64,000 nt of DNA from positions 1 to 64,000 of the forward strand of contig JAJXZL010000023.1 in assembly GCA_021780075.1 (NCBI GenBank), given 5' to 3'. The stretch comes from Acidobacteriota bacterium. GTDB taxonomy: Bacteria; Acidobacteriota; Terriglobia; Terriglobales; Acidobacteriaceae. The notes beneath the pieces are model-generated. The model was not told the origin of the DNA. It saw only the letters and a program-made list of their open reading frames with translations, and ran no database searches. The position numbers and the translations under genes were made by a program. Positions 1 to 64,000 of the stretch are shown here, one piece after another. How positions within the stretch are numbered: the stretch's first letter is position 1; every line of letters starts with the position of its first letter.

Positions 1-555
<555 letters not shown>

Positions 556-756
556 AATTAACTCCGCGCAGTTAGCGGACATTCTTCAAGCAAGCCTTGT
601 AACACCAATCAATTTCGTTGCAATCAAGTTTTGTTACACAAGCTTTTTGGCGCCAGATTGCAGCCGCGTTCCTACGGGCCTCCGGGAGAAACCATCCGGA
701 ACAAAGTAGATGCCTGCGGCAGGCTGCGGGCAACCACCCGCCAGGCGCTATCAAGT

Positions 757-875
<119 letters not shown>

Positions 876-886
876 TAATATCCAGC

Positions 887-920
887 AAAAAGGCCATGCC
901 CATAAAGCATGGCCTTTTTG
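887..920 (+). terminator. Rho-independent terminator of the rRNA operon
   Basis: A perfect stem AAAAGGCCATGC / GCATGGCCTTTT with a CCATAAA-type loop runs into a T-run just after 5S rRNA. It closes the rRNA transcript. The next gene lies on the opposite strand. Confidence 0.9.
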
Positions 921-1040
921 CATGTCTGCATGATTCCTTCTGCTGCAGCTAATCCAATTCCCTCAGCGCAAGGAATAGGGCAGGGACCAGGCGCCACATC
1001 TGCAAACCAGTCCTTGCCCTGTCTGATTCCTGTGTCGCTT

Positions 1041-3860
1041 TTACTTACCTGCTTCTGTCACTAGCTTTTCTGCCCTCGCCATCGCCTTTGTGCGGCTCTT
1101 CTTCACAGCTTCCACGTCCAGGGTTCCGGCTATCCATTTTTGCGGTGAGTACCGCTTGATGTTTTCCTCCAGGTGTTCTGTAAAGGTGGCGCCGATCTGC
1201 GCCACAGCGGCCTGCGCCTTGGGCAGCTCTTCGTGAAAATGAGCCAGCTCCTTCTGCGCATTCTCTGGGTAGTATCCAAGACGATCGCCCGTCTGCATCG
1301 CGTCAATCAGCGCATCCGGCGGGTTAGCGACCGGCTGCGTCTGGTTCATTGCATCATAGGCCCCGCGCAGCCGTGCCATCGCCCCGGCAAAGCCGTCAAG
1401 TTCGCCGCGTCGTGCAGTGAGACCAGCGCTGCGTTGCACCTCGATGATCACCTTGGCATGCGCACTCTCGCGTGCGATCGGAATCACCGTGGTCAGCGAA
1501 TTGCCATTGTAGCTCCAACCATCTTTGCCCAATGCCCCGGCCTGCTTTAGCGCAACGCCCTTCACCTTCACCGATGCTGGCGGCCAGTCCGCCGGCAGCC
1601 GCAGCTCGTATCCGCGCATCTTCATCATGCCTGGAAAGCCTCCTTCCACGGGCCCGATTTCCACGCGCAGCGTGTCGCCGGTCTGTGTTGCCTTGATGGG
1701 AGTGCGCGCAAAGACACCGCGCTGGTAGTCGACCGAAGCGCCCGAGTCCTCATAGAGCGAATAGCTGGCGCTCTTACCCGGCCTCAGTGGCCACACACTC
1801 ACAATCAGCGGGTCCGCCGGCTTTTGTCCGGTGTAGAGCATCGGCGGCTGCATTGGCACAATAGCCCCCGCCTTCAGATACACCGGCGTCTGCTCGATGG
1901 AGAAGCTGCGCTCTACTGTTGTGGGTCCAGTCAGGTGCTTGCCGCTCGGCCACTCGATCCATTCGCCTGCGGGTAGCCAAACCTCTTCCGTTGCCAGGCC
2001 GGAGGTCTTGTCCGACGGCGCAATCACTGGGGCCACCAGCATCTGATCGCCAAACATATATTCGCTTTTGCTCGTGTAGGCCGCGTCCTCTTCTGGAAAG
2101 TCATAGTAGAGTGGCCGCACAAAAGCGACACCCGTGTCATACGTGCGGCGCGCCTCTGTGTAGAGGTACGGCTGCAGCGCGTAGCGAAGCTGGAAAGTGG
2201 ACCGCAAAATCGACGAGTACGGTTCGGGATAGGCCCAGATGCGCCGCTCCGACTCAGGATTCTTGGTAGTATGCGTGCGCAGAATGGGGCTGAACGCGCC
2301 AAACTGCACCCATCGCGTGTAGAGTTCTGGCTCCACGGCGCCTGGCATGTGGCCGCCAATGTCGTGGCTCCAGTAGGCGTAGCCTACGTTTGCGGCCGTC
2401 GCCGTGAACCACGGTTGAAAGGCAAGCGAGTCCCACACAGAAACCGTATCGCCAGAGAATCCAATCTGGTAGCGATGGTTCCCCAGCCCGCCCCAGCGGT
2501 GGAAGAGCAGTGGCCGCTTGCCCTCGCGTTGCTGGTCGGTGAAATGGAGATAATTGAGCCACCATGTGTTGTTCACGCCGGGTAGTTTCGTGTTGAGCTC
2601 CTGTTGCCAGTCCAGCCACCAGAAGTTGATGCCCTGCTTTTCCAGCGGGAGCAACACAAGGTTGAAGTAGTTCGTCGCCCATTTCTTGTTCGTTGGGTCA
2701 AAGGGCACATACTTCTTCGTCGCCGGGTCAATGCCCATGGCCTTCGCCATCGCTGGATAATCGGCCTCCCACGGCTGGATACCCGAGGCGGGATGCAGAT
2801 TCAGGCTGGTCTGCAACCCATTCGCATGCAGCTTGTCCAGAAACTGAGTCGGGTCAGGAAAGAGCAGCTTGTTCCACGTATAGCCCGTCCAGCCGAGACT
2901 GTGGTCAGACTGGTCCACCTCGCCGGCCGCCGCAAGCTGTTCCTGGTTGATGTGCCAGTCCATATCGATCACAAAGACATCGAGCGGCGTGTCATTCTCA
3001 TGAAAGCCGCGAATGATCTCCTCAATCTCCTGGTCGCTATAGGCCCAGTACCGCGACCACCATGCGCCGAAGGCGAAGCGCGGCGGCAGCGGAATGCGTC
3101 CTGCCACGCGCACATAGTCGCCCAGCGCCTTGCGGTAGTCGTGTCCGTAGCCAAAGAAATACAAGTCCTGCCGCTCGCCGGCGGGCCGCTCCATCACCCA
3201 CGGCCAGGGACTCTTTTCGCCTTGCAGAAAGCGAAAATCCGCCGAGTCGAACAGCGGCCTTGTCGAGTCGTCCACCAGCGCCCATCCTGAGCGGGAAACC
3301 AATCCCTGCCCGATGGGCTCTTTGGTCTTGCTGCCCAGCGCGCCGTCTAGTGTGCGCGTGGTGCCACGCAGATTCTCAGGGTCCGTCATCCCCGGGTGCC
3401 ACACCACCGGCTTGCCATCTACCGAGAGCGTGATGGAAAGGTCATTGGCAGTGAAGCGGCCGTCGCTGGTGGCTGTGTAGCGCAGCGTCAACTCGCTTGT
3501 CTTGATGGTTAGAGTCTTGGCTTGGTTGACGGCCAGAGTCGTTGTATCGAACTTCGGCACCGGCATGCGGCGATTGAGAAACACGAACGAAGCGTGGTCC
3601 TCAAACTTGCCATCTGCGGCCCATTCCATGCGGATAAGCTGCGGTGTCAGCACGGTGAATCGTGCCGTGCCCAGCGTGACAACAGCTTTAGGATCGGCCA
3701 CTGGATCAGTAATGGGCAGTCCCTGCTGTGCGCGAGCAGTGGTTGTTGCAGCCGGTGAGACGCGCTGCGTGCGAGTCGTGGCTGGTACCTCAGCCTGTAA
3801 TCCGATTGAGCTGGCTGCGATAAGTCCGATTGCGGCAAGCCGATACAGAGAAATACGCAA
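1041..3860 (-). CDS. Secreted GH31 family alpha-glucosidase/xylosidase-type hydrolase
   Basis: About 939 residues. A retaining glycoside hydrolase that would cleave alpha-linked glucosides or xylosides outside the cytoplasm. GH31 hallmarks are visible. The nucleophile Asp is about residue 417 in WWLDW, the acid/base Asp is about 500 in HDIGGH, and an earlier VIDMDWH strand is present. A C-terminal beta-sandwich region (SYSLYEDSG) resembles the usual GH31 distal domain, followed by an extra ~120-residue helical tail. I chose the TTG start at 3860 because AAGGGGGAA sits 4-5 nt before it and the protein then opens directly with a signal peptide (RISLYRLAAIGLIAASSIG). The frame is open upstream to 3902, but that would add an unlikely polar leader. 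Substrate specificity cannot be read from sequence. Confidence 0.88.
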   Translation of the reverse strand: MRISLYRLAAIGLIAASSIGLQAEVPATTRTQRVSPAATTTARAQQGLPITDPVADPKAVVTLGTARFTVLTPQLIRMEWAADGKFEDHASFVFLNRRMPVPKFDTTTLAVNQAKTLTIKTSELTLRYTATSDGRFTANDLSITLSVDGKPVVWHPGMTDPENLRGTTRTLDGALGSKTKEPIGQGLVSRSGWALVDDSTRPLFDSADFRFLQGEKSPWPWVMERPAGERQDLYFFGYGHDYRKALGDYVRVAGRIPLPPRFAFGAWWSRYWAYSDQEIEEIIRGFHENDTPLDVFVIDMDWHINQEQLAAAGEVDQSDHSLGWTGYTWNKLLFPDPTQFLDKLHANGLQTSLNLHPASGIQPWEADYPAMAKAMGIDPATKKYVPFDPTNKKWATNYFNLVLLPLEKQGINFWWLDWQQELNTKLPGVNNTWWLNYLHFTDQQREGKRPLLFHRWGGLGNHRYQIGFSGDTVSVWDSLAFQPWFTATAANVGYAYWSHDIGGHMPGAVEPELYTRWVQFGAFSPILRTHTTKNPESERRIWAYPEPYSSILRSTFQLRYALQPYLYTEARRTYDTGVAFVRPLYYDFPEEDAAYTSKSEYMFGDQMLVAPVIAPSDKTSGLATEEVWLPAGEWIEWPSGKHLTGPTTVERSFSIEQTPVYLKAGAIVPMQPPMLYTGQKPADPLIVSVWPLRPGKSASYSLYEDSGASVDYQRGVFARTPIKATQTGDTLRVEIGPVEGGFPGMMKMRGYELRLPADWPPASVKVKGVALKQAGALGKDGWSYNGNSLTTVIPIARESAHAKVIIEVQRSAGLTARRGELDGFAGAMARLRGAYDAMNQTQPVANPPDALIDAMQTGDRLGYYPENAQKELAHFHEELPKAQAAVAQIGATFTEHLEENIKRYSPQKWIAGTLDVEAVKKSRTKAMARAEKLVTEAGK

Positions 3861-3968
3861 CTGTTCCCCCTTGGTTCTTGATTCCTCAGGGAAGCCTATC
3901 ATTCAGGATGGAGTGTCGTATGGGCGCAACCTTCAGCGCTGGCCTGTACGCCTGCCGCGCACAAAGAG

Positions 3969-4016
3969 AAAGGCCCACCACGGTTGCGATAAAGCTGCTC
4001 CGGGGTGGGCCTTTTT
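3969..4016. terminator. Hairpin terminator between the lipoprotein gene and the GH31 gene
   Basis: Stem AAAGGCCCACC / GGTGGGCCTTT, flanked by A-run and T-run, so it could stop transcription in either direction. It lies downstream of the 4055-4840 gene (minus strand) and upstream of the GH31 gene. Confidence 0.75.
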
Positions 4017-4054
4017 GCTTTCGAGCGCGGACAAAGTACGCGCTGTTTCTGCGA

Positions 4055-4840
4055 CTACATGGTGATGTGGACCGAGTGTTCCAGCCTGAACGTAAGCATG
4101 GTTTCCGCAGGAAGAACAATCTGCTTGTTGCCTGTGAAGGCGCTGCCTGCCGTACCGCCGCCCGCGCCGACAAGACCGCCAATCAGCGCGCCCTTTCCGC
4201 CGCCTGCCAGACCGCCAATCAGCGCGCCCAGGCCCGCGCCGCCGCCAATGAACTCAGCGCTGCGTTTGCCTTTGCCCTGCTCCACCTTTGAAACCGTGCT
4301 GGTAGACACCGGATAGCTGCCGCCTGCGGTCTGCACCCGCTCCAGGCGAAGTGCCAGATACGCGCCGCCCTTAAACCGGCCCAGCGGCTTGGCATCGATA
4401 ACTGTGCCCTCAGCACGTGCGCCGCGTGCAATCACCGGCTGCCCATTCACGAGCACATCGTCGGCCACGGTCGCGCTGAAGCTGTCGCCCGCCTGGCTGA
4501 TCTGCGAGCCCAGATCCTGATCTAGGCGCACGCGAATCGCCGTTCCGCTTGGCAGGTCCACCATCGGTGGCGGAGCTGGTTGCTGAGGGCCCTGCGGCGC
4601 CCCGCCAGCGTAGCCTTGCGGCGCCCCGCCGGCATAGCCCTGCCCGCCTGGTCCTGCCTGTTGCCCTGGCTGGCCAGCGCCGGGTTGTCCAGGCCCTGGG
4701 CCTGTCTGCGCAGTTCCCGGTGTGGAGGGCTGCGTATTCTGGTTATCGGCGGGCTGGGTCGTACTCTTGCATCCACTCAGCGAGAAAACAGCGGCCAGTG
4801 CTAACGCTGCAAAGGGAACAATCTGACGATTCAATTTCAT
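4055..4840 (-). CDS. Glycine-zipper outer-membrane lipoprotein
   Basis: 261 residues with a lipoprotein signal (MKLNRQIVPFAALALAAVFSLSGC, lipobox LSGC, lipidated Cys about residue 24). Next comes a Pro/Gly/Gln-rich linker that contains a short direct repeat (GYAGGAPQ twice). A folded central domain follows (LPSGTAIRVRLDQDLGS...) of a type frequent in acidobacterial lipoproteins. Residues ~195-240 form a glycine zipper (GALIGGLAGGGKGALIGGLVGAG) typical of membrane-inserting segments. Function is unknown; the layout suggests a surface or periplasmic envelope component. A monocistronic arrangement is likely given the flanking terminator. Confidence 0.8.
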   Translation of the reverse strand: MKLNRQIVPFAALALAAVFSLSGCKSTTQPADNQNTQPSTPGTAQTGPGPGQPGAGQPGQQAGPGGQGYAGGAPQGYAGGAPQGPQQPAPPPMVDLPSGTAIRVRLDQDLGSQISQAGDSFSATVADDVLVNGQPVIARGARAEGTVIDAKPLGRFKGGAYLALRLERVQTAGGSYPVSTSTVSKVEQGKGKRSAEFIGGGAGLGALIGGLAGGGKGALIGGLVGAGGGTAGSAFTGNKQIVLPAETMLTFRLEHSVHITM

Positions 4841-4923
4841 ACCTCGCGCTCCTTAAGGGGGATTACGGATTACGATTCCTACAATGAGGGGGCGCATTAG
4901 CACCCCCGGTCACGCCTTGTAGG

Positions 4924-7729
<2,806 letters not shown>

Positions 7730-7850
7730 TACGCAATTTTTTTGCTGATCTCTATGAAAAAAGATGGACTTACTGAGAGTTATGGGCTAGGATTTCTGCA
7801 CGCAGAAAGAGGCACTTTCCGCGACAGATTTGTATAAGGGGTTACCAATT

Positions 7851-8018
7851 ATGAAACTCGTCCTCCGCGTTGTTGCTCTGTTCGTCGTTGTTGCCGGTGT
7901 CGCCGCCGCTTCCGTTTCTTCCAAGACGCCTGCCATCCCCAGCCATCAGTCCGCCACCGCCACTCTGCCGGCCCCTTGCTGCGGCCCTGGCATGACGTGC
8001 ATCCCCAGCGGGAGATAA
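7851..8018 (+). CDS. Small secreted peptide, unknown function
   Basis: 55 residues. The ATG at 7851 is preceded by AAGGGG with an 8-9 nt spacer. A clear signal peptide (MKLVLRVVALFVVVAGVAAASV) leaves a mature piece of about 33 residues that contains PCCGPGMTC, a compact three-cysteine motif. A hairpin terminator follows directly. An upstream in-frame ATG at 7830 lacks a ribosome site. The Cys pattern could bind metal or form a disulfide. No family is recognised. Confidence 0.65.
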   Translation: MKLVLRVVALFVVVAGVAAASVSSKTPAIPSHQSATATLPAPCCGPGMTCIPSGR

Positions 8019-8025
8019 GTCAGCG

Positions 8026-8045
8026 CATAGCACAAAAGTGCTATG
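8026..8045 (+). terminator. Terminator of the small peptide gene
   Basis: Perfect 8-bp stem CATAGCAC / GTGCTATG with an AAAA loop, starting 8 nt after the stop codon. The T-tract downstream is interrupted (ACTTTAGG...), so termination strength is uncertain. Confidence 0.6.
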
Positions 8046-8124
8046 ACTTTAGGGCACTTTTCATTTGAATTCTTTTGGCTGAAGGCGCTATCCTGACAAA
8101 ACCCTCAGGATGGAAGGGCCCTAT

Positions 8125-9003
8125 ATGCCTTTAGATTTCACGATGAAATTAATGAGTGCCGCTGAATTTACTCTTTGGGTAGCGCTAGGCATAGTTTTTT
8201 GGATTAAAGGGTTGCATCACCGCTTCCCGGCCATGAGTGTGTATCTTGCTCTCCGCGTAGCGTCTATGCCTGCGCTGCTGAGCTTACTTTACATTCAGGA
8301 GCAGCCGTGGGGCCACGGCTACTTTCCTGCCTATTTCTATGCGTACTGGTCGGTCTACATCGGCAGTGCGATAACGCTGTTCTTCGTTTGCATTGAGATC
8401 TTCCGCGCCGCCCTTTCTTCCTTCACCGGACTGATTCGACTCGGAACGGTCGTCTTCCGCTGGGCCGCGCTGGTGTCCTTGCTCGTGAGTCTCGCATCCG
8501 CCACATTCTCGAACTATACTTCGTTCCCGATCGCCAATCTGGCGTATGCGCTCATGCGGTCGGTCAGCATCCTTGAGCTCTGCCTGCTCGGATTCCTCTG
8601 CCTCAGCATGAATGCGCTGCGCCTCTCGCCGCGCGACCTGTCGTTTGGGCTGGCGCTCGGCTTCGGCCTGATGTCCGCCAACGACTTCATCGTCGGCGCG
8701 CTGCTTGCGGGCAACTCTTCGCTCACCTCTCCGCTGCAGTTCCTCAACGAATCGCTGATCCTGGTTTCGCTCATCATCTGGGTCTCCTATGTCACCGTTC
8801 CTGAGCCGGCCAGAAGGCCCGTAACTATGCCCGCGAACTCCACCATCTATCGCTGGAACGAGATCGCCGCTGCCCTCGGCCACGGAACGCAGGTCGCCGT
8901 CCATCAGCCCGCCAACAGCTTCTTCCTCACGGACGTTGAGAAGGTCGTGGACAAAGTGCTCACACGCAATCTGCAAAGCAGCGAATCCAAATCCGAAGCT
9001 TAA
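8125..9003 (+). CDS. Polytopic membrane protein, unknown function
   Basis: 292 residues from the ATG at 8125, which has GGAAGGG six nt upstream; an ATG five codons earlier overlaps that ribosome site. About seven hydrophobic segments run from residue 10 to about 225, followed by a soluble C-terminal tail of about 65 residues ending in charged repeats (LQSSESKSEA). The layout matches a 7-TM family common in acidobacteria whose role is not known. A terminator follows at 9028-9060, so it is probably transcribed alone. Confidence 0.7.
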   Translation: MPLDFTMKLMSAAEFTLWVALGIVFWIKGLHHRFPAMSVYLALRVASMPALLSLLYIQEQPWGHGYFPAYFYAYWSVYIGSAITLFFVCIEIFRAALSSFTGLIRLGTVVFRWAALVSLLVSLASATFSNYTSFPIANLAYALMRSVSILELCLLGFLCLSMNALRLSPRDLSFGLALGFGLMSANDFIVGALLAGNSSLTSPLQFLNESLILVSLIIWVSYVTVPEPARRPVTMPANSTIYRWNEIAAALGHGTQVAVHQPANSFFLTDVEKVVDKVLTRNLQSSESKSEA

Positions 9004-9027
9004 TTAAATTACACCGCTAGCAAAACC

Positions 9028-9060
9028 AAGGGCCGGATCCACTAAGGATCCGGCCCTTCT
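9028..9060 (+). terminator. Terminator of the membrane protein gene
   Basis: Perfect 13-bp stem AAGGGCCGGATCC / GGATCCGGCCCTT with loop ACTAA, then TCT. Confidence 0.85.
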
Positions 9061-9096
9061 GCATTCCTGCCTTCATGCGCTCCTGCACTGCTGCGC

Positions 9097-9136
9097 ACGC
9101 AAAAAAGGCCACGGCAGCGCCGCGGCCTTTTTTGCT
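9097..9136 (-). terminator. Terminator of the rplU-rpmA operon
   Basis: Near-perfect hairpin with A-run and T-run flanks (GCAAAAAAGGCC... / ...GGCCTTTTTTGC), just downstream of rpmA on its strand. Confidence 0.85.
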
Positions 9137-9151
9137 TTAATCCGTCTTCAG

Positions 9152-9415
9152 TTACTCGGCAGCAACCGGCTCGATGGACGCAAAGCGTCCGCGGTTGCCG
9201 TGGTCTGAGAACTTCACCCGGCCTGAGACCTTCGCAAACAGCGTGTCGTCCGAGCCGATGCCCACATTCGCGCCTGGCTTGATGCGTGTGCCGCGCTGCC
9301 GCATGATGATCGTGCCGCCTGTTACCAGTTCGCCGCCAAAGGCCTTCACGCCCAGTCGCTGCGCATTGGAATCCCGTCCGTTTGTGGAGCTGCCTCCACC
9401 CTTTTTATGTGCCAT
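9152..9415 (-). CDS. rpmA: 50S ribosomal protein L27
   Basis: 87 residues, full family length. The N-terminus [16 protein letters not shown] and the core [22 protein letters not shown] are diagnostic. L27 reaches toward the peptidyl-transferase centre of the large subunit. The ATG at 9415 has AAGGGG eight nt upstream. It follows rplU by about 30 bp in the usual L21-L27 operon. There is no leader extension of the type cleaved in Firmicutes. Confidence 0.97.
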
Positions 9416-9446
9416 TGCCGAATCCCCTTCTGAATTCTTTCCGCGC

Positions 9447-9773
9447 CTACTTGGCGGCGGTGTAGGTCACACCGTCGGCCTCAATGGCCTTGATGCGCAC
9501 CTCGGTAAAGTTCTGCCGGTGTCCCTGCATCTTCTTGTACTGCTTCTTGCGCTTCAGGTGGAACACCAGAATCTTGTCGCCGCGCCCTTCGCCCAGCACC
9601 TCGGCCGTCACCTTTGCCGTTGCGGGCTTTGCCACCGTTCCCGGCTCGCCGCTCACAGCCAGCACATCGCTGAACTCGACCGTCTGGTTCTCTGAACCGA
9701 CGCTCTCAATCTTCACCACGTCGCCAGGAGCGACCCGATACTGCTTGCCACCGGTACGAATCACCGCGTACAT
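9447..9773 (-). CDS. rplU: 50S ribosomal protein L21
   Basis: 108 residues. It opens with [14 protein letters not shown] and contains [15 protein letters not shown] and [11 protein letters not shown], all typical of L21, which binds 23S rRNA. First gene of the rplU-rpmA operon. The promoter should lie in 9774-9900. I see no certain autoregulatory leader structure there. Confidence 0.97.
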
Positions 9774-10062
9774 AAACCCTCCAGCGCGGTTCCGGCCTTG
9801 CCGGTGCGCTTCTGCAATCCTAAAAATAGCTCGGGCGGAAACTTCCGCGCCGCGGTACGCTCAAGCGCCAATCTGCGGGGCGAGCGTCTGGCTCCACGAC
9901 GACAGGCAGGAATCGCCAAACTAGAGTAGTCTACCGGTTTTGCGGGCCAAGGTCAATCTCCACCGCTTAAAGGGTACGGGCTTCAGCCCCGCGGGAAACC
10001 TCTTTCAATCCAACCCGTCACCCAGGCTGCCCATTCCACAAGCCTTGCCTTACACTGTTCAC

Positions 10063-11250
10063 ATGGAAGAGTTTTCGAGGATTCAGCGTCTCCCGCCCTA
10101 CGTCTTTAATATCACTGGAGAAATGAAGGTCTCCGCCCGCCGCCGTGGTGAAGACATCATCGATTTCGGCATGGGCAACCCCGACGGCGCCACGCCCAAG
10201 CACATTGTAGACAAGCTCATTGAGGCGGCGCTCAAGCCCGTCACCCATCGCTATTCGGTCTCCAAGGGCATCCCGCGCCTGCGCAAGGCCATCTGCAACT
10301 GGTACAAGACACGCTACGACGTCGATCTCGACCCCAACTCCGAGGCCATCGTCACCATCGGCTCCAAGGAGGGCATCGCCCACCTCTGCCTCGCCATCCT
10401 TGACTCGCGTGACACCGTGCTCGTGCCCAACCCCAGCTACCCCATCCACATCTACGGCCCCGTTATCGCCGGCGCACACGTCGTCAGCGTCCCCGTCCAT
10501 GACAAGGAGCAATTCCTCGCCCAGCTTGAGGAAATCATCCCCCGCATGACGCCGCGCCCCAAGGCCCTCATCGTCAATTTCCCCTCCAACCCCACCACCG
10601 AGTGTGTCGAGCTGCCCTTCCTCGCCCGCCTCGTTGAGCTGGCCCGCGAATACGGCTTCCACCTCATCCACGACCTCGCCTACGCTGACATCGCCTTCGA
10701 CGGCTACAAGCCCCCCAGCGTCCTCCAGGTCCCCGGAGCCAAAGACGTCGCCGTCGAGTTCTTCACCCTCTCCAAGAGCTACAACATGCCCGGCTGGCGC
10801 GTCGGCTTCATGGTCGGCAATCCCGTCCTCGTCAACGCCCTCGCCCGCCTCAAAAGCTACTTTGACTACGGCACCTTCACGCCCATCCAGGTCGCATCGA
10901 TTCTCGCGCTTGAAGGCCCGCAGGAGTGCGTCACAGAAATCTGCGAGAACTACCGCCGCCGCCGCGACGTCCTCGTCGACGGACTCAACAAGGCCGGCTG
11001 GCCCGTCGCCTCGCCCAAGGCCACCATGTTCGTTTGGGCCCAGATCCCGGAGCAGTACCGCAAGCTAGGCTCGCTCGAGTTCTCCAAGCTATTGCTGACG
11101 GAAGCGAAGGTAGCCGTCTCCCCCGGCATCGGCTTCGGCGACTACGGCGACAACCACGTCCGCTTCTCCCTGATCGAGAACGAAGAACGCACACGCCAGG
11201 CACTCAGGGGAATCAAGGCCATGCTCGCGAAGGGCGCGGTCCCGGCGTAG
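10063..11250 (+). CDS. alaC: Alanine-forming aminotransferase (AlaC-like, class I/II)
   Basis: 395 residues. PLP enzyme that would transfer an amino group to pyruvate to make alanine. The whole length resembles the E. coli AlaC (YfdZ) type. Visible blocks are [39 protein letters not shown] and [15 protein letters not shown]. The PLP Lys is about 238 and the C-terminal block is [19 protein letters not shown]. The ATG at 10063 matches the family start; the frame is open further upstream without a good start. A GC-rich, C-ending codon bias distinguishes it from the next gene. LL-diaminopimelate aminotransferase is a related but less likely reading. Confidence 0.9.
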
Positions 11251-11444
11251 CCCTGAATAGCCTAACTCTGGTCTCTAAGCGTGTACCTCAGGAAGAAAGT
11301 CGTGCCTGAACCCTCGTGTCAGGACCTAGGCGCCAGTCACTTTTCCAGATTCAGATGTTTCCCCTGCCTAATTGAAGCACCTATCTTGTCCATTGCGCAG
11401 ATAGATCGCGTACACTGTTGGCGAATTAAAAAGGGGAACTCCAG

Positions 11445-12539
11445 ATGGCACTTCCTGTCTTAACGACTGCTGAAGACGTGCGAGATCTCGTGCGATATCT
11501 CAAAACTAAACCTACAGGGGCAACCGTCAAGGAGGCGAAAGCCGCTGTGAAAAGGCAGGTTCTCGACCCCAGAAAAATGACAGCATACACGCTTTGGGGA
11601 TTCGTCGCGAAGGAAGGGGAGAGGCTTAAGCTGACGCAGCGTGGATGGGATTATGCTAGGAAACCTGACACAGAAGCAGAAGTCTTCCGCCGCGCCATCG
11701 ATTCGGTTGTACCCTATAAGTCGGTTTTGGAGTGGGCCAATCACCAGAAGCTCGATTCGATCACAAATGTAGACGTGGCGGCTCACTGGCATGAACACCA
11801 TTCCGATTCACTCGGAACCGAAAATGATGACACGATCAAAAACAACGCCGTCTGCTTCTTTCACCTCTGCGAAGCTGCGAACTTGGGCAAGCTCGTGGTC
11901 GGCAGAAAGGGTCAGGCGACGCGCCTGTCTCTCGAAAAGTCGCAACTAGCTCAATACGTCGAAGCCGGCCCCAGTTCTCCTCCTTGGGTCAGCACTTCAT
12001 CCGAATCAGAGGAGAAGGTTGAGGACGATTCGGCGAAAGAAGAACCGTCCCCTGAACCACTCACGCCTGCGTCCTCCGGGACGACCTTTCACGGAATTTC
12101 GACGCCGACTACCGTCAAAGTCTTCATCTCACACGGCAGCAACACAGATATCGTCGACCAGGTGCAGACGATGCTGGGCATCGCTGATATACCGAGCGAG
12201 GTTGCGGTCAAAGAGGAAACCTCTGCGATCCCCGTTCCGGAGAAGATATTTGGCGCGATGCGGAGATGCCAAGCAGGCATCATCATTGTAAGTGTTGACG
12301 AGAAGCGAAAGAATGGCGCGGGAGAGTTCACCATCAACGAGAATGTCCTGATCGAAATCGGAGCGGCCTTCGTGCTCTATGAGAAGCGCGTGGTTCTTGT
12401 GTGGGATAAGCGCCTTACGGTGCCCTCAAATCTCCAGGGGCTATATCGCTGCGAGTTTGAAGGCAATGAGCTGAGTTGGAGCGCGGGTATGAAACTCATG
12501 AAGGCTATTCGCGGATTCAAGAATCCGGAGCCAGCTTAA
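11445..12539 (+). CDS. Winged-helix/TIR-like (CAP12-type) protein, candidate defence NADase
   Basis: 364 residues. The C-terminal ~140 residues (about 223-360) read as the TIR-like fold formerly called predicted nucleotide-binding, now associated with CBASS/Pycsar effectors. It starts with strand VKVFISHGSNTD (from 224) and has a central IIIVS strand. The conserved ENVLIEIGAA segment places the putative catalytic Glu at about 304, followed by RVVLVWDKRLTVPSNLQGLY. The N-terminal ~165 residues are basic and helical and look like a winged-helix or DUF5343-like module. An acidic Ser/Pro/Glu linker (about 180-215) joins the two. AAGGGGA precedes the ATG. No cyclase gene is adjacent, so how it would be triggered is unknown. 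Codon use is less GC-biased than alaC, consistent with transfer. NAD cleavage is inference. Confidence 0.72.
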   Translation: MALPVLTTAEDVRDLVRYLKTKPTGATVKEAKAAVKRQVLDPRKMTAYTLWGFVAKEGERLKLTQRGWDYARKPDTEAEVFRRAIDSVVPYKSVLEWANHQKLDSITNVDVAAHWHEHHSDSLGTENDDTIKNNAVCFFHLCEAANLGKLVVGRKGQATRLSLEKSQLAQYVEAGPSSPPWVSTSSESEEKVEDDSAKEEPSPEPLTPASSGTTFHGISTPTTVKVFISHGSNTDIVDQVQTMLGIADIPSEVAVKEETSAIPVPEKIFGAMRRCQAGIIIVSVDEKRKNGAGEFTINENVLIEIGAAFVLYEKRVVLVWDKRLTVPSNLQGLYRCEFEGNELSWSAGMKLMKAIRGFKNPEPA

Positions 12540-12600
12540 GTGGTTGGGCGGGTGCCCGGGTGGCTCTAGATGTCCGAGCGGTTGTTCCGCCGGGTGTCCC

Positions 12601-12705
12601 ACCCATGAGTTTTGAAAGTTGAGCATCAGAACGACCTCGGGTGCCCCATTCATGGTGTCCGCCCCGGCGGACGGCATGGGTGGGAAAGCAACGAACCCAT
12701 CCCAG
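12601..12705. repeat. REP-like palindromic intergenic repeat, left of the toxin-antitoxin pair
   Basis: Contains GGGTGCCCCATTCATG, then the arm pair GTCCGCC / GGCGGAC, then GCATGGGTGGGA. This is the same class as the palindromes near 55.84 and 56.43 kb. The 12600-12705 stretch resembles 13465-13526: both have CCCAT-AGTTTT, AACGACCT and the exact 18-mer GCAACGAACCCATCCCAG, at 12688-12705 here. The rest of the 12540-12796 gap shows no gene. Confidence 0.6.
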
Positions 12706-12796
12706 CCCGTATCAACTCACCGCCGCCGGTCGCCCCATCCCTTGCCTTTGAGACCTGGAAATCAGAAGTCCTATCCTGCGTCAGTCCGTTCCCGCA

Positions 12797-13087
12797 TTAT
12801 GCGGCGTCGTCCAGCGTAACTGAAACCTTGCGCCCAAGCGCGGCGGCGATGTTGATCAGAGCGTCAATGGAGAAGCGCGAGATGCGCCCGCGAAGCAAGT
12901 CGTTGATGCGTGGCTGGGTCACACCGCATCGGGTGGCGGCTTCGGCCTGGGTCCAGCCTTTGTCGGCGATGATGGCCGCAATCTGCTGCATCAGTGCCGA
13001 GCGCAACCGCAGGTTGGCAGCCTCTTCCGGCGTCTCAGCAAGCGCATCCCAAACACTGGCGTATGTCTTGGCCGTGACTTTGCTCAT
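12797..13087 (-). CDS. XRE-family antitoxin (HigA-like)
   Basis: 96 residues. A helix-turn-helix is seen at about 45-80 (GWTQAEAATRCGVTQPRINDLLRGRISRF, given in part). The N-terminal helix probably contacts the toxin. It would neutralise the toxin and repress the operon through the 13418-13437 palindrome. The start overlaps the toxin stop as ATGA, so the two are translationally coupled. Toxin-before-antitoxin order is typical of higBA-type modules. Confidence 0.85.
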   Translation of the reverse strand: MSKVTAKTYASVWDALAETPEEAANLRLRSALMQQIAAIIADKGWTQAEAATRCGVTQPRINDLLRGRISRFSIDALINIAAALGRKVSVTLDDAA

Positions 13088-13410
13088 TTTGCACCTCGCA
13101 TCAGTTGATCGAATCGCCGCTTGGCGGTTTCAATGTCGCGTTGCGTCGTAGTCTGAGTCTTCTTTTGGAAAGCGTGAAGGACATAGACGGCGTCTTCCAG
13201 GCGCGCTGTGTAGATGACGCGGTATGTGCCGGACCCGTCCCAGATTCGAATCTCTTCCACTCCCCTGCCAATCGATGGAATGGGCATGAAATCATCGGGA
13301 GCCAGTCCGTTCTGCACCTTTTCCAACTCGTAGCCGGCGTTTTGGCGAGCATCTTTGGGAAAGTCGCGGAGCACCTTGAGCGAGTCGCCAAGAAACCGGA
13401 TGGGTTTCAT
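13084..13410 (-). CDS. HigB/RelE-like (phage Gp49-like) type II toxin
   Basis: 108 residues from the ATG at 13410. Related to ribosome-associated mRNA interferases of the RelE/HigB superfamily. Recognisable blocks are FPKDARQNAGYELEKVQNGL, MPIPSIGRGVEEIRI, the strand GTYRVIYTA, and FQKKTQTT, the usual C-terminal basic strand. The frame is open upstream to 13557, but that part runs through the operator and an intergenic repeat, so the 13410 start is preferred. Activity on mRNA is family inference. Confidence 0.83.
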   Translation of the reverse strand: MKPIRFLGDSLKVLRDFPKDARQNAGYELEKVQNGLAPDDFMPIPSIGRGVEEIRIWDGSGTYRVIYTARLEDAVYVLHAFQKKTQTTTQRDIETAKRRFDQLMRGAK

Positions 13411-13417
13411 AAAGCGA

Positions 13418-13437
13418 TTATATCTGTTTTGATATAA
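13418..13437. promoter_or_regulatory. Palindromic operator of the toxin-antitoxin operon
   Basis: Perfect inverted repeat TTATATC-N6-GATATAA, 8 nt before the toxin start codon. It is AT-rich in a GC-rich setting, as expected for an autoregulatory site bound by the XRE antitoxin. It would overlap a -10 element. Confidence 0.6.
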
Positions 13438-13464
13438 AACACAAGGATTGCCAAGTGGCCGCCC

Positions 13465-13526
13465 CATAAGTTTTAGCAGCAAAGCACCACAACGACCTGC
13501 ATGGGACAGCAACGAACCCATCCCAG
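13465..13526. repeat. Second copy of the intergenic repeat, right of the toxin-antitoxin pair
   Basis: Shares CCCATAAGTTTT, AACGACCT and the exact 18-mer GCAACGAACCCATCCCAG (13509-13526) with 12600-12705. Both copies are in the same orientation and bracket the operon. The remaining bases to 13656 show no gene. Confidence 0.55.
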
Positions 13527-13656
13527 ACGGATTCATCACCACGATCCCGGCCCACACATGCAGCTCCCGTAACCGCCAGCAGCAGCTTCGTCAGGCCCAC
13601 GGCCAGCAATCGCCTCCACCCAGTGCATCCCGCGCGAGCTCAGGCCGTGTGCTGTG

Positions 13657-13688
13657 GCGGCACAGGGAGATCGCCTCTCTGTGCCGCC
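13657..13688 (-). terminator. Terminator of the IPT-domain gene
   Basis: Stem GGCGGCACAGGGA / TCTCTGTGCCGCC (one mismatch) with loop GATCGCC, 11 bp beyond the stop of the minus-strand gene. No strong T-tract. Confidence 0.55.
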
Positions 13689-13698
13689 GCAGTTACGA

Positions 13699-15903
13699 CT
13701 ACTGGATCTGAGTTATATACACCCCGGCATTACTTTCGGTTAGTTCGTCGGTTGAATAGAGCATGCTCGCGGTAACCACAAGCCAGTCGCCGCGCAGGCC
13801 GTCACGTTCCATACCCACCGTTGCGATGGAGGAGCCATCCGGTGCAGCTACCGAGTCGATGTCCTGGCCGGGCATGTAGGTATCAAGCACAGTCAGAATC
13901 GGCGCCGCAACGGGTCCCTTGGCCAGATAAATTCCGTCAACGGAACCAATCATGGCTTTGAAGGTGACCTTATAGGTTTCGTCTGACTGCCCTGCAACAG
14001 CGATGAATGAAGAGGAGCGCCAGCGAGGCGGCTCAGCCTCACCGCCCTCCGTGGATGAACCCGCGGCCGGCGGGCGGCCCGAGAAGACCCAGTACACAAA
14101 GTCGTCAAACTCTCCAGGAGTCTTGGCAACCGGGATAAGCGTCCCCTTCTCGCGGTCGTAAATAAAGATTCCCTGATTCACAGGAATCTTCGCCTTGTAG
14201 CCATTGGGATACATCGCGTTGCAGGCGGCAATCACGTCCTTGTTGCCATCCGTGGCGCACAGGAGAACACGCAATTTTGTATTCATTCCCCATGCTCCCC
14301 AGAAGGCCACGTAGCGGCCGTCAAAGGAAAGCCCCTCGCCCAGACGATTGAACGTGACGCCGTCCCGCTCTCCGGGCACCTGCGAGCCGATACCGACGAT
14401 CGTTGTGAGCGTAGGCGACGGCTCGATTGGAGCTTCGTAGATGCCGCCCAGGCTCGGATTGTCCTCGTTGTCGAGTCCCACAAACACTGCCAATTTATTG
14501 GCAGCGCTGGGAGTCGTGGCAGCGCTGGGGGGCGCTGTAGAGCCGAAGACCACCGTGCCGCCTTCCGGCTGGTTCGGAATCAGCGTCTCAGAGCTCGCAA
14601 TCAACCCCACCGACGACTTGCCGCCTGCACCTACCAGATCGCGGAAGAAGACGCCAGTCTTGCCGATGGTATCCACGGTGTAATTCCCTTTGAAGACCAC
14701 AGTGGAACCGCCGGTAATTGCCGGCGAACCCGGGAACTGGTCAAACCGAGTTACAGGAGTGACACCGGGCACCGCGAAGTAAGAGTAATCAATCGTGGCA
14801 TCAAGCGCATCCTTAACCGCTCCCAGCAGGTTTACGCCCGTGACAAGCGATCCAGTGGGATTCGAGAAAATCCCCGTGGTGCCGAGACGAGTTGTGGTAT
14901 CAGACGTCAGGTTATACCAATAGACCGGCTCGGACTGTCCGCGGAAGGCCACGGTATCTGAGTTCATATCAATGCGCGGGAACGACGGGAACTGGATGAA
15001 GGTGGCATCGAGATTGTTCGGATCAGGAACCGCCGCGCTGTTGTCGGTAATCTTCGCGGGTGCTGACATGGTGCTAACATCGCGGACGTAGATTCCGACC
15101 GTTGGCCCTTGCGAACCCTTGCTTTGGCCCTTGAATACCACCAGGCCGTCCCGGTTCACTGAAGGCTGGTTGTAGCTGTTGAACTTTCGATCGGCGTGAT
15201 CGGGAACGGCCGTCTGGTTGTTGGCGACCGTTTGCCAGTCCGTTACGGCTCTCCCGCGCACAATCAGCATCACGACGTTGGATTGACCACCACCCGGTTC
15301 AGGATTTGTCACGCTGATTGGAACGGCGCCCGCCTCACCAAGATAATCGGCCGGTATCTCCACATCAATCGCTTCTGACTGTATGTGTATGGGCAACGGA
15401 TCGAGCTGTGCGAGTCGTTCTGCTGTCCCGACGTTTACCTTCACGCCGGCAACAAATCCCGAGCCAAGAAGAGTAACAGTCTTTGGCAGATTGCTAACCG
15501 TAAGGCTTGACGGTGTAATTGCCGATATCACGGGAACTGGATTCACCACATAGAAGTCGAGCGAGTTAGTCGTCCCACCCTTTGTGTCCAGATTCACTAC
15601 GGTCACGCTGGCAGTGCGCGTTGTGGCGAGCTCATTGGCTGGCACCGTAGCACGAACCGTCTTGGTGTCAACATAAGTGGTGGCTAGTTGAGTATTTCCG
15701 AATAGAACAAGCGCGCTACGCTTAAATGAGGTTCCGGTAAGAGTCAGAATAAGGTCGCCTGACCCAACCACGGCTTGCGTGGGACTCAGAGCGCTCAGTG
15801 TGTACTTGGTTGTGGTTGGTGCTGCGGTCAGATCAGATCCTGCCAGTGGATAGCAGACCAGGGCGAGTGCAAAAGCAGCAAAGAGCTTGACTAGCTTAAT
15901 CAT
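13699..15903 (-). CDS. Secreted IPT/TIG-domain protein with a beta-rich C-terminal region
   Basis: 734 residues. The ATG at 15903 follows GAGGAG by eight nt. A signal peptide (MIKLVKLFAAFALALVCYPLAG) is followed by two immunoglobulin-like IPT/TIG units. The first (about 35-125) holds LSPTQAVVGSGDLILTLTG and the second (about 128-220) holds SAITPSSLTVSNLPKTVTLLG. The last ~500 residues contain repeated Trp/Phe-rich strands (VVFKGQSKG, TVAFRGQSE, STVVFKGNY, YVAFWG) that suggest a propeller-like fold. Probably extracellular or surface-exposed, with a binding rather than catalytic role. No enzyme motif was seen. Confidence 0.75.
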   Translation of the reverse strand: MIKLVKLFAAFALALVCYPLAGSDLTAAPTTTKYTLSALSPTQAVVGSGDLILTLTGTSFKRSALVLFGNTQLATTYVDTKTVRATVPANELATTRTASVTVVNLDTKGGTTNSLDFYVVNPVPVISAITPSSLTVSNLPKTVTLLGSGFVAGVKVNVGTAERLAQLDPLPIHIQSEAIDVEIPADYLGEAGAVPISVTNPEPGGGQSNVVMLIVRGRAVTDWQTVANNQTAVPDHADRKFNSYNQPSVNRDGLVVFKGQSKGSQGPTVGIYVRDVSTMSAPAKITDNSAAVPDPNNLDATFIQFPSFPRIDMNSDTVAFRGQSEPVYWYNLTSDTTTRLGTTGIFSNPTGSLVTGVNLLGAVKDALDATIDYSYFAVPGVTPVTRFDQFPGSPAITGGSTVVFKGNYTVDTIGKTGVFFRDLVGAGGKSSVGLIASSETLIPNQPEGGTVVFGSTAPPSAATTPSAANKLAVFVGLDNEDNPSLGGIYEAPIEPSPTLTTIVGIGSQVPGERDGVTFNRLGEGLSFDGRYVAFWGAWGMNTKLRVLLCATDGNKDVIAACNAMYPNGYKAKIPVNQGIFIYDREKGTLIPVAKTPGEFDDFVYWVFSGRPPAAGSSTEGGEAEPPRWRSSSFIAVAGQSDETYKVTFKAMIGSVDGIYLAKGPVAAPILTVLDTYMPGQDIDSVAAPDGSSIATVGMERDGLRGDWLVVTASMLYSTDELTESNAGVYITQIQ

Positions 15904-16548
15904 TTGAACGCTCCTCAAGTCCATTCCGGCATCTTTGCCGGCGAGCACACATGTTTTCCCGCATCTGTGCAATTGATGTGCATGCCGTGCCGGAAATGTT
16001 ACATGCCGCTAGACCTATGCAAATGGATTGCCATATCTCATTCGAGTTGTAAGTCGTTGTAATAAGCGAATCTTGAGTTAAATGCTGCTGTAACATGCAG
16101 ACCCTGGTCGTCCAAATATTGTTACGATCAGTCAAAACATTAGGACAAATTGAACCCATCCATGCTTCGCTGCATTGGCGCGACTCCATAGAAGAACGTG
16201 TGCATCTCAACGAACAGGGATTCAACGGAACCAGCCTCCTCGTCGTCAGGCCATTGTTGCCGCTCTGCAGAGCCTGCCGTGAGCTGCGCCAAGGGAATGT
16301 GCTTCCACGCCCCGGTAAAACCGCAAACTTCAATCAACGGGTTCGCCCGATTTCAGATCCGCAATTCCATTTCTCTCAGATTTTTGCAATGGATGCACCA
16401 CTGTTGGTGAAATCCACAGATAAATCCGTTTTTTGCACTTGCTTCCACAGGTCGAGCAGGTGCAAAGTCTCTACCAGTTGGTGAGCCTGTAGGGAATTGG
16501 AAATGACATTTCCAGTCTGACAGGAAATGTAGTACCCGATGAAAATCG

Positions 16549-17030
16549 GAGATTCGTCACCGGCCTTTGCGAAGGTGGAGCACGAGAGGGACGACGAAGA
16601 TTCATCTGCGGCCCAGCCGCAAACGGAGCTTCGATGAAACTCAAAGGCGAAACAAACGGCCAGCCGAAGGACAAGATTCGATAGAAGTCGGAGAGGCATC
16701 GACAGTCAGGCAGGAAGATGAAGAGTTCGGTGGAAGTCGGAAATTGATTGAAGGCGAAAGCCCGAGATTCAAAATTCGAGTGAAGCAGGAAATTCATCCC
16801 CGGCCCTCGCAGGACGATGCAAAGTTCGGTGGACGTCGAAGTCGCGTCACCGGCCCTTGCGGAGATGGAGCGGAAGATAGAAATCGGAGAATCATTTGCG
16901 GCTGGGATGCAAATGCAGGATTCGATGAAATCTGAAGTTCGATCGACGGTCAGCCGGAAGATGCAGCATCGAGGGAAGTCGAAGATTCATCGTCAGGCAT
17001 CGCTGGATGGTGTCAAATTCGATGAACTAC
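16549..17030 (+). repeat. Degenerate ~48-bp tandem repeat array
   Basis: Units starting GAAGATTCATC or variants recur every 44-57 nt (about 16549, 16598, 16643, 16689, 16737, 16787, 16844, 16889, 16938 and 16982). The closest pair is GTCACCGGCC-TTGCG-AG-TGGAGC at 16556 and 16847, with the following GCGGC...GCAAA...TTCGATGAAA shared as well. Forty-eight nt is 16 codons. Translated pieces give recurring KIH-R-S/A and F-D/G-E patterns in shifting frames, as in a decayed repeat-protein gene. No intact gene is convincing. The rest of 15904-16548 shows no gene either. Confidence 0.5.
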
Positions 17031-17046
17031 GAGAGCATCCGGAAAG

Positions 17047-17084
17047 CGCCAGAGGCCGCAAGGTCTCTGGCGTTTTCGATTTTG
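17047..17084 (+). terminator. Hairpin terminator after the repeat array
   Basis: Stem CGCCAGAGGCC / GGTCTCTGGCG with loop GCAA (one mismatch), then CGTTTTCGATTTT. The T-rich side favours the plus strand. It could also serve the minus-strand gene at 17132. Confidence 0.65.
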
Positions 17085-17131
17085 CGCCCTAAAAGTTGAT
17101 TGGGTCCGGCCACACCTTGCGCTTGTCTGCC

Positions 17132-17563
17132 CTAAAAAATCAGCACAGCAAATCCCAGCAGCACTACAGCCATCACAACCAGTGCAAGGTTCATGTCGAT
17201 CTCGATGATGCGGCCGCGGGTGCGGATGCGCGCGGGCGCAATGCCGTTGGGGTCGTGCAGAGCGCCTGCGTAGAGCCGCCGTGCAAACAGAGCCGTCAGA
17301 AAGCCTGCCAGCGGCACAGCAGTCAACAGGGCAGCCAGGTCGAAGCGCGAGCCCGCGCCGCTTCCACTCCACCAGAGCAGAGCCACAATCACCGCAGATG
17401 CCATCGTCTGCGTGAAGGTCTGCCAGACCACGTGAAAGCGAGAATGCCCCGGCCACAGCGGATTGGTGGCGTGCGTTCGATTCAGGTCAATAAATAGGGG
17501 AACGACGCCCTGCCCGGCGGCAAGAGCAGTGAGGATCGCGCGAGAAAGCAGAGGCGCATGCAT
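17132..17563 (-). CDS. Small four-helix membrane protein, unknown function
   Basis: 143 residues with four likely membrane segments (about 5-25, 50-68, 75-95 and 122-142). The conserved-looking LFIDLNRTHATNPLWPGHSRFHVVWQTF lies between segments 1 and 2 (quoted in part: LNRTHATNPLWPGHSRFH). This resembles a DUF6640-type family, but the assignment is from memory. Downstream of the drug-exporter gene on the same strand with a 67-bp gap. Confidence 0.6.
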   Translation of the reverse strand: MHAPLLSRAILTALAAGQGVVPLFIDLNRTHATNPLWPGHSRFHVVWQTFTQTMASAVIVALLWWSGSGAGSRFDLAALLTAVPLAGFLTALFARRLYAGALHDPNGIAPARIRTRGRIIEIDMNLALVVMAVVLLGFAVLIF

Positions 17564-17629
17564 CAGCGGCAGTGTAGTCCATCGGGGCTGAGTTTCAAGC
17601 TTGAATCGCGCAAGCCGGAGCGCAGCACG

Positions 17630-19279
17630 CTAGTGCATTGCTGCGCCCTCGCTCGGTGCTTGTCCGGGGCGATTCTTGTTCAGCAGAAACGCCAGTACGA
17701 TCAGGCCGGTCGACATCCATGACAGCTCCATGTACACGTCCTGGTAGCCCTGCATTTGGGCCTGCATGTTCAGCTGCGTGTAGATGGAGGCCAACGCCAT
17801 GGTCTTGCCATTGGCGGTGCCGAACTGGTTGCCCAGGAAGCCAGTGAGCGCCTGGCTCTGCTGTTGGAAGGCGATCGAGGCCGACTGCATGGCACTCTGC
17901 AGGTGCTGCTGGTGCCACATGGCGCGGCTGGTCACCTGCGCGTTGGTAATCGCGATCAGGATGCTGCCTCCCAGATTGCGCACAAAGTTGATCAGTCCTG
18001 CCACCTGATTACTCTCCTCCTTCGGCATGCCCACGTAGGCTGCGTTCGTGATGGAGATGAAGCAGAAAGGCAGCGGCAGCATCTGGACGACGCGCAGCCA
18101 CGACGCCTGCGCAAAGGTCATTTGCAGGTTGGTCACCTCTGCCGCGTAGCGGAAGGTAAGCACCAGCAGCGTGAAGCCGATGAGAGTGAGCGTGCGCGCA
18201 GACACCTTGCCTGTCGCGTACCCGGCAAAGGGCATCACGAAGACCAGCGTGATGCCGCCGGCGGTCAGGGCCAGTCCCGCGGTCGTAGCGTTGTAGCCCA
18301 GTAGTTCCTGCATGAACTGCGGCTGCAGCACGGTGTTTGCGTTCAGCACGCCTCCCACCAGCATCATCAGGAAGCAGCAGATGGCGAAATTTCTAAATCG
18401 GAAGAGCTTGAGGTTGATCAGCGGGTTCTTGTGGCGCCACTCCCATACGGCCAGGCCAATGAGGCTGCCGATAAAGAGTACCGCGAAGAAGCGGATGAAG
18501 CCGGAGGCAAACCAGTCGTTCTCTTCGCCTTTGTCGAGCATGATCTGCAGGCCGCCCATCGAGAGCGTCAGGAAGGCCAGACCCACGTAGTCCATATTGC
18601 GCAGCTTTGAGGGATCTGCCTTGATCCACGGGGGATCCTCGACCAGCCGGCTCACCAGAATGTAGGCCAGAATACCTACCGGGATGTTGATAAAAAATAT
18701 CCAGCGCCAGGAGAAATTGTCAGTGATCCAGCCGCCCAGCGTAGGGCCGATGGAGGGCGCCAGCACAGCCACAAGGCCATAAAGTGCAAAGGCCTGGCCG
18801 CGCTTGTGGGGCTCAAAGGAGTCGGCCATGATGGCCTGAGCCATCGGCTGCATGCCGCCGCCACCCGCACCCTGAATCACGCGGAAAATAATAAGCAGGG
18901 GCAGTGAGGGAGCCACTCCGCACAGGAAGCTGGCGATCGTGAAGATCATAATGCAGAAAACAAAAAAGTTGCGCCGACCCATCAGGCTGCTTGCCCATCC
19001 GCCGAGCGGCAGAACGATGGCGTTTGAGACCAGATAGCTGGTCAGCACCCAGGTGCCCTGGTCGGTGCTCGCGCCGAGCGTGCCGGCTATGTGCGGCAGG
19101 GCTACGTTCGCGATGGAAGTGTCCAGCACCTCCATGAACGCCGCCAGCGCCACGGTCATGGCGATAAGCCACGGATTGACCCTCGGCTTCCAGACCGCAT
19201 GCAGGTCGGGGCTCGGATTCTTCACCGTTGTAGACCGTGTACCGGCTCCTGCCGGGGATAGGGATTGCGTATCGGCCAA
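17630..19279 (-). CDS. MFS drug exporter, DHA2 (EmrB/QacA) family
   Basis: 549 residues and about 14 membrane helices. DHA2 marks are LDTSIANVALPHIAGTLGAS in helix 1 and motif C-like IQGAGGGGMQPMAQAI, plus GPTLGGWITDNFSWRWIFFINIPVG. A proton-driven exporter of hydrophobic drugs or toxins in the inner membrane. The TTG start at 19279 is supported by AAGGAG seven nt upstream. No membrane-fusion partner (EmrA) is adjacent, which leaves open whether it works alone. Confidence 0.9.
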   Translation of the reverse strand: MADTQSLSPAGAGTRSTTVKNPSPDLHAVWKPRVNPWLIAMTVALAAFMEVLDTSIANVALPHIAGTLGASTDQGTWVLTSYLVSNAIVLPLGGWASSLMGRRNFFVFCIMIFTIASFLCGVAPSLPLLIIFRVIQGAGGGGMQPMAQAIMADSFEPHKRGQAFALYGLVAVLAPSIGPTLGGWITDNFSWRWIFFINIPVGILAYILVSRLVEDPPWIKADPSKLRNMDYVGLAFLTLSMGGLQIMLDKGEENDWFASGFIRFFAVLFIGSLIGLAVWEWRHKNPLINLKLFRFRNFAICCFLMMLVGGVLNANTVLQPQFMQELLGYNATTAGLALTAGGITLVFVMPFAGYATGKVSARTLTLIGFTLLVLTFRYAAEVTNLQMTFAQASWLRVVQMLPLPFCFISITNAAYVGMPKEESNQVAGLINFVRNLGGSILIAITNAQVTSRAMWHQQHLQSAMQSASIAFQQQSQALTGFLGNQFGTANGKTMALASIYTQLNMQAQMQGYQDVYMELSWMSTGLIVLAFLLNKNRPGQAPSEGAAMH

Positions 19280-19454
19280 AAAACTGCTCCTTCAATCTCT
19301 TATCGGCGTTATTCCGCGCAGGAAAGCAAGGCTTGGCGCGGTCAGTGGTCATCAGGCTGCCCGCAGCGCTCTTCTGGCAAGGGGCTATCAAAGCGTCATA
19401 CTTGATCTTAGATTCGTTACGGCGGCAATCGGGTTCATGGATTCTGATACGGCG

Positions 19455-20681
19455 TTAGAGTGCACGAATGGCCTCGGGCGTTGACGTAGGGGATGCTCGC
19501 CATCCGTAGAGAGCGATGCTGAGCGCCACGAGCTGCATGACGACAATGAGGGCGGCGCAGGCAGGCCACTTGCCCAGCGCCCAGAAGGCTCCGGGCACCA
19601 CGCCCGCGGCTGTGCCGCCAAGATAGTAGCAGGTCAGATAGATGCCCGCCGCGGTCACGCGCGTTTCCGGCGGAGATGCCACGCGCAGGTGGCTCTGCGT
19701 CGCCGTCTGCGCGATAAAGACGCCACTGGAAAGCATGGCCAACCCCAGAATCACCACTGCCAGCGACGGCGCAAGGGTGAGCAGAACGCCCGCGATGGAG
19801 CAGCAGATGGCTCCGCTGATGCCGGCGCGCAGTCCCATGCGGGTAATCAGGTAGCCGGCCGCCGGGGTCACCACCAGGCCGACCAGGTAGACGAAAAACA
19901 GCGAGCTCAGAGCCGTCGTCGAGAGCAGAAACGGAGCCGCGCTCAGGTGAAAGGTGATCCAGGTAAACACGCCTACCAGCGAAAACAGTACGTTGAAGCC
20001 CACGGCAAAGGTCGCCACCAGGCGGCGTTTGTGCAGCAGTTCCCGCACCTGGTGGAGAAACACAGTCACCCCGACAGCCCCATGCTCTGCGATGGGACGC
20101 CGGCGTCCGTGTGGCAGCCACGCAGCCACGGCGGCTGCCCCGGCCAGCGATGCCGCGCCAAGCGCCACAAAGCTCACGCGCCAGCTGAACCAGTCCGCCA
20201 GAATCCCCGCGGAAACCCGGCCCATAAAGCCGCCAAGCGCCGTTCCGCTTACATAGAAGCTCATGATCAGCGCCACGCGCTCCGGCGGCCACTCCTCGCC
20301 AATGTAGGTCACGACGACGGCGACGATGCCGGGCACCGTGATCCCCTGAAGAAAGCGCCAGAAGACCAGTTGCGCCAAGGATGTGGAGGTGGCCGCCAGT
20401 AGCGTGGGCAGTGAGATGCCAACCAGCGACGCCACAATCACCCGCTTGCGCGGCAGTCGCTCCGTGAGCGCGCCAAAGATCGGTGCGGAGATGGCAACGC
20501 CCAGCGTTGCTGCGGAAACCGTCAGGCCCACACCCGCTTTGGAGGCATGGAATATCCGCGCCAGCATCGGCAGCAAGGGCTGCGTGCAATACACCTGAAG
20601 AAAGGCGCACACGCCGCACAGCGCGACGGCTGCTGCGGCCCAGGGGCTGGGCGATGGGCGCTCCTGAGAAAAAGTCTGCAA
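19455..20681 (-). CDS. MFS transporter, DHA1 (YnfM-like)
   Basis: 408 residues and twelve predicted helices. It has LQVYCTQPLLPMLARIFHAS at the N-terminus and the MFS loop signature GALTERLPRKRVI (about 70). Likely an inner-membrane efflux carrier; the substrate is unknown. The start is weak. TTG at 20681 has no obvious ribosome site, but no better start codon precedes the first helix. Confidence 0.83.
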   Translation of the reverse strand: MQTFSQERPSPSPWAAAAVALCGVCAFLQVYCTQPLLPMLARIFHASKAGVGLTVSAATLGVAISAPIFGALTERLPRKRVIVASLVGISLPTLLAATSTSLAQLVFWRFLQGITVPGIVAVVVTYIGEEWPPERVALIMSFYVSGTALGGFMGRVSAGILADWFSWRVSFVALGAASLAGAAAVAAWLPHGRRRPIAEHGAVGVTVFLHQVRELLHKRRLVATFAVGFNVLFSLVGVFTWITFHLSAAPFLLSTTALSSLFFVYLVGLVVTPAAGYLITRMGLRAGISGAICCSIAGVLLTLAPSLAVVILGLAMLSSGVFIAQTATQSHLRVASPPETRVTAAGIYLTCYYLGGTAAGVVPGAFWALGKWPACAALIVVMQLVALSIALYGWRASPTSTPEAIRAL

Positions 20682-20748
20682 AATACAGAATACCGGATTG
20701 CTGGTTTCGAAGTGCGTTCACGCGAATCCAGCGGCAGACTGGTTGAGT

Positions 20749-20779
20749 CCAGCCAGAGGCCGATGCTGCCTCTGGCTGG
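20749..20779 (-). terminator. Terminator of the 20789-21178 gene
   Basis: Perfect 12-bp stem CCAGCCAGAGGC / GCCTCTGGCTGG with a 7-nt loop, 10 bp beyond the minus-strand stop codon. Confidence 0.7.
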
Positions 20780-20788
20780 GTCTTCAAT

Positions 20789-21178
20789 TCAGTGCGCTTC
20801 AACTGCCTTTGCCATCTCCTCGTGCATCTGTGCGAGTTCCTGCATCTTTGCAGCGGCGTCTTTGAACATCTGCGCAAAATATTCGCAATGGCCAACCGTG
20901 CCAGTCGCCCATTTGGAGGAGCTGGTGAGTGGATTCTTCTTGTACTGCTCGGCCATTTGTGCGTGCTCCTTTGACTGAGCAAGATAGTCCTGCGCTTTCG
21001 CCTCGTAATACCGGGCAAGGCGCATGTGTTCGGCAGGCGTTTTCGCCGTGGCAATCAGGGAAAGCAGTTGCTGTTTGTTGAGCTTCTCTGCATGCTGGCG
21101 CTGCGCTGCTGGAACCTGTCCGAACGTCGCGATGGCCAGAACAATTGTGAGAGAAAGAATACCCAAAGTGCGTTTCAT
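20789..21178 (-). CDS. Small exported helical protein, unknown function
   Basis: 129 residues. The ATG at 21178 follows AAGGAG by six nt. The signal peptide is MKRTLGILSLTIVLAIATFG; the mature part is almost all helix and rich in Ala, Glu, His, Lys and Met (HMRLARYYEAKAQDYLAQSKEHAQMAEQY, in part). Its His/Met spacing (HCEYFAQMF, AQMHEEMAKAVEAH) could bind metal, but this is speculative. Upstream in-frame sequence to 21268 lacks a start with a ribosome site. Confidence 0.72.
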   Translation of the reverse strand: MKRTLGILSLTIVLAIATFGQVPAAQRQHAEKLNKQQLLSLIATAKTPAEHMRLARYYEAKAQDYLAQSKEHAQMAEQYKKNPLTSSSKWATGTVGHCEYFAQMFKDAAAKMQELAQMHEEMAKAVEAH

Positions 21179-21276
21179 TGCAATCTCCTTGTGCGATTCA
21201 AGCGTGCGTTCAATGCTGAGCCGCAAGGCCGTTCCGGCCCTGGCGGCTGCTTCATTGCGTTGTCGCAAAGTGAGAT

Positions 21277-21693
21277 CTAGATGCGGAAGGCGTGAAGCAG
21301 TAAATATCTGTCAGGCTCGGGACGCAGAGCATCAACGCGAGGCGCAGATCTAGGGGACTCCGCCAATCGCGCAAACAACGGAATCATCTGTGAAGCCACC
21401 GGAGCATGTCCGGTTGCAAAATCCGCTGGGGAGAAAAATAGAAGCGCCGCTTGAGAGAAAGAAAAGGAACATCCTCGCTGCCCGCAGGGGGACTCAGATG
21501 GGCCTCTCAGCATGCCAGCCTTGCAGCCGGCAACCATTTGGGCGGCCGGCGCATCGCTCATATGCATGCAGCAGTCGGCATTGCAATTGTTGCCCGAGCC
21601 AGGCCCGCGAATACACGATTCTTCCGCGAACACCGATTGCATCGTGAGAAGCAATGCGGCAGCCAGAGCAGCGGCTTTGAAAGTTCGCTTCAT
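21277..21693 (-). CDS. Small exported Cys-rich protein, unknown function
   Basis: 138 residues from the ATG at 21693, with a weak ribosome site (CGGGA). A signal peptide (MKRTFKAAALAAALLLTMQSVFA) precedes a Cys/Met cluster CNADCCMHM at about 35-45, then further Cys at about 58, 69 and 73. A C-terminal half with no family likeness follows. The arrangement recalls periplasmic metal-handling proteins, but I do not recognise it. Confidence 0.5.
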   Translation of the reverse strand: MKRTFKAAALAAALLLTMQSVFAEESCIRGPGSGNNCNADCCMHMSDAPAAQMVAGCKAGMLRGPSESPCGQRGCSFSFSQAALLFFSPADFATGHAPVASQMIPLFARLAESPRSAPRVDALRPEPDRYLLLHAFRI

Positions 21694-21908
21694 GGAATCC
21701 CGTGCAAGTATCAATGGCGCGGTTGCCAAATACCGTGACCTGCATCACGCATTGAGAAGTGATTAAAATCACAGTTCACAGTGCGCAAAGGTGCGAGAAA
21801 GGATGTACCTGAGTAGGCAGGCATGGAGTATTCCGAGGTATCCGTGGGAAAAGCTCACGAATTGTTCGCCTTGATTCCATGTTCCACATGCTTCTCCGGG
21901 AGGAAAAC

Positions 21909-23351
21909 ATGGCCACACAATGGACTCGATCGATCGGGCACCGTTCGGTGCTGAACTTTGCCGGCGCCTGTCTCGCCACGGTTTTATCCGTCGCGCTCGG
22001 TGCATGCAGCGGCGGCAGCAGCTCATCCAACACCGGAACAACCACACCCCCCGCTGCAAAAACGCCCGTCCAGGTGAGCATGGGCGACGCGCCTTCGGAC
22101 TGGATGCTCGCCTTCACAATGAACATCTCCTCGATGTCGCTTACTGGAAGCAACGGATCCGTGAGCGTGATTTCCAGCCCGATGCCGATGGAAATGATGC
22201 ACCTGATGGGCACCATGCAGCCCATTGCCATGATTTCCGTGCCCCAGGGTACCTATACCGGCGCATCCATCTCCATCAGTTCGGTAACCGTAATGTATAT
22301 GGACCCGGTCTCCTTGACCCCTGTGCAGGCGACAATCCCCGGCCCCATCAACGGGAATGTGACGTTTAGCTCTGTCACGGTGGGCTCAACGCCCATGGCC
22401 TTGGGATTTGATCTCAATCTGGCGAACTCGGTCACGATGGGATCCAGCGGCGCCCTAGCCATGAATCCCGTCTTCCAGGTCACATCGGGCATGCAGGGCT
22501 CTGGCAATCCGCTCGACCCATCCGATGGCGGCATCCAGGAAATGATGGGTGTGGTTTCCAATGTCTCCGGAAGCACGTTCTCGATGAGCACGATCCAGGC
22601 GGCCCAGAACTTCACCTTTTCTACCAATTCATCCACCGTATTTGATGGCACGAGCATGAGCTCAATGGGCAATGGCATGATCGTGATCGTGGACGCCAGC
22701 CTTCAATCCGACGGCTCTCTGATGGCCACCACGGTGCAGTCCATGATGGGCTCGGGCGGCATGATGGGCGGGGGCATAATCACCGCGCTCACCGGGCAGC
22801 CCGCCACGTCGCTCACCATGGTCATGCAAAATGGCGTCGGCACGGGAATGATGTCGTCGATGTTTGCCTCCGGGGCCGCGGTCAATCTCTCCGGCGTGTC
22901 CTCGTACGATATCGACGACGACAATGTGGACATGACTGGCCTGCCCTTCGTGCCCGCTTTCGGTAGCAGCAACATCTACGCGGGGCAAAGCGTGATGCCG
23001 GTCAGTTCCACCGGTATGATGAGCGGCACGGGCGGCGGCATGATGGGCGGTGCCTCGATGACGGGCACAATCTACGCCACGAAAGTCGAACTCGAACCGC
23101 AGGGCCTGAGCGGCACCATCGCCACCACGCTTACCAGTGGCGTGCAAAACAGCTTTACGCTCACGCTGCCCACCACATGCGCCTTCGCCACGCTCACCGG
23201 AGCAACCAGCGTAACCGTTTATCAGCAGGCCAAGACCGTGATCTCCACGGGCTCGTCCATCGCAAGCGGCTCCACCGTACACGTCAATGGACTTCTGTTT
23301 AAGGATAACGGGCAGTGGAAGATGGTGGCTGCGCGGATGGGATCGAATTAG
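21909..23351 (+). CDS. Methionine-rich DUF4382-like lipoprotein
   Basis: 480 residues. The ATG at 21909 follows GGGAGGA. Its lipoprotein signal ends in LGAC (Cys about 36) and is followed by a Ser/Thr/Pro linker. The first domain (about 50-200) starts VQVSMGDAPSD, typical of DUF4382 proteins. The second (about 215-480) has DUF5666-like strands. About 43 Met residues (9%) occur, clustered as EMMHLMGTM, SMMGSGGMMGGG and GMMSGTGGGMMGG. The unusual Met clusters suggest soft-metal (copper/silver) binding or oxidant scavenging, as inference only. Confidence 0.7.
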   Translation: MATQWTRSIGHRSVLNFAGACLATVLSVALGACSGGSSSSNTGTTTPPAAKTPVQVSMGDAPSDWMLAFTMNISSMSLTGSNGSVSVISSPMPMEMMHLMGTMQPIAMISVPQGTYTGASISISSVTVMYMDPVSLTPVQATIPGPINGNVTFSSVTVGSTPMALGFDLNLANSVTMGSSGALAMNPVFQVTSGMQGSGNPLDPSDGGIQEMMGVVSNVSGSTFSMSTIQAAQNFTFSTNSSTVFDGTSMSSMGNGMIVIVDASLQSDGSLMATTVQSMMGSGGMMGGGIITALTGQPATSLTMVMQNGVGTGMMSSMFASGAAVNLSGVSSYDIDDDNVDMTGLPFVPAFGSSNIYAGQSVMPVSSTGMMSGTGGGMMGGASMTGTIYATKVELEPQGLSGTIATTLTSGVQNSFTLTLPTTCAFATLTGATSVTVYQQAKTVISTGSSIASGSTVHVNGLLFKDNGQWKMVAARMGSN

Positions 23352-23371
23352 GACTTTGCACCAGCCCTCGG

Positions 23372-23857
23372 TCAGAGCACTCTGAGCGAGGGCAGCGAAA
23401 TGGCCGCATCGGCCGCACGGGATTCTTCCCCATGCGTCTGAGCGGCCATTTCCGTAATCAGCGCCTTTGAGAGAACCGCCATCATCGCCTGTTGCGCCTC
23501 GATCCACACCGGATGCGCCGGGCACCACTTCTTTCTGGAACACGTGTGGCCGGACATCAGGCAGATGTTCAGATACAGCGGGCCGTCGATGGCCTCAATC
23601 ACATCCAGCATTGAAGCGCGGCGGCCGCGCGGCAAAATCTCAAAGCCCCCTGCCTGCCCGCGGCGCGACGAGATCAGCTTTGCCCGCGCAAGGGCCTGCA
23701 AAACTTTTGAGAGAAAGCTTTCAGGAGAGCCCGTTGCCTCGGCCAGTGCGGGCAGCAGCGCGCGCTCACGCGCAGGCAGGGTCGCCAGGTGCACCATTGC
23801 GCGGACGGCGTAATCGGCAGCGCGCGTCAGTTGCATCGAGGAGTTGGCTTTCGTCAT
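23372..23857 (-). CDS. Rrf2-family transcriptional regulator
   Basis: 161 residues from the ATG at 23857. A winged helix-turn-helix is seen at about 5-80 (MQLTRAADYAVRAMVHLA, SFLSKVLQALARAKLISSRRG). Three cysteines (about 96, 106 and 112, in LNICLMSGHTCSRKKWCPAHP, partly quoted) fit the Fe-S ligand pattern of IscR/NsrR-type sensors. It would sense Fe-S status, nitric oxide or redox change. Convergent with the Met-rich lipoprotein gene and divergent from the cupin gene. A GTG four codons upstream is an alternative start. Confidence 0.85.
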   Translation of the reverse strand: MTKANSSMQLTRAADYAVRAMVHLATLPARERALLPALAEATGSPESFLSKVLQALARAKLISSRRGQAGGFEILPRGRRASMLDVIEAIDGPLYLNICLMSGHTCSRKKWCPAHPVWIEAQQAMMAVLSKALITEMAAQTHGEESRAADAAISLPSLRVL

Positions 23858-23890
23858 GGTTCCGGCCACGTTTGGGGTATGTGGATGTGC

Positions 23891-23939
23891 CGCGCAAAAA
23901 TTATCTGCGACAGGCTAGATACTACTACGGCTTTGCGCG
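23891..23939. promoter_or_regulatory. Nested inverted repeats between the Rrf2 and cupin genes
   Basis: Outer arms CGCGCAAA (23891) and TTTGCGCG (23932) enclose inner arms TATCT (23902) and AGATA (23917). The element lies 34 bp upstream of the Rrf2 start and could be its operator or a hairpin. The rest of 23940-24384 shows no gene. Confidence 0.35.
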
Positions 23940-24384
23940 GAGGCGTCTCGCCTGCGCCAGCATCCAGGACTGCGCACTCCCATCGAGCCATCCCCAACGC
24001 ACAGTGACCTCGCGTCACACGCCTGTTTAATCCACGTCAAAGACCCTTGTTCGAACGAACCTGGAAATTTTGCCTTTCCATATGTCGTCGGAGAAAAATA
24101 GCCCAATTTCGTCTGCAAAGACTCACCTGCCGCCCGTCGTCGGCGCCCGGCACGATGTCGATGATTGCATGAACGACCTCAACGCGCAGGTGAATCCGCC
24201 CGGTGCCACCGTGCAAAAGTCCATGCTGACCGCGCGCAAAGAGTGCGCGTCTTGACGATTGCGCACGTTGCCCAACTTGCCAGTCGCCTGTCGTTCAACT
24301 ATAAGTATCACCGGCGTCGCGGCGGCTTTTTGCGCACGGCTCAAATGCCACAACGCCCGCTACTCTCGCCGTGCCAGGAGAACC

Positions 24385-24825
24385 ATGCTCAATCGGAGAA
24401 ATTTTTGCGCAGCGCTGCCCGCGCTTGCCGCCGCTGCTCAAGCCTTTGCACAGGCAGAACAAAAAACCATCATGGGTTCAGAAATCGTCGACTGGAATTC
24501 CATTCCCGTCAGGCCCACCAGCTATGGCTCCGTGCGTTCCTTCTTCAGCGCGCCCACAGCCACGCTTCAAAATCTTGAACTCCACGTCACCACGCTCAAC
24601 CCCGGCAAAGCTCCGCACCTGCCCCATCACCATCCCAACGAGGAAATGCTGATCATTCAGCAGGGCACGGTCGAGGCTTTGCAGAATGGTGAGTGGAAGG
24701 CGGTCGGTCCGGGTTCGGTGATTTTTAACGCGTCCAATCAGATGCACGGCGTGCGCAATAGCAGTTCCGCGCCGGCCGTCTATCACGTCATCAACTGGAA
24801 GACCGCCGCGACCCCTGCCCGCTGA
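24385..24825 (+). CDS. Tat-exported cupin-domain protein
   Basis: 146 residues. The ATG at 24385 has CCAGGAG upstream. The N-terminus MLNRRNFCAALPALAAAAQAFA carries a twin-arginine motif (RRNF), so export in folded form is likely. A single cupin barrel follows. Its first motif is PHLPHHHPNEEMLII (metal-binding His/His/Glu, about 88-102) and its second is SNQMHGVRNSS. The metal and substrate are not predictable; such proteins include small dioxygenases, isomerases and sugar binders. Confidence 0.78.
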   Translation: MLNRRNFCAALPALAAAAQAFAQAEQKTIMGSEIVDWNSIPVRPTSYGSVRSFFSAPTATLQNLELHVTTLNPGKAPHLPHHHPNEEMLIIQQGTVEALQNGEWKAVGPGSVIFNASNQMHGVRNSSSAPAVYHVINWKTAATPAR

Positions 24826-24849
24826 TGCTGGGGTCCACTTGCACTGCGT

Positions 24850-25362
24850 CTACTCTTCGCCCACTTCATAGGGAATCGCAAACCGCCCAATCTGAATCAG
24901 CGATTTGTCATTCGGCGGCCAGATGCGCAGGATCTCCACACGGGTGTGGCCGGCGATCCGGTGCGCGTCCGTGTTGCCCACCAGAGCACCGGTTGTGGCC
25001 ACATTGAAGTGCACCTTCAGCGCATCGCCATCGCGCACCCATCCAAAAACGTAGTCGCCGGGTTTCAGCGCAATGCCGCCGATGCGGACCGGCGTCTGCA
25101 CCACAAGATAGTGCGAATACTTGCCGTCGGCGGAGTAGCCGGCCGTGATCAGCACGACGCCCGCAATAAAGCGGCCCCGGCTGTTCACGATGCCGCTCGC
25201 CGTGCGCATCTCGGTTTCAATGTGTTCCTTTTCCACCGGTGCGCGCGCCGGCAAAAGCGACGCCAGTTCGGAGTCGCTGGCCTGGCGCCACGACATCTTT
25301 TCAGCTCCGGCAAGCGGGCAAAGCTGCAACAGAAAAAGTGCGGAAAGTATGGCATGCTTCAT
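24850..25362 (-). CDS. Exported protein, unknown function, in a two-component operon
   Basis: 170 residues with a signal peptide (MKHAILSALFLLQLCPLAGA) and a beta-rich mature domain (GRFIAGVVLITAGYSADGKYSHYLVVQ, in part). Its ATG overlaps the stop of the upstream response regulator as ATGA, so it is the third gene of the kinase-regulator operon and may be linked to the signal being sensed. No family recognised. Confidence 0.72.
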   Translation of the reverse strand: MKHAILSALFLLQLCPLAGAEKMSWRQASDSELASLLPARAPVEKEHIETEMRTASGIVNSRGRFIAGVVLITAGYSADGKYSHYLVVQTPVRIGGIALKPGDYVFGWVRDGDALKVHFNVATTGALVGNTDAHRIAGHTRVEILRIWPPNDKSLIQIGRFAIPYEVGEE

Positions 25363-26009
25363 GGTTTCGGCTTCCTGAGTGATTCCAGCGGAACAATGCC
25401 GCGCTGTATGGCCGCGGTGGCTGCCTGCGTGCGATCCGTCACGCCCAGCTTGCCCAGCAGGCTGTTGATGTGAGTCTTCACCGTGGCTTCTGAAATTTCG
25501 AGCTCGGTCGCAATTTCCTTATTGCTCTTGCCATGCACAATCTGTTCCAGCACGTCGAACTCGCGCGGCGTCAGTTCCTCGGTGCCCATCCGCTCTGCCA
25601 GCTTTTGCGCAATTGCCGGAGGAATGTGCGACTTGCCCGCGTGCACCGCGCGTATCGTCGCAATTAACTCATCGGTCGTCATGCCCTTCAGCAGATACGC
25701 CCGCGCACCTGCCTGCAATGCGCGATAAATGTCCTCATCGCCATCGTAGGTGGTCAGCACGATGAACCGCGCGCCGGGAGATTCCATGCGGATGCGCTGA
25801 ATCACGTCCACGCCGCTCATCCGCGGCAGCCGCAGGTCAATTAGCGTGATGTTCGGCTGGTGCTTGCGAAACTGCGTGATGGCTTCCACGCCATCGGCCG
25901 CCTCGCCCACCACTTCGATGCCGTCCACCACGTTCAGCAGCGCCACCAGGCCCTGACGCACCACATGGTGGTCTTCCACCACCAGCACGCGAATCGTTTC
26001 CTCTCCCAC
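25359..26009 (-). CDS. NarL/FixJ-family response regulator
   Basis: 216 residues. The receiver domain (1-125) has a phospho-acceptor Asp at about 58 (ITLIDLRLPRMSG), the signature VLTTYDGDED, and K at about 105 (YLLKGMT). A LuxR-type DNA-binding domain (about 145-210) reads LTPREFDVLEQIVHGKSNKEIA with recognition helix SEATVKTHINSL. It starts 2 bp after the upstream kinase, its likely partner. Confidence 0.93.
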   Translation of the reverse strand: MGEETIRVLVVEDHHVVRQGLVALLNVVDGIEVVGEAADGVEAITQFRKHQPNITLIDLRLPRMSGVDVIQRIRMESPGARFIVLTTYDGDEDIYRALQAGARAYLLKGMTTDELIATIRAVHAGKSHIPPAIAQKLAERMGTEELTPREFDVLEQIVHGKSNKEIATELEISEATVKTHINSLLGKLGVTDRTQAATAAIQRGIVPLESLRKPKP

Positions 26010-26011
26010 GG

Positions 26012-29000
26012 CTACTCCTTTGCTTCTTTCGCTTTGGGCGCCGGCGCGCGCAGTCTCACTGTCGTTCCGCTCTCCGGCTCGCTCGTCACTTCAAGCGTGC
26101 CGCCGATCATCGCCGCCCGCTCGCGCATCCCCGTCAGACCATAGTGCCCCGGCTGCGAAACCGCGTCCTTGCTTGCCGCAAAGCCGCGCCCGTCGTCCCT
26201 CACTTCTAGCGCCACATCCGCCAGCCCGTACTCCAGTTGGACCCAGAGATGCCGTGCGCCCGCGTGCTTCTTTACATTATGAATGGCCTCCTGCGCCACG
26301 CGCAGCAATTCCCGCTCCGTGCCCGGAGGCAGTGGACGATAAGCGCCATAGATGCTGAAGATCGCTTCCACGCCGTGACCTCCGGCCTGCTCCGTCACGC
26401 GCCGCAGCCGCACGGGCAGTGTCTTCTCGCCCGAGTCCTGCGAGCGCAGCGCCCAGATCGACTGCCGCGCATCGGCCAGCCCCTCGCGCACGTAGCCGCG
26501 CGTGGTATCCAGGTGCCGCGTTGCGGCCTCAACCTTGTTGTGACGCAGCAGTTCCGTCAACACCTCCAACTGCACTGAAATGCCCACGTATCCCTGCGCC
26601 AGCGTGTCGTGAATCTCGCGCGCTATGCGGTTGCGTTCGCCCAGCACGGCGCTGAACTCCCGCTCCGCGCGCCGCAGCCGCTCCCGCAGAAGCAGCACAA
26701 TCAACCCCGCCGTCGCAGCCGCCAGCAGAATATAGAACCACACAGTCTGGTAGAAATGTGGCCGCAGCTCAAACCGCAGCGCAGCTCCCTGCGTGTTCCA
26801 CAGCCCGTCGTTGTTGGCCGCCTGCACCCGGAATGTGTACTGCCCCGGAGGAATGTTGGTGTAATAGGCCGTGTGGCGCGCTCCGGCCTCGGTCCATCCG
26901 CGGTCAAACCCCTCCAGCATGTAGCGGTAGCGCACCTTCTGCGGAGCGGTAAAGCTCAGCCCCGCGTAGTCAAACTGAAAATGCACGTGTCCCGCTGGCA
27001 CGCGCAGGGATAAGTCTGCTGCATGCAAGGCCTGGTCAACGTCGTCCACGGCAAAGCGCTCCACAACCACCGGCGGCGGAATCGTGTTGATGGGGAAGTG
27101 CGCGGGGTCCACCTCTACCAGCGCCTTGGGCGTGGCAAACCACAGCTTCCCGTCGTGCGAACGCCATGCCGAGGGGTGGCTATTGGTGGCCGTCTCACGG
27201 CTGCGCAGTCCATCGGTCGGGCCAAACGTAATCCAGTGCGAGCAGTCCGCGGTCATGGTGCAGTCACAGCGTGCAATCCCGTTGTCGGTAGCAAACCACA
27301 GATGGTTGCTGCCGTCTTCAAGAATCGCGTGGATCGAGGTCTGATTCACGTTCTTGTCCCGCGAAGCGGAAAACTTCTCGCCGTCCCACAGGGTCCACCC
27401 GTAATCTTGCGTGCCAATCACCAGGGCGCCGTTGTTGCGCGGCAACAGGGCCGTGACAACATTGCTTGAGAGGCCGTTGGCCGTGGTGTAATTTGTAATC
27501 TTGCCACCGGCAAGCCGCGACAGACCGGCCAGCGTAGCCACCCATAGGTTTCCGCGCGCATCGCGGGCCATTGCGCCCACCAGGTCGCTGCCCAGCCCCA
27601 TCGCCTGCGTGTAGGTCTGCATCGCGGTACCCGCCGGAGCATTGCTCCACTGCGTCAGCCCGCGCCGCGTGCCAATCCACAGCGTCCCATCCGCATCCAC
27701 CAGCAGAGACCGCACAAAGTCGTCCGGCAGCCCGTCAGCCGAGCTATAGGAATCCACCTGGCCCTGGTGAATGCGGCTCAGCCCGTCCGGCGTGCCCACC
27801 CACAGGTCGCCGTCCGGTGCCGCCGCCAGTGACAGAATCACGTCGCTCGGAAGTCCGTCGCGCACCGTGTAAATCTTGGTGCTCCAGGCGCCCGTCGCCG
27901 TCCGATGCAGCGCATTCAGTCCGCTCCCGCTGGTGCCCACCCACAACGTGCCTGCGCCATCCTCCACCACGGTCGTCGTCGCGTCAGAGGAGAGCCCATC
28001 CCGCGTTCCAACACTGCGAAAGCGCTCGTCGCGCAGGATGTCCAGTCCGGCTGTTTCCGTTCCCACCCACAGATTGCCTTCTGTGTCTTCCAGCAGCGTC
28101 AAAATCGAGGCGCTGGCCAGTGAATCGGTCACCGGCAGCCGTTGAAGCTTTCCGTCCACCAGCCGGGCAAGCCCGCCATTGGTTCCAATCCACAAACTTC
28201 CTTCTCGGTCCGCATAAAGCGCCTGTATCCGGCTGCCCGGCAGTTCCTTGCCCGCGGTCAGCCGCTCCACCACGCCGTTTCCGCGCACCACAACCAGGCG
28301 GCTGTTCGTAGCCACGGCAGTTGCCGGTCCGGGCAAAGCCGCCATGAACTCAACCCCATCCTTCGGCAAACCGACCAGCGCCGCCGCCTGCCTCCAGCCG
28401 TCTCCCGAGTGCGGAGTTGCATCCACCCACGCGCCGGCCGTCACCTGCGTAATCACCGACCCCGGTCGCCAGTCTCCCGCCGGCTCAAAGCGCTTGCCCA
28501 CCAGCCGCACCAGCCCAGCGTCGGTATACACCCACAGCGAACCACTCTCGTCCTGCCCCAGCGCGCGAATCGAATCACTCGGCAGCCCATCCTGAGCGCC
28601 AAAGCCCGTCACAGCGGCATCTTTCCAGCGCACCAGCCCCTCGCTCGTGCCCACCCAAAGCGCCCCATCGGCGGTTTGAAAAAGGCAGCGGATATCCCCG
28701 CTCGGCAGCGCCGGCGTTGAACTGCGGTCGAACACCGCAAACGCATTCCCATCAAAGCGGACCAGCCCCACCTCGGTCCCGATCCACAGGTAGCCGTCGC
28801 GCGTCTGAGCCAGCGCATGCACAGTATTCTGCGGCAAGCCGTTCTCCATCACCCAGGACTGGCGTCCGTACCCGGCCAGCGCGGTGGTGGGTTGCAGACC
28901 CAGGCCCACGGCCGCGCCGCACAGCAACAGTGCGCCAGCCACCCACCGCGCCACGCCCCGGATGCCCTGTCCTACCTGTGCGCTCGAATTGGAAAAAACA

Positions 29001-29098
29001 TATGCCAAGGTTGCGGTTCGGCCCTCTGCCGGAGCAAACTTCACAATGCCTGAAATACCGTGTTCTTCCACAGTAATAGGACCGCGCGGGAAATGCAC
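26012..29098 (-). CDS. Hybrid-free sensor kinase with twelve-repeat beta-propeller sensor
   Basis: 1028 residues. About twelve LWVGT--GL-R propeller repeats (about 90-700) form a large periplasmic sensor, followed by a Y_Y_Y domain (FDYAGLSF...RYRYMLEGFD). One membrane helix (FYILLAAATAGLIVLLL, about 805-825) comes next, then a HisKA_3 segment with the phospho-His in REIHDTLAQGYVG and a GHKL ATPase (DDGRGF, GHYGLTGMRERA). The GTG at 29098 follows AAAGGA. A later GTG just before the hydrophobic VAGALLLCGAAVG signal is possible, so the N-terminus is uncertain. Propellers of this class often sense polysaccharides or other environmental ligands. Confidence 0.9.
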   Translation of the reverse strand: MHFPRGPITVEEHGISGIVKFAPAEGRTATLAYVFSNSSAQVGQGIRGVARWVAGALLLCGAAVGLGLQPTTALAGYGRQSWVMENGLPQNTVHALAQTRDGYLWIGTEVGLVRFDGNAFAVFDRSSTPALPSGDIRCLFQTADGALWVGTSEGLVRWKDAAVTGFGAQDGLPSDSIRALGQDESGSLWVYTDAGLVRLVGKRFEPAGDWRPGSVITQVTAGAWVDATPHSGDGWRQAAALVGLPKDGVEFMAALPGPATAVATNSRLVVVRGNGVVERLTAGKELPGSRIQALYADREGSLWIGTNGGLARLVDGKLQRLPVTDSLASASILTLLEDTEGNLWVGTETAGLDILRDERFRSVGTRDGLSSDATTTVVEDGAGTLWVGTSGSGLNALHRTATGAWSTKIYTVRDGLPSDVILSLAAAPDGDLWVGTPDGLSRIHQGQVDSYSSADGLPDDFVRSLLVDADGTLWIGTRRGLTQWSNAPAGTAMQTYTQAMGLGSDLVGAMARDARGNLWVATLAGLSRLAGGKITNYTTANGLSSNVVTALLPRNNGALVIGTQDYGWTLWDGEKFSASRDKNVNQTSIHAILEDGSNHLWFATDNGIARCDCTMTADCSHWITFGPTDGLRSRETATNSHPSAWRSHDGKLWFATPKALVEVDPAHFPINTIPPPVVVERFAVDDVDQALHAADLSLRVPAGHVHFQFDYAGLSFTAPQKVRYRYMLEGFDRGWTEAGARHTAYYTNIPPGQYTFRVQAANNDGLWNTQGAALRFELRPHFYQTVWFYILLAAATAGLIVLLLRERLRRAEREFSAVLGERNRIAREIHDTLAQGYVGISVQLEVLTELLRHNKVEAATRHLDTTRGYVREGLADARQSIWALRSQDSGEKTLPVRLRRVTEQAGGHGVEAIFSIYGAYRPLPPGTERELLRVAQEAIHNVKKHAGARHLWVQLEYGLADVALEVRDDGRGFAASKDAVSQPGHYGLTGMRERAAMIGGTLEVTSEPESGTTVRLRAPAPKAKEAKE

Positions 29099-29361
29099 CG
29101 AAGTCCTTTAATTGCACCGAATATAAAAATACCCGGCTCCATCTATTGATGGAGGCGCTCCTCCGCCAAAGGGCTCAAGACACGCCATCGCCCCCGCGCT
29201 ACTCTGTTGTTGTCTCCTGATTGGTCTGTACATCTCTGGCTTGTACTTTTCGGGTGGCTGCGCAAAGTCGCAGCCGCCCGATCCTTTTTGTGGCCCCTGT
29301 ACAATCTTCTCCCTCCCCGGCCGTGCGAATTTTCGCCGACTCTGCTACTCTCAATCGTTCT

Positions 29362-30144
29362 ATGGAATACACCAATCTTCATCTCGAAAAGCGCTCTCCT
29401 TTAGCTGTCGTTACCCTGAATCGCCCCAAGGTGCTCAACGCGCTCAACGCGGCCACCCTCGGTGAGCTGGACGCAGTCTTCCACGACCTTGCAGCCGATG
29501 CTGACATCCGTGTGGTTCTGCTTGCCGGAGCCGGTGGCCGCGCCTTCGCCGCCGGTGCTGACATAGGCGAGCTTTCCGCGCTCGCTGTGGAAGAGGGCCA
29601 GGCCTTTGCCTTGCGAGGTCAGTCTGTCCTGCGTCTGATTGAGACGCTCGGCAAGCCCGTCATTGCCTGCGTTCAAGGCTTCGCACTGGGCGGCGGCTGC
29701 GAACTGGCCATGGCGTGCACGCTGCGTCTCGCAGCAGACGACGCCCGCTTCGGTCAGCCGGAAGTCAAGCTGGGCATCATGGCCGGGTACGGAGGCACAC
29801 AGCGCCTTCCGCGCCTCGTCGGTCGCGGCCGAGGCCTCAAGATGCTGCTCACCGGCGCCATCGTCGATGCGCAGGAGGCTCTCCGCATCGGCCTCGTCGA
29901 TGAGGTCCTGCCCGCTGCCGAGCTCATGGCGCGCGCCGAGGCACTCGCGCTTGAGATCGCCGCCAACGCCCCACTCGCCCTGGCGGAAACACTCCGCGCC
30001 GTCGATGAAGGCATTGACCTGCCCCTCGACCTGGCACTGCTGCGTGAGAGCGTTCGCTTTGCACACCTCTGCGGCACTGCGGACAAAGCCGAAGGCACGC
30101 AGGCCTTCCTTCAGAAGCGTCCGCCGTCCTGGAAAGGCGAGTGA
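29362..30144 (+). CDS. Enoyl-CoA hydratase (crotonase family)
   Basis: 260 residues from the ATG at 29362. Adds water across 2-enoyl-CoA double bonds in fatty acid or branched-chain catabolism. The oxyanion-hole loop AGGRAFAAGADI (about 60-70) and GFALGGGCELAM are present. Both catalytic Glu residues are there, at about 114 (GGCELAM) and 134 (FGQPEVKLG). Length is normal. No other beta-oxidation gene is adjacent. Hydrating activity is likely because both Glu are kept; some crotonase paralogs lack one. Confidence 0.9.
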   Translation: MEYTNLHLEKRSPLAVVTLNRPKVLNALNAATLGELDAVFHDLAADADIRVVLLAGAGGRAFAAGADIGELSALAVEEGQAFALRGQSVLRLIETLGKPVIACVQGFALGGGCELAMACTLRLAADDARFGQPEVKLGIMAGYGGTQRLPRLVGRGRGLKMLLTGAIVDAQEALRIGLVDEVLPAAELMARAEALALEIAANAPLALAETLRAVDEGIDLPLDLALLRESVRFAHLCGTADKAEGTQAFLQKRPPSWKGE

Positions 30145-30198
30145 CGCCTGCGCGCCCGGCCTGTGGAAGCGGAAAAAGCCGCCTGCTATGCTGGAAGG

Positions 30199-30759
30199 GT
30201 GATTGAACGCGCAAAAATCAAGGGATTTGCAGCCTTTGCGCTGTTGTTTGCAGCCGCGCTGACGGCCTGCCACAAGGAAGAACAGGCCGTAGCAGGCGTC
30301 GCCAACAGCGCGGTCACCGCCGAGCACAAGGCTCAGGCCGCCGCCACACTGCGCGACCGCCAGCGCGCCGCCCTCGCCAATATCCCGCTACCCACCAAAA
30401 GCCTTTACGTGGACATTCACGAGCCCGGCGCCTGGCAGAACCCGTTTCTCTCCGTTGAGGCCAACAGCCTCAATCTGCGCATCACCATCGCCGACGCCAA
30501 CCCCAGCACACTGGGGCAGGGAACCATGCTCCGTCCCGAGGCCGCCCGTCGCCAGGAGCTTCAGATCAACCCCGCCGACCTAGCCGATGCAGTCGTCGCG
30601 CTGCCCGCCGGTGCATGGCGCTATGGCCGCGTCATCGCCGTCGCTGAGGCTCCCGGCGCCAATCCCAAAGACCGCGTCAAGGTCCGCCGCAACGTCGAAG
30701 CTGCCATCCAGCAGCTCAACGACCTCGGCATCGTCGTCGAAGAGTGGCCCGGACGGTAA
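30199..30759 (+). CDS. Lipoprotein, unknown function
   Basis: 186 residues if started at the GTG at 30199, giving a lipoprotein signal VIERAKIKGFAAFALLFAAALTAC with lipid Cys 24. The start is unsure. GGAAGG abuts this GTG with no spacer, and a GTG twelve codons upstream (30163) is alternative. The mature part is mixed alpha/beta, with ADANPSTLGQGTMLRPEAARR and GAWRYGRVIAVAEAPG. No family recognised. Confidence 0.65.
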   Translation: MIERAKIKGFAAFALLFAAALTACHKEEQAVAGVANSAVTAEHKAQAAATLRDRQRAALANIPLPTKSLYVDIHEPGAWQNPFLSVEANSLNLRITIADANPSTLGQGTMLRPEAARRQELQINPADLADAVVALPAGAWRYGRVIAVAEAPGANPKDRVKVRRNVEAAIQQLNDLGIVVEEWPGR

Positions 30760-30785
30760 TTCCCGCCGCGCCACCTCGCCCACAG

Positions 30786-30960
30786 CACCAAACCAGTTGT
30801 CATCTTGAGCGCACCGCAGCGGAGTCGAAAGATCTGCCGTTGTCTTTCGTCCGCTCCTCCAGCCACTCACCCGTCCACTATCGCGCCTTGTTACAGGGCG
30901 CGACTTGAGTCGTGCCAAACAGCGCCCAATGGATGCCTTGGGGCTTTAGCCCCTGCACGG
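30786..30960. repeat. REP-like repeat cluster, classes A-B-C
   Basis: Class A begins GTCATCTTGAGCGCA and runs to GTCGAAAGATCTGC (about 30799-30855). Class B is a palindrome of the form GCGCGACTTGAGTCGTGCC (about 30897-30916). Class C is GGGGCTTTAGCCCC (about 30941-30954). The same A-B-C order recurs at 31.4-31.7 kb and is inverted at 56.56-56.87 kb. No gene in 30760-31096. Confidence 0.75.
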
Positions 30961-31054
30961 CGAACCGCACAATCGGCCCGGTCCTCCACAGCCATGCTCC
31001 CAACGCGCCGCGCAACCTCGCGCCTGCAAGTCCACCAGCGCGCCGCATTTTTCT

Positions 31055-31060
31055 TATAAT
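31055..31060 (+). promoter_or_regulatory. Possible -10 box for the FmdB-like gene
   Basis: TATAAT 37 bp before the start codon, in a short AT-rich stretch. The -35 region is not convincing. Confidence 0.4.
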
Positions 31061-31096
31061 GGTAAAAGAGAACGTCTTTATACGGGTCATAACGCC

Positions 31097-31330
31097 ATGC
31101 CAGCTTACGAATATCAGTGCCAGTCCTGCTCCCACCACTTCGATCAGCGTCAGAAGATGTCGGATACCCCTCTCACCGCCTGCCCCAAGTGCGGCGGCCC
31201 CGTCGAGCGCCTCATCAGCGGCGGTGCGGGAGCCATCTCCAAAGGCGGCAGCTCCGCATCCTCCGCTGACCCCGGTCCCAGCTGCGCCTACGGCGGCTGC
31301 TGCGGCGGCGGTGCCTGCGCCATGGAGTAG
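31097..31330 (+). CDS. FmdB-family zinc-ribbon protein
   Basis: 77 residues. MPAYEYQCQSC with Cys8/Cys11 and CPKC with Cys29/Cys32 form the four-Cys zinc ribbon of the FmdB/CxxC_CXXC_SSSS family. A Gly/Ser-rich tail ends GGCCGGGACAM-E with five more Cys. These small proteins are linked to regulation of amide or formamide metabolism by naming only. Flanked on both sides by REP clusters. Confidence 0.85.
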   Translation: MPAYEYQCQSCSHHFDQRQKMSDTPLTACPKCGGPVERLISGGAGAISKGGSSASSADPGPSCAYGGCCGGGACAME

Positions 31331-31349
31331 CCTCGTCCGCCTCCAACCA

Positions 31350-31720
31350 AACGCTTGTCATCTTGAGCGAAGCACGCCTCGGGCCCCGGCGCGCACACCA
31401 CCCAACGCTTGTCATCTTGAGCGCAGCGCAGCGGAGTCGAAAGATCTGCGGTTGCTTTTCGTCCTCTTCGGCGAGCCGACCACCCGCCCGCAACCTCACC
31501 TTGTGTCAGGGCACGACTTCAGTCGTGCCGCAAAACCGCCCTCACCCAAAAACCTGTCATCTTGAGCGCAGCGCAGCGGAGTCGAAAGATCCGCGGTTGT
31601 CTTCTGTCCCCCTCAGCAAGCCGATCAACCGCCCGCACCCTGGCCTTACATCAGGCCACGACCCCAGCCGTGCCGACAATGCCGCATCAACATACACGGG
31701 CTTCAGCCCCAGCGTGCCAA
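31350..31720. repeat. REP-like repeat cluster, several copies
   Basis: Class A copies start near 31355 (divergent), 31408 and 31555. Class B palindromes lie near 31506-31526 (GGCACGACTTCAGTCGTGCC) and 31653-31672. A class C remnant (CGGGCTTCAGCCCC) is near 31698. The array explains most of the 31331-31874 gap; no gene seen. Confidence 0.75.
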
Positions 31721-31874
31721 CTTTGGGAAACTTCCGGTCCGCAGGTTAACCAGTGGCCTGCCCCAATTCACGATGGGCGGCCAACCGGATATTGCCGCCA
31801 CGATTCGGATCAAATCCAGGAGCGGATAGGATGCGTTCGCCTTAGTCTCCGGGGCACAGACCCAGCAAAGGTCA

Positions 31875-32783
31875 CTATCGGCCATGCACAATATTGGCGG
31901 TGAGGAAGAAAATCACCGCGTATGCGCCTGCGAAACTTATGGCTGTTGTCAGCCAGTAGAGCGCCGCGAACCTAGACCATTGCTTCGAGATTGTCGCATA
32001 TAGATAAACAGCAAATGTCTGGAGGAGCCAAAGACAAACACCCACCGCAATCACGATCAGCCCGCTCGGGTGGGTGATTCCCATTGCAAGGCCGCCTAAA
32101 AATGGCGTTGCGACAAAAGCAAGCTTCGCCATTCCGGCCAGATTGACGGATCGCGTTACCGGAGCCCAAGTGATCTCGCGCAGTGCACCCGTCTCTGAAA
32201 CTTCCCGTTTAACCAAACGGACTGGAACCCCTACCACCGCTGCAATTCCATCGCTCAATACCTTGGCTTGACGAAGACTAAGCCGATCTCCAGTCGCAAC
32301 CTTGAGCTCTCGAGTTTGTCCACCTTCTGACCGGAGCACAATCCGATAGCCCCACACATACTCTCGCGCACGAGGTTCGAAAAAGCCATCAAAGCGATCT
32401 TGGCTGCCTTGGCAAATGAGTACCTCTCGGACATCTGTTCCGACTCGAACTTCAGTTGCTGGCTCGCCCATCCAGCGCAACGGTGGTCTTGGAAAATATC
32501 GGATACCCTCGCGTGTAATCTCAATTCGGGCACGCCATCTTTTTGGCGGGAAGGCCAAAACCAAGAAGAAAACAAAGCCGCTTCCAAACATTGCCGCAAG
32601 CATGAGCCAGAGAGACGGATCATTCCTTATCGAATCGATGCTGCGGTCCAAACCAAGCTTGAAGGGGAAGAATGCAAAGCAGCAGACGAAGAATGCTGCG
32701 AATGCTATGGCAATTCTGCGAGAAACAGACGGAATAGGAATGCCGTATACAAACGCTGTATCGGATTCTACCGAGCTAGGCAT
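31875..32783 (-). CDS. Membrane protein with a PH-like cytoplasmic domain, unknown function
   Basis: 302 residues. Two N-terminal membrane helices (about 22-42 and 58-78) and two or three C-terminal ones (about 222-300) frame a soluble region of about 130 residues. That region begins RARIEITREGIRYFPRPPLRWMG, which resembles a pleckstrin-like or bPH strand pattern. No signature of an enzyme. The ribosome site is weak. Lower GC than its neighbours, so possibly acquired. Confidence 0.55.
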   Translation of the reverse strand: MPSSVESDTAFVYGIPIPSVSRRIAIAFAAFFVCCFAFFPFKLGLDRSIDSIRNDPSLWLMLAAMFGSGFVFFLVLAFPPKRWRARIEITREGIRYFPRPPLRWMGEPATEVRVGTDVREVLICQGSQDRFDGFFEPRAREYVWGYRIVLRSEGGQTRELKVATGDRLSLRQAKVLSDGIAAVVGVPVRLVKREVSETGALREITWAPVTRSVNLAGMAKLAFVATPFLGGLAMGITHPSGLIVIAVGVCLWLLQTFAVYLYATISKQWSRFAALYWLTTAISFAGAYAVIFFLTANIVHGR

Positions 32784-33011
32784 TCTGGTGTACGCTCAGT
32801 TTCAGAGTGCAACAAGCTTAAATCTGACCGCATATCTGCGCCAAGCTCTTCGATCAAGCACGTGATTCTACGGGCGATCGCGGATATCGAGGGCACTGGA
32901 AGCCGAGCTCTGAGTGGTTTGTCGGCTAACCGGACATAACTCAAACTCACGCCTGCCACCCTTGTCAACCGAGCCGCAAAGCACACTCGCCCCTAACCCA
33001 CTCATTCCGCT

Positions 33012-33199
33012 AGCGCAAAACCTCGCCGCCACTTTGCAGAGTATTTCTCTCCCTAAGCGCACAATAAAACCATGCCCAGCCAGAGCCCAACGAAAGTGTC
33101 AGGAACGCCCCGGTCAGTGCCGACCCCCTACCCCCCTACCCCCCCCTCCCGGAGTGGCCAAAATCATCCGCAATTTCCCACGCGAAGTTCGCAGACCAT
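33012..33199 (-). repeat. G-quadruplex-bearing intergenic repeat, copy 1
   Basis: On the minus strand it reads TCTGC-AACTT, then a run of four or more G-tracts (33123-33150 complement, GGGGGGTAGGGGGG type). GACAC and ATTGTGCGC follow, and lastly the exact 17-mer GAGAAATACTCTGCAAA (33033-33049). The same modules in the same order form copy 2 at 54768-54965 on the plus strand. No gene in 32784-33237. Confidence 0.7.
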
Positions 33200-33237
33200 T
33201 GCACAATCTGTAATTCTTCGCCGCGATAGGAGTATGT

Positions 33238-34188
33238 TTAGCGCTCGTAGCGCTGCTCACCCGCTTCAATCGCCAACGGCAGCCGGTTCTTCTGCGGAGG
33301 CAGCGGACAGGTAGCGTACGCAGTGTAGGCGCAGGGCGGGTTGTAAAGCTCGTTGAAGTCCAGCGTCAGGCTCCCCGGCTGGTCAAGTCCGTGATCGGGC
33401 AGGCCCGTCGTCAAAAAACGACCGCCCCCGTATGTCGTGGTCGTGCTGGTTGTGTCCCGCAGGATAAAGAACAGCTTGCCCGCATCACCACCCTCCAGGA
33501 CCGGCTCCAGCAGCGCAACTTTGCCGTTCAGCATAAACTCCGCCACTCCCGGAGCTGTCATGTTCAGCACCGTGCCAATCACGGTGGAAATAGGCTCAAT
33601 CTGCCGCGGCTTGTAGGGAATCCACCGGGCCGTCACGCGGTAGTTCGCGTCCGGCGCGTACCAATGGAGCCCGTGAAAGCTGGCGCGCGCGGGTGAGTCG
33701 GCGTCCTTGATGCGCAGCACGTAGCGGTCCCCGCGGGGCAGCACCACCAGCGTCAAAGCGTGCCACGTAATCGTCGAGGGCTTCACATCGCTGGCGCGCA
33801 GTGGCCCCTCGCGCGGCGGCTTCCCATCCACCAGCATGCCGGCAGGGAACCCGCCCGCGGGCGACAGAAGTTGCACAGCCGTGCCGGTCACCGTCAGCAT
33901 GCCCATGCGATCCGGCGCCTGCGCGTGAATCTGGATGCTGTTGCCCGCGGCCGAGCCGAAAGTGTTGATGCCCGGCTTCAGCCACTCCAGCCCGGTCAGC
34001 GTAAGCCAGCCATCAGGCGCTGAGATCTCGCGCTCCCGCTGCTCCCGCCAGGTGTCCAGAGCCTGCCTCCAGCCAGCGCTTGAATCCGCAGTGGCTCCGG
34101 GTGCTGCCTGGGCCTGTGCAAACTGCGGCCCGCAAAGGGGCAAGAGCAACAGAATCAGGGTCAACAGGCCCGCCAGCCTTCTCATCAT
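33238..34188 (-). CDS. Exported DUF1684 protein
   Basis: 316 residues from the ATG at 34188 (AAGGGAG, 8 nt). Signal peptide MMRRLAGLLTLILLLLPLCGPQFAQA. The family's core features are visible: LTLTGLEWLKPGINTFGS, RWIPYKPRQIEPISTVIG, GGGRFLTTG, LDFNELYNPPCAYTAYATCPLPPQKNRLPLAIEAGE (in part). The C-terminal NPPCAYTAYATCPLPP motif is the DUF1684 signature. Function unknown; divergent from hrcA. Confidence 0.87.
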   Translation of the reverse strand: MMRRLAGLLTLILLLLPLCGPQFAQAQAAPGATADSSAGWRQALDTWREQREREISAPDGWLTLTGLEWLKPGINTFGSAAGNSIQIHAQAPDRMGMLTVTGTAVQLLSPAGGFPAGMLVDGKPPREGPLRASDVKPSTITWHALTLVVLPRGDRYVLRIKDADSPARASFHGLHWYAPDANYRVTARWIPYKPRQIEPISTVIGTVLNMTAPGVAEFMLNGKVALLEPVLEGGDAGKLFFILRDTTSTTTTYGGGRFLTTGLPDHGLDQPGSLTLDFNELYNPPCAYTAYATCPLPPQKNRLPLAIEAGEQRYER

Positions 34189-34472
34189 GGATGGAACTCC
34201 CTTGTTTCTTTCCGGCTCTTATTATCATGCCTGCGAGACTCGTACTTTGAATTGCCTGCCAACCGAACGAACGCCAGCGGCTCCTGCAACCAGCCGCAGC
34301 GCGCCAACCGCCTTGACAGCGATGTTTCAGGCTTCCTAAAATTAAAGAGGATAGTTATGTATTTTTGCTGGTAAATAATGACAGCGTAATCGGTTAGCAG
34401 ATTTTTTGTCACGCGAGGCCGGGCTGAAACGGCCCACCAGAAGACTGGGCGAGCCGCCAGGGGGCAGGCAAA

Positions 34473-35603
34473 ATGCCAGATGTGCGCGTCAGTCCGCGGG
34501 AACGGCTGGTGCTTACAGCCATTATCGAACTCTATATCGCGACCGGTGAGCCAGTGGCCTCACAGGCGGTTGCGCACTTTTTCGCCAACCGCGAAGGACT
34601 CAGCTCGGCCACGATTCGCAACGTGATGGTCTCGCTTGGCGAGGCCGGGCTGCTGGAGCAGCCGCACACCTCCGCCGGGCGCGTTCCCACCGCTGCGGCC
34701 TTCCGGTATTACGTCGATCAGATTACGCGGCCCGACACGCAGATGACCCGCATCGGTGCTCCTGTTGCCGGCTTGCGCACAACGCCGCAAGACGCTTCTC
34801 CGCTAAGCGCATCGCCATTGAGTGAGGAGCGGCGCGGGCAAATTGAGGACGGCTTCTCTGGCGTCACCAGCAGTAGTGAATACCTCGAGCGCACATCCCA
34901 CGTCCTCGCGCTTGTTTCCAGCGGCCTGGGTGTCGCGCTCGCCAGCTCCACCGCCGCGCAGGTACTCGAACACATTCATTTTTCACGTCTTTCCACCGGC
35001 CGCGTATTGGCCGTGCTCGTCACTCAAGCCGGCGTAGTGCAGGATCGCGTACTGGCCCTGGACCGCGAACTGACGCATTTGGAGCTGGAGACAGCCGCCC
35101 GCTATCTGAACGAAAACTTCCGCGGCTGGCCCGTCGAGCGCATCCGTGCTGAAGTCGACCGGCGCATCGAAGCCGAACGGGCTGCCTATCACCAAATGCT
35201 GGCCTCGGTGGAAGAGCTGTGCCGCAAGGGCGCGTTGGCCGTCCACAACACGGGACCGGCAATCTATGTGGACGGTATGGCGAACCTCATTGCCGCCGAG
35301 GTGGATCGCGAGCGGCTGCGCCAGATGTTGCTGGCCCTTGAGGCTAAGCAGCGGCTGGTGGACCTGCTGACCGCCTACGTGGACGGCCGCAGGCAGGAAG
35401 TGCGCGTGGTCGTCGGGTTGGACGAAACCTCACCCGCCATGCAGGATCTGGTGCTCATTGGCGCGCCGGCGCGCCTGGGCGGAGCCAGCCTGGGAACCGT
35501 GGCACTTATTGCGCCCACCCGCATCCAATATCAGGAGATGATTCACGCTGTGCGTTACATCGCCCAGATCTCCGAGCGCATCCTTGACGTGCCCACCGAA
35601 TAG
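34473..35603 (+). CDS. hrcA: Heat-inducible transcription repressor HrcA
   Basis: 376 residues, slightly longer than usual because of an extra loop around 100-130. N-terminal winged helix (RERLVLTAIIELYIATGEPVASQAV, in part, then SSATIRNVMVSLGEAGLLEQPHTSAGRVPT). A GAF-like domain follows, with the C-terminal GGASLGTVALIAPTRIQYQEMI. Normally binds CIRCE operators to repress chaperone genes. I found no CIRCE element in the 284-bp region upstream. First gene of hrcA-grpE-dnaJ. Confidence 0.92.
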   Translation: MPDVRVSPRERLVLTAIIELYIATGEPVASQAVAHFFANREGLSSATIRNVMVSLGEAGLLEQPHTSAGRVPTAAAFRYYVDQITRPDTQMTRIGAPVAGLRTTPQDASPLSASPLSEERRGQIEDGFSGVTSSSEYLERTSHVLALVSSGLGVALASSTAAQVLEHIHFSRLSTGRVLAVLVTQAGVVQDRVLALDRELTHLELETAARYLNENFRGWPVERIRAEVDRRIEAERAAYHQMLASVEELCRKGALAVHNTGPAIYVDGMANLIAAEVDRERLRQMLLALEAKQRLVDLLTAYVDGRRQEVRVVVGLDETSPAMQDLVLIGAPARLGGASLGTVALIAPTRIQYQEMIHAVRYIAQISERILDVPTE

Positions 35604-35771
35604 GGTGCTGCTCTCTCTGCCAGAGCAGAATGCGTGGTAAGGTAAACAGGCCGCAGGCAAAAGCATGGCTGCTCCTTGCGAGGTGCTGGCCGGGTCAAAG
35701 CAAGCCGGTGCCTGCTGCGGAATTTATGATTGAAGAAGATGAGAAAGATTTTTCGGAGAACGCGAAAGGTT

Positions 35772-36383
35772 ATGCCAGAACAGGAAACAGAGTTGACGGC
35801 GCAAGAGCTGGAAGCGGCGGCGCGGGAAGATGCAACCTCCCCGGCGGCAGATCCAGGTGCGGCTGATCCGTCAGCAGAATCAGAAGTTGCGCCCGTAACC
35901 CGGGCAGAGTTCGACAGCCTCACGGCTGAACTTGAAAAACTCAAGACCGAACGCGACCAGCTTGTGGATCGCCTCGCCCGCATGCAGGCTGAGTTTGAAA
36001 ACGCCCGCAAGCGAGCAGAGCGCGAACGCGCCGAGTTCCGTGACTATGCCACCGGCAGCGTGGTGGAGCAGTTCCTACCCGTGCTGGACAATTTTGAGCT
36101 GGCCCTCAAGTCCACCGGCTCTGCCGAGCAGTTGCGCTCCGGCGTAGAGCTGATCATCAAGCAGATGCAGGAGATCCTGCGCCAGTTGCAGGTCAATCCG
36201 ATTCCGACGGTTGGCGAAGAGTTCGACCCGCGACATCACGAGGCCCTCGGCACCGTGGAGCGCGAAGACCTGCCCGACCAGCATGTGGCTGAAGAGATTC
36301 GCCGCGGTTACCGCCTGCGCGAGCGCCTGCTGCGCCCCGCACTGGTGCGCGTAGCCTCCAACCCGAAACAAACGAGCGAGTAA
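35772..36383 (+). CDS. grpE: Nucleotide exchange factor GrpE
   Basis: 203 residues from the ATG at 35772. An ATG at 35739 and a TTG at 35730 in the same frame are alternatives. An acidic N-terminus is followed by a long coiled coil (ELEKLKTERDQLVDRLARMQAEFENARKRAERERAEF, in part). The beta-wing PIPTVGEEFDPRHHEALGTVE is diagnostic. Releases ADP from DnaK. dnaK itself is not in this cluster. Confidence 0.92.
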   Translation: MPEQETELTAQELEAAAREDATSPAADPGAADPSAESEVAPVTRAEFDSLTAELEKLKTERDQLVDRLARMQAEFENARKRAERERAEFRDYATGSVVEQFLPVLDNFELALKSTGSAEQLRSGVELIIKQMQEILRQLQVNPIPTVGEEFDPRHHEALGTVEREDLPDQHVAEEIRRGYRLRERLLRPALVRVASNPKQTSE

Positions 36384-36392
36384 AAGTACAAA

Positions 36393-37517
36393 GTGAGCAA
36401 AGCCGACTACTATGAGGTTCTGGGCGTTTCCCGCGATGCCAGCGACCAGGAGTTGAAAAGCGCCTATCGCAAGCAGGCAATGAAGTATCACCCTGATCGC
36501 AACCCCGGCGATCACACCGCGGAAGAGAAGTTCAAAGAAGCCAGCGAAGCCTATCAGGTGCTGAGCGACGCGGACAAACGCGCCGCCTATGACCGCTATG
36601 GGCACGCGGGTGTGGGCGCTGCCGGCCAGGGCGGCGGATTTGGCGGCCCCTTTGCTGGCGGAGTGGATCTGGGAGACATCTTCGGCGACCTGTTCGGTGA
36701 GATGTTCAACATGGGCGGCGGCCAGCAGCGCGCCACACGCCAGCGTCGTGGCGAGGATCTGCGCTACGACCTGACCATCGATTTTGAAGATGCAGTCTTC
36801 GGCACCGAAACCGAAATCAGGATTCGACGTCGCGAAAGCTGCGAAACCTGCCACGGCACCGGCAGCACCTCAGGCAAGGGTCCAAGTACGTGTCCGCAAT
36901 GCCAGGGCCGCGGCCAGCTCCGCTATCAGCAGGGCTTCTTTTCCGTGGCGCGCACCTGCAGCGCATGCGGAGGTGCGGGCTCCATCGTCACCGACCCATG
37001 CTCCGTCTGCCGCGGCGAAACGCGCGTGGCCAAGGAGATCAGGCTCAACGTCAAGGTGCCCCCCGGCGTGGAAGAAGGCACACGCATTCGCTATGGAGGC
37101 GAGGGCGACGCAGGCCGCTCAGGTGGCCCCGGTGGTGACCTGTATGTGGTGCTTTCCATCCGGCCGCACGACTTTTTTGAGCGCTCCGGCCACGACCTGC
37201 ATTGTGTGATTCCCCTCAGCTTTCCCCAGGCCGCGCTAGGCGCCGAAATTGAGATTCCCGGAATCGATGGCGCGGTCGCGCTCAAGATTCCTGAAGGCAC
37301 GCAGAGCGGCAAGGAGTTGCGCATTCGCGGACGCGGCGTTCCCTATCTGAACGAGAAGGGCCGCGGCGACCTGATTGTTCAGATCATGGTGCAGATTCCC
37401 AAAAAGCTCAACCGGGCACAGCGCGACCTGGTATCCAAACTGGCCGAAACGCTGACCGTGGACAACAAGCCCACGTCGCCCTCTCTGCTGGAAAAAATGA
37501 AGGATTTATTCAGCTAG
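36393..37517 (+). CDS. dnaJ: Chaperone DnaJ (type I)
   Basis: 374 residues from the GTG at 36393, 10 bp after grpE. J domain with the HPD motif at 33-35 (YHPDRNPGD) and a Gly/Phe-rich region. Four zinc repeats follow ([32 protein letters not shown]); the fourth keeps CxxC but its usual CxGxG ends in ET. C-terminal substrate-binding domains are intact. Delivers clients to DnaK. Confidence 0.95.
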
Positions 37518-37542
37518 GAAATTGCAGAAATAAGGGAAATTG

Positions 37543-37578
37543 GCGGGAGATGTTGGTGGAGCTGAGCGGGATCGAACT
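37543..37578 (-). repeat. Duplicated 3' end of tRNA-Ala
   Basis: GGCGGGAG near 37543, then a copy of the tRNA 3' segment TGGAGCTGAGCGGGATCGAA(C), as found about 120 bp away in the real tRNA. Between them lies a hairpin (GCGGGC / GCCCGC, 37591-37608). The pattern resembles an attachment-site duplication or an old integration scar. Confidence 0.6.
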
Positions 37579-37675
37579 TGAGCCGTTTTGCGGGCGTCTG
37601 AGCCCGCAGGCGAAATCCTGAGCCGGCGCTCCGCGCAAGCGAAGGACCTCAGGCTGAACAATGGCGGGAGGGATT

Positions 37676-37751
37676 TGGTGGAGCTGAGCGGGATCGAACC
37701 GCTGGCCTCCTCGTTGCGAACGAGGCGCTCTCCCAGCTGAGCTACAGCCCC
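37676..37751 (-). tRNA. tRNA-Ala (anticodon CGC)
   Basis: 76 nt including an encoded CCA end. Acceptor GGGGCTG / CAGCTCC with one G-U pair, D-arm AGCTCAGCTGGGAGAG, anticodon stem CCTCG / CGAGG around loop TTCGCAA (anticodon CGC), T-arm loop TTCGATC. Decodes GCG. Confidence 0.97.
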
Positions 37752-37838
37752 ACAACTTCTTTATCTTATCAGCGAGCGCCCGTTCCGTGAAGCCCCAGCG
37801 GCGAAACCGCACATCGAAAGCGACGCCGCATTCGCTGC

Positions 37839-38300
37839 TCAACGCACATACGTGAACGTGCCGCAGAGGTCCGTCGAGTTCGCGATGCCATCAAACGTAA
37901 ACACCGGCGCGTTCGGCCCTGAGAAGAACGTCACATGCAGAGTGCGGTCTTCAACGTACGTGGCCATCCACTGCGTGTCCGCAGTCCCGCACAGAGTGTT
38001 GTGGTGCAGAAATCGCTTTGCAGCCGGCACGTTCAGCCGGTAGAGACTTCCACTGCCGGCAGTGTTGGCGTCCGCATCAAAAGCCGCAGCGACCTCGGCC
38101 GCACTCAGCTGGCGGATCGGCGCAATCACAAACCCCGCGAAGTTGATCGTAAGCTTCTTCTCGGAGATCGCGATGTCGCCGGTGATGGCGGCAGCCGTCG
38201 AACTGGAGGCGCGCCAGTAACCCTTGTCCTGCGCCGCGCCGGAAAGTGAGCAGGCCATCATCAGGCAGGCGGCCGCTCCCAGCAGAATTCGTTTCTTCAT
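37839..38300 (-). CDS. Small exported protein, unknown function
   Basis: 153 residues from the ATG at 38300, with no clear ribosome site. Signal peptide MKKRILLGAAACLMMACSLSG; the cluster ACS could also be a lipobox (LMMAC). The mature domain contains two Cys (LCGTADTQW and DLCGTFTYV), likely a disulfide, and a beta-strand-rich core (WMATYVEDRTLHVTFFSG). No family recognised. Confidence 0.65.
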   Translation of the reverse strand: MKKRILLGAAACLMMACSLSGAAQDKGYWRASSSTAAAITGDIAISEKKLTINFAGFVIAPIRQLSAAEVAAAFDADANTAGSGSLYRLNVPAAKRFLHHNTLCGTADTQWMATYVEDRTLHVTFFSGPNAPVFTFDGIANSTDLCGTFTYVR

Positions 38301-38439
38301 ACATTGAGCATGACAGCCAGATGCGCTTCCCGGCAAACGAGGAAGCTCTCGCCTGCGCCGCTCCGGCGCATCGCAATTACGCACGCAGTGCAAATTTGAT
38401 TCATTTCCTGCATCACCAACGAATCGCACCCACCGAACA

Positions 38440-38472
38440 CAAAAGGCCGGGGACAAGCCCCGGCCTTTGTGT
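38440..38472 (-). terminator. Terminator of rho
   Basis: Perfect stem AAAGGCCGGGG / CCCCGGCCTTT with loop ACAAG/C type and A/T flanks, 15 bp beyond the rho stop codon on its strand; T-rich on both sides. Confidence 0.85.
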
Positions 38473-38487
38473 TTTCTTCCTGCTGCC

Positions 38488-39738
38488 TTATAGCTGGTTC
38501 ATGTTGGCCAGGAACTCGGCGTTGTTGCGCACTTTTTCCAGGCGGCTGATCAGCAGTTCCATTGCCTCCACCGGCGACAGCGGGTTGAGCACCTTGCGCA
38601 GAATCCAGACGCGCTGCAGGTCTTCCTTGGGAATCAGCAGTTCTTCCTTGCGGGTGCCGGAGCGCTGGATGTCGATGGCCGGGAAGACGCGCTTGTCCAC
38701 CAGCTTGCGGTCCAGGATGATTTCCATGTTGCCTGTGCCCTTGAACTCCTCGAAGATGACCTCGTCCATGCGCGAGCCGGTATCGACCAGCGCGGTGGCG
38801 ATAATCGTCAGCGAGCCGCCCTCTTCAATGTTGCGCGCGGCGCCGAAGAAGCGCTTGGGCCGCTGCAGGGCGTTTGAGTCCACGCCGCCGGAGAGCACCT
38901 TGCCCGATGGGGGCACGATGGTGTTGTAGGCGCGCGCGAGACGGGTGATCGAGTCCAGCAGAATGACGACGTCACGCTTGTGCTCCACAAGGCGCTTGGC
39001 CTTCTCGATGACCATCTCGGCCACCTGCACGTGGCGGGCTGCGGGCTCATCAAACGTGGAGCTGATGACCTCGCCCTTCACCGAGCGCTGCATGTCGGTC
39101 ACTTCCTCGGGGCGCTCGTCGATGAGCAGCACGATGAGCACAACCTCGGGATGGTTCGTGGTAATGGAATTGGCGATGGACTGCAACAGCATCGTCTTGC
39201 CGGTACGCGGCGGAGCGACGATCAGGCCGCGCTGTCCTTTGCCCACCGGCGTCAGCAGGTCCATGACCCGGCCGCTGGTGGCCTCGCGCACCGTCTCCAT
39301 CTTGATGCGTTCCTGAGGATACAGCGGGGTGAGGTTGTCGAAGAGAATCTTGTTGCGCGTCTCCTCGGGTGACTCGAAATTGATGGCCTCAATCTTGACC
39401 AGCGCGAAATACTTCTCGCCTTCGTGCGGCGGGCGGACGTTACCGCTGATGGAGTCGCCGGTCTTCAGGTCAAATTTGCGAATCTGCGAGGGCGAGACGT
39501 AGATGTCGTCCGGGCCCGGTAGATAGTTGTAGTCCGGTGAGCGCAGAAAGCCGTAGCCGTCAGGGAGGATCTCCAGCACACCATCGGCAAAAATGTGACC
39601 TTCTTTTTCACTCTGAGCCTGGAGAATCTTGAAGATCAGATCCTGCTTGCGAAGCCCGCTGGCACCCGGAATCTCCAGGGTGCGCGCGATGCGGCTCAGT
39701 TCCGTTATGTTTTTCTCTTTTAGCTCAGCAATGGTCAT
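38488..39738 (-). CDS. rho: Transcription termination factor Rho
   Basis: 416 residues. N-terminal RHO_N helices ([23 protein letters not shown], in part) and an RNA-binding cold-shock-like domain ([16 protein letters not shown]). The ATPase core has [26 protein letters not shown] and [21 protein letters not shown]. Hexameric RNA helicase that ends transcription at Rho sites. The ATG at 39738 has AGGTG upstream; a GTG two codons earlier is also possible. Confidence 0.97.
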
Positions 39739-39962
39739 GTTCACCTGCGGTATAGGGCGGGATGGCGGTAAGGAAGATCCGAGAGGGGGAAGAGCTCCAG
39801 GAACAATCAGGAGGGATTCGGAAATTGCGGTCGGCTTGAAGTGCGGCTAAACCCTTTCCTGTACTCAAGGCGAGCACTCATGCACCAGAATCGAACGGCC
39901 CGCGGTGAAGCTGACCGATTAAAAACCGTTGCTGACTCGACTTGAATCTTCAGGATTGAGCG

Positions 39963-40184
39963 TCAGGCTGCGCGACGCGCCTCGACCGGTTGATCCGCGG
40001 ACGGTTGAACTGGCGCTGCGGCGCCGGGATTGGTGGTATGGAAGCGAACCAGCACTTCGTTTGTGGTGTCTTGAAGCCTTGTGTTCGGTTTGTGCAGCTT
40101 CCGGGTAGCTTTGCTCGCCAACTGACAGAGCTGGTAGCGGTTGGACACATGAGAGAGTGCCCCAAAAACCAAATCAGAACGCAT
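39963..40184 (-). CDS. rpoZ: RNA polymerase omega subunit, short acidobacterial form
   Basis: 73 residues. The ATG at 40184 has AAGGAG nine nt upstream. MRSDLVFGALSHVSNRYQLCQLASKATRKLHKPNTR matches what I recall of acidobacterial omega proteins (RYQLCQLASKATRKLHKP); the Pro/Ala/Gln tail ends VEARRAA. Omega helps assemble RNA polymerase. A longer frame on the same strand (39950-40303) overlaps it and is not real. Not confirmed by alignment. 40185-40786 upstream holds no gene that I can support. Confidence 0.6.
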   Translation of the reverse strand: MRSDLVFGALSHVSNRYQLCQLASKATRKLHKPNTRLQDTTNEVLVRFHTTNPGAAAPVQPSADQPVEARRAA

Positions 40185-40786
40185 GATAAGTTTCTCCTTC
40201 CAAAATCAGCTGCCGGCTGGAACTCATTGGCGCCGCCGGTGCAACTGGCTGACAATCGGTACTGAGCTGCTCCCACAGCCCTCATCCAACCAATTAGACG
40301 CACAAACCACGCGTCAAGCTCTAAAAAAACTTTGACGCAACTCCGTGCAAAAGGGAACAGGCTGGCTGGCCTGTCAGGGTTTCAGATCGCCGCATTTGGA
40401 ATGCATACGCCCTGCGTTCCCGTCCCGGAGCGCATAAAGAAGCGCACCTGTGCATCAACGGATGAGCCCTGGCTCAAGACTGATGCGGAAAACGACAGAG
40501 AAACGCGTGATCGCGTTGTGCAATCTGCCCTTGTGGATGGCACTCATGAATGTATACCCACTCAGCTTTGGGGTCAACAGTTTTTTGCATAAGCCGCCCC
40601 ACTGGCCTGCAAGCCTTTCCGGAAATCCGGAGATAAACGGCTTATTTCGCAGAAGTTACCGTCTCGCTCAGGATAGAAAGCGCGCCCATACTGGCCTGCC
40701 GGCGCTATTCAATAGGCCTAAGGCACCCAAAATGAATCATTTCCGCACCCCGCGAGGTGCGATTGTGGCTGCGGAAAAGGGGCCAG

Positions 40787-42346
40787 CTAGGCCCAGTAGC
40801 TGCGGTCCAGCGTCCTATATTGGATTGCCTCTGCCAAGTGGGCCACGCTCAGGTGCTCGGCGCCATCAAGATCAGCGATGGTGCGGGCCACCTTGAGGAT
40901 GCGATCGTGGGCGCGGGCTGTCAATCCCTGCTGCTGCATGGCTCGCTCCAGCAGACGCTCGGCGTCAGCGCCAAGTTCGCAATAGGCCCGAATCTGCCGC
41001 GTGGTCATCTGCGCGTTGGAGAAGATTTTCTCGCCAAACTTACTGAAGCGTTCCCTTTGGCGTTCGCGCGCAGCCAGCACGCGGGAGCGGATCTCGGCTG
41101 AGCCCTCGGCCGCCGCTCCGCCACGCAGTTCCTTATATTGAACGGCCGGCACTTCGATATGAATGTCGATGCGGTCCAGCAGCGGACCGGAGATTTTGGC
41201 CACATAACGTTGAATCATGGGCGGAGTGCACATGCACTCGCGCGACTTGTCATTGAAGTAGCCGCATGGACAGGGATTCATGGCTGCCGCAAGCATGAAA
41301 CGCGCCGGAAAGCTGAGCGACATGGAAGCGCGGGCGATGGTGACGGTGTGGTCTTCCAGCGGCTGGCGCATCACTTCCAGCACGTTGCGCGGAAACTCCG
41401 GCAACTCGTCGAGGAACAGCAGGCCGTTGTGGGCCAGCGAAACCTCGCCGGGGCGCGGCACGATACCGCCCCCGATCAGACCGGCATCAGAGATGGTGTG
41501 GTGCGGCGAGCGGAATGGCCGATGCGTTACCAGGCCGGCTGCCGCATCCAGCACGCCGGCAACCGAGTGAATCTTGGTGGTTTCGAGAGCTTCGTCAAAG
41601 CTGAGTGGGGCCAGAATGGAGGGCAGACGCTTGGCCAGCATGGTCTTGCCCGAGCCAGGTGGGCCGATCATGAGAATGTTGTGACTGCCGGCCGCGGACA
41701 CTTCAAGCGCGCGCTTGGCCGTCTGCTGTCCGCGTACATCTTTGAAGTCAACGGCAAAGTGCTGCAGTTCGCCGAGCAATTCCTCAGTGGACACGCGGTA
41801 GGGATCGCGCTGGATCACACCGACTACCTGTCTGTTGAGCAACTCCAGCACATCGAGCAGCGAGGACACAGGATAGACGTTGACGCCTTCCACAACTGCG
41901 GCTTCAGCAGCATTGGCCGCGGGCAGGATCAGGTTGGGAATATTTTTTTCGCGTGCGAGGATGGCGACGGGCAACATGCCGGGAATAGGACGCACGCTTC
42001 CGTCCAGGCCGAGTTCGCCCACCAGCAGAAAGCGGCTCAGGTCATCCACCTGCAATGCGCCGTACGCGCCAAGAATCCCGACGGCGATGGGCAGGTCGAA
42101 GCCAGAGCCTTCTTTCTTCAGGTCTGCCGGCGCCAGATTGATGGTGATATGCGTGGGCGGAATCAGGTAGCCGGAGTTCTTGATGGCGGGGCGTACGCGG
42201 TCGCGGCTTTCGCGCACGGCTGCATCCGGCAACCCTACCGTATGAAAGTGATCCTGATCCGTGACTACGCCGCTATAGTCGACTTCGACATCAATGAGGT
42301 TGGCGTCGATTCCGTATACGGCCGCGCTGAGAGCTTTAAAGAGCAT
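40787..42346 (-). CDS. comM: YifB/ComM-family Mg-chelatase-like AAA ATPase
   Basis: 519 residues from the ATG at 42346, the family's usual start ([26 protein letters not shown], in part). A Lon-like N-domain is followed by an AAA module: Walker [17 protein letters not shown], and Walker [11 protein letters not shown]. The C-terminal half has CNFND-type Cys ([17 protein letters not shown]) and [20 protein letters not shown]. In competence, ComM acts in branch migration of incoming DNA. A weak hairpin lies near 40744-40762 downstream. Confidence 0.93.
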
Positions 42347-42680
42347 GGCGGTCTTTTCAAGCGAGTGTACCAGATGCCGCACATTTGATCTTTCTCAGCT
42401 CGCCACACGCCCTGCGTGCGCCATCTGTCCTGGTGGTGTTAAGTGGCCGTGGCCGGCAGCCCGGAAAGGGAGTGCTAAGCCACGAGCTATGGAAGCCAAC
42501 CAAGATCGCGAAGAGGCGAAAAGTGGCAGAGGGAACCCCGTTCAGCTCCAAGCCTGAATCGAAAGTCGCAAATTAAAACGTTTTGCAAAGCGTGGGGTTG
42601 ACTTGTATGCAAATACCACCACAGCCCAAACCGAAACAGCCGGACAACTTGCCGATCCCTGACCCAGTACAATTCCATTC

Positions 42681-44093
42681 GTGACAACGAGTCTCTTCGA
42701 TCTCTACAAAATCGGTGTCGGTCCTTCAAGCTCGCACACCATGGGCCCGATGCGTGCGGCCTGCCGCTTTGCGCGAGAGCTTGATCCGCGCGGTCTGCTT
42801 CAGCGTGTTGCGCGTGTGCAGGCGGAGTTGTTCGGATCGCTGGCTCTCACCGGCCTGGGCCACGCCACTGACCGGGCGGTCCTGCTGGGACTGGCGGGCA
42901 ATGAGCCCGCGACCATCGATCCCACTGCGATTGATTCGACGGTTGCCGCGATTCGCGCGGAGAAGAATATCAAGCTGGCCGGAACGCGGCTCATCCCGTT
43001 TGAGGAGGCGCGCGATCTTCTCTTTCACCGCGACCAGATGCATCCTCCCGGCGCGCGCATGCAGCATCCTAACGGGCTGCGGCTCATGGCGTTTGATGCC
43101 GCTGGCAAAACACTCGATGAGCGCACGTTCTTTTCCATTGGCGGCGGATTTATTGCGGAAGACGCAACAGAACCATCGGGGGAAAAACCTCCTGCGGTGG
43201 TTCCATATCCGTTTCATAACGCTGCGGAACTGTTGGCAACAGCGCAAGTTCATGAGCTCAGCATCAGCGAACTCATGCTGGCAAACGAGTGCGCGCTCGT
43301 TGCGCACAACACAGAACGCGCGCCTGTTGAGCTTGTGCGCGAGGGTATCGATCACATCTGGCGTACCATGCAAGATTGTGTGCAGCGCGGCATGGCAACC
43401 GAAGGCATTCTGCCCGGCGGCCTGAATGTGCGCCGCCGCGCGCACCGGCTGGCCGAGCGCCTGCGCGATAAGAATGCCGATGGCCTGTGCGGCGATCCGC
43501 TGGCGCCACTGGACTGGGTCACGGTCTATGCCATGGCCGTAAACGAAGAGAATGCAGCGGGCGGGCGCGTGGTGACAGCGCCCACCAACGGAGCTGCCGG
43601 CGTGGTGCCCGCTGTGGCGCACTACTATAAACAATTTGTGACCGACGCCAACCATGAAGGACTCCTGCGCTTCTTTCTCTCCTCGGCGGCCATCGGAATT
43701 CTCTATAAAGAGAACGCTTCAATCAGCGGTGCAGAGGTGGGCTGCCAGGGAGAGGTGGGTGTGGCCTGCTCTATGGCCGCCGGAGGACTGACTGCGGCGC
43801 TGGGCGGCACCAATGGACAGGTGGAGCACGCCGCCGAGATCGGCATGGAGCATAATCTCGGCATGACCTGCGACCCCATCGGTGGGCTGGTGCAGATTCC
43901 CTGCATCGAGCGCAACGCCATGGGCGCGGCAAAGGCCATACAGGCCTCACGCATCGCGCTCAACGAGTCGGGAGCACACAAGGTCTCGCTCGATCAGGTG
44001 ATACGCACAATGTATGAGACTGGGCTCGACATGCAGTCGCGATATAAAGAAACCAGCCTGGGCGGGCTCGCCTTGAATGTGATTGAGTGCTGA
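42681..44093 (+). CDS. sdaA: L-serine ammonia-lyase (single-chain, Fe-S)
   Basis: 470 residues from the GTG at 42681. Deaminates L-serine to pyruvate. N-terminal beta domain with [18 protein letters not shown], the Ser/His-rich substrate loop. Catalytic alpha domain with [39 protein letters not shown] (Cys ligands of the 4Fe-4S cluster). Both domains are in one chain as in E. coli SdaA. Next gene 75 bp on. Confidence 0.94.
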
Positions 44094-44168
44094 ACGGAGC
44101 AACTGCGGCGCTCACTCGCAACGGGATGGGACACGAACAACCCTGCAAGGCAAGCGAGGAGAATCGAA

Positions 44169-44999
44169 TTGGAGACGCCGGAATACGACACCGCCAATGC
44201 GCCGTTGATTGAAGCTCCGCAGGAGCCAGCCGACGACTCAGCGCCAGGTACGCTGGCGCCCGCCTGGCACACCGGAGTGCTGATCGCATGGATCCTCGCC
44301 ATGTCCCTTAGCGGCTCCTCGCGGCTTGCGACACTGCACGGCGCGCCAACCCGGCTATGGACCTATGGCGTGACGGCGGCGATGGAACTGGCCATGCTGG
44401 GCTGGGTCGCGCTGGGGCTGCGCTTGCGCAGGATTCCACTGCGCTCGATCTTTGGCGCAATCGACGGAGGGATGCGCACCATAGCGCGTGATCTGGGCAT
44501 CGCCCTTGTTTTCTGGATTGGTGCGTTGATGGTTCTCGGCTCGCTGGGCATTGCCTGGGCAGGTGCTGAAGCGGTCATCAAGCGTACCCATCCAGCTGCG
44601 GGACAGACAGCGCCACAGGTGAGCTCGCAGCGACAGACGGCGCGCATGCTGGCGCAACTGGCGCCTGCCAACGCTGAAGAGGTTGTGGGCTGGGCGCTGC
44701 TTTGCATGCTGGTCGGCATGGTGGAGGAGACGGTATTTCGCGGTTATCTGCAGCGCCAGTTCAGTGCGTGGGCACATGGCGGCGTGCCAGCCGGCGTGAT
44801 ATTTTCCGCGCTCATCTTCGGCGCGGCGCATGGATACCAGGGCGCGCGCAACATGGTGTTGCTTGCAGTTTTCGGCGTGCTTTTCAGCCTGCTTGCGCAT
44901 TTTCGCCGCAGCCTGCGCGCGGGAATTTTCGCGCACAGCTGGCACGATCTCATCACGGGTGTGGCGCTCGGACTGCTCAAGTCGCACCATCTTCTTTGA
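44169..44999 (+). CDS. CPBP-family intramembrane glutamic protease
   Basis: 276 residues. The TTG start follows GAGGAG by eight nt. About seven or eight membrane helices. The four family motifs are present: EExxxR (EETVFRG, Glu about 186-187), FxxxH (FGAAHG, His about 221), and HSWHD near the C-terminus. Related to CAAX processing proteases and bacteriocin-immunity proteins; its substrate is unknown. Confidence 0.87.
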   Translation: METPEYDTANAPLIEAPQEPADDSAPGTLAPAWHTGVLIAWILAMSLSGSSRLATLHGAPTRLWTYGVTAAMELAMLGWVALGLRLRRIPLRSIFGAIDGGMRTIARDLGIALVFWIGALMVLGSLGIAWAGAEAVIKRTHPAAGQTAPQVSSQRQTARMLAQLAPANAEEVVGWALLCMLVGMVEETVFRGYLQRQFSAWAHGGVPAGVIFSALIFGAAHGYQGARNMVLLAVFGVLFSLLAHFRRSLRAGIFAHSWHDLITGVALGLLKSHHLL

Positions 45000-45072
45000 A
45001 GATTCGAAGGCGATGCGCACTTCGGTAATAAATAATTGTTGCCACTTTTTCCACTTCACATACGTTTTTTGC

Positions 45073-45101
45073 TTGACACTGAGCAAGCGTGAATCTATAC
45101 A
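45073..45101 (+). promoter_or_regulatory. Near-consensus sigma-70 promoter of the Lys/Ala peptide gene
   Basis: TTGACA (45073-45078), exactly 17 bp, then TATACA (45096-45101). A start near 45108 would give a leader of about 55 nt with a small inverted repeat GTTGCA / TGCAAC (45121-45139). Confidence 0.75.
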
Positions 45102-45163
45102 TTCCTCAACTGCAATTAGTGTTGCAGTTTCGATGCAACCCATCGACAAGGGAGAATAGGCAA

Positions 45164-45235
45164 ATGGCAACGAAGAAAGCAGCCAAGAAGGCACCCGCGA
45201 AGAAGGCCGCGAAGAAAGCCGCGAAGAAGAAGTAA
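45164..45235 (+). CDS. 23-residue Lys/Ala-rich basic microprotein
   Basis: ATG at 45164 with AAGGGAG and spacer, stop TAA at 45233. The sequence is MATKKAAKKAPAKKA followed by AKKAAKKK, entirely Met, Ala, Thr, Pro and Lys. It resembles the tail of histone-H1-like or AlgP/HU C-terminal KAAKK repeats. It has a near-consensus promoter and a strong terminator of its own, so a discrete transcript of about 190 nt is likely. Nucleic-acid binding by charge is inference. A small RNA with an incidental frame is the alternative. Confidence 0.65.
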   Translation: MATKKAAKKAPAKKAAKKAAKKK

Positions 45236-45256
45236 CGGGTAATCCAACCAAAAGGC

Positions 45257-45296
45257 AACACTGAGGGGACGCTTCCAGCGTCCCCTCAGTGTTTTT
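45257..45296 (+). terminator. Strong terminator of the microprotein gene
   Basis: Perfect 16-bp stem AACACTGAGGGGACGC / GCGTCCCCTCAGTGTT with loop TTCCA and a T-run, 22 bp past the stop codon. Confidence 0.9.
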
Positions 45297-45342
45297 GGAA
45301 AAGGATTAGACTGGTAAGCGCAACAGGCACGAGGAACGACTG

Positions 45343-46074
45343 ATGACACGCCGCCGCTGGATTGCCGAACACTGGGATGAAGCCACCGCAACACTGGTGG
45401 GCACGCAGGCCGAACACATGATCCGCGTACTGCGCGCGCAGCCGGGCATGGAAGCCGATGTGGTTGCGGGCGGTCACGTCTTTCATGCCGAACTGGCAGC
45501 GATTGAAAACGGCGAGGTGCGCTTTAACCTGCTGGCCGAGCTCGAAGCCGAGCCTGCGCTGCCCGTAACGCTGGTCATGGCCATCTACAAGTTTGACCAT
45601 ATGGAGTGGGCAATCGAAAAAGCCACCGAGCTGGGTGTTGCCACCATCGCTCCGATGATTGCGCGGCGGACCGAGAAGCATCTGGCGCAGGCAGCGGCAA
45701 AGCGCGCCGAGCGGTGGCGCCGCATTGCCAGGGAAGCAGCCCAGCAGGCGCGACGCTCTGATGTGCCGGTAATCCACGATCCGGCCACGCTGGAGTCGCA
45801 CGTGCGTCAGGCGTCCACGGCGACGCGCATCGTGCTCGCCGAGCAGGAGCGCTCCACCACGCTGCGCTACGCTCTCGAGCAGGCGATCGCCGCAGCGGGC
45901 GAAGAGACGCCGGTGCTGGAGATTGCGATTGGACCCGAAGGCGGATGGGCTCCAGCGGAAGAGGCTTTGTTCGATGCCAACGGCTGGCGCGCAGTGTCGC
46001 TGGGGCCGCGCATTCTGCGCGCAGAGACTGCGGCAATCTCCGCCTTGGCTGTGATTGGTTCGTTTCTGGAATAG
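45343..46074 (+). CDS. rsmE: 16S rRNA m3U1498 methyltransferase RsmE
   Basis: 243 residues. The SPOUT-knot C-terminus shows EIAIGPEGGWAPAEEALFDANGW and LGPRILRAETAAISALAVI. An N-terminal PUA-like domain begins RRRWIAEHWDEATATLVGTQAEHM. Uses S-adenosylmethionine to methylate U1498. The ribosome site is weak (GAGGAAC). Runs tail-to-tail with uxaA. Confidence 0.93.
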   Translation: MTRRRWIAEHWDEATATLVGTQAEHMIRVLRAQPGMEADVVAGGHVFHAELAAIENGEVRFNLLAELEAEPALPVTLVMAIYKFDHMEWAIEKATELGVATIAPMIARRTEKHLAQAAAKRAERWRRIAREAAQQARRSDVPVIHDPATLESHVRQASTATRIVLAEQERSTTLRYALEQAIAAAGEETPVLEIAIGPEGGWAPAEEALFDANGWRAVSLGPRILRAETAAISALAVIGSFLE

Positions 46075-46104
46075 CCGGCCTCGCAACCGCGCAGTCCCAA
46101 TGTC

Positions 46105-47742
46105 TTACAGCGAAACACCGCGCTTCCACGGGATGAAATCGTTTTGCCCAAGCAGCTCGGCTTTGGTGGAGCGCTCGCCGCTGGCCACCTGGATGCACAG
46201 GTCAAGCAGCTTCTCCGCGCAGGCGGGAATCGTCGTCTTACCTGTGACGATGCCGCCAGCGTCGAAGTCGATGATGTCGCTCATACGCTCGGCCAGCGAG
46301 GAGTTGGTTGAGATTTTCACCACGGGCGCAACAGGGTTGCCGGTAGGCGTGCCCAGACCGGTGGTGAAGAGGACGAGGTTGGCGCCCGCGCCGGCCTGCG
46401 CCGTCACGCACTCCACATCATTGCCCGGCGTACACAGCAGGTTGAGTCCCGGCGTTGTGGCGTAGTGCGGGAAATCGAGAACATCGCGCACCGGCGAAAC
46501 GCCGCCCTTGCGCGCTGCGCCTGCTGACTTGATGGCGTCGGTCGTGAGGCCGTCTTCGATGTTGCCGGGCGAAGGATTCATCTCAAAGCCCGAATGCACG
46601 GCTTTGGCGCGTGCGGAATAAGCCTGCATAAGATCGTAGAATCGCTGGGCCAGTTCGTCGCTGGTGCAGCGGTTGATGAGTTCCTGCTCCACGCCGTGCA
46701 ACTCGGGAAATTCAGACAGCAGCGTCTTGCTGCCAAGACCCACCAGCAAATCGGAGAGATAACCGATCGTCGGATTGGCAGAGATGCCGCTGAAGCCATC
46801 CGAGCCGCCACACTTCAGGCCCACAGTCAGCGCGGAAAGCGGCGCAGGAGCGCGCTCAATGCGGTTGGCCTCAGCGAGTGCGGCAAAGGTCTCATCGATT
46901 GCCCGGCCCATCAGCGCTTCATCGCTGCCTGACCGCTGCTGATCAAAGACCAGCACGGGCTTGCTCATCTGCGGATCGCGTGCGCGCAATTCGTCCATCA
47001 ACATGCTCGTCTGCGCATTCTGGCAGCCCAGGCTCAGCACCGTGGCTCCCGCTACGTTGGGATGATGGATGTAGCCGGCGAGCAGGCCGCAGAGTGCCTG
47101 CGCATCCTGGCGCGTGCCGCCGCAGCCGCCCTGATGCGTCAGAAAGCGGATGCCGTCGATGCGGGGAAAGACGCGCTCAGCGCTCGCCTGGGCAAGCGCT
47201 TCTGCCACGCCGCGCCCCCTGCCGCTCGACTGCCGCTGCACAAGCTCACGCACATGCTGGCGATAGTGGCTGCGCGCCGAGCCGTAGCCCAGCTCTTCCT
47301 CAAGAGCCTCACGCATACGATCCACGTTGCGGTTTTCGCAGAAGACCAGCGGCAGTACCAGCCAGTAGTTGCGCGTGCCCACCTGGCCGTCAGCGCGGTG
47401 GTAGCCCATAAACGTGCGCGCGGACAAGTGCGAGGGATCCGGTAGGGCGAATGAAACCGGCTGCCGCGTAGCTGTGTACGCGCCCGCACGATGGCGTATG
47501 TTGCGTGTGGACAGCAGGCCGCCCCGCGCGATGGGCGCTGTCACCTCGCCCACCACCATGCCATAGAGAAAGATCACGTCGCCTGGCACGAGGTCAACAA
47601 GCGCGAGTTTGTGTTTGGCGGGGATGGCCTCAATCACAGGGCAAGATGCCTGACCAAAGTGCACAAGCATTCCGGCAGCAAGTGGAGTGAGCGCCACGAG
47701 CACGTTGTCGCGCGGATCGATTTGCAGAACTTTTTCCGGCAT
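46105..47742 (-). CDS. uxaA: Altronate/UxaA-family dehydratase
   Basis: 545 residues. N-terminal SAF domain (VLVALTPLAAGMLVHFG), then the large dehydratase domain with GYHRADGQVGTRNYWLV, FLTHQGGCGGTRQDAQ, GLKCGGSDGFSGISANP and GNPVAPVVKISTNS. Likely converts D-altronate (or galactarate-like acids) to 2-keto-3-deoxy-gluconate. Iron-dependent by family. Divergent from the glycosidase operon across a 282-bp gap that holds the palindrome at 47944-47951. Confidence 0.9.
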   Translation of the reverse strand: MPEKVLQIDPRDNVLVALTPLAAGMLVHFGQASCPVIEAIPAKHKLALVDLVPGDVIFLYGMVVGEVTAPIARGGLLSTRNIRHRAGAYTATRQPVSFALPDPSHLSARTFMGYHRADGQVGTRNYWLVLPLVFCENRNVDRMREALEEELGYGSARSHYRQHVRELVQRQSSGRGRGVAEALAQASAERVFPRIDGIRFLTHQGGCGGTRQDAQALCGLLAGYIHHPNVAGATVLSLGCQNAQTSMLMDELRARDPQMSKPVLVFDQQRSGSDEALMGRAIDETFAALAEANRIERAPAPLSALTVGLKCGGSDGFSGISANPTIGYLSDLLVGLGSKTLLSEFPELHGVEQELINRCTSDELAQRFYDLMQAYSARAKAVHSGFEMNPSPGNIEDGLTTDAIKSAGAARKGGVSPVRDVLDFPHYATTPGLNLLCTPGNDVECVTAQAGAGANLVLFTTGLGTPTGNPVAPVVKISTNSSLAERMSDIIDFDAGGIVTGKTTIPACAEKLLDLCIQVASGERSTKAELLGQNDFIPWKRGVSL

Positions 47743-47943
47743 GAAGACATTCCCTGAATCGGACAGTTGGATTTTTGCGAGCAGACCGTCTCAGGCAAGA
47801 ATACAACCTGTTGCGAACTGATCTGCTGCGGCAAGCACATCCTGCGGTCCGGCGTTCACTCCATACGCATCAGCGAAGCTGCGATCGTCACGCCGCGCAT
47901 GGGATACCAATACGGGAAATATTGCAGTTGGAACTCATGGAAT

Positions 47944-47951
47944 GGTATACC
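47944..47951. promoter_or_regulatory. Possible GntR-type operator GGTATACC
   Basis: Perfect palindrome in the context AATGGTATACCTT, 73 bp before the glycosidase start. GntR-family regulators of sugar-acid genes bind TGGTATACCA-like sites. No regulator gene is nearby. Confidence 0.35.
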
Positions 47952-48024
47952 TTGGCGGCGGGCTGAAGCGTCCCACAAGACAGCGTGTCGAGCCAGGGCG
48001 CTTGTAAGACTAGGAGAATCGCAA

Positions 48025-49524
48025 ATGGAGCAAGAGAAGTGGAAGCAGGGGCTCCTGGCCACGTTTCTCGTGGCTGCAGTGCCCATGCTGTATGGCCAGA
48101 AGCCGCTGGACGTAAAGGTGCAATGGGGCAAGACGGATGTGGTTTCCAAGTCCACGCCCACGCTGCAGGTGGTGGTGAATCCTCCGCTGCGGCCTGGCCA
48201 GCCACTGGGCGTCGCAGCCTACAAAGCGGTGAAGGAACTGGGTGCGGACTATGTGCGCTACGTGCCGTGGTTGCCGTATCCCAAACTGGCAGTGGCTGAA
48301 CTGGAGCCACCCACTGCGCAGAAGACCAGCTGGGACTTCAGCCTGATTGATCCGATGACCAAGGATTTTCTGGCTGCCACCGACGGGCACTCCACCATTC
48401 TCAACTTCAGCACGATTCCCGCATGGCTCTTCAAGACTGAAAAGCCGGTCACTTATCCTGCCGATCCGAATGAGGTAACGTGGCACTACACACAGGGCAC
48501 TGAGCTGCAAGACCCCAGCGGCAAGGAGCTTGGCGACTACTATGCGCGCCTGGTGAGCTGGTATGTGAATGGCGGGTTTACCGATGAAAACGGCGTGCGC
48601 CATGAGTCGGGCTACCACTACAAGGTGCCTTACTGGGAAGTGCTGAACGAAGTCGATTTTGAGCACTCGATGACGCCGCAGCAGTACACCGACCGCTATG
48701 ACGCAATAGTGACCGCGATTCACAAGGTCTCGCCGGAGACGAAGTTCGTGGGGCTCGCTTTGGCCATGCCGAGCCATAACCCGGAGATATTCGAATACTT
48801 CCTGAATCACAACCATCATCGGCCCGGCATTCCACTGGACATGATCTCGTATCACTTTTATGCATCGCCAACCGCCTCTGAGACGATCGACAACTGGCAG
48901 TACTCCTTCTTTAACCAGGCAGATGGATTTCTGAATACGGTGCGTTATATCGAGTCGATACGCAAGCGGCTCTCGCCGGAGACGCGCACCACCTGTGACG
49001 AGCTCGGCGTGATTCTGCCGACCGATAACACCCCCCAGGACAACGTGCCGCCGCCGGCAGCCTACTGGAACCTGGCCGGCTCGCTCTACGCCTATCTCTA
49101 CATTGAGCTGGCGCAACAACAAATTGACGTAGTGGGCGAGTCGCAACTGATTGGCTATCCCACCCAGTTTCCCAGCGTGAGCATGATGAACTGGCAGAAC
49201 AACAAGCCAAATGCACGCTACTGGGTGCTGAAGCTCATCAAGGACAACTTCCATCCGGGCGACAAGCTGGCAGCAACAAATGTGGAAGGCAGGAATCAAG
49301 ACGCGGGCAGCGTGGCAGCGCAGGCCTTCGTTACGCCGAGCGGGCACAAGCTGCTGCTGGCGAACAAGCGCGCGTGGGCCACGGATGTCACGCTGCCGGA
49401 TGCAGACAAGGCCAGCGTCGTTGCCGTGGATGGAGAGAGCGGCGACGGTCCGGCTCGCAGCCTGAAGCCCGAGGGCGGCAAGCTCCATCTGGAGCCCTTC
49501 GCTGTTGCGGTGGTGAGCTGGTGA
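48025..49524 (+). CDS. Secreted GH39-like glycosidase
   Basis: 499 residues from the ATG at 48025 (TAGGAG, 8 nt). Probable signal MEQEKWKQGLLATFLVAAVPMLYGQ. (beta/alpha)8 enzyme of GH39 type (xylosidase/iduronidase-like). VPYWEVLNEVDFEH carries the likely acid/base Glu (about 210-215) and TTCDELGV near 330 is a plausible nucleophile strand. The substrate is not known, perhaps plant or fungal glycans. First of a three-gene operon with a mutarotase and isomerase. Confidence 0.8.
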   Translation: MEQEKWKQGLLATFLVAAVPMLYGQKPLDVKVQWGKTDVVSKSTPTLQVVVNPPLRPGQPLGVAAYKAVKELGADYVRYVPWLPYPKLAVAELEPPTAQKTSWDFSLIDPMTKDFLAATDGHSTILNFSTIPAWLFKTEKPVTYPADPNEVTWHYTQGTELQDPSGKELGDYYARLVSWYVNGGFTDENGVRHESGYHYKVPYWEVLNEVDFEHSMTPQQYTDRYDAIVTAIHKVSPETKFVGLALAMPSHNPEIFEYFLNHNHHRPGIPLDMISYHFYASPTASETIDNWQYSFFNQADGFLNTVRYIESIRKRLSPETRTTCDELGVILPTDNTPQDNVPPPAAYWNLAGSLYAYLYIELAQQQIDVVGESQLIGYPTQFPSVSMMNWQNNKPNARYWVLKLIKDNFHPGDKLAATNVEGRNQDAGSVAAQAFVTPSGHKLLLANKRAWATDVTLPDADKASVVAVDGESGDGPARSLKPEGGKLHLEPFAVAVVSW

Positions 49525-49874
49525 GCGCGGACTCCGCGCCCGTCGGGACGCAACAGCTGAAGCGGTATGCCTTCATGCTGCGCCTGCGTCCCGGCGCGGC
49601 GAGCGCATACGATGAGGCGCATCGCGCCGTATGGCCGGAGATGCTGGCGTTGCTGAAACGCGCGGGCATCAGCGAATATTCCATCTATCGCCGCGACGAT
49701 CTGCTGATTCTCGCGCTGCGCGCTGTGGACTGTGAGGCCACCTGGAGCCAGATTGAAAACGACCCGGTGAACCTGCGCTGGCAGCAGGCGATGGCGCCCT
49801 ACTTTGCGCCGAATGAGGGCTTGCACTCCGGCGAGCGCTTCCCGATGATGGAAGAGGTCTTTTATCTGCCCTGA
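49521..49874 (+). CDS. L-rhamnose/L-fucose-type mutarotase
   Basis: 117 residues. The GTG at 49521 overlaps the glycosidase stop as GTGA, so it is translationally coupled. RhaM/FucU-like core: RYAFMLRLRPGAASAYDEAHRAVWPEML, ISEYSIYRRDDLLILALRA (both in part). It interconverts sugar anomers for the next enzyme. L-rhamnose mutarotase family (RhaM) fits best. Confidence 0.88.
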   Translation: MSADSAPVGTQQLKRYAFMLRLRPGAASAYDEAHRAVWPEMLALLKRAGISEYSIYRRDDLLILALRAVDCEATWSQIENDPVNLRWQQAMAPYFAPNEGLHSGERFPMMEEVFYLP

Positions 49875-49903
49875 GGCTCGGGCATGCCTGCGAAGGAGTT
49901 GAG

Positions 49904-51334
49904 ATGAGCGCGGAGCAATCACTGCGCGTGGGTTTGTGCGGCATTGGGCTTGACGCCTACTGGAGCCAGTTTGCCGGCCTCAAGGCTCAGCTTGAGGGCT
50001 ATGTGGCCCGCGTGGCGGAGCGGCTGGCGAGGCCCGGTGTCGAGGTGGTGAACCTGGGCCTTGTTGACACGCCGCAACGCGCGCAGGCTGCAGGCCGCCA
50101 GTGCCGTCGCGAAGACATCGATGTGCTGTTTCTTTACGTAACCACCTATGCGCTCTCGAATACCGTGCTTCCGCTGGTGCAGCGCGCGGGCGTTCCGGTG
50201 GTGGTGCTAAATCTGCAGCCGGAAGCGGCAATCGATTATGCGGCCTTTAACCGGCTGGAAGACCGCACGGCGATGACCGGCCACTGGCTCGCATTTTGCT
50301 CGGCGTGCCCCGTGCCGGAAATTGCCAACGTGCTCAACAGGGCGCGAATTCCATTCCACCAGGTGACGGGCGTGCTGGACGAGCCGGCCACCTGGCGGGA
50401 GATTGAGGAATGGTTGGCGGCGGCTCGCGTGCGCTCCACGCTGGCCTCGGCACGGCTTGGGCTCATGGGCCACTACTACAGCGGTATGCTCGACATCATG
50501 ACCGACGTGACACTGGTTTCCATCGTGTTTGGCACGCACGTTGAGCTGGTTGAGGTGGACGAACTGAGCGCGCTGGCGGCGGAAGTGCAGGAAGACGCGG
50601 TTACGCTGCGAGCGGAGGAATTCCAATCCAGCTTTGATGTGCAGCACGATTGTCCCGCCGATGAGCTGCGACGGGCCGCGCGGACAGCGGTTGCTCTGGA
50701 CAGATTTGTCGCGCGGCATGATCTGCATGCCATGGTCTACTACTACAAGGGCTCAGGCAATGCCGCCAATGAAGACACGATGAGTTCCATCATCCTTGGC
50801 ACGTCTCTGCTGACAGCGCGGCATATTCCCGTGGCTGGCGAGTATGAAGTGAAGAATGTGCTGGCGATGAAGATGATGGACGTATTGGGTGCGGGCGGAT
50901 CATTTACCGAGTACTATGCGATGGACTTCAACGACGACCTGGTGCTGATGGGCCACGACGGCCCCGGACACATCGCCATTGCCGAAGGAAAGACCAAGGT
51001 GCGCCCGCTGCGCGTGTATCACGGCAAGGTGGGCCGCGGCCTGTCAGTGGAAATGAGCGTAAAGCACGGCCCGGTGACACTGCTCTCCGTTGTGGAGGAC
51101 GCGGAGACGCGCTTCAAACTTGTGGTGGCGGAAGGCGAATGCGTACCGGGACCGATTCTTGAGATTGGCAACACCAACAGCCGCTATCGTTTTCCGCTGG
51201 GCGCGCGGGGTTTTGTGCATGCATGGAATGCGCAGGGGCCTGCGCATCATTGCGCAGTAGGCGTAGGCCATGTGGCCACGACGCTGGAAAAGACCGCGGC
51301 GCTGATGGGGATTGGATTCCGCCGCGTGTGCTGA
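49904..51334 (+). CDS. L-arabinose/L-fucose isomerase-family protein
   Basis: 476 residues. The ATG at 49904 follows AAGGAG by five nt. The isomerase family resembles AraA/FucI: YVTTYALSNTVLPLVQRAGVPVVVLNLQPE, GHYYSGMLDIMTDV, GEYEVKNVLAMKMMDVLGAGGSFTEYY, MGHDGPGHIAIAEG (in part). It would convert an aldose to a ketose, with Mn in the active site. Which sugar (arabinose, fucose or rhamnose) cannot be settled; the mutarotase suggests a deoxysugar. Confidence 0.86.
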   Translation: MSAEQSLRVGLCGIGLDAYWSQFAGLKAQLEGYVARVAERLARPGVEVVNLGLVDTPQRAQAAGRQCRREDIDVLFLYVTTYALSNTVLPLVQRAGVPVVVLNLQPEAAIDYAAFNRLEDRTAMTGHWLAFCSACPVPEIANVLNRARIPFHQVTGVLDEPATWREIEEWLAAARVRSTLASARLGLMGHYYSGMLDIMTDVTLVSIVFGTHVELVEVDELSALAAEVQEDAVTLRAEEFQSSFDVQHDCPADELRRAARTAVALDRFVARHDLHAMVYYYKGSGNAANEDTMSSIILGTSLLTARHIPVAGEYEVKNVLAMKMMDVLGAGGSFTEYYAMDFNDDLVLMGHDGPGHIAIAEGKTKVRPLRVYHGKVGRGLSVEMSVKHGPVTLLSVVEDAETRFKLVVAEGECVPGPILEIGNTNSRYRFPLGARGFVHAWNAQGPAHHCAVGVGHVATTLEKTAALMGIGFRRVC

Positions 51335-51342
51335 TCGATGCA

Positions 51343-52071
51343 TTACACGTGGGCGAAGTGCAGCAGCAGTCCGGCAAGTGCGCCGCCCAACAGCGGACCG
51401 GCAACGGGAATAAGCGCATAACTCCAATTGGAGCCGCCTTTGCCGGGAATCGGCAGCAGCGCATGCGCGAGACGTGGTCCCAGGTCGCGCGCGGGGTTGA
51501 TGGCGTAGCCCGTGGTGCCGCCGAGCGAGAGGCCGATGCCCCACACGAGGCTCGCCACCAGCCACTGCCCCACGCCGGCCGCAGGTCCCGTAGAGGAGAC
51601 ACCGCGTGAGCCGATGGCTCCGGCGACCACCACCAGCACCATCGTCCCGATCACTTCACTGGCGAGGTTGAAAAGCGGGCTGCGCACCGCGCCGCATGTG
51701 CAGAAGATGCCAAGCTTCGCCGCCGGGTCCGGCGACAAGCGCCAGTGTGGGCCATAGTGAAGCGTCATCAAGGAAGCGCCGCACATGGCGCCCAGCAACT
51801 GCGCGGACCAGTACGAAAGCAACTGTGTGTAGTTGCCTGTGTTCACCGCAACGGAAAGCGTGATGGCGGGATTCAGGTGCGCGCCGGAGCTGCCAAAGGC
51901 CTGCGCCACCAGCACGCCGCAGAGCACGGCCAGCGCCCATCCGGTGGTGACTACCATCCAGCCTGCATCGGCCGCGTAGGACTTGCGCAGGGTGACGCCT
52001 GCGCACACGCCATTGCCCAGAAGCACCAGAACCAGCGTACCCATAAACTCGCCAAACCATACTGAATGCAT
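51343..52071 (-). CDS. Aquaporin/glycerol facilitator (MIP family)
   Basis: 242 residues from the ATG at 52071 (AGGA, ten nt). Six membrane helices and both NPA boxes (HLNPAIT, AINPARD). The second box follows GTTGYAINPARDLGPRLAHALLPIPGKGGSNWSYALIPVAGPLLGG (in part), the glycerol-facilitator style. Lets glycerol or other small polyols cross the membrane. Next to the sugar operon but on the opposite strand. Confidence 0.9.
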   Translation of the reverse strand: MHSVWFGEFMGTLVLVLLGNGVCAGVTLRKSYAADAGWMVVTTGWALAVLCGVLVAQAFGSSGAHLNPAITLSVAVNTGNYTQLLSYWSAQLLGAMCGASLMTLHYGPHWRLSPDPAAKLGIFCTCGAVRSPLFNLASEVIGTMVLVVVAGAIGSRGVSSTGPAAGVGQWLVASLVWGIGLSLGGTTGYAINPARDLGPRLAHALLPIPGKGGSNWSYALIPVAGPLLGGALAGLLLHFAHV

Positions 52072-52209
52072 GCAAAACATTCCTGACGCCGCGCTCCGTT
52101 CCGGCTATGGAAGGCAAGCGCGATGAATTTGCAGACCGCAAGCATTGTGCCTTGCCGGGCCCTGCTTCGCCAAGAGACGGCTTTGCCCGTGCAGGCGGCA
52201 GACATTGCT

Positions 52210-53292
52210 TTACGGCGCAGGCCTGGTGGATACATTCGCGCCGAAATCCGCGGTGGCATACTTCGGCCAGTGCGTGAGCAACTCGTTCACTACCGTGTGG
52301 CCGACCGTATACGCAGCTTCGAGCGAGGGCAGATACGCGCTATAGGTGCCGATGCGCTGATGGGCAAGGCTGTCTGCGGCGCTCATGCCGCGCGGCTGCT
52401 GATCGAAGTTGCTGACGGTGCGCAGCACCAGGATGCGGCTCCAGTCCACGCGCCCTGCGCCGGCCAGGCTCTTGAGCGAAAGGAGTGTGCCCGTGTCTTC
52501 CATCGCCGTGGTGGCAAACTGTCCCTGCCCGCCAGTGAAGTAACGCACCCACTCCGAGGCCCAGGCATCGAAGAGCTTGCCGTGCCAGTAGGTGGAGGAG
52601 GAAATCTCATCGCCCATAATCACGAGCGGCGGACGCTGGGCCGCAGCGCCGTCGAATTCCGCGCGAATCTGCTTCAGCTTGTCGGAGTCGGTGAGCGGGG
52701 TGTTCTTTGTCAGGTTAAACGCCCACTGGGTGAGAGCTGCATTCAGTTCATACACTTGGCCATCGAGGGGCGCGGCAGGTTGCTCGAAGGGCCGCGCTTT
52801 GCGCAGCGGGAGATAACCAGTGGACCAGTCACGCGGAATTTCGCGTGCGTCGATTTCATAGCCGAGGTCGCCATCCACCACCCAGCGAGCCCACACCGCC
52901 GAGCCCAGCGAGACGCGCTCGGGACTGCCTCCGGCGATGCCCGCGATGAGCCAGTAGGCGTGGCGAAGATCAAAGCGCGGGTCAAGACCGAGCGCCATGA
53001 TAGTGGACGCGGCATGCGCCGTGCCCTGGCCAGTAAGCACGACCATCTCACCCTGGCCGTTCATGCGTACAGCGTGATAGCCGCCGGCGAGAGGATACAC
53101 ACGGTCAAGATGATCGCGCTCAACCCAGAATTGCAGTTCGCCAGGCGCATCGCCGGTGTCCTGTCCCTGCTCGAACATGGCAACCACAACGACCTTCACA
53201 GGGATGGGCTTGGGAGATGCCCGGGCAGAGAGACCGCTGAACGACACGATGACCAGCGTGAATGCGAAGAGTGCCTTGAGTTTGGGGAGCAT
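52210..53292 (-). CDS. Purine nucleoside permease-like protein (NUP family)
   Basis: 360 residues from the ATG at 53292, with a signal peptide (MLPKLKALFAFTLVIVSFSG). Family-like blocks: VKVVVVAMFEQGQDTGDAPGELQFWVE, YWLIAGIAGGSPERVSLGSAVWARWVVDGDLGYE (in part), and TTAMEDTGTLLSLKSL. Related to fungal NUP permeases and to nucleoside phosphorylases. Despite its name it lacks membrane helices beyond the signal, so periplasmic nucleoside binding or cleavage is more likely. Confidence 0.82.
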   Translation of the reverse strand: MLPKLKALFAFTLVIVSFSGLSARASPKPIPVKVVVVAMFEQGQDTGDAPGELQFWVERDHLDRVYPLAGGYHAVRMNGQGEMVVLTGQGTAHAASTIMALGLDPRFDLRHAYWLIAGIAGGSPERVSLGSAVWARWVVDGDLGYEIDAREIPRDWSTGYLPLRKARPFEQPAAPLDGQVYELNAALTQWAFNLTKNTPLTDSDKLKQIRAEFDGAAAQRPPLVIMGDEISSSTYWHGKLFDAWASEWVRYFTGGQGQFATTAMEDTGTLLSLKSLAGAGRVDWSRILVLRTVSNFDQQPRGMSAADSLAHQRIGTYSAYLPSLEAAYTVGHTVVNELLTHWPKYATADFGANVSTRPAP

Positions 53293-53633
53293 GGTTTGAT
53301 CATAGGGCACACAGGAGCTCCACCATGCTGCAAACTCCGGCTCCGCTCGTGTCGCCTGAGGGCGATGCATTGGCCGGCTGCGCCTGCGGGAGATGGTCGC
53401 TACTTTGTCACAAAAGGATGCACTCTGCAGATTTATTTGGCCTTCATTGGGACCTGATTCTGGACGCAGTAAATTGCCAGCAGATTCCAACAATCCATGG
53501 GCATCTGGTCCACCGGGTTAATTTGGTCCGGAGCAGATGTTTTCTTTGTTTCGCGGAGCCCAACATACTAGGATGTCTGTAATTCATTGAGCGGCGCTCG
53601 TGCGGTGTGGCGCCAGCTTACGAGGTGCACATC

Positions 53634-54734
53634 GTGAAGCGGTCCATTTTTTTGCGGAAGACCAGGGATGTTTCAGTTGGATTCGCCGCCGCCGCGGCAA
53701 CCTTGTTTGTTCCGGCCGTGGCCGCAGGCGCGCAGCAGCCTGCGCATCACTGGGCCATTGTGGTTCACGGGGGCGCGGGCGTGATTGAACGCTCGGCGCT
53801 TGGTCCGGAGGGCGACAAGGCGTATCGAGCTTCACTGGCGCGCGCGGCTGAGGCCGGAGCCAAAGTGCTGGAGCAGGGAGGCCGGGCGCTGGATGCAGTG
53901 GAGGCCACCGTCAACGTGCTGGAAGATGATCCGCTCTTCAATGCAGGGCGGGGTGCCGTGTTCACCGCGGACGGCAGGAACGAGATGGACTCGGCGATCA
54001 TGGATGGCTCAAACCTGATGGCGGGTTCTGTGGCGAGCGTTTCGCGCACGCGGCACCCGATCAGCCTGGCGCGGGCGGTGATGGAAAAGACTCCGTATGT
54101 TTTTCTTGTGGGCAAGGGGGCGGACGACTTTGGGGCGAGCATCGGCCTTAAGCAGGAACCGCCGAGTTTCTTCTTTACCGAGAGCCGGTGGGATTCGCTG
54201 GTGAGGCAGTTGAAGAAGGAGGGCAAGCCGATTCCGCCGCGACCGGCCGGGGTGCCACCCTTGGGTGCGACTGTGCCTGTTGCGTTTTTTGACGAGTCGC
54301 CGGGTTTGCGGCACTACGGCACGGTGGGTGCGGTGGCGCTGGACGTGCATGGGAATATTGCGGCGGGGACATCTACGGGGGGTATGCAGGCGAAGATGCC
54401 GGGACGCGTGGGCGACTCGCCGATTATCGGCGCGGGGACGTATGCGTCGAACCAGTCGTGCGCGGTATCCGGTACGGGCACGGGCGAGTACTTTATCCGT
54501 CTGACGGTGGCGCGCGAGGTGTGCAATCTTGTGCAGTTCAAACACATGCCATTGCAACAGGCGGCGGATACGGTGATTCACAAGGAACTGGAAGCGCTGC
54601 ACGGCGACGGCGGCGTGATTGCGATTACGCCGGATGGACAGATGGCGTGGAGCTTCAACACGCCGGGCATGTTTCGCGCGCAGATTCGCGAGGGCGGCAA
54701 GCTGCAGGTGGGGGTATATAACGACGAGCCGTAG
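53634..54734 (+). CDS. Isoaspartyl peptidase/L-asparaginase (Ntn hydrolase), exported
   Basis: 366 residues. The GTG at 53634 follows GAGGTG. A basic N-terminus and hydrophobic FAAAAATLFVPAVAAGAQ suggest export. Ntn-hydrolase core: WAIVVHGGAGVIE, GRALDAVEATVNVLEDDPLFNAGRGAVF (in part), auto-cleavage before the nucleophile Thr about 230 (HYGTVGAVALD), GSSGGMQ-type TSTGGMQAKMPGRVGDSPIIG. Hydrolyses isoaspartyl dipeptides or asparagine. Confidence 0.92.
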   Translation: MKRSIFLRKTRDVSVGFAAAAATLFVPAVAAGAQQPAHHWAIVVHGGAGVIERSALGPEGDKAYRASLARAAEAGAKVLEQGGRALDAVEATVNVLEDDPLFNAGRGAVFTADGRNEMDSAIMDGSNLMAGSVASVSRTRHPISLARAVMEKTPYVFLVGKGADDFGASIGLKQEPPSFFFTESRWDSLVRQLKKEGKPIPPRPAGVPPLGATVPVAFFDESPGLRHYGTVGAVALDVHGNIAAGTSTGGMQAKMPGRVGDSPIIGAGTYASNQSCAVSGTGTGEYFIRLTVAREVCNLVQFKHMPLQQAADTVIHKELEALHGDGGVIAITPDGQMAWSFNTPGMFRAQIREGGKLQVGVYNDEP

Positions 54735-54767
54735 GCCACTGCGGCGCCTGTCGCAAAGTTTGCCGAA

Positions 54768-54965
54768 ATGATCTGCAAACTTTTTGTGGAAAACCGCAAA
54801 TCCCTCTCAAAGGGGGGGTGGGGGGGGTAGGGGGTACCCATCCACGGATCAGGGGTTCGTGATCCGACTGGCACGGCATGGGCCGGTTGCGGATTTCCGA
54901 CACACTTTCCATTGTGCGCCGAAGCGGAGAAATACTCTGCAAATTGGGCGCAGGATTTTTTGAGG
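54768..54965 (+). repeat. G-quadruplex-bearing intergenic repeat, copy 2
   Basis: ATGATCTGCAAACTT, then G-tracts at 54812-54835 (GGGGGGGTGGGGGGGGTAGG type). GACAC and ATTGTGCGC follow, and the 17-mer GAGAAATACTCTGCAAA lies at 54927-54943. It is inverted relative to copy 1 at 33012-33199. A hairpin CAGGTGCC / GGCACCTG at about 55051-55075 lies beyond it. No gene in 54735-55158. Confidence 0.7.
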
Positions 54966-55158
54966 GGCTGGGTGAGGTCTGCCGGATGCTCATCCGATTC
55001 TGTGGCTGGGAGAGAAAAGACGGAATGGGTGAAGGGGAGTGGATTCCCAGGTGCCCAAAAGCGAGGCACCTGGGGCAACCATCTTCAGTGGTGGGACCCA
55101 CTTTGTAATCCCGGCACCTGGGCCGGCCCCCGACCATACTGGTTCTGTTGTTGGGCCT

Positions 55159-55743
55159 TCACTTATCCTCGTAATCGCGCATCGGATATGCATTCGGGTT
55201 AAAGCCTGCGATTTTGCAATGGTATTGAAATCGAAAGAATCGAAACTCCCAGAGCGCACGTGGAGTAGTAAATACTGAATCTAAGGGAGATAAAGTCGAA
55301 CAAATGTACTTCGGATCTAGAGTAGCGCGATCAACTCCAGTCGCGGTGTAAATATCCAATTGCATTAAATCGTCGATGATGTTGTGTCCGGCTGTTGGAG
55401 GCTTCGCAGGTATACCGAGGTGCTTCCATCGAACATCCAAATGAGAAAGCGCCTGAATCAAGTCCTTCATTTCTAAAGGAGAGATATATACAGTTCGTCC
55501 GTCTTTGAGTATAGGGGCAGTATTTTCTCTAGGATCATTTTTGCTCACGGCGCGGAACAGCAACGGTGGATGAAAGTAGCTTCCGTCGCCTGGCTGAAAG
55601 AACAAGCGAACGATCGCTTTCAGATCAACCACATCGCTCCGTTTGTGCTGTGCAGCATTCTGGGCAACCGCGAAAGATACGAACAAGAGAGGCACAAATG
55701 CGCTTGCCCTGAACAAACAGAGGAATCGATGCATATTCTTCAT
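55159..55743 (-). CDS. Exported protein, unknown function
   Basis: 194 residues from the ATG at 55743 (GAGGTG, six nt). Signal peptide MKNMHRFLCLFRASAFVPLLFVSFAVAQ. The mature part includes FFQPGDGSYFHPPLLFRAVS and a domain rich in aromatic residues at the C-terminus (FRFFRFQYHCKIAGFNPNAYPM). No family recognised; the frame extends upstream to 56076 but that part lies in repeat sequence and the RAYT gene. Confidence 0.6.
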   Translation of the reverse strand: MKNMHRFLCLFRASAFVPLLFVSFAVAQNAAQHKRSDVVDLKAIVRLFFQPGDGSYFHPPLLFRAVSKNDPRENTAPILKDGRTVYISPLEMKDLIQALSHLDVRWKHLGIPAKPPTAGHNIIDDLMQLDIYTATGVDRATLDPKYICSTLSPLDSVFTTPRALWEFRFFRFQYHCKIAGFNPNAYPMRDYEDK

Positions 55744-55837
55744 TGGTTCACCTCGATATTTGATCACTGTACAATCCATCCGGGGCGGGTGGCCGACCCT
55801 TCCCCCGTGCAAAGCTAACTTACCTCCGACGTGGGTG

Positions 55838-55880
55838 CCCCATCCTTGCGCGGACTTATCGCGCAAGGGTGGGTACCACA
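55838..55880. repeat. REP palindrome, class D, at the RAYT 3' end
   Basis: GTGGGTGCCCCATCC, arms CCTTGCGCG / CGCGCAAGG, then GTGGGTACC. Inverted relative to the copy at 56428-56475 across the RAYT gene; the same class as 12601-12705. The last RAYT codons run into it. Confidence 0.75.
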
Positions 55881-56401
55881 ACCCTTCGCCCATCCGGGTC
55901 TCGCCTTTGTTCCCGCTCCCACGCCGTCCAAAACGACTCGATCTCCACCGTACCGCGCAGCCCAGCCGAGTAATGACGACAACTCGACCACAGCCAGTCC
56001 TCAGGCTCTGCCACCAGCCCGCGCACAACCGGATTGCGATGCATATACCCGAGCTTCTCCGCACGCTTTTCTTCACTCCACACGTTGAAGTCGTAATACC
56101 GGCGCTGCCAGAATTGCGCCTTGTCCGCGCTCTTCAACTTTCTCGAAGTCCGCTGCTTCAACACCTGCAACGCCACTGCCAGCGACGCGATGCGGGTTTC
56201 ACTCAACAGCAGATGAACGTGCTCGGGCATCAAGACGTACCCCAGAACCACGAACTCCTACCGTCGACGCACAATTTCGAGCTCGTGCTCAAAGCACATG
56301 TAGGCTGCTGTTGCATTCAGCAGCGGCTGCCTGCGAAAGCAACTGAAGGTGATGAAGTGAAATGCACCGGCTTTCTGGTAACGGACGAGTTTACCCTTCA
56401 T
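55856..56401 (-). pseudogene. REP-associated tyrosine transposase (RAYT), interrupted by an amber codon
   Basis: A reading frame from the ATG at 56401 to 55856 (181 codons) encodes a Y1 transposase: MKGKLVRYQKAGAFHFITFSCF, HUH motif MPEHVHLLL, and YYDFNVWSEEKRAEKLGYMHRNPVVRG with the likely catalytic Tyr. At codon 48 (56258-56260 complement) TAG replaces the Tyr/Phe-type codon expected in VRRR-EFVVLGYV. The frame is otherwise undisturbed on both sides, so one base change would restore it. The part after the stop could start at a GTG, but would lack the N-terminal strand. Confidence 0.85.
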
Positions 56402-56427
56402 GAAGAAGAACGAGTGTACGTGGTTCC

Positions 56428-56475
56428 CACCCTTTCGGCCAACCGCAGGCCGAAAGGATGGGGCACCCTCATCTG
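56428..56475. repeat. REP palindrome, class D, at the RAYT 5' side
   Basis: GTTCCCACCCTTTCGGCC, AACCGCA, GGCCGAAAGGATGGGGCACC: a long hairpin with the GGATGGGGCACC end shared with the copies near 55.84 and 12.64 kb. Confidence 0.8.
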
Positions 56476-56554
56476 CGGTAAGTCAGCTTCGCGAAGGGTG
56501 TGCCACCCGCCGCTCCGGGTGTATTAGCGGCTTAGAGGGGATTCCGAAGAAAAC

Positions 56555-56870
56555 AGAAGCAGATCCTTCGCTTCGCTTACCCCAACGCGCTGCGCGCCGG
56601 GGCCCCAGGCGTGCTTCGCTCAGGATGACAGGGCTTGGGTTGGGGGGCGTTTTCGGCACGGCTGAAGCCGTGCCCTGACACAAAGAGCGATGTTGGCCGG
56701 GTGAGTTTTGTGGAATCCCAGGTCGCAGAGGCGAGACCCTTCGGCGAGCTCAGGGCAGGCTCTGGGGCACGCGGTGGGTTCTGGGGCACGCGGCGGAAGA
56801 GGACGAAAGGCAACCGCAGATCTTTCGACTCCGCTGCGCTGCGCTCAAGATGACAAGCGCTATGCGGTTG
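56555..56870. repeat. REP-like repeat cluster, inverted A-B classes
   Basis: Divergent class A near 56555-56630 (ending CTCAGGATGACAGG), a class B palindrome near 56657-56677 (GGCACGGCTGAAGCCGTGCC), and inverted class A near 56805-56862 (CGACTCCGCTGCGCTGCGCT). No gene in 56402-56952. Confidence 0.75.
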
Positions 56871-56904
56871 TGGGTGGTCGGGTCACCGGAGGGTACAAAC
56901 GCAA

Positions 56905-56933
56905 GCAGGCCATCCCGGGTGGGATGGCCTGCT
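56905..56933 (-). terminator. Hairpin terminator downstream of ctpA
   Basis: Stem GCAGGCCATCCC / GGGATGGCCTGC with loop GGGT, 20 bp beyond the ctpA stop codon; a T-run is present only on the plus-strand side. Confidence 0.6.
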
Positions 56934-56952
56934 GTTTTGATGGGATGGGCGG

Positions 56953-58584
56953 TTACTGCTGCTGGGCGACGCCCTGGGCTGCTTCGCCGCGGGCCTGAGC
57001 CTTTTGCGCGAGGATCTTGTGGGCGTTGTCTTCAAGCGCCTGGGCCTCAGGCAGGAAGCCGATCGCCTTCTGGATCTGGGGGTCCCAGTCTGCAAGGACG
57101 CGGAGGCCCTGCAACTGGCCGAACTGGCTGGTGATGATTTTTTCCTTGATGTTGATCTTCACCCAATCGAGGACGCCGTTGATGTCGGCCTCGGTCCAGG
57201 GAATCTTCTCGCTGGTGAGGAAGTCCTTGAAAGCCTTGAGCACGGTGTCGTCCACCTGGAAATCCCTGTCGACGGTGCGATTGGAAAGGTAGCTCGCGGC
57301 GAAGTGCAGGAAGGCGGACTTGTAGATCAGCTCGTCCTGGAAGTTGTTGCTCTTGGGTGTTTCGATCTTTTCGTCGGGGGTGATTCCGCCGCCGCCGTAG
57401 ACGGTGCGGCCGGAGTCAGTGAACTTGACCTCGCGGTTGGTGGAGTTTGAGGGCAGCGCGCCGGCATGGTTGTAGTAGTAATCGTAGAGCGAAACGCCGG
57501 CGTAGTTGCGCTGGATGAGGCGGCCGGAGGGGGTGTAGTAGTGGTAGGTCGTGAGGGCCAGGCCGGTGTTCTCGCTGAGGTTGAAGACGGTCTGCACGAG
57601 GCCCTTGCCGAAGGTGGTTTCGCCGACGATGAGGGCGCGGTCGTGGTCCTGCAATGCGCCGGAGACAATTTCAGCGGCGGAGGCGGTACCGCGGTTGACC
57701 AGCACGACGATGGGGAAGGTTTTGCCACCGTTGCCCTTGTTCGCGGTGTAGACCAGGTCAGGATAGGCGCGGCCGCGCTGCGAGACGATGACCTGTCCCT
57801 TGGAGAGGAGGTGGTCACAGACCTCGACTGCCTGGCTGAGGAGGCCGCCGGGGTTGCCGCGGAGATCCAGCACGAGCCCTTTGGAGTTGCCTAAGCTGTC
57901 AATGGCTTCAATGACTTCCTGTGCTGTGGTTTCCTGGAACTGGGCGAGATGGATGTAGCCGACGCCGGGATGAATCTCATAGGCGAGATCGACGGAGGGA
58001 TGGGAAATCTCATCGCGAATGAGGTCGAAGACGAGCGGTTTGGGCTGGCCATCGCGGATCATGGTGACCTGGACGTGCGTGCCCTTGGGGCCCTTGAGCG
58101 CCTTGGCCACCAAGTCGGAGGTCATGCCGCTGGCTGTTTTGCCGTCAATGGCGGAGATGATGTCTCCGGGGCGGATGCCGGCGCGGAATGAGGGAGTGCC
58201 CTCGTAGGGGGTGATGACGTAGACCTTGTTGCCCTGCTGCTGGATGACCATGCCAACGCCGTAGTAATGGCCGCGCTGGTCCTCCTGCATTTTGGCGTAA
58301 GCCTTTGGATCGTAGAAGTTGGAGTGGGGGTCCAGGACGCGGAGCATGCTGGGGATGGCACCGTCGTAGATGGCGCCATCGGCCTTGTCACTGGTCATGG
58401 GCTCGGCATAGTTCTGCTCGACGAGCGCGTAGACGTTGGTGAAATTTCTGATGCTGTCGCGAATCTGGCTTTCGTCCTCAGAGGACTGCGCCCCGACCTT
58501 GCGTTGCATCACGCTGCCCACGACGGCGCACACGGTGAAGAAGAGAATAAGGGTAAAAAATGCCCGGCGGGCGCGGGGAGTCAT
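56953..58584 (-). CDS. S41 C-terminal processing peptidase (CtpA-like)
   Basis: 543 residues. A signal anchor (RRAFFTLILFFTVCAVVGSV) places it in the periplasm. A PDZ domain (about 100-190: GVGMVIQQQGNKVYVITPYEGTPSFRAGIRPGD, in part) precedes the catalytic core. The nucleophile Ser is about 302 in GTASAAE and the Lys about 327 in FGKGLVQ, together with LRGNPGG. Cleaves at protein C-termini in envelope quality control. A C-terminal helical extension (about 400-543) ends in an Ala/Gln-rich tail. Confidence 0.92.
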   Translation of the reverse strand: MTPRARRAFFTLILFFTVCAVVGSVMQRKVGAQSSEDESQIRDSIRNFTNVYALVEQNYAEPMTSDKADGAIYDGAIPSMLRVLDPHSNFYDPKAYAKMQEDQRGHYYGVGMVIQQQGNKVYVITPYEGTPSFRAGIRPGDIISAIDGKTASGMTSDLVAKALKGPKGTHVQVTMIRDGQPKPLVFDLIRDEISHPSVDLAYEIHPGVGYIHLAQFQETTAQEVIEAIDSLGNSKGLVLDLRGNPGGLLSQAVEVCDHLLSKGQVIVSQRGRAYPDLVYTANKGNGGKTFPIVVLVNRGTASAAEIVSGALQDHDRALIVGETTFGKGLVQTVFNLSENTGLALTTYHYYTPSGRLIQRNYAGVSLYDYYYNHAGALPSNSTNREVKFTDSGRTVYGGGGITPDEKIETPKSNNFQDELIYKSAFLHFAASYLSNRTVDRDFQVDDTVLKAFKDFLTSEKIPWTEADINGVLDWVKINIKEKIITSQFGQLQGLRVLADWDPQIQKAIGFLPEAQALEDNAHKILAQKAQARGEAAQGVAQQQ

Positions 58585-58865
58585 AGGCGGAAGGAACCTC
58601 CGGACGGCAGGTGCGTCAGGCGCCGTGAAGGAGCCTCGCAGGGCGGTCTTGGGGTAAAGTATACCACTGGCTTATTTGACGCCGCCTGGGGCTCTTCCGG
58701 TAGCCAGCCGTTAGCGGGCGCGGTGCTGAGCGGCCTGTTTCCTGCTGAATTCGGTGGTGATTCCGGACAGAAACGCCGCCGGAATCGCACGGCTGCTCTT
58801 CTGGCATTTACAATAGCGACTAAGCAACAGGTGGTGACAGATTGCCTCCTGTTCTGTGCCGACCT

Positions 58866-60614
58866 ATGACTTTGAGACTCCTTCGTATTCCCGCGGCGTT
58901 CGTGTTCGGCACGGTGCTGCTTGCAAGTTCGTCCTTTGCCCAAACGCGCACTGCCGCGCCTTCTAGCCCGTATGGCGGCACGACGGTTGAGGAAATCATC
59001 GCGCGCGTCAACGACCAGATCATCACCAGTTCGGACTACGACCGGGCGATGAAGGAACTGGACCAGGAAGAGCGCCAGCGGGGCGCCACGATGCAGGAGG
59101 CGTCTGATGCGCGCAGGGATCTTTTGCGCAACCTGATCGACCAGCAGCTGTGGCTCTCAAAGGGCAAGGAACTGGGCATCACCGGCGAAACCGAACTGGT
59201 GAACCGCCTGAACGAGATTCGCAAACAGTACAACATGTCCTCGCTTGAAGACCTGGAAAAGGCGGCGCAGCAGCAGGGCGTTTCCTTTGAGGACTTCAAG
59301 GCGAATATCCGCAACGGCATCATTACGCAGCAGGTGATGCGCGATGAGGTGGGCCGCAGGATTTCGATTACGCCGGGAGAAGTGCAGCGCTACTTTGATG
59401 AGCACAAGCAGGAGTACGCGCGGCAGGAGAGCGTGAAGCTGAGCGAGATCCTCATCTCGACCGGCACGCCGGTGCCGTCGGCGACCGACCCTGGCGGCGT
59501 GCAGCCGACCGATCCGGCAAAGCTGGCTGCAGCCAAGGCCAAAGCAGCGGATATCGAAGCCAAGCTCCATGCGGGCGGCGACTTCAGCCAGTTGGCGCGC
59601 AGCTTCAGCGATGGACCCACGGCCTCCTCGGGCGGCGATCTGGGCGAGTTCAAGCGCGGCTCGCTGGCGAAGGTGCTTGAGGACCAGGTTTTCGCGCTGA
59701 AGACAGGACAGAGCACAGCGCCGATTCGCACCAAGCAGGGCTACGTGATTCTGAAGGTGGATGAGCATACGCCCGGTGGTGTGCCGCCTTATAAGGATGT
59801 TGAGCAGGACGTTGAGCAGGCCTATTACATGAGCAAGATGGAGCCTGCGATGCGCGATTACCTGACGAAGATGCGCGACGAGGCTTTCATCGAGATCAAG
59901 CCGGGCTATGTTGACACGGGCATGAGCCCGAACAAGCGCGTGTTCCCGATTGCCTACGCCGCTTACACTCCTCCGGCGCCGAAGAAGAAGAAGAAGGTGG
60001 AGCGTACGCGCTTCCGCGAAACGGCGCGCGGCTTCCGCGAAAAAGGTGCGCAGGCGCAGCTTGTAGAGGCCAAGACCACGCCGGAGAAAGCCAAGAAGAA
60101 GAGCAAAAAGAGTAATAAGGAACAGGCCTCGATGAAGCCTGGCAAGAAGGAGAAAATACGCTTCGGCAAGGCTCCGCAGGAGACGCTGCCGAATGCAGCC
60201 GCGAGTCAGACGGAGGATGCGGGCGCAGTGCCGCAGTCTGCCGATAACGCGGCACCGGAGCCTGTGAATCCGCTGGAAGAGAATACGGCGCCGACAAAGA
60301 AGACGCGCTTTAGCGACCGCGCGAAGACAGTGAAGGCGCCGAAGGTCAAGAAGCAGCCAAAGAAGGACGCACTGACTCCGGATGCGCCCGATGCGGCCGA
60401 GGTAGCCGACCGCCAGGTGCAATCCGCTCCGCTGGGACTGGGCGGGAACGTAACCGGCAAGAAGAAGAAGCAGGTTACGACGACCGGTGAGAAGACCCGC
60501 ATGAGCGATAGAAACAAGAAGCCGGATGACCAGACGCAGCCTGCGGAGCAAGCGCCGCAGAATACCACCGCGCCGCAGGCCCCGGCTTCCGGGACACCGG
60601 CTCCGCAGCAGTAA
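58866..60614 (+). CDS. SurA-like peptidylprolyl isomerase with a basic repeat tail
   Basis: 582 residues from the ATG at 58866 (no good ribosome site; a TTG eight codons earlier has AGGTG). Signal MTLRLLRIPAAFVFGTVLLASSSFA. SurA N-domain helices (about 30-190), then a parvulin domain (about 200-310: FSQLARSFSDGPTASSGGDLGEFKRG, in part). The chaperone helps outer-membrane proteins fold. From about 370 the tail is Lys/Ala/Pro-rich with four related pieces (KVERTRFRETAR, KKEKIRFGKAP, KKTRFSDRAK, EKTRMSDRNK). Divergent from ctpA, another envelope gene. Confidence 0.86.
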   Translation: MTLRLLRIPAAFVFGTVLLASSSFAQTRTAAPSSPYGGTTVEEIIARVNDQIITSSDYDRAMKELDQEERQRGATMQEASDARRDLLRNLIDQQLWLSKGKELGITGETELVNRLNEIRKQYNMSSLEDLEKAAQQQGVSFEDFKANIRNGIITQQVMRDEVGRRISITPGEVQRYFDEHKQEYARQESVKLSEILISTGTPVPSATDPGGVQPTDPAKLAAAKAKAADIEAKLHAGGDFSQLARSFSDGPTASSGGDLGEFKRGSLAKVLEDQVFALKTGQSTAPIRTKQGYVILKVDEHTPGGVPPYKDVEQDVEQAYYMSKMEPAMRDYLTKMRDEAFIEIKPGYVDTGMSPNKRVFPIAYAAYTPPAPKKKKKVERTRFRETARGFREKGAQAQLVEAKTTPEKAKKKSKKSNKEQASMKPGKKEKIRFGKAPQETLPNAAASQTEDAGAVPQSADNAAPEPVNPLEENTAPTKKTRFSDRAKTVKAPKVKKQPKKDALTPDAPDAAEVADRQVQSAPLGLGGNVTGKKKKQVTTTGEKTRMSDRNKKPDDQTQPAEQAPQNTTAPQAPASGTPAPQQ

Positions 60615-60635
60615 AGCACGAAGCAGGCAAGTGCG

Positions 60636-60664
60636 CCGGGCCTGGGATTGCATCCCAGGCCCGG
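60636..60664 (+). terminator. Terminator of the surA-like gene
   Basis: Perfect 12-bp stem CCGGGCCTGGGA / TCCCAGGCCCGG with loop TTGCA, 21 bp after the stop codon. Confidence 0.75.
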
Positions 60665-60710
60665 TGTGCGTTTGGCGGGAAGCGCCGGGTGCGTTAATCT
60701 GTCGGGCAGG

Positions 60711-61703
60711 ATGAAAGACATTTATATCGCCGACCTCGCGGGCTTCGATGAGGGCAAGGGATTCGACAGTTTTTTTCTAGTGCTGTTGAAACAGCAGCGC
60801 TCCACGAAGAACAACAAGCCGTATCTGAACCTGATTCTGGGAGACAAGACGGGGCAGCTTGAAGGCCGCGTCTGGGATCCCGGCGACCCACGCATCGCGC
60901 GCGACTTTGAGCGCGGCGACATTGTGAAGGTGCGGGGCAGCGTTTCTCGCTTTGACGACCGGCTGCAGATGAAGGTGGACCAGTTGCGCAAGGCGGCAGC
61001 GTCGGAGGCCGAGAAGACCGACCTGCTGCCCGCCACCAGCCACGATGTGGGCGAATTGTGGCAGCGTCTCCGCGACTGCGTGGACAGCTTTACCGAGCCC
61101 AACCTGAAGCTGCTGCTGAACACGCTGCTCGACGACCCCGCGATTGCCGCGCCGTACCGCGAGGCTCCGGCGGCGAAGCAACTGCACCATGCCTGGCTGG
61201 GCGGATTGCTGGAGCACGTGGTGAGCCTGCTGACGCTGGCTGATCGCGTAGCGCCGCACTATCCCATGCTGCACCGCGACCTGTTGCTCACCGGCGTGAT
61301 TCTGCATGACATCGGCAAGCTGCGCGAACTCTCATGGGAAATTGGCTTCGAATACACGGTCGAGGGCATGCTGCTGGGGCACATCCAGATGGGCATGGAA
61401 CTGGTGGAGAAGACGATTGACACGCTGCCCAACTTTCCGCCTCGGCTGAAGACGCTGGTGCTGCACATGATTCTGTCGCACCACGGCAAGCTGGAGTTCG
61501 GCTCGCCGAAGCTGCCGATGATTCCCGAAGCCCTGGTGCTGAACTTCATCGACGACCTGGACGCAAAGATGCAGGCCATGGCGAGCGAGTTTGAGAAATC
61601 CGCGCGCGAAGGCAAAGCCGCCGACGAGCTGACCGGGAAGGTGTGGGCGCTGGACCTGCGGCAACTGCTGAACACGCGCGGGTGGCTGGAAGGCGGGAAA
61701 TAA
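60711..61703 (+). CDS. YhaM-like 3'-5' exoribonuclease (OB fold + HD)
   Basis: 330 residues from the ATG at 60711; the ribosome site (GGGCAGG) is close to the start. An N-terminal OB fold (KNNKPYLNLILGDKTGQLEGRVWDP) is followed by an HD domain with His-Asp about 199-200 (ILHDIGKLRELSWE), LLEHVVSLLTLAD and HMILSHHGKLEFGSP. Trims RNA (and perhaps DNA) 3' ends with Mn. Length fits the family (about 310-330). Confidence 0.9.
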   Translation: MKDIYIADLAGFDEGKGFDSFFLVLLKQQRSTKNNKPYLNLILGDKTGQLEGRVWDPGDPRIARDFERGDIVKVRGSVSRFDDRLQMKVDQLRKAAASEAEKTDLLPATSHDVGELWQRLRDCVDSFTEPNLKLLLNTLLDDPAIAAPYREAPAAKQLHHAWLGGLLEHVVSLLTLADRVAPHYPMLHRDLLLTGVILHDIGKLRELSWEIGFEYTVEGMLLGHIQMGMELVEKTIDTLPNFPPRLKTLVLHMILSHHGKLEFGSPKLPMIPEALVLNFIDDLDAKMQAMASEFEKSAREGKAADELTGKVWALDLRQLLNTRGWLEGGK

Positions 61704-61714
61704 GAGTCAGAGCA

Positions 61715-62722
61715 TCAGGATGCGCCGTTGCGCTGCCAGACGGCTGCGTCGAAGGTGTGGATGCTTTCGTAGCCTTCGGAGCGGTAGAGTTCAACGGCCT
61801 CCGTGTTGGCCTCAGTGACGGTGAGCGAGATTTCGCTGACGCCCTGCCGGATGAACTGCGCGCCGGCCACCCCGAGGAGCAGGCGGGCCATACCCTTACG
61901 GCGGTGTTCGGGGTGAACGCAGATCTGGGTGATGTGTCCGCTTTGCGGGCTGACGCGCGAGCCCAGCACGAGGGCCACGAGTTCCTGGGTGGCGCGATCG
62001 ACCACGACATGGGAGGCCAGCGGCGAGAAGACGCCGCAGCCGGAGTAGTGGACGATGTTATTGAGAAAGCGCATGGAGCCGTAGACCGAGTTGTACTGAT
62101 CGTTGATGAGGCTGTCGGTGTGGCCGTGGTAGGCGGTGGAGATGAGCCGCGCGGCCGGGTTGAGGTCTTCGTCGCGCCAGTGGCGCAACTCTAGCTCGAT
62201 GGGCAGCTCGACGTGGGACCGGCCCCAGTGGCCTGCGAGCGGCTGCACCATGAAGAGGCGGTGGAAGAGCTTGAAGCCGGCCTCGCGAAAGACGGCGGCA
62301 TGTTTGCCCGCGGGATGGAGCAGCAGTTGCGACTCAATGCGGTCAATCTGCGGCGAGTTGGTCAGGGTTTCAAACAGGTGCCGGAGCAGCGTCGCCTCAA
62401 TTGCGCGTGCGGCCTCGTCGTCGCCGGAGGGTGGACCGGGCAGATCGGGGTTGGTACCGTCGAGGGCGAACACGTCGCCGATGACCGCCTTGGTTTCCTC
62501 GTAGACGCAGAAGGTGTAGCCCATGACCTGGCCTGCTTCGACAGCCGCATAGCCGGGGAGCATGTGATTGTCGAGATACTGCATGAGCAGGCGGCAGGAG
62601 GCCCGGTAATCCCAGTGCAGGCGCTGCATCCAAATGTTGCTCTCGGCTTCGAGGACAGGGCGAAGGACGGGCGCCGCAAAGTGCCGCAGGTCGAGAATCT
62701 CAATGGAAACGCCAGGCGTCAT
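61715..62722 (-). CDS. GNAT-family N-acetyltransferase
   Basis: 335 residues from the ATG at 62722. Two lobes: an N-terminal GNAT-like half (about 20-180) with YTFCVYEETKAVIGDVFAL, and a C-terminal half with the acetyl-CoA signature QICVHPEHRRKGMARLLL (about 270) and LTVTEANTEAVELYRSEGY. Substrate unknown. A frame extends upstream to 62833 but its start is unlikely. Confidence 0.85.
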   Translation of the reverse strand: MTPGVSIEILDLRHFAAPVLRPVLEAESNIWMQRLHWDYRASCRLLMQYLDNHMLPGYAAVEAGQVMGYTFCVYEETKAVIGDVFALDGTNPDLPGPPSGDDEAARAIEATLLRHLFETLTNSPQIDRIESQLLLHPAGKHAAVFREAGFKLFHRLFMVQPLAGHWGRSHVELPIELELRHWRDEDLNPAARLISTAYHGHTDSLINDQYNSVYGSMRFLNNIVHYSGCGVFSPLASHVVVDRATQELVALVLGSRVSPQSGHITQICVHPEHRRKGMARLLLGVAGAQFIRQGVSEISLTVTEANTEAVELYRSEGYESIHTFDAAVWQRNGAS

Positions 62723-62891
62723 GTTTTGGCTTTCAGATGCAGGCCAATGCTGGCCTGCCATGCAATCTGATCCGGATTGGAAATGGCCCGGCGCGCACAT
62801 TGCCTCGATTGTGCCTTGCGGACACTTTGCCACGAAGTAGGGAAGACTGCAAGTTCAAGTGAGACTTATTCTTGCGGACTTCACTTTCCGG

Positions 62892-64000
62892 TTACTTGCG
62901 GCCGACAAGGTAGACTTCCAGCCCCTGTTCGGGCCAACTGAAGAGCGGCTCGTACTGGCGGCCTTCCAAATATTCGCCGAGTGCGGCCTGGGTGTGCAGG
63001 TCGACGCCGCCGCGTCCTGCCACGCGCGCCACGAGCAGATGCTCCTGCGCGGGGACGCCGCTCTGCTCGTAGTTGACCACCTCGTGATTGCGATAAAAGG
63101 CGAGCCCGTACTCCACGTCGCGGCGAACGCGGAAGACGGCGACTGTTTCATCCGCGGGGGCCAGAGTACCGAGCTTGATGGCCAGCGGCCGCGCGGAGTA
63201 GGAACGATCGAGCAGGTAAATGACCCGCTTGCTCGCGGCCACGGACGGTATGCCAAAGAATGGCCCTATGCCATACAGGAAGAGGACGAGGATGACCAGG
63301 ATGCTGGTGGTGGCGAGGCGCAGGCGGGCCACGCCAAAGGAGTACACCACGACCAGAATCAGCATGGCCGCGCCCGTGGCGGTCATCAGGGCGGCGAGCA
63401 GCGCCCTGGCGGGGGGCATCTGGTTTCCGTGGACGATGAGCCATGGCAGGAGCAGGGCAAACATGGTCATGACGCCGCTGAGGGCGGCGTGGCCCATGAG
63501 GACCCAGCGATTGAGGCCTGGCTCGCGGCGGCGATAGAGATAGTCGCCGGTGAGGATGGTGAGCGGCGGAATGGAGGGCAGAATATACCCCGGCAGCTTG
63601 GACTGCGAAAACGAGAAGAAGAGGATGGGAATGAGCGCCCAGAGCACCAGGAACTCAGGGAATGCATCGCCGGGGCGGCAGGGTTTGGGCTTTGAGGGGT
63701 TGGAGTGGCGGAGGCGCCACTCGGCCACGGAGGTCTGGATGCCGTCCACCAGCGCGCGCATGGCGATGACGGTCCAGGGCATGACGGCCAGCAGTACCAC
63801 CACGAGGTAGTACCAGGAGGGCTGCTCGTGCTGGAAGCGGTTGGTGGCAAAGCGCTCCAGGTTGTGCTCGAGGAAGAACTCGCGGAAGAAGGTGGGGTTC
63901 TGGTGCTGGACGGCGATGAACCAGGGCAGGACGATGGCGAAGTAGAGCAGGACGCCCGGCCACCACAAGGAGCGCTTGACGATGGACCACTCGCGGCGCA
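62892..64000 (-). CDS. ArnT/PMT-like glycosyltransferase, C-terminal part
   Basis: Incomplete: the frame is open at the right edge (64000), and the visible ~369 codons are the C-terminal part. About eight membrane segments follow a periplasmic-style PTFFREFFLEHNLERFATNRFQHEQPSWYYLVVVLLAVMPW, resembling the ArnT family (in part). PEFLVLWALIPILFFSFSQSKLPGYILPSIPPL is also typical. A membrane glycosyltransferase that would use polyprenyl-linked sugars to modify lipid A or another envelope molecule. Confidence 0.86.
   Translation of the reverse strand, partial: RREWSIVKRSLWWPGVLLYFAIVLPWFIAVQHQNPTFFREFFLEHNLERFATNRFQHEQPSWYYLVVVLLAVMPWTVIAMRALVDGIQTSVAEWRLRHSNPSKPKPCRPGDAFPEFLVLWALIPILFFSFSQSKLPGYILPSIPPLTILTGDYLYRRREPGLNRWVLMGHAALSGVMTMFALLLPWLIVHGNQMPPARALLAALMTATGAAMLILVVVYSFGVARLRLATTSILVILVLFLYGIGPFFGIPSVAASKRVIYLLDRSYSARPLAIKLGTLAPADETVAVFRVRRDVEYGLAFYRNHEVVNYEQSGVPAQEHLLVARVAGRGGVDLHTQAALGEYLEGRQYEPLFSWPEQGLEVYLVGRK

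What the first reader, a model, noticed from the sequence alone, without database searches (positions are those of the whole stretch)
33012..33199. G-quadruplex repeat element, copy 1 (minus orientation)
Four or more uninterrupted G-tracts (complement of 33123-33150) sit inside a ~190-bp element. The element has separately conserved modules and shares the 17-mer GAGAAATACTCTGCAAA with a distant second copy. Such ordered modules in two places, in opposite orientation, suggest a family of dispersed elements with possible regulatory or replication effects.
Basis: seen in the sequence. Interest (0 to 1): 0.55.

Follow-up and report, generated by a model that had tools for sequence, protein, structure and literature searches.

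The report
Polar G-quadruplex repeats at chromosome junctions
This soil bacterium carries some forty copies of a DNA element with a G tract that could fold into four-stranded DNA and a fixed 33-base core; most copies point along the locally G-rich strand and many sit where the chromosomes of related species have been re-joined, so they look like an undescribed site for handling or recombining the chromosome.

Summary
The finding is real and larger than described. The window's two copies belong to a family: 44 G-tract loci in this 3.88-Mb acidobacterial genome, 40 with the conserved core, and copies in related Acidobacteriaceae. Order: box A (AAATNATCTGCAAA...TGTGGAAAAC) - G4 tract - variable spacer - core ATTGTGC-N11-GWAATNNTCTGCAAA. 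At 12 orthologous sites G4 (96%) and core (84-94%) stay while the spacer drops to 58%, so the modules look selected. No conserved RNA fold, inverted ends or fixed gene context was found. Two new properties: (1) the element strand is the G-rich strand: far-flank GC skew is positive for 85 of 95 copies in three genomes, and higher right of the element than left. (2) Copies sit at synteny breaks: synteny continues further left in 15 of 18 anchored pairs but crosses the element in 6 of 18; of 21 broken, left-anchored copies, 9 have their right arm at another copy in the same polarity, 0 inverted. Best reading: a polar chromosomal site where a G4 and a bound core feed fork-linked recombination between copies. 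That mechanism is inferred; draft assemblies and lack of a whole-chromosome skew map limit it.

The parts
33166..33201 (-). copy 1, box A (degenerate, 25 of 36 match to consensus)
   Evidence: weak model hit 33167-33200, E 0.46
33124..33146 (-). copy 1, G-quadruplex tract GGGGGGGGTAGGGGGGTAGGGGG
33066..33123 (-). copy 1, variable spacer
   Evidence: model hit 33013-33088 E 2.2e-15
32919..33032 (-). copy 1, 3' tail shared with another copy (G000:C2)
   Evidence: 88% identity over 32919-33086
54766..54801 (+). copy 2, box A (36 of 36 match), with TGTGGAAAA at 54785-54793
54812..54834 (+). copy 2, G-quadruplex tract GGGGGGGTGGGGGGGGTAGGGGG
54835..54910 (+). copy 2, variable spacer
54911..54943 (+). 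copy 2, 33-bp core
   Evidence: model hit 54891-54966 E 1.6e-19
54944..55131 (+). copy 2, 3' tail with a CCCAGGTGCC...GGCACCTGGG hairpin, shared with the copy at G000:C33:112 kb; similarity of the two copies starts at box A and ends about here

Best explanation
It is a polar, dispersed, intergenic chromosomal element: box A, a G-quadruplex tract and a fixed-spacing 33-bp core. Shown: the module order, its spread in Acidobacteriaceae, retention of G4 and core at orthologous sites, orientation along the locally G-rich strand, and an excess of synteny breaks at the element with same-polarity joining of arms from two copies. Inferred: the strand orientation reflects fork direction; when a fork passes in the box A-to-core direction the G tract lies on the lagging-strand template, folds, and pauses or breaks the fork; the core and box A bind a protein (a DnaA-like or recombination factor); repair uses another copy as template, which normally is silent but sometimes exchanges spacers or chromosome arms.
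For: Family and anatomy. Core spacing the same in other genera read (ATTGTGC, 11 nt, GWAAT): (31 and 33 searched with that spacing; 30 did not). Conservation in 12 orthologous pairs: G4 194/203 (96%), first part of core 79/84 (94%), second part 151/180 (84%), box A start 164/192 (85%), spacer 532/915 (58%), N11 of core 84/132 (64%), left flank 1110/1560 (71%). Of the 30 relatives' loci fetched first (of 97 core-model hits), 29 have enough sequence: 24 have a G4 and 25 a box A. TGTGGAAAA in box A: 27 of 28 (G181), 26 of 27 (G180), 14 of 31 (G000), and TGTGGAAA in none of the same 86 stretches of 36 nt just upstream; box A was picked by a consensus that contains it, so this is partly circular. 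Orientation: far flanks (1.5-5.5 kb) positive on the element strand for 35/40, 23/28 and 27/27 copies; right flanks 75/78, left 63/90; third codon positions positive in co-oriented (0.094) and anti-oriented genes (0.266), so not coding bias alone; right minus left positive in 31/36, 19/22, 14/17. Loci of 18 other named assemblies: right flank positive 24/28, left 21/28 (where my label says 20). Breaks; window copy 2 is collinear in G181, but in G180 synteny runs about 15 kb from the left (with one 4-kb insertion) and stops inside the element. Spacer exchange: in 11 of 51 ortholog pairs the spacer is no closer than a shuffled one to its ortholog but 0.70-0.83 alike a non-orthologous copy. Neighbouring cores within 2.5 kb: 18 same orientation, 0 opposite (some short-spaced ones are box A itself, 7 are more than 500 bp apart).
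Against: No DnaA-box-like sequence was found in the 3.2 kb around dnaA, so box A cannot be called a DnaA site. No protein, no in vivo G4 and no transcript is shown. The skew rise is gradual (from about 2 kb before the element), was followed only to 7 kb plus the window, and in G181 falls again after 4 kb; the window has skew sign changes near 12 and 20 kb without an element. BO34 copies, none of which has a G4 within 260 bp upstream, show the same sign (right 16/19, left 13/18), so the skew is not tied to the G4. In 11 of 51 pairs the spacer is still 0.70 or more alike its ortholog, so exchange is not the rule. Arm switches rest on draft assemblies; the longest matching right stretch begins 0.2 to 5 kb from the element, and the exchange point inside the element was not resolved. 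Homologous recombination between any dispersed repeat would also keep polarity.
Confidence: 0.35

Rival explanations
1. A passive dispersed repeat: an old non-autonomous mobile element or relic that spread long ago; conserved parts are former recognition sites kept alike by gene conversion, and chromosomes rearrange at it simply because it is portable homology.
For: 44 loci; near-identical pairs such as window copy 2 and C33:112 kb (94% over 392 bp); some spacers carry an ACCGGG-ACAT-CTGACA motif that resembles insertion-sequence ends (recalled), 8 of 10 genome hits lying in or beside elements (the other two were not examined); homologous recombination explains polarity-keeping arm exchange.
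Against: No inverted ends or target duplication in the one pair whose borders were read; no predicted gene covers the element in the 32 copies; G4 and core retained at orthologous sites where the spacer is nearly randomised; at two sites where G000 shows no core, the G tract is decayed in one and interrupted in the other; strand orientation by GC skew.
Confidence: 0.35
2. A polar motif placed on the leading strand for segregation or repair, like Chi, KOPS or architecture-imparting sequences, with no recombination role of its own.
For: Orientation along the G-rich strand, 85 of 95 copies; neighbouring cores point the same way.
Against: Far fewer and far longer than such motifs (recalled); skew differs between the two sides and changes sign over tens of kb in the window, so it is not a simple replichore-wide strand.
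Confidence: 0.15
3. A cassette system like an integron: box A-G4 as leader, cores as recombination sites, genes or spacers as cassettes.
For: Arrays box A - G4 - core - gene - core in G180 and tandem cores in G000, head to tail; spacer exchange in some pairs.
Against: The core has no attC features by inspection and no consensus fold; at the two arrays tested the sequence beyond the second core does not return to the relatives' right flank; the left-anchored bias seen with 1.4-kb flanks (29 left, 5 right, 5 both) vanished with 5.5-kb flanks.
Confidence: 0.05
4. A regulatory RNA, promoter or terminator.
For: Short distance of box A to the left gene (median 48 bp for co-oriented, 97.5 bp for opposed genes).
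Against: No Rfam match there; consensus fold of the core region -0.28 kcal/mol with 0 compensatory pairs; of 32 copies the left gene is co-oriented in 13, opposed in 18, absent in 1; the right gene co-oriented in 7, opposed in 17, absent in 8; in the named loci the four arrangements are 15, 15, 15 and 9 of 54.
Confidence: 0.08

Closest known systems
REP elements and their RAYT transposases (acidobacterial tyrosine transposases noted in PMC3733652, passages read)
   Same: dispersed, intergenic, many copies; REP-like hairpins and a RAYT-like relic lie beside copy 2
   Different: REPs are 20-40 bp palindromes with a tag (abstract of that paper); this core is not palindromic and is tied to a G4
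Neisseria pilE G-quadruplex next to a recombining gene (PMC10094033, start of abstract seen in search listing; rest recalled)
   Same: a G4 beside sequence that is exchanged with other copies
   Different: there one locus and silent gene copies; here about 40 dispersed intergenic sites, no antigen gene
Polar leading-strand motifs (Chi, KOPS, architecture-imparting sequences; recalled, only a search listing seen)
   Same: strand orientation follows skew
   Different: long composite element in tens of copies, at synteny breaks
Integron attC arrays / CALINs (recalled)
   Same: head-to-tail repeated sites, some with genes between
   Different: no attC motif or fold, no exact cassette gain at the two arrays tested

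Membership tests
REP / BIME | short palindrome with GTAG or CGTC tag | tested here: not met
   core consensus is not palindromic; consensus fold -0.28 kcal/mol
REP / BIME | linked RAYT transposase | tested here: inconclusive
   a broken RAYT-like gene (Pfam Y1_Tnp, E 1.1e-6 for the piece after its stop) lies beside copy 2; other copies were not searched for one
MITE / insertion-sequence derivative | terminal inverted repeats and target duplication | tested here: not met
   borders of one near-identical pair, L011/L012, show neither; no other pair was examined so closely
Integron attC / CALIN | GTTRRRY / RYYYAAC core sites and foldable attC | tested here: not met
   absent from the conserved columns of the aligned core (by inspection, motif recalled); no consensus fold
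Integron attC / CALIN | integron integrase in the genome | not tested
   not searched
G-quadruplex-forming sequence | four or more G runs with short loops | tested here: met
   by sequence and score only; long G runs must supply the fourth run in copies with two or three; folding itself not testable here
DnaA-box locus (oriC, datA, DARS) | boxes matching the organism's DnaA site | tested here: inconclusive
   TGTGGAAAA common in box A, but no boxes near dnaA to calibrate against
Structured RNA | conserved, covarying structure | tested here: not met
   (core region only; box A and spacer not tested)

The most novel reading that the evidence does not exclude
Each element is a site where DNA synthesis is repeatedly started or restarted in one direction (box A to core), a dispersed, G4-marked, unidirectional restart or secondary origin; the local upward GC-skew step and the arm exchanges are its footprints.
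Probability: 0.1. Interest if true: 0.9.

Novelty: new variant of a known kind. Interest (0 to 1): 0.6.

Why it matters
A G4 that is kept at many orthologous bacterial sites, in one orientation and coupled to a fixed core, would be a natural test of whether G-quadruplexes have a dedicated chromosomal role in bacteria. If the elements steer fork repair, they would explain part of how acidobacterial gene order is reshuffled.

Tried and rejected
RNA element: no Rfam hit at the elements and no covariation in the core. Integron-like cassettes: looked attractive after (genes between head-to-tail cores) and after the 29-to-5 left bias, but longer flanks removed the bias and at the two arrays tested the right side did not return to synteny. 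Insertion-sequence ends: 8 of 10 genome places with the ACCGGG-CTGACA motif lie in or beside elements; the loci were not searched for transposases, so a partner is not excluded. Promoter or terminator: no orientation bias that holds in both samples. DnaA boxes: dnaA locus uninformative. 3' hairpins as part of the element: variable in place and sequence, median score 13.95 downstream against 12.2 upstream, 40 copies, so treated as separate REP-like repeats. Viral origin: one hit in viral contigs, not followed.

Rows dropped and weak points: gene context used 32 of 44 copies (copies below the box A or core cut-off and one misaligned copy left out). The module-identity count used 12 ortholog pairs in which both members had a G4; two further loci with a G000 match, L276 and L290 of G180, have no G4 and were not in that count; one of the 12 pairs has a misaligned core (1 of 15). 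The spacer comparison used unequal spacer ends and was replaced. Searches use copies with long enough flanks. Orthologous copies in the three genomes are not independent; per-genome values are given. The arm-switch total of 9 counts some loci in two genome comparisons (about 7 distinct). Right flank of window copy 1 in G180 ends with its contig, so the element there could not be seen.

Full report
What was checked. The window is contig C13, bases 1-64000, of a 3.88-Mb genome in 53 contigs.

Family. A DNA search with copy 1 gave 18 matches in the genome; the 17-mer with up to 2 mismatches gave 20 places against 1 for the reversed control; GGGGGTRGGGGG gave 44 distinct loci. Of these 44, 40 have the core (at least 13 of 18 letters) and 35 have box A (at least 21 of 36); the locus that shows neither scores 10 and 13. 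A model of the core region (40 sequences) finds 56 places in the genome at E 0.01. Consensus: box A GCGAAATNATCTGCAARCNTTNTGTGGAAAACNGCAAAT, up to 25 bases, AAAAAGG plus the G tract, a spacer of about 60-190 bases, then TTCCATTGTGCG-NNNNNN-GGGGAAATNATCTGCAAA and a G/T-rich tail. The spacer comes in several types that are shared between loci.

Spread. In 150 genomes drawn from the family, 12 have the core at E 1e-4, in 5 of 79 genera (the strict filter loses weak ones). Of 77 cores with 260 bases upstream, 29 have a G4-like tract there; none of the 20 from Terracidiphilus MAG_BO34 has one, so 29 of the other 57 do. The same loose pattern is found in 3 of 492 stretches of 260 bases of the window and 109 of 4326 of the 80 named loci, elements included.

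Selection on modules. In 12 orthologous pairs the G tract is 96% identical, the two conserved parts of the core 94% and 84%, box A start 85%, while the spacer (58%) and the 11 free core bases (64%) are near what forced alignment gives. G-run alignment is lenient to length, so the figure is an upper bound, and two more loci lack the G4 in G180. At two sites occupied in a relative G000 shows box A but no core in the sequence read; its G tract is decayed at C33:92 kb and interrupted at C12:4 kb. Gene conversion between copies could add to the conservation and was not separated from selection.

Strand. Flanks 1.5-5.5 kb away are G-rich on the element strand for 35 of 40 copies in G000, 23 of 28 in G181 and 27 of 27 in G180. 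Coding direction does not explain it: 263 genes run with the element and 276 against it, and third codon positions are G-rich on the element strand in both sets (0.094 and 0.266). The right side is more skewed than the left; the rise starts about 2 kb before the element and holds to 6 kb after it in G000 and G180, but only to 4 kb in G181. In the window the cumulative GC skew has its minimum in the 4-kb bin that holds copy 1. In 18 other named assemblies the right flank is G-rich in 24 of 28 loci and the left in 21 of 28; in BO34, whose copies lack the upstream G4, in 16 of 19 and 13 of 18.

Breaks. With 5.5-kb flanks, G000 against G181: of 37 copies 7 collinear, 3 with arms from two different copies, 5 left only, 6 right only, 16 not traced. 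G000 against G180: 4, 4, 3, 3, 23 of 37. G181 against G180: 3, 2, 4, 2, 11 of 22. Of 21 copies with a traced left arm and a break, the right arm lies at another copy in the same polarity in 9 and in inverted polarity in 0. In 18 pairs with full flanks synteny reaches more than 3 kb further left in 15 but crosses the element in 6. Window copy 2 is the clearest: collinear in G181; in G180 about 15 kb to the left is collinear, with one 4-kb insertion, up to the element, and its right arm is found at another element on contig C133. Where inside the element the exchange falls could not be resolved. An earlier count with 1.4-kb flanks gave 29 left-only, 5 right-only and 5 both of 39; this bias was an effect of short flanks.

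Spacers. Among 51 ortholog pairs, 11 have a spacer at or below the shuffled level against the ortholog but 0.70-0.83 alike another locus, and 11 keep a spacer 0.70 or more alike the ortholog; the rest say little (my count).

What it is not, as far as tested. No Rfam family, no covariation in the core, no terminal inverted repeats in the pair read, no fixed gene context, no exact cassette insertion at two arrays.

Literature. Searches for G-quadruplex with Acidobacteria and repeat, REP with Acidobacteria, G-quadruplex with dispersed repeats, Acidobacteria with intergenic repeats or rearrangement, Terracidiphilus with repeat and G-quadruplex with interspersed repeat and leading strand listed no title or abstract start that describes this element; listings were capped and the library holds open-licence papers only. 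In PMC4060949, PMC6539912 and PMC12563890 (general G4 or DNA-structure surveys) I saw only passages found by term; none was about an acidobacterial repeat. PMC3733652 (passages) describes tyrosine transposases with terminal repeats in Acidobacteria, which fits the hairpins and the transposase relic beside copy 2, not the core.

Conclusion. The dispersed family, its anatomy and the retention of its modules are firm. Orientation by skew and position at synteny breaks are well supported within the limits of draft genomes. The functional reading, a G4-and-core site for fork-linked recombination, is the one I commit to, level with a passive-repeat rival, and is inference.

Noticed in passing
within window 55701-56420, minus strand: Broken REP-associated-type (IS200-like, Y1) transposase with an in-frame stop, next to copy 2; the segment around it is missing at the G181 orthologue and in the sister copy at C33:112 kb.
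   Followed up: partly
window 55046-55076 and about 56425-56470: REP-like hairpins CCCA...TGGGGCA with very different stems but similar feet; seen beside many elements in several genomes.
   Followed up: partly
window 11445-12539 (+): Protein with a CAP12/Pycsar-effector TIR domain (Pfam E 8.8e-16), a possible anti-phage effector.
   Followed up: no
window 4000-33000: GC skew changes sign near 12 and 20 kb where the core model found no element.
   Followed up: partly
L197 2250-2663 (JAJYZC FK5.bin103; L150 of G008 shows the same spacing): Three cores in tandem with steps of 197 and 184 bp and no long G tract just upstream.
   Followed up: no
L362, L343, L357, L350, L353 (G180): Head-to-tail cores with one or two predicted genes between them, for example a methyltransferase in L350.
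   Followed up: partly
L256 (end of G180 contig C66): The orthologue of the copy 1 right flank stops at what looks, by eye, like an IS3-type transposase gene.
   Followed up: no
L320 (IMGVR_UViG_3300021182_000196, locus bases 64-96): The only viral contig with the core; may be host DNA.
   Followed up: no

Follow-up and report, generated by a model that had tools for sequence, protein, structure and literature searches.

A candidate dual-function RNA with a Lys/Ala microprotein frame in the class Terriglobia

The window, a stretch of 64,000 nucleotides from an Acidobacteriota contig, contains at positions 45,073–45,296 a short gene whose transcript is probably a dual-function RNA: the mRNA of a polycationic microprotein and, at the same time, an RNA that functions itself. 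Sequence comparison establishes the unit and its conservation, coding selection on its frame, covariation of its leader hairpin and repeated loss of the frame with the RNA retained. The elements of the unit and its immediate neighbours are as follows.

44169..44999 (+), CAAX protease (Rce1-like, PF02517), the upstream neighbour, not always adjoining in relatives
45063..45101 (+), promoter: T-run, CTTGACAC, 17-nt spacer and TCTATACATTC, with conservation of 97% or more in most columns of the 77 aligned genus and family units
45109..45128 (+), hairpin 1 (ACTGCAAT/TAGT/GTTGCAGT), 8–9 bp, at the predicted RNA 5' end, supported by fold and covariation
45130..45146 (+), hairpin 2 (TCGATG...CATCGA), TCCATG..AATGGA in other genera and missing in some
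45148..45159 (+), Shine-Dalgarno region AAGGGAGAATAG, including GGGAG at 45150–45154, which is retained even where the ORF is absent
45164..45235 (+), microprotein ORF MATKKAAKKAPAKKAAKKAAKKK* (23 aa, 11 Lys), with ATG at 45164 and TAA ending at 45235, frame held in most lineages
45252..45259 (+), AAGGCAAC motif ahead of the terminator, with GGCAA motifs repeated in ORF-less relatives
45258..45296 (+), intrinsic terminator with T-tail, core GGGGACGC/GCGTCCCC, supported by fold, genome count and conservation over the order
45343..46074 (+), RsmE-type rRNA methyltransferase (PF04452), the downstream neighbour, starting 107 nt past the microprotein stop

The original prediction described a complete, independent unit, and its leader hairpin, ribosome site, 23-codon frame and 16-bp terminator stem are each present where they had been placed. 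The promoter consists of a -35 element, TTGACA (45073–45078, + strand), and a -10 element, TATACA (45096–45101), separated by 17 nt. These elements also lie where predicted, but the description 'near-ideal' was generous: TATACA shares only 4 of its 6 positions with TATAAT and does not end in T, which accounts for the absence of this promoter from the output of a stock promoter scan. The RNA is predicted to start at about position 45108, that is, on hairpin 1, and to be about 190 nt long here and 125–210 nt in relatives. Its predicted fold is more stable than 200 of 200 dinucleotide shuffles (z -4.7). The terminator stem (45258–45292) is a perfect 16-bp helix with a 3-nt loop, followed by T4. 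The core GGGGACGC...GCGTCCCC is conserved over the order and occurs a single time in the 3.9-Mb genome, so the stem is not a terminator motif in general use there. The prediction of an independent unit with its own promoter and terminator is supported at the sequence level. The whole array recurs in the genus, where a search with 281 bp of DNA located it in 79 of 80 genomes. Together with the single genomic occurrence of the terminator core, this recurrence lies far beyond what chance would be expected to produce.

In an alignment of 77 units, the blocks conserved at 97% or above are the T-run with CTTGACAC, TCTATACATTC, AACTGCA with its opposite arm, GGGAGAATAG and ATGGCAAC. A pattern scan of named genomes matched at least 118 stretches; because the pattern fixes AAGGGAGAATAG and ATGGCAAC, conservation of these two segments is given by construction in that set, and it is seen equally in sets that were not chosen by pattern. 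R1, a covariance model built on the leader, matched 132 of 150 Terriglobales genomes, with one copy per genome and a single exception. The refined model (R2) recovered 10 of the 18 R1 negatives, raising the count to about 142 of the 150 genomes sampled, and matched 159 of 299 Terriglobia genomes, including many families of other orders. The unit is almost always present in one copy per genome, and the promoter layout is identical in R1 and R2 matches throughout the order and the class. Among loci fetched from other families, 19 of 20 carry a Lys-rich short ORF behind promoter, hairpin and Shine-Dalgarno sequence. Five genomes of genus g44 and one of g34 gave no match to the unit, R2 included, and the RNA is therefore not indispensable everywhere.

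Within a sample of the phylum, R1 found no match beyond the order. When R2 was run on 40 genomes from other classes it gave weak matches only (best E 0.005), and a short Lys-rich ORF accompanied none of them in the interval searched; we regard no match outside Terriglobia as convincing. The conservation of frame and terminator that had been proposed as a check on the gene is found for the frame across the class, and for the terminator over the order but not outside it. Terminator and linker sequences lack conservation outside Terriglobales, so any function of the RNA may be confined to that order.

Where it is present, the frame is, on comparative evidence, genuinely coding and under purifying selection class-wide. 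Among 163 distinct ORFs, single-base steps comprise 24 synonymous changes and 1 non-synonymous change, against an expected synonymous fraction of 0.21–0.27, indicating that the frame is selected as coding sequence. Over this set of more than 160 ORFs the stops remain in frame, lengths change by whole codons and the start stays at Shine-Dalgarno distance. The Lys/Ala microprotein gene proposed originally is supported by this selection and by conservation across the class. At codon 2, 159 of 161 Ala codons read GCA, compared with 386 of 952 Ala codons elsewhere in the frame, a bias that is due in part to the pattern fixing ATGGCAAC and that points to a constraint on this site beyond the amino acid, at the level of the RNA.

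The composition of the peptide over the 163 ORFs (K 52%, A 34%, T 7%, P 4%) agrees with the earlier comparison to histone H1 tails, which are likewise K/A/P-rich, repetitive and basic. This composition is constant, while length ranges from 11 to 76 residues in relatives and is 11–32 aa as a rule. Two main forms occur in the order, MATKKAAKK...KKK (19–30 aa) and MATKKKAKKKKKH (12–17 aa); other orders contain MKNATKKKAVAKKKAPAKKKAAAKKKK, the 11-residue MAAKKKAKKKR and one 76-aa version. The last belongs to a genome of family f3 (locus L423 of G604), where it stands behind the same promoter and leader and apparently arose by repeat expansion. A length that varies freely at fixed composition speaks for an unfolded polycation, and the peptide is strongly basic and probably unstructured. 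The 23- and 27-aa peptides have no Pfam match and the 76-aa peptide gave an E-value of 4.9; matches to NCBIfam are at chance level (E 7.9 and 1.7). The models for H1-like families (PF07382 and NCBIfam H1-like) do not claim the peptide as a member.

The leader is constrained as RNA. Hairpin 1 covaries strongly: over 70 distinct sequences its covariation score is 0.503, compared with 0.221 for shuffled and at most 0.108 for slid controls. The RNA matches no Rfam family above the gathering threshold, and none at permissive E-values, so the reading as a known Rfam family is rejected. Elsewhere, a sub-threshold match to the Cyano-2 RNA family at L303:1386-1508 (+) (27.7 bits, gathering threshold 40, E 0.0046) is probably due to chance. 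In g64 RNAs (L334, L281, L335 and L297), GGGAG folds with the bases that follow into an additional, third hairpin. Its CAGGCAAA loop is constant and unpaired and may be a site for a protein or a kissing-loop contact.

Of the 80 loci tabulated for the order, 22 have lost the Lys-rich frame: all those of g31 and g64, which we take to be Terriglobus-like and Granulicella-like, respectively, two of g44 and two of g34. Further ORF-less loci are L381–L385 and, in another order, L416. At L416 (G598) the ORF was lost independently (GGGAGAATCGAGCCAACGAAGTAA) and a very short RNA is left ahead of the terminator. ORF-less units retain the promoter, 5' hairpin, GGGAG, GGCAA repeats and terminator. The frame has been lost through start-codon loss and frameshifts, and remnants are visible, for example at L294 (GAG GCG ACA AGA ACG GCG AAA AAG TAG). 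A tree of RsmE requires at least four switches between the coding and the RNA-only state. Loss of the frame is the simplest explanation for them, because coding units are found in related families and in other orders. The original prediction held that a conserved RNA structure without a conserved frame would refute it and point to an sRNA. This is the situation in one part of the tree (Terriglobus-like, Granulicella-like and other genera), while elsewhere the frame is conserved. Because the RNA outlives the peptide in that part, 'microprotein gene' alone is an incomplete description, and retention of the RNA by several lineages that lost the frame suggests that it has a function separate from the peptide.

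In g64 the pairwise identity of the region between GGGAG and the terminator is 92%, versus 37% upstream and 59% downstream, and a 1-nt indel (AACCAAGGC/AACCAGGC) breaks any frame. GGCAA occurs 60 times in the 22 ORF-less linkers versus 14 expected, and 32 times in the 3' UTRs of coding units versus 9 expected, counts that ignore kinship among the genomes. In ORF-less lineages these repeats could in part be remnants of AAG-GCA codons. No alternative ORF shared among the ORF-less RNAs was found; candidates lacked a Shine-Dalgarno sequence, ran through the terminator or occurred in a single genome. Relocation of the peptide was also considered and rejected, as other ATGGCNACNAARAARGC sites in ORF-less genomes mostly belong to longer DUF6496/H1-like proteins or to unrelated longer frames, in a search that starts diverged from the ATGGCNACNAARAARGC pattern would escape. 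The DUF6496/H1-like proteins at such sites occur in coding genomes too.

A simpler account is that the polycationic peptide is the sole function, that leader and terminator serve expression and mRNA stability in the manner of the ompA 5' stem-loop, and that ORF-less copies are dying remnants. Strong coding selection fits this well, as do the presence of the peptide class-wide, with unrelated terminators in other orders, and an RNA that begins on a hairpin like stabilised mRNAs. Dying remnants, however, would not be expected to keep a linker far more similar than its upstream flank, as in g64, or to retain promoter, GGGAG and terminator over many species of g31, g64 and g44. We consider this account possible but doubtful.

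The position of the unit raises the alternative of a leader or attenuator of rsmE in which a Lys-rich leader peptide senses lysine or translation. In most Acidobacteriaceae-type genomes the unit is linked to rsmE, lying just 5' of it with the terminator between them, and in g31, g64 and g44 rsmE still adjoins most ORF-less RNAs; in the window, a serine dehydratase is also among the neighbours. This linkage is not constant: in g34 and the short-peptide genera the unit lies away from rsmE or faces it at 3–4 kb. ORF-less RNAs retain the terminator and the fold shows no anti-terminator, and we reject an attenuator as very improbable. We give equally little credence to a non-coding sRNA whose frame is an accident of AAGGCA-type repeats; several lineages do keep the RNA without the frame, GGCAA is repeated and codon 2 is constrained at synonymous positions, but the 24:1 ratio, in-frame stops, whole-codon length changes and Shine-Dalgarno-spaced start speak against it. 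A very small ribosomal component comparable to bTHX, with basic residues binding rRNA, would suit the size and charge of the peptide, its occurrence as one copy in almost every genome and, weakly, the neighbouring ribosome-maturation gene rsmE, but is made highly unlikely by the 11–76 aa length range with no fixed fold or motif, by several losses and by the absence of any sequence match among solved structures.

The dual-function reading finds its closest parallel in SgrS/SgrT. The sgrT start codon is mutated in Escherichia coli O157:H7 and sgrT is absent from Yersinia, with the sRNA kept in both (PMC4021124). Shared features are a short RNA, here predicted to be independent, a small ORF towards its 5' end, a conserved region between ORF and terminator and loss of the ORF in some relatives. 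The two systems have no sequence relation, and they differ in product (a polycation here, a transporter inhibitor in SgrT) and in range (a class here, enterics for SgrS); our assignment to the dual-function class is a prediction from sequence, with base pairing putative. Acido-1 and Acido-Lenti-1 (Rfam RF01686 and RF01687) are Acidobacteria RNAs found by comparative genomics (PMC2864571); in contrast, the RNA of the unit belongs to no Rfam family. The peptide resembles histone H1-like proteins (Hc2/PF07382 and the KPAA tail of AlgP) in being K/A/P-rich and of variable length. It differs in being free-standing, at 11–32 aa (76 once), with no other domain and no Pfam or NCBIfam assignment.

Longer proteins with H1-like stretches also occur in these genomes. 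L106:2997-3695 (-), on contig C16 of the source genome at about 95,000, encodes a protein of 232 aa whose N-terminal part is acidic and which contains long AKKAPAKK repeats. It is weakly HC2-like (PF07382, E 1e-6, below the cut-off), and the genome that carries the unit thus also encodes an H1-like protein of full size. Another set of proteins (L356, L357, L359, L361, L363–L366, L369–L372 and L375; 79–149 aa) starts with MATKKA.., has an H1-like Lys-rich head and shares a common RKYSPAAGK..EMREMK..KSGRSGKKVTSRKQAIAIGLSEARKAGKK end (DUF6496, PF20106, scored for L356). These proteins are present in ORF-less and coding genomes alike.

We propose that the unit would be transcribed from its own sigma-70-type promoter into a short RNA that starts with a 5' hairpin, probably protective, and has a strong intrinsic terminator at its 3' end. 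Throughout most of the class Terriglobia the RNA would be translated into the Lys/Ala microprotein. Because its composition is conserved and its length is free, the peptide most likely acts as a polycationic binder of nucleic acid or polyphosphate, similar to a free H1/AlgP-type tail. This role is suggested by the observations that KPAA peptides bind DNA in vitro and that the AlgP tail places polyphosphate granules (PMC9239181). The RNA would most likely act in trans, possibly assisted by Hfq, by way of the single-stranded region with GGGAG and GGCAA. The genome encodes Hfq: the matches on contigs C2, C34 and C49 of G000 (L353–L355) comprise a canonical Hfq and two that are weaker and Hfq-like. 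A bolder version of the dual-function reading, which we hold to be unlikely, is that an ancient class-wide RNA carries its own polycationic peptide, down to 11 residues, as a partner or condensing cofactor, that the two act jointly on nucleic acid or polyphosphate and that in some lineages the job has passed to the RNA alone.

If transcribed and translated, the microprotein, at 11–32 aa as a rule, would form one of the smallest protein families whose conservation spans an entire bacterial class. Sequences of such composition tend to be discarded by gene finders and similarity filters, and a gene as tiny as this would easily be overlooked in standard annotation. Acidobacteriota are a major soil phylum for which we found little small-RNA biology described, and the natural coding and ORF-less versions of one RNA provide a ready comparison of what the peptide may contribute with what the RNA may do alone.
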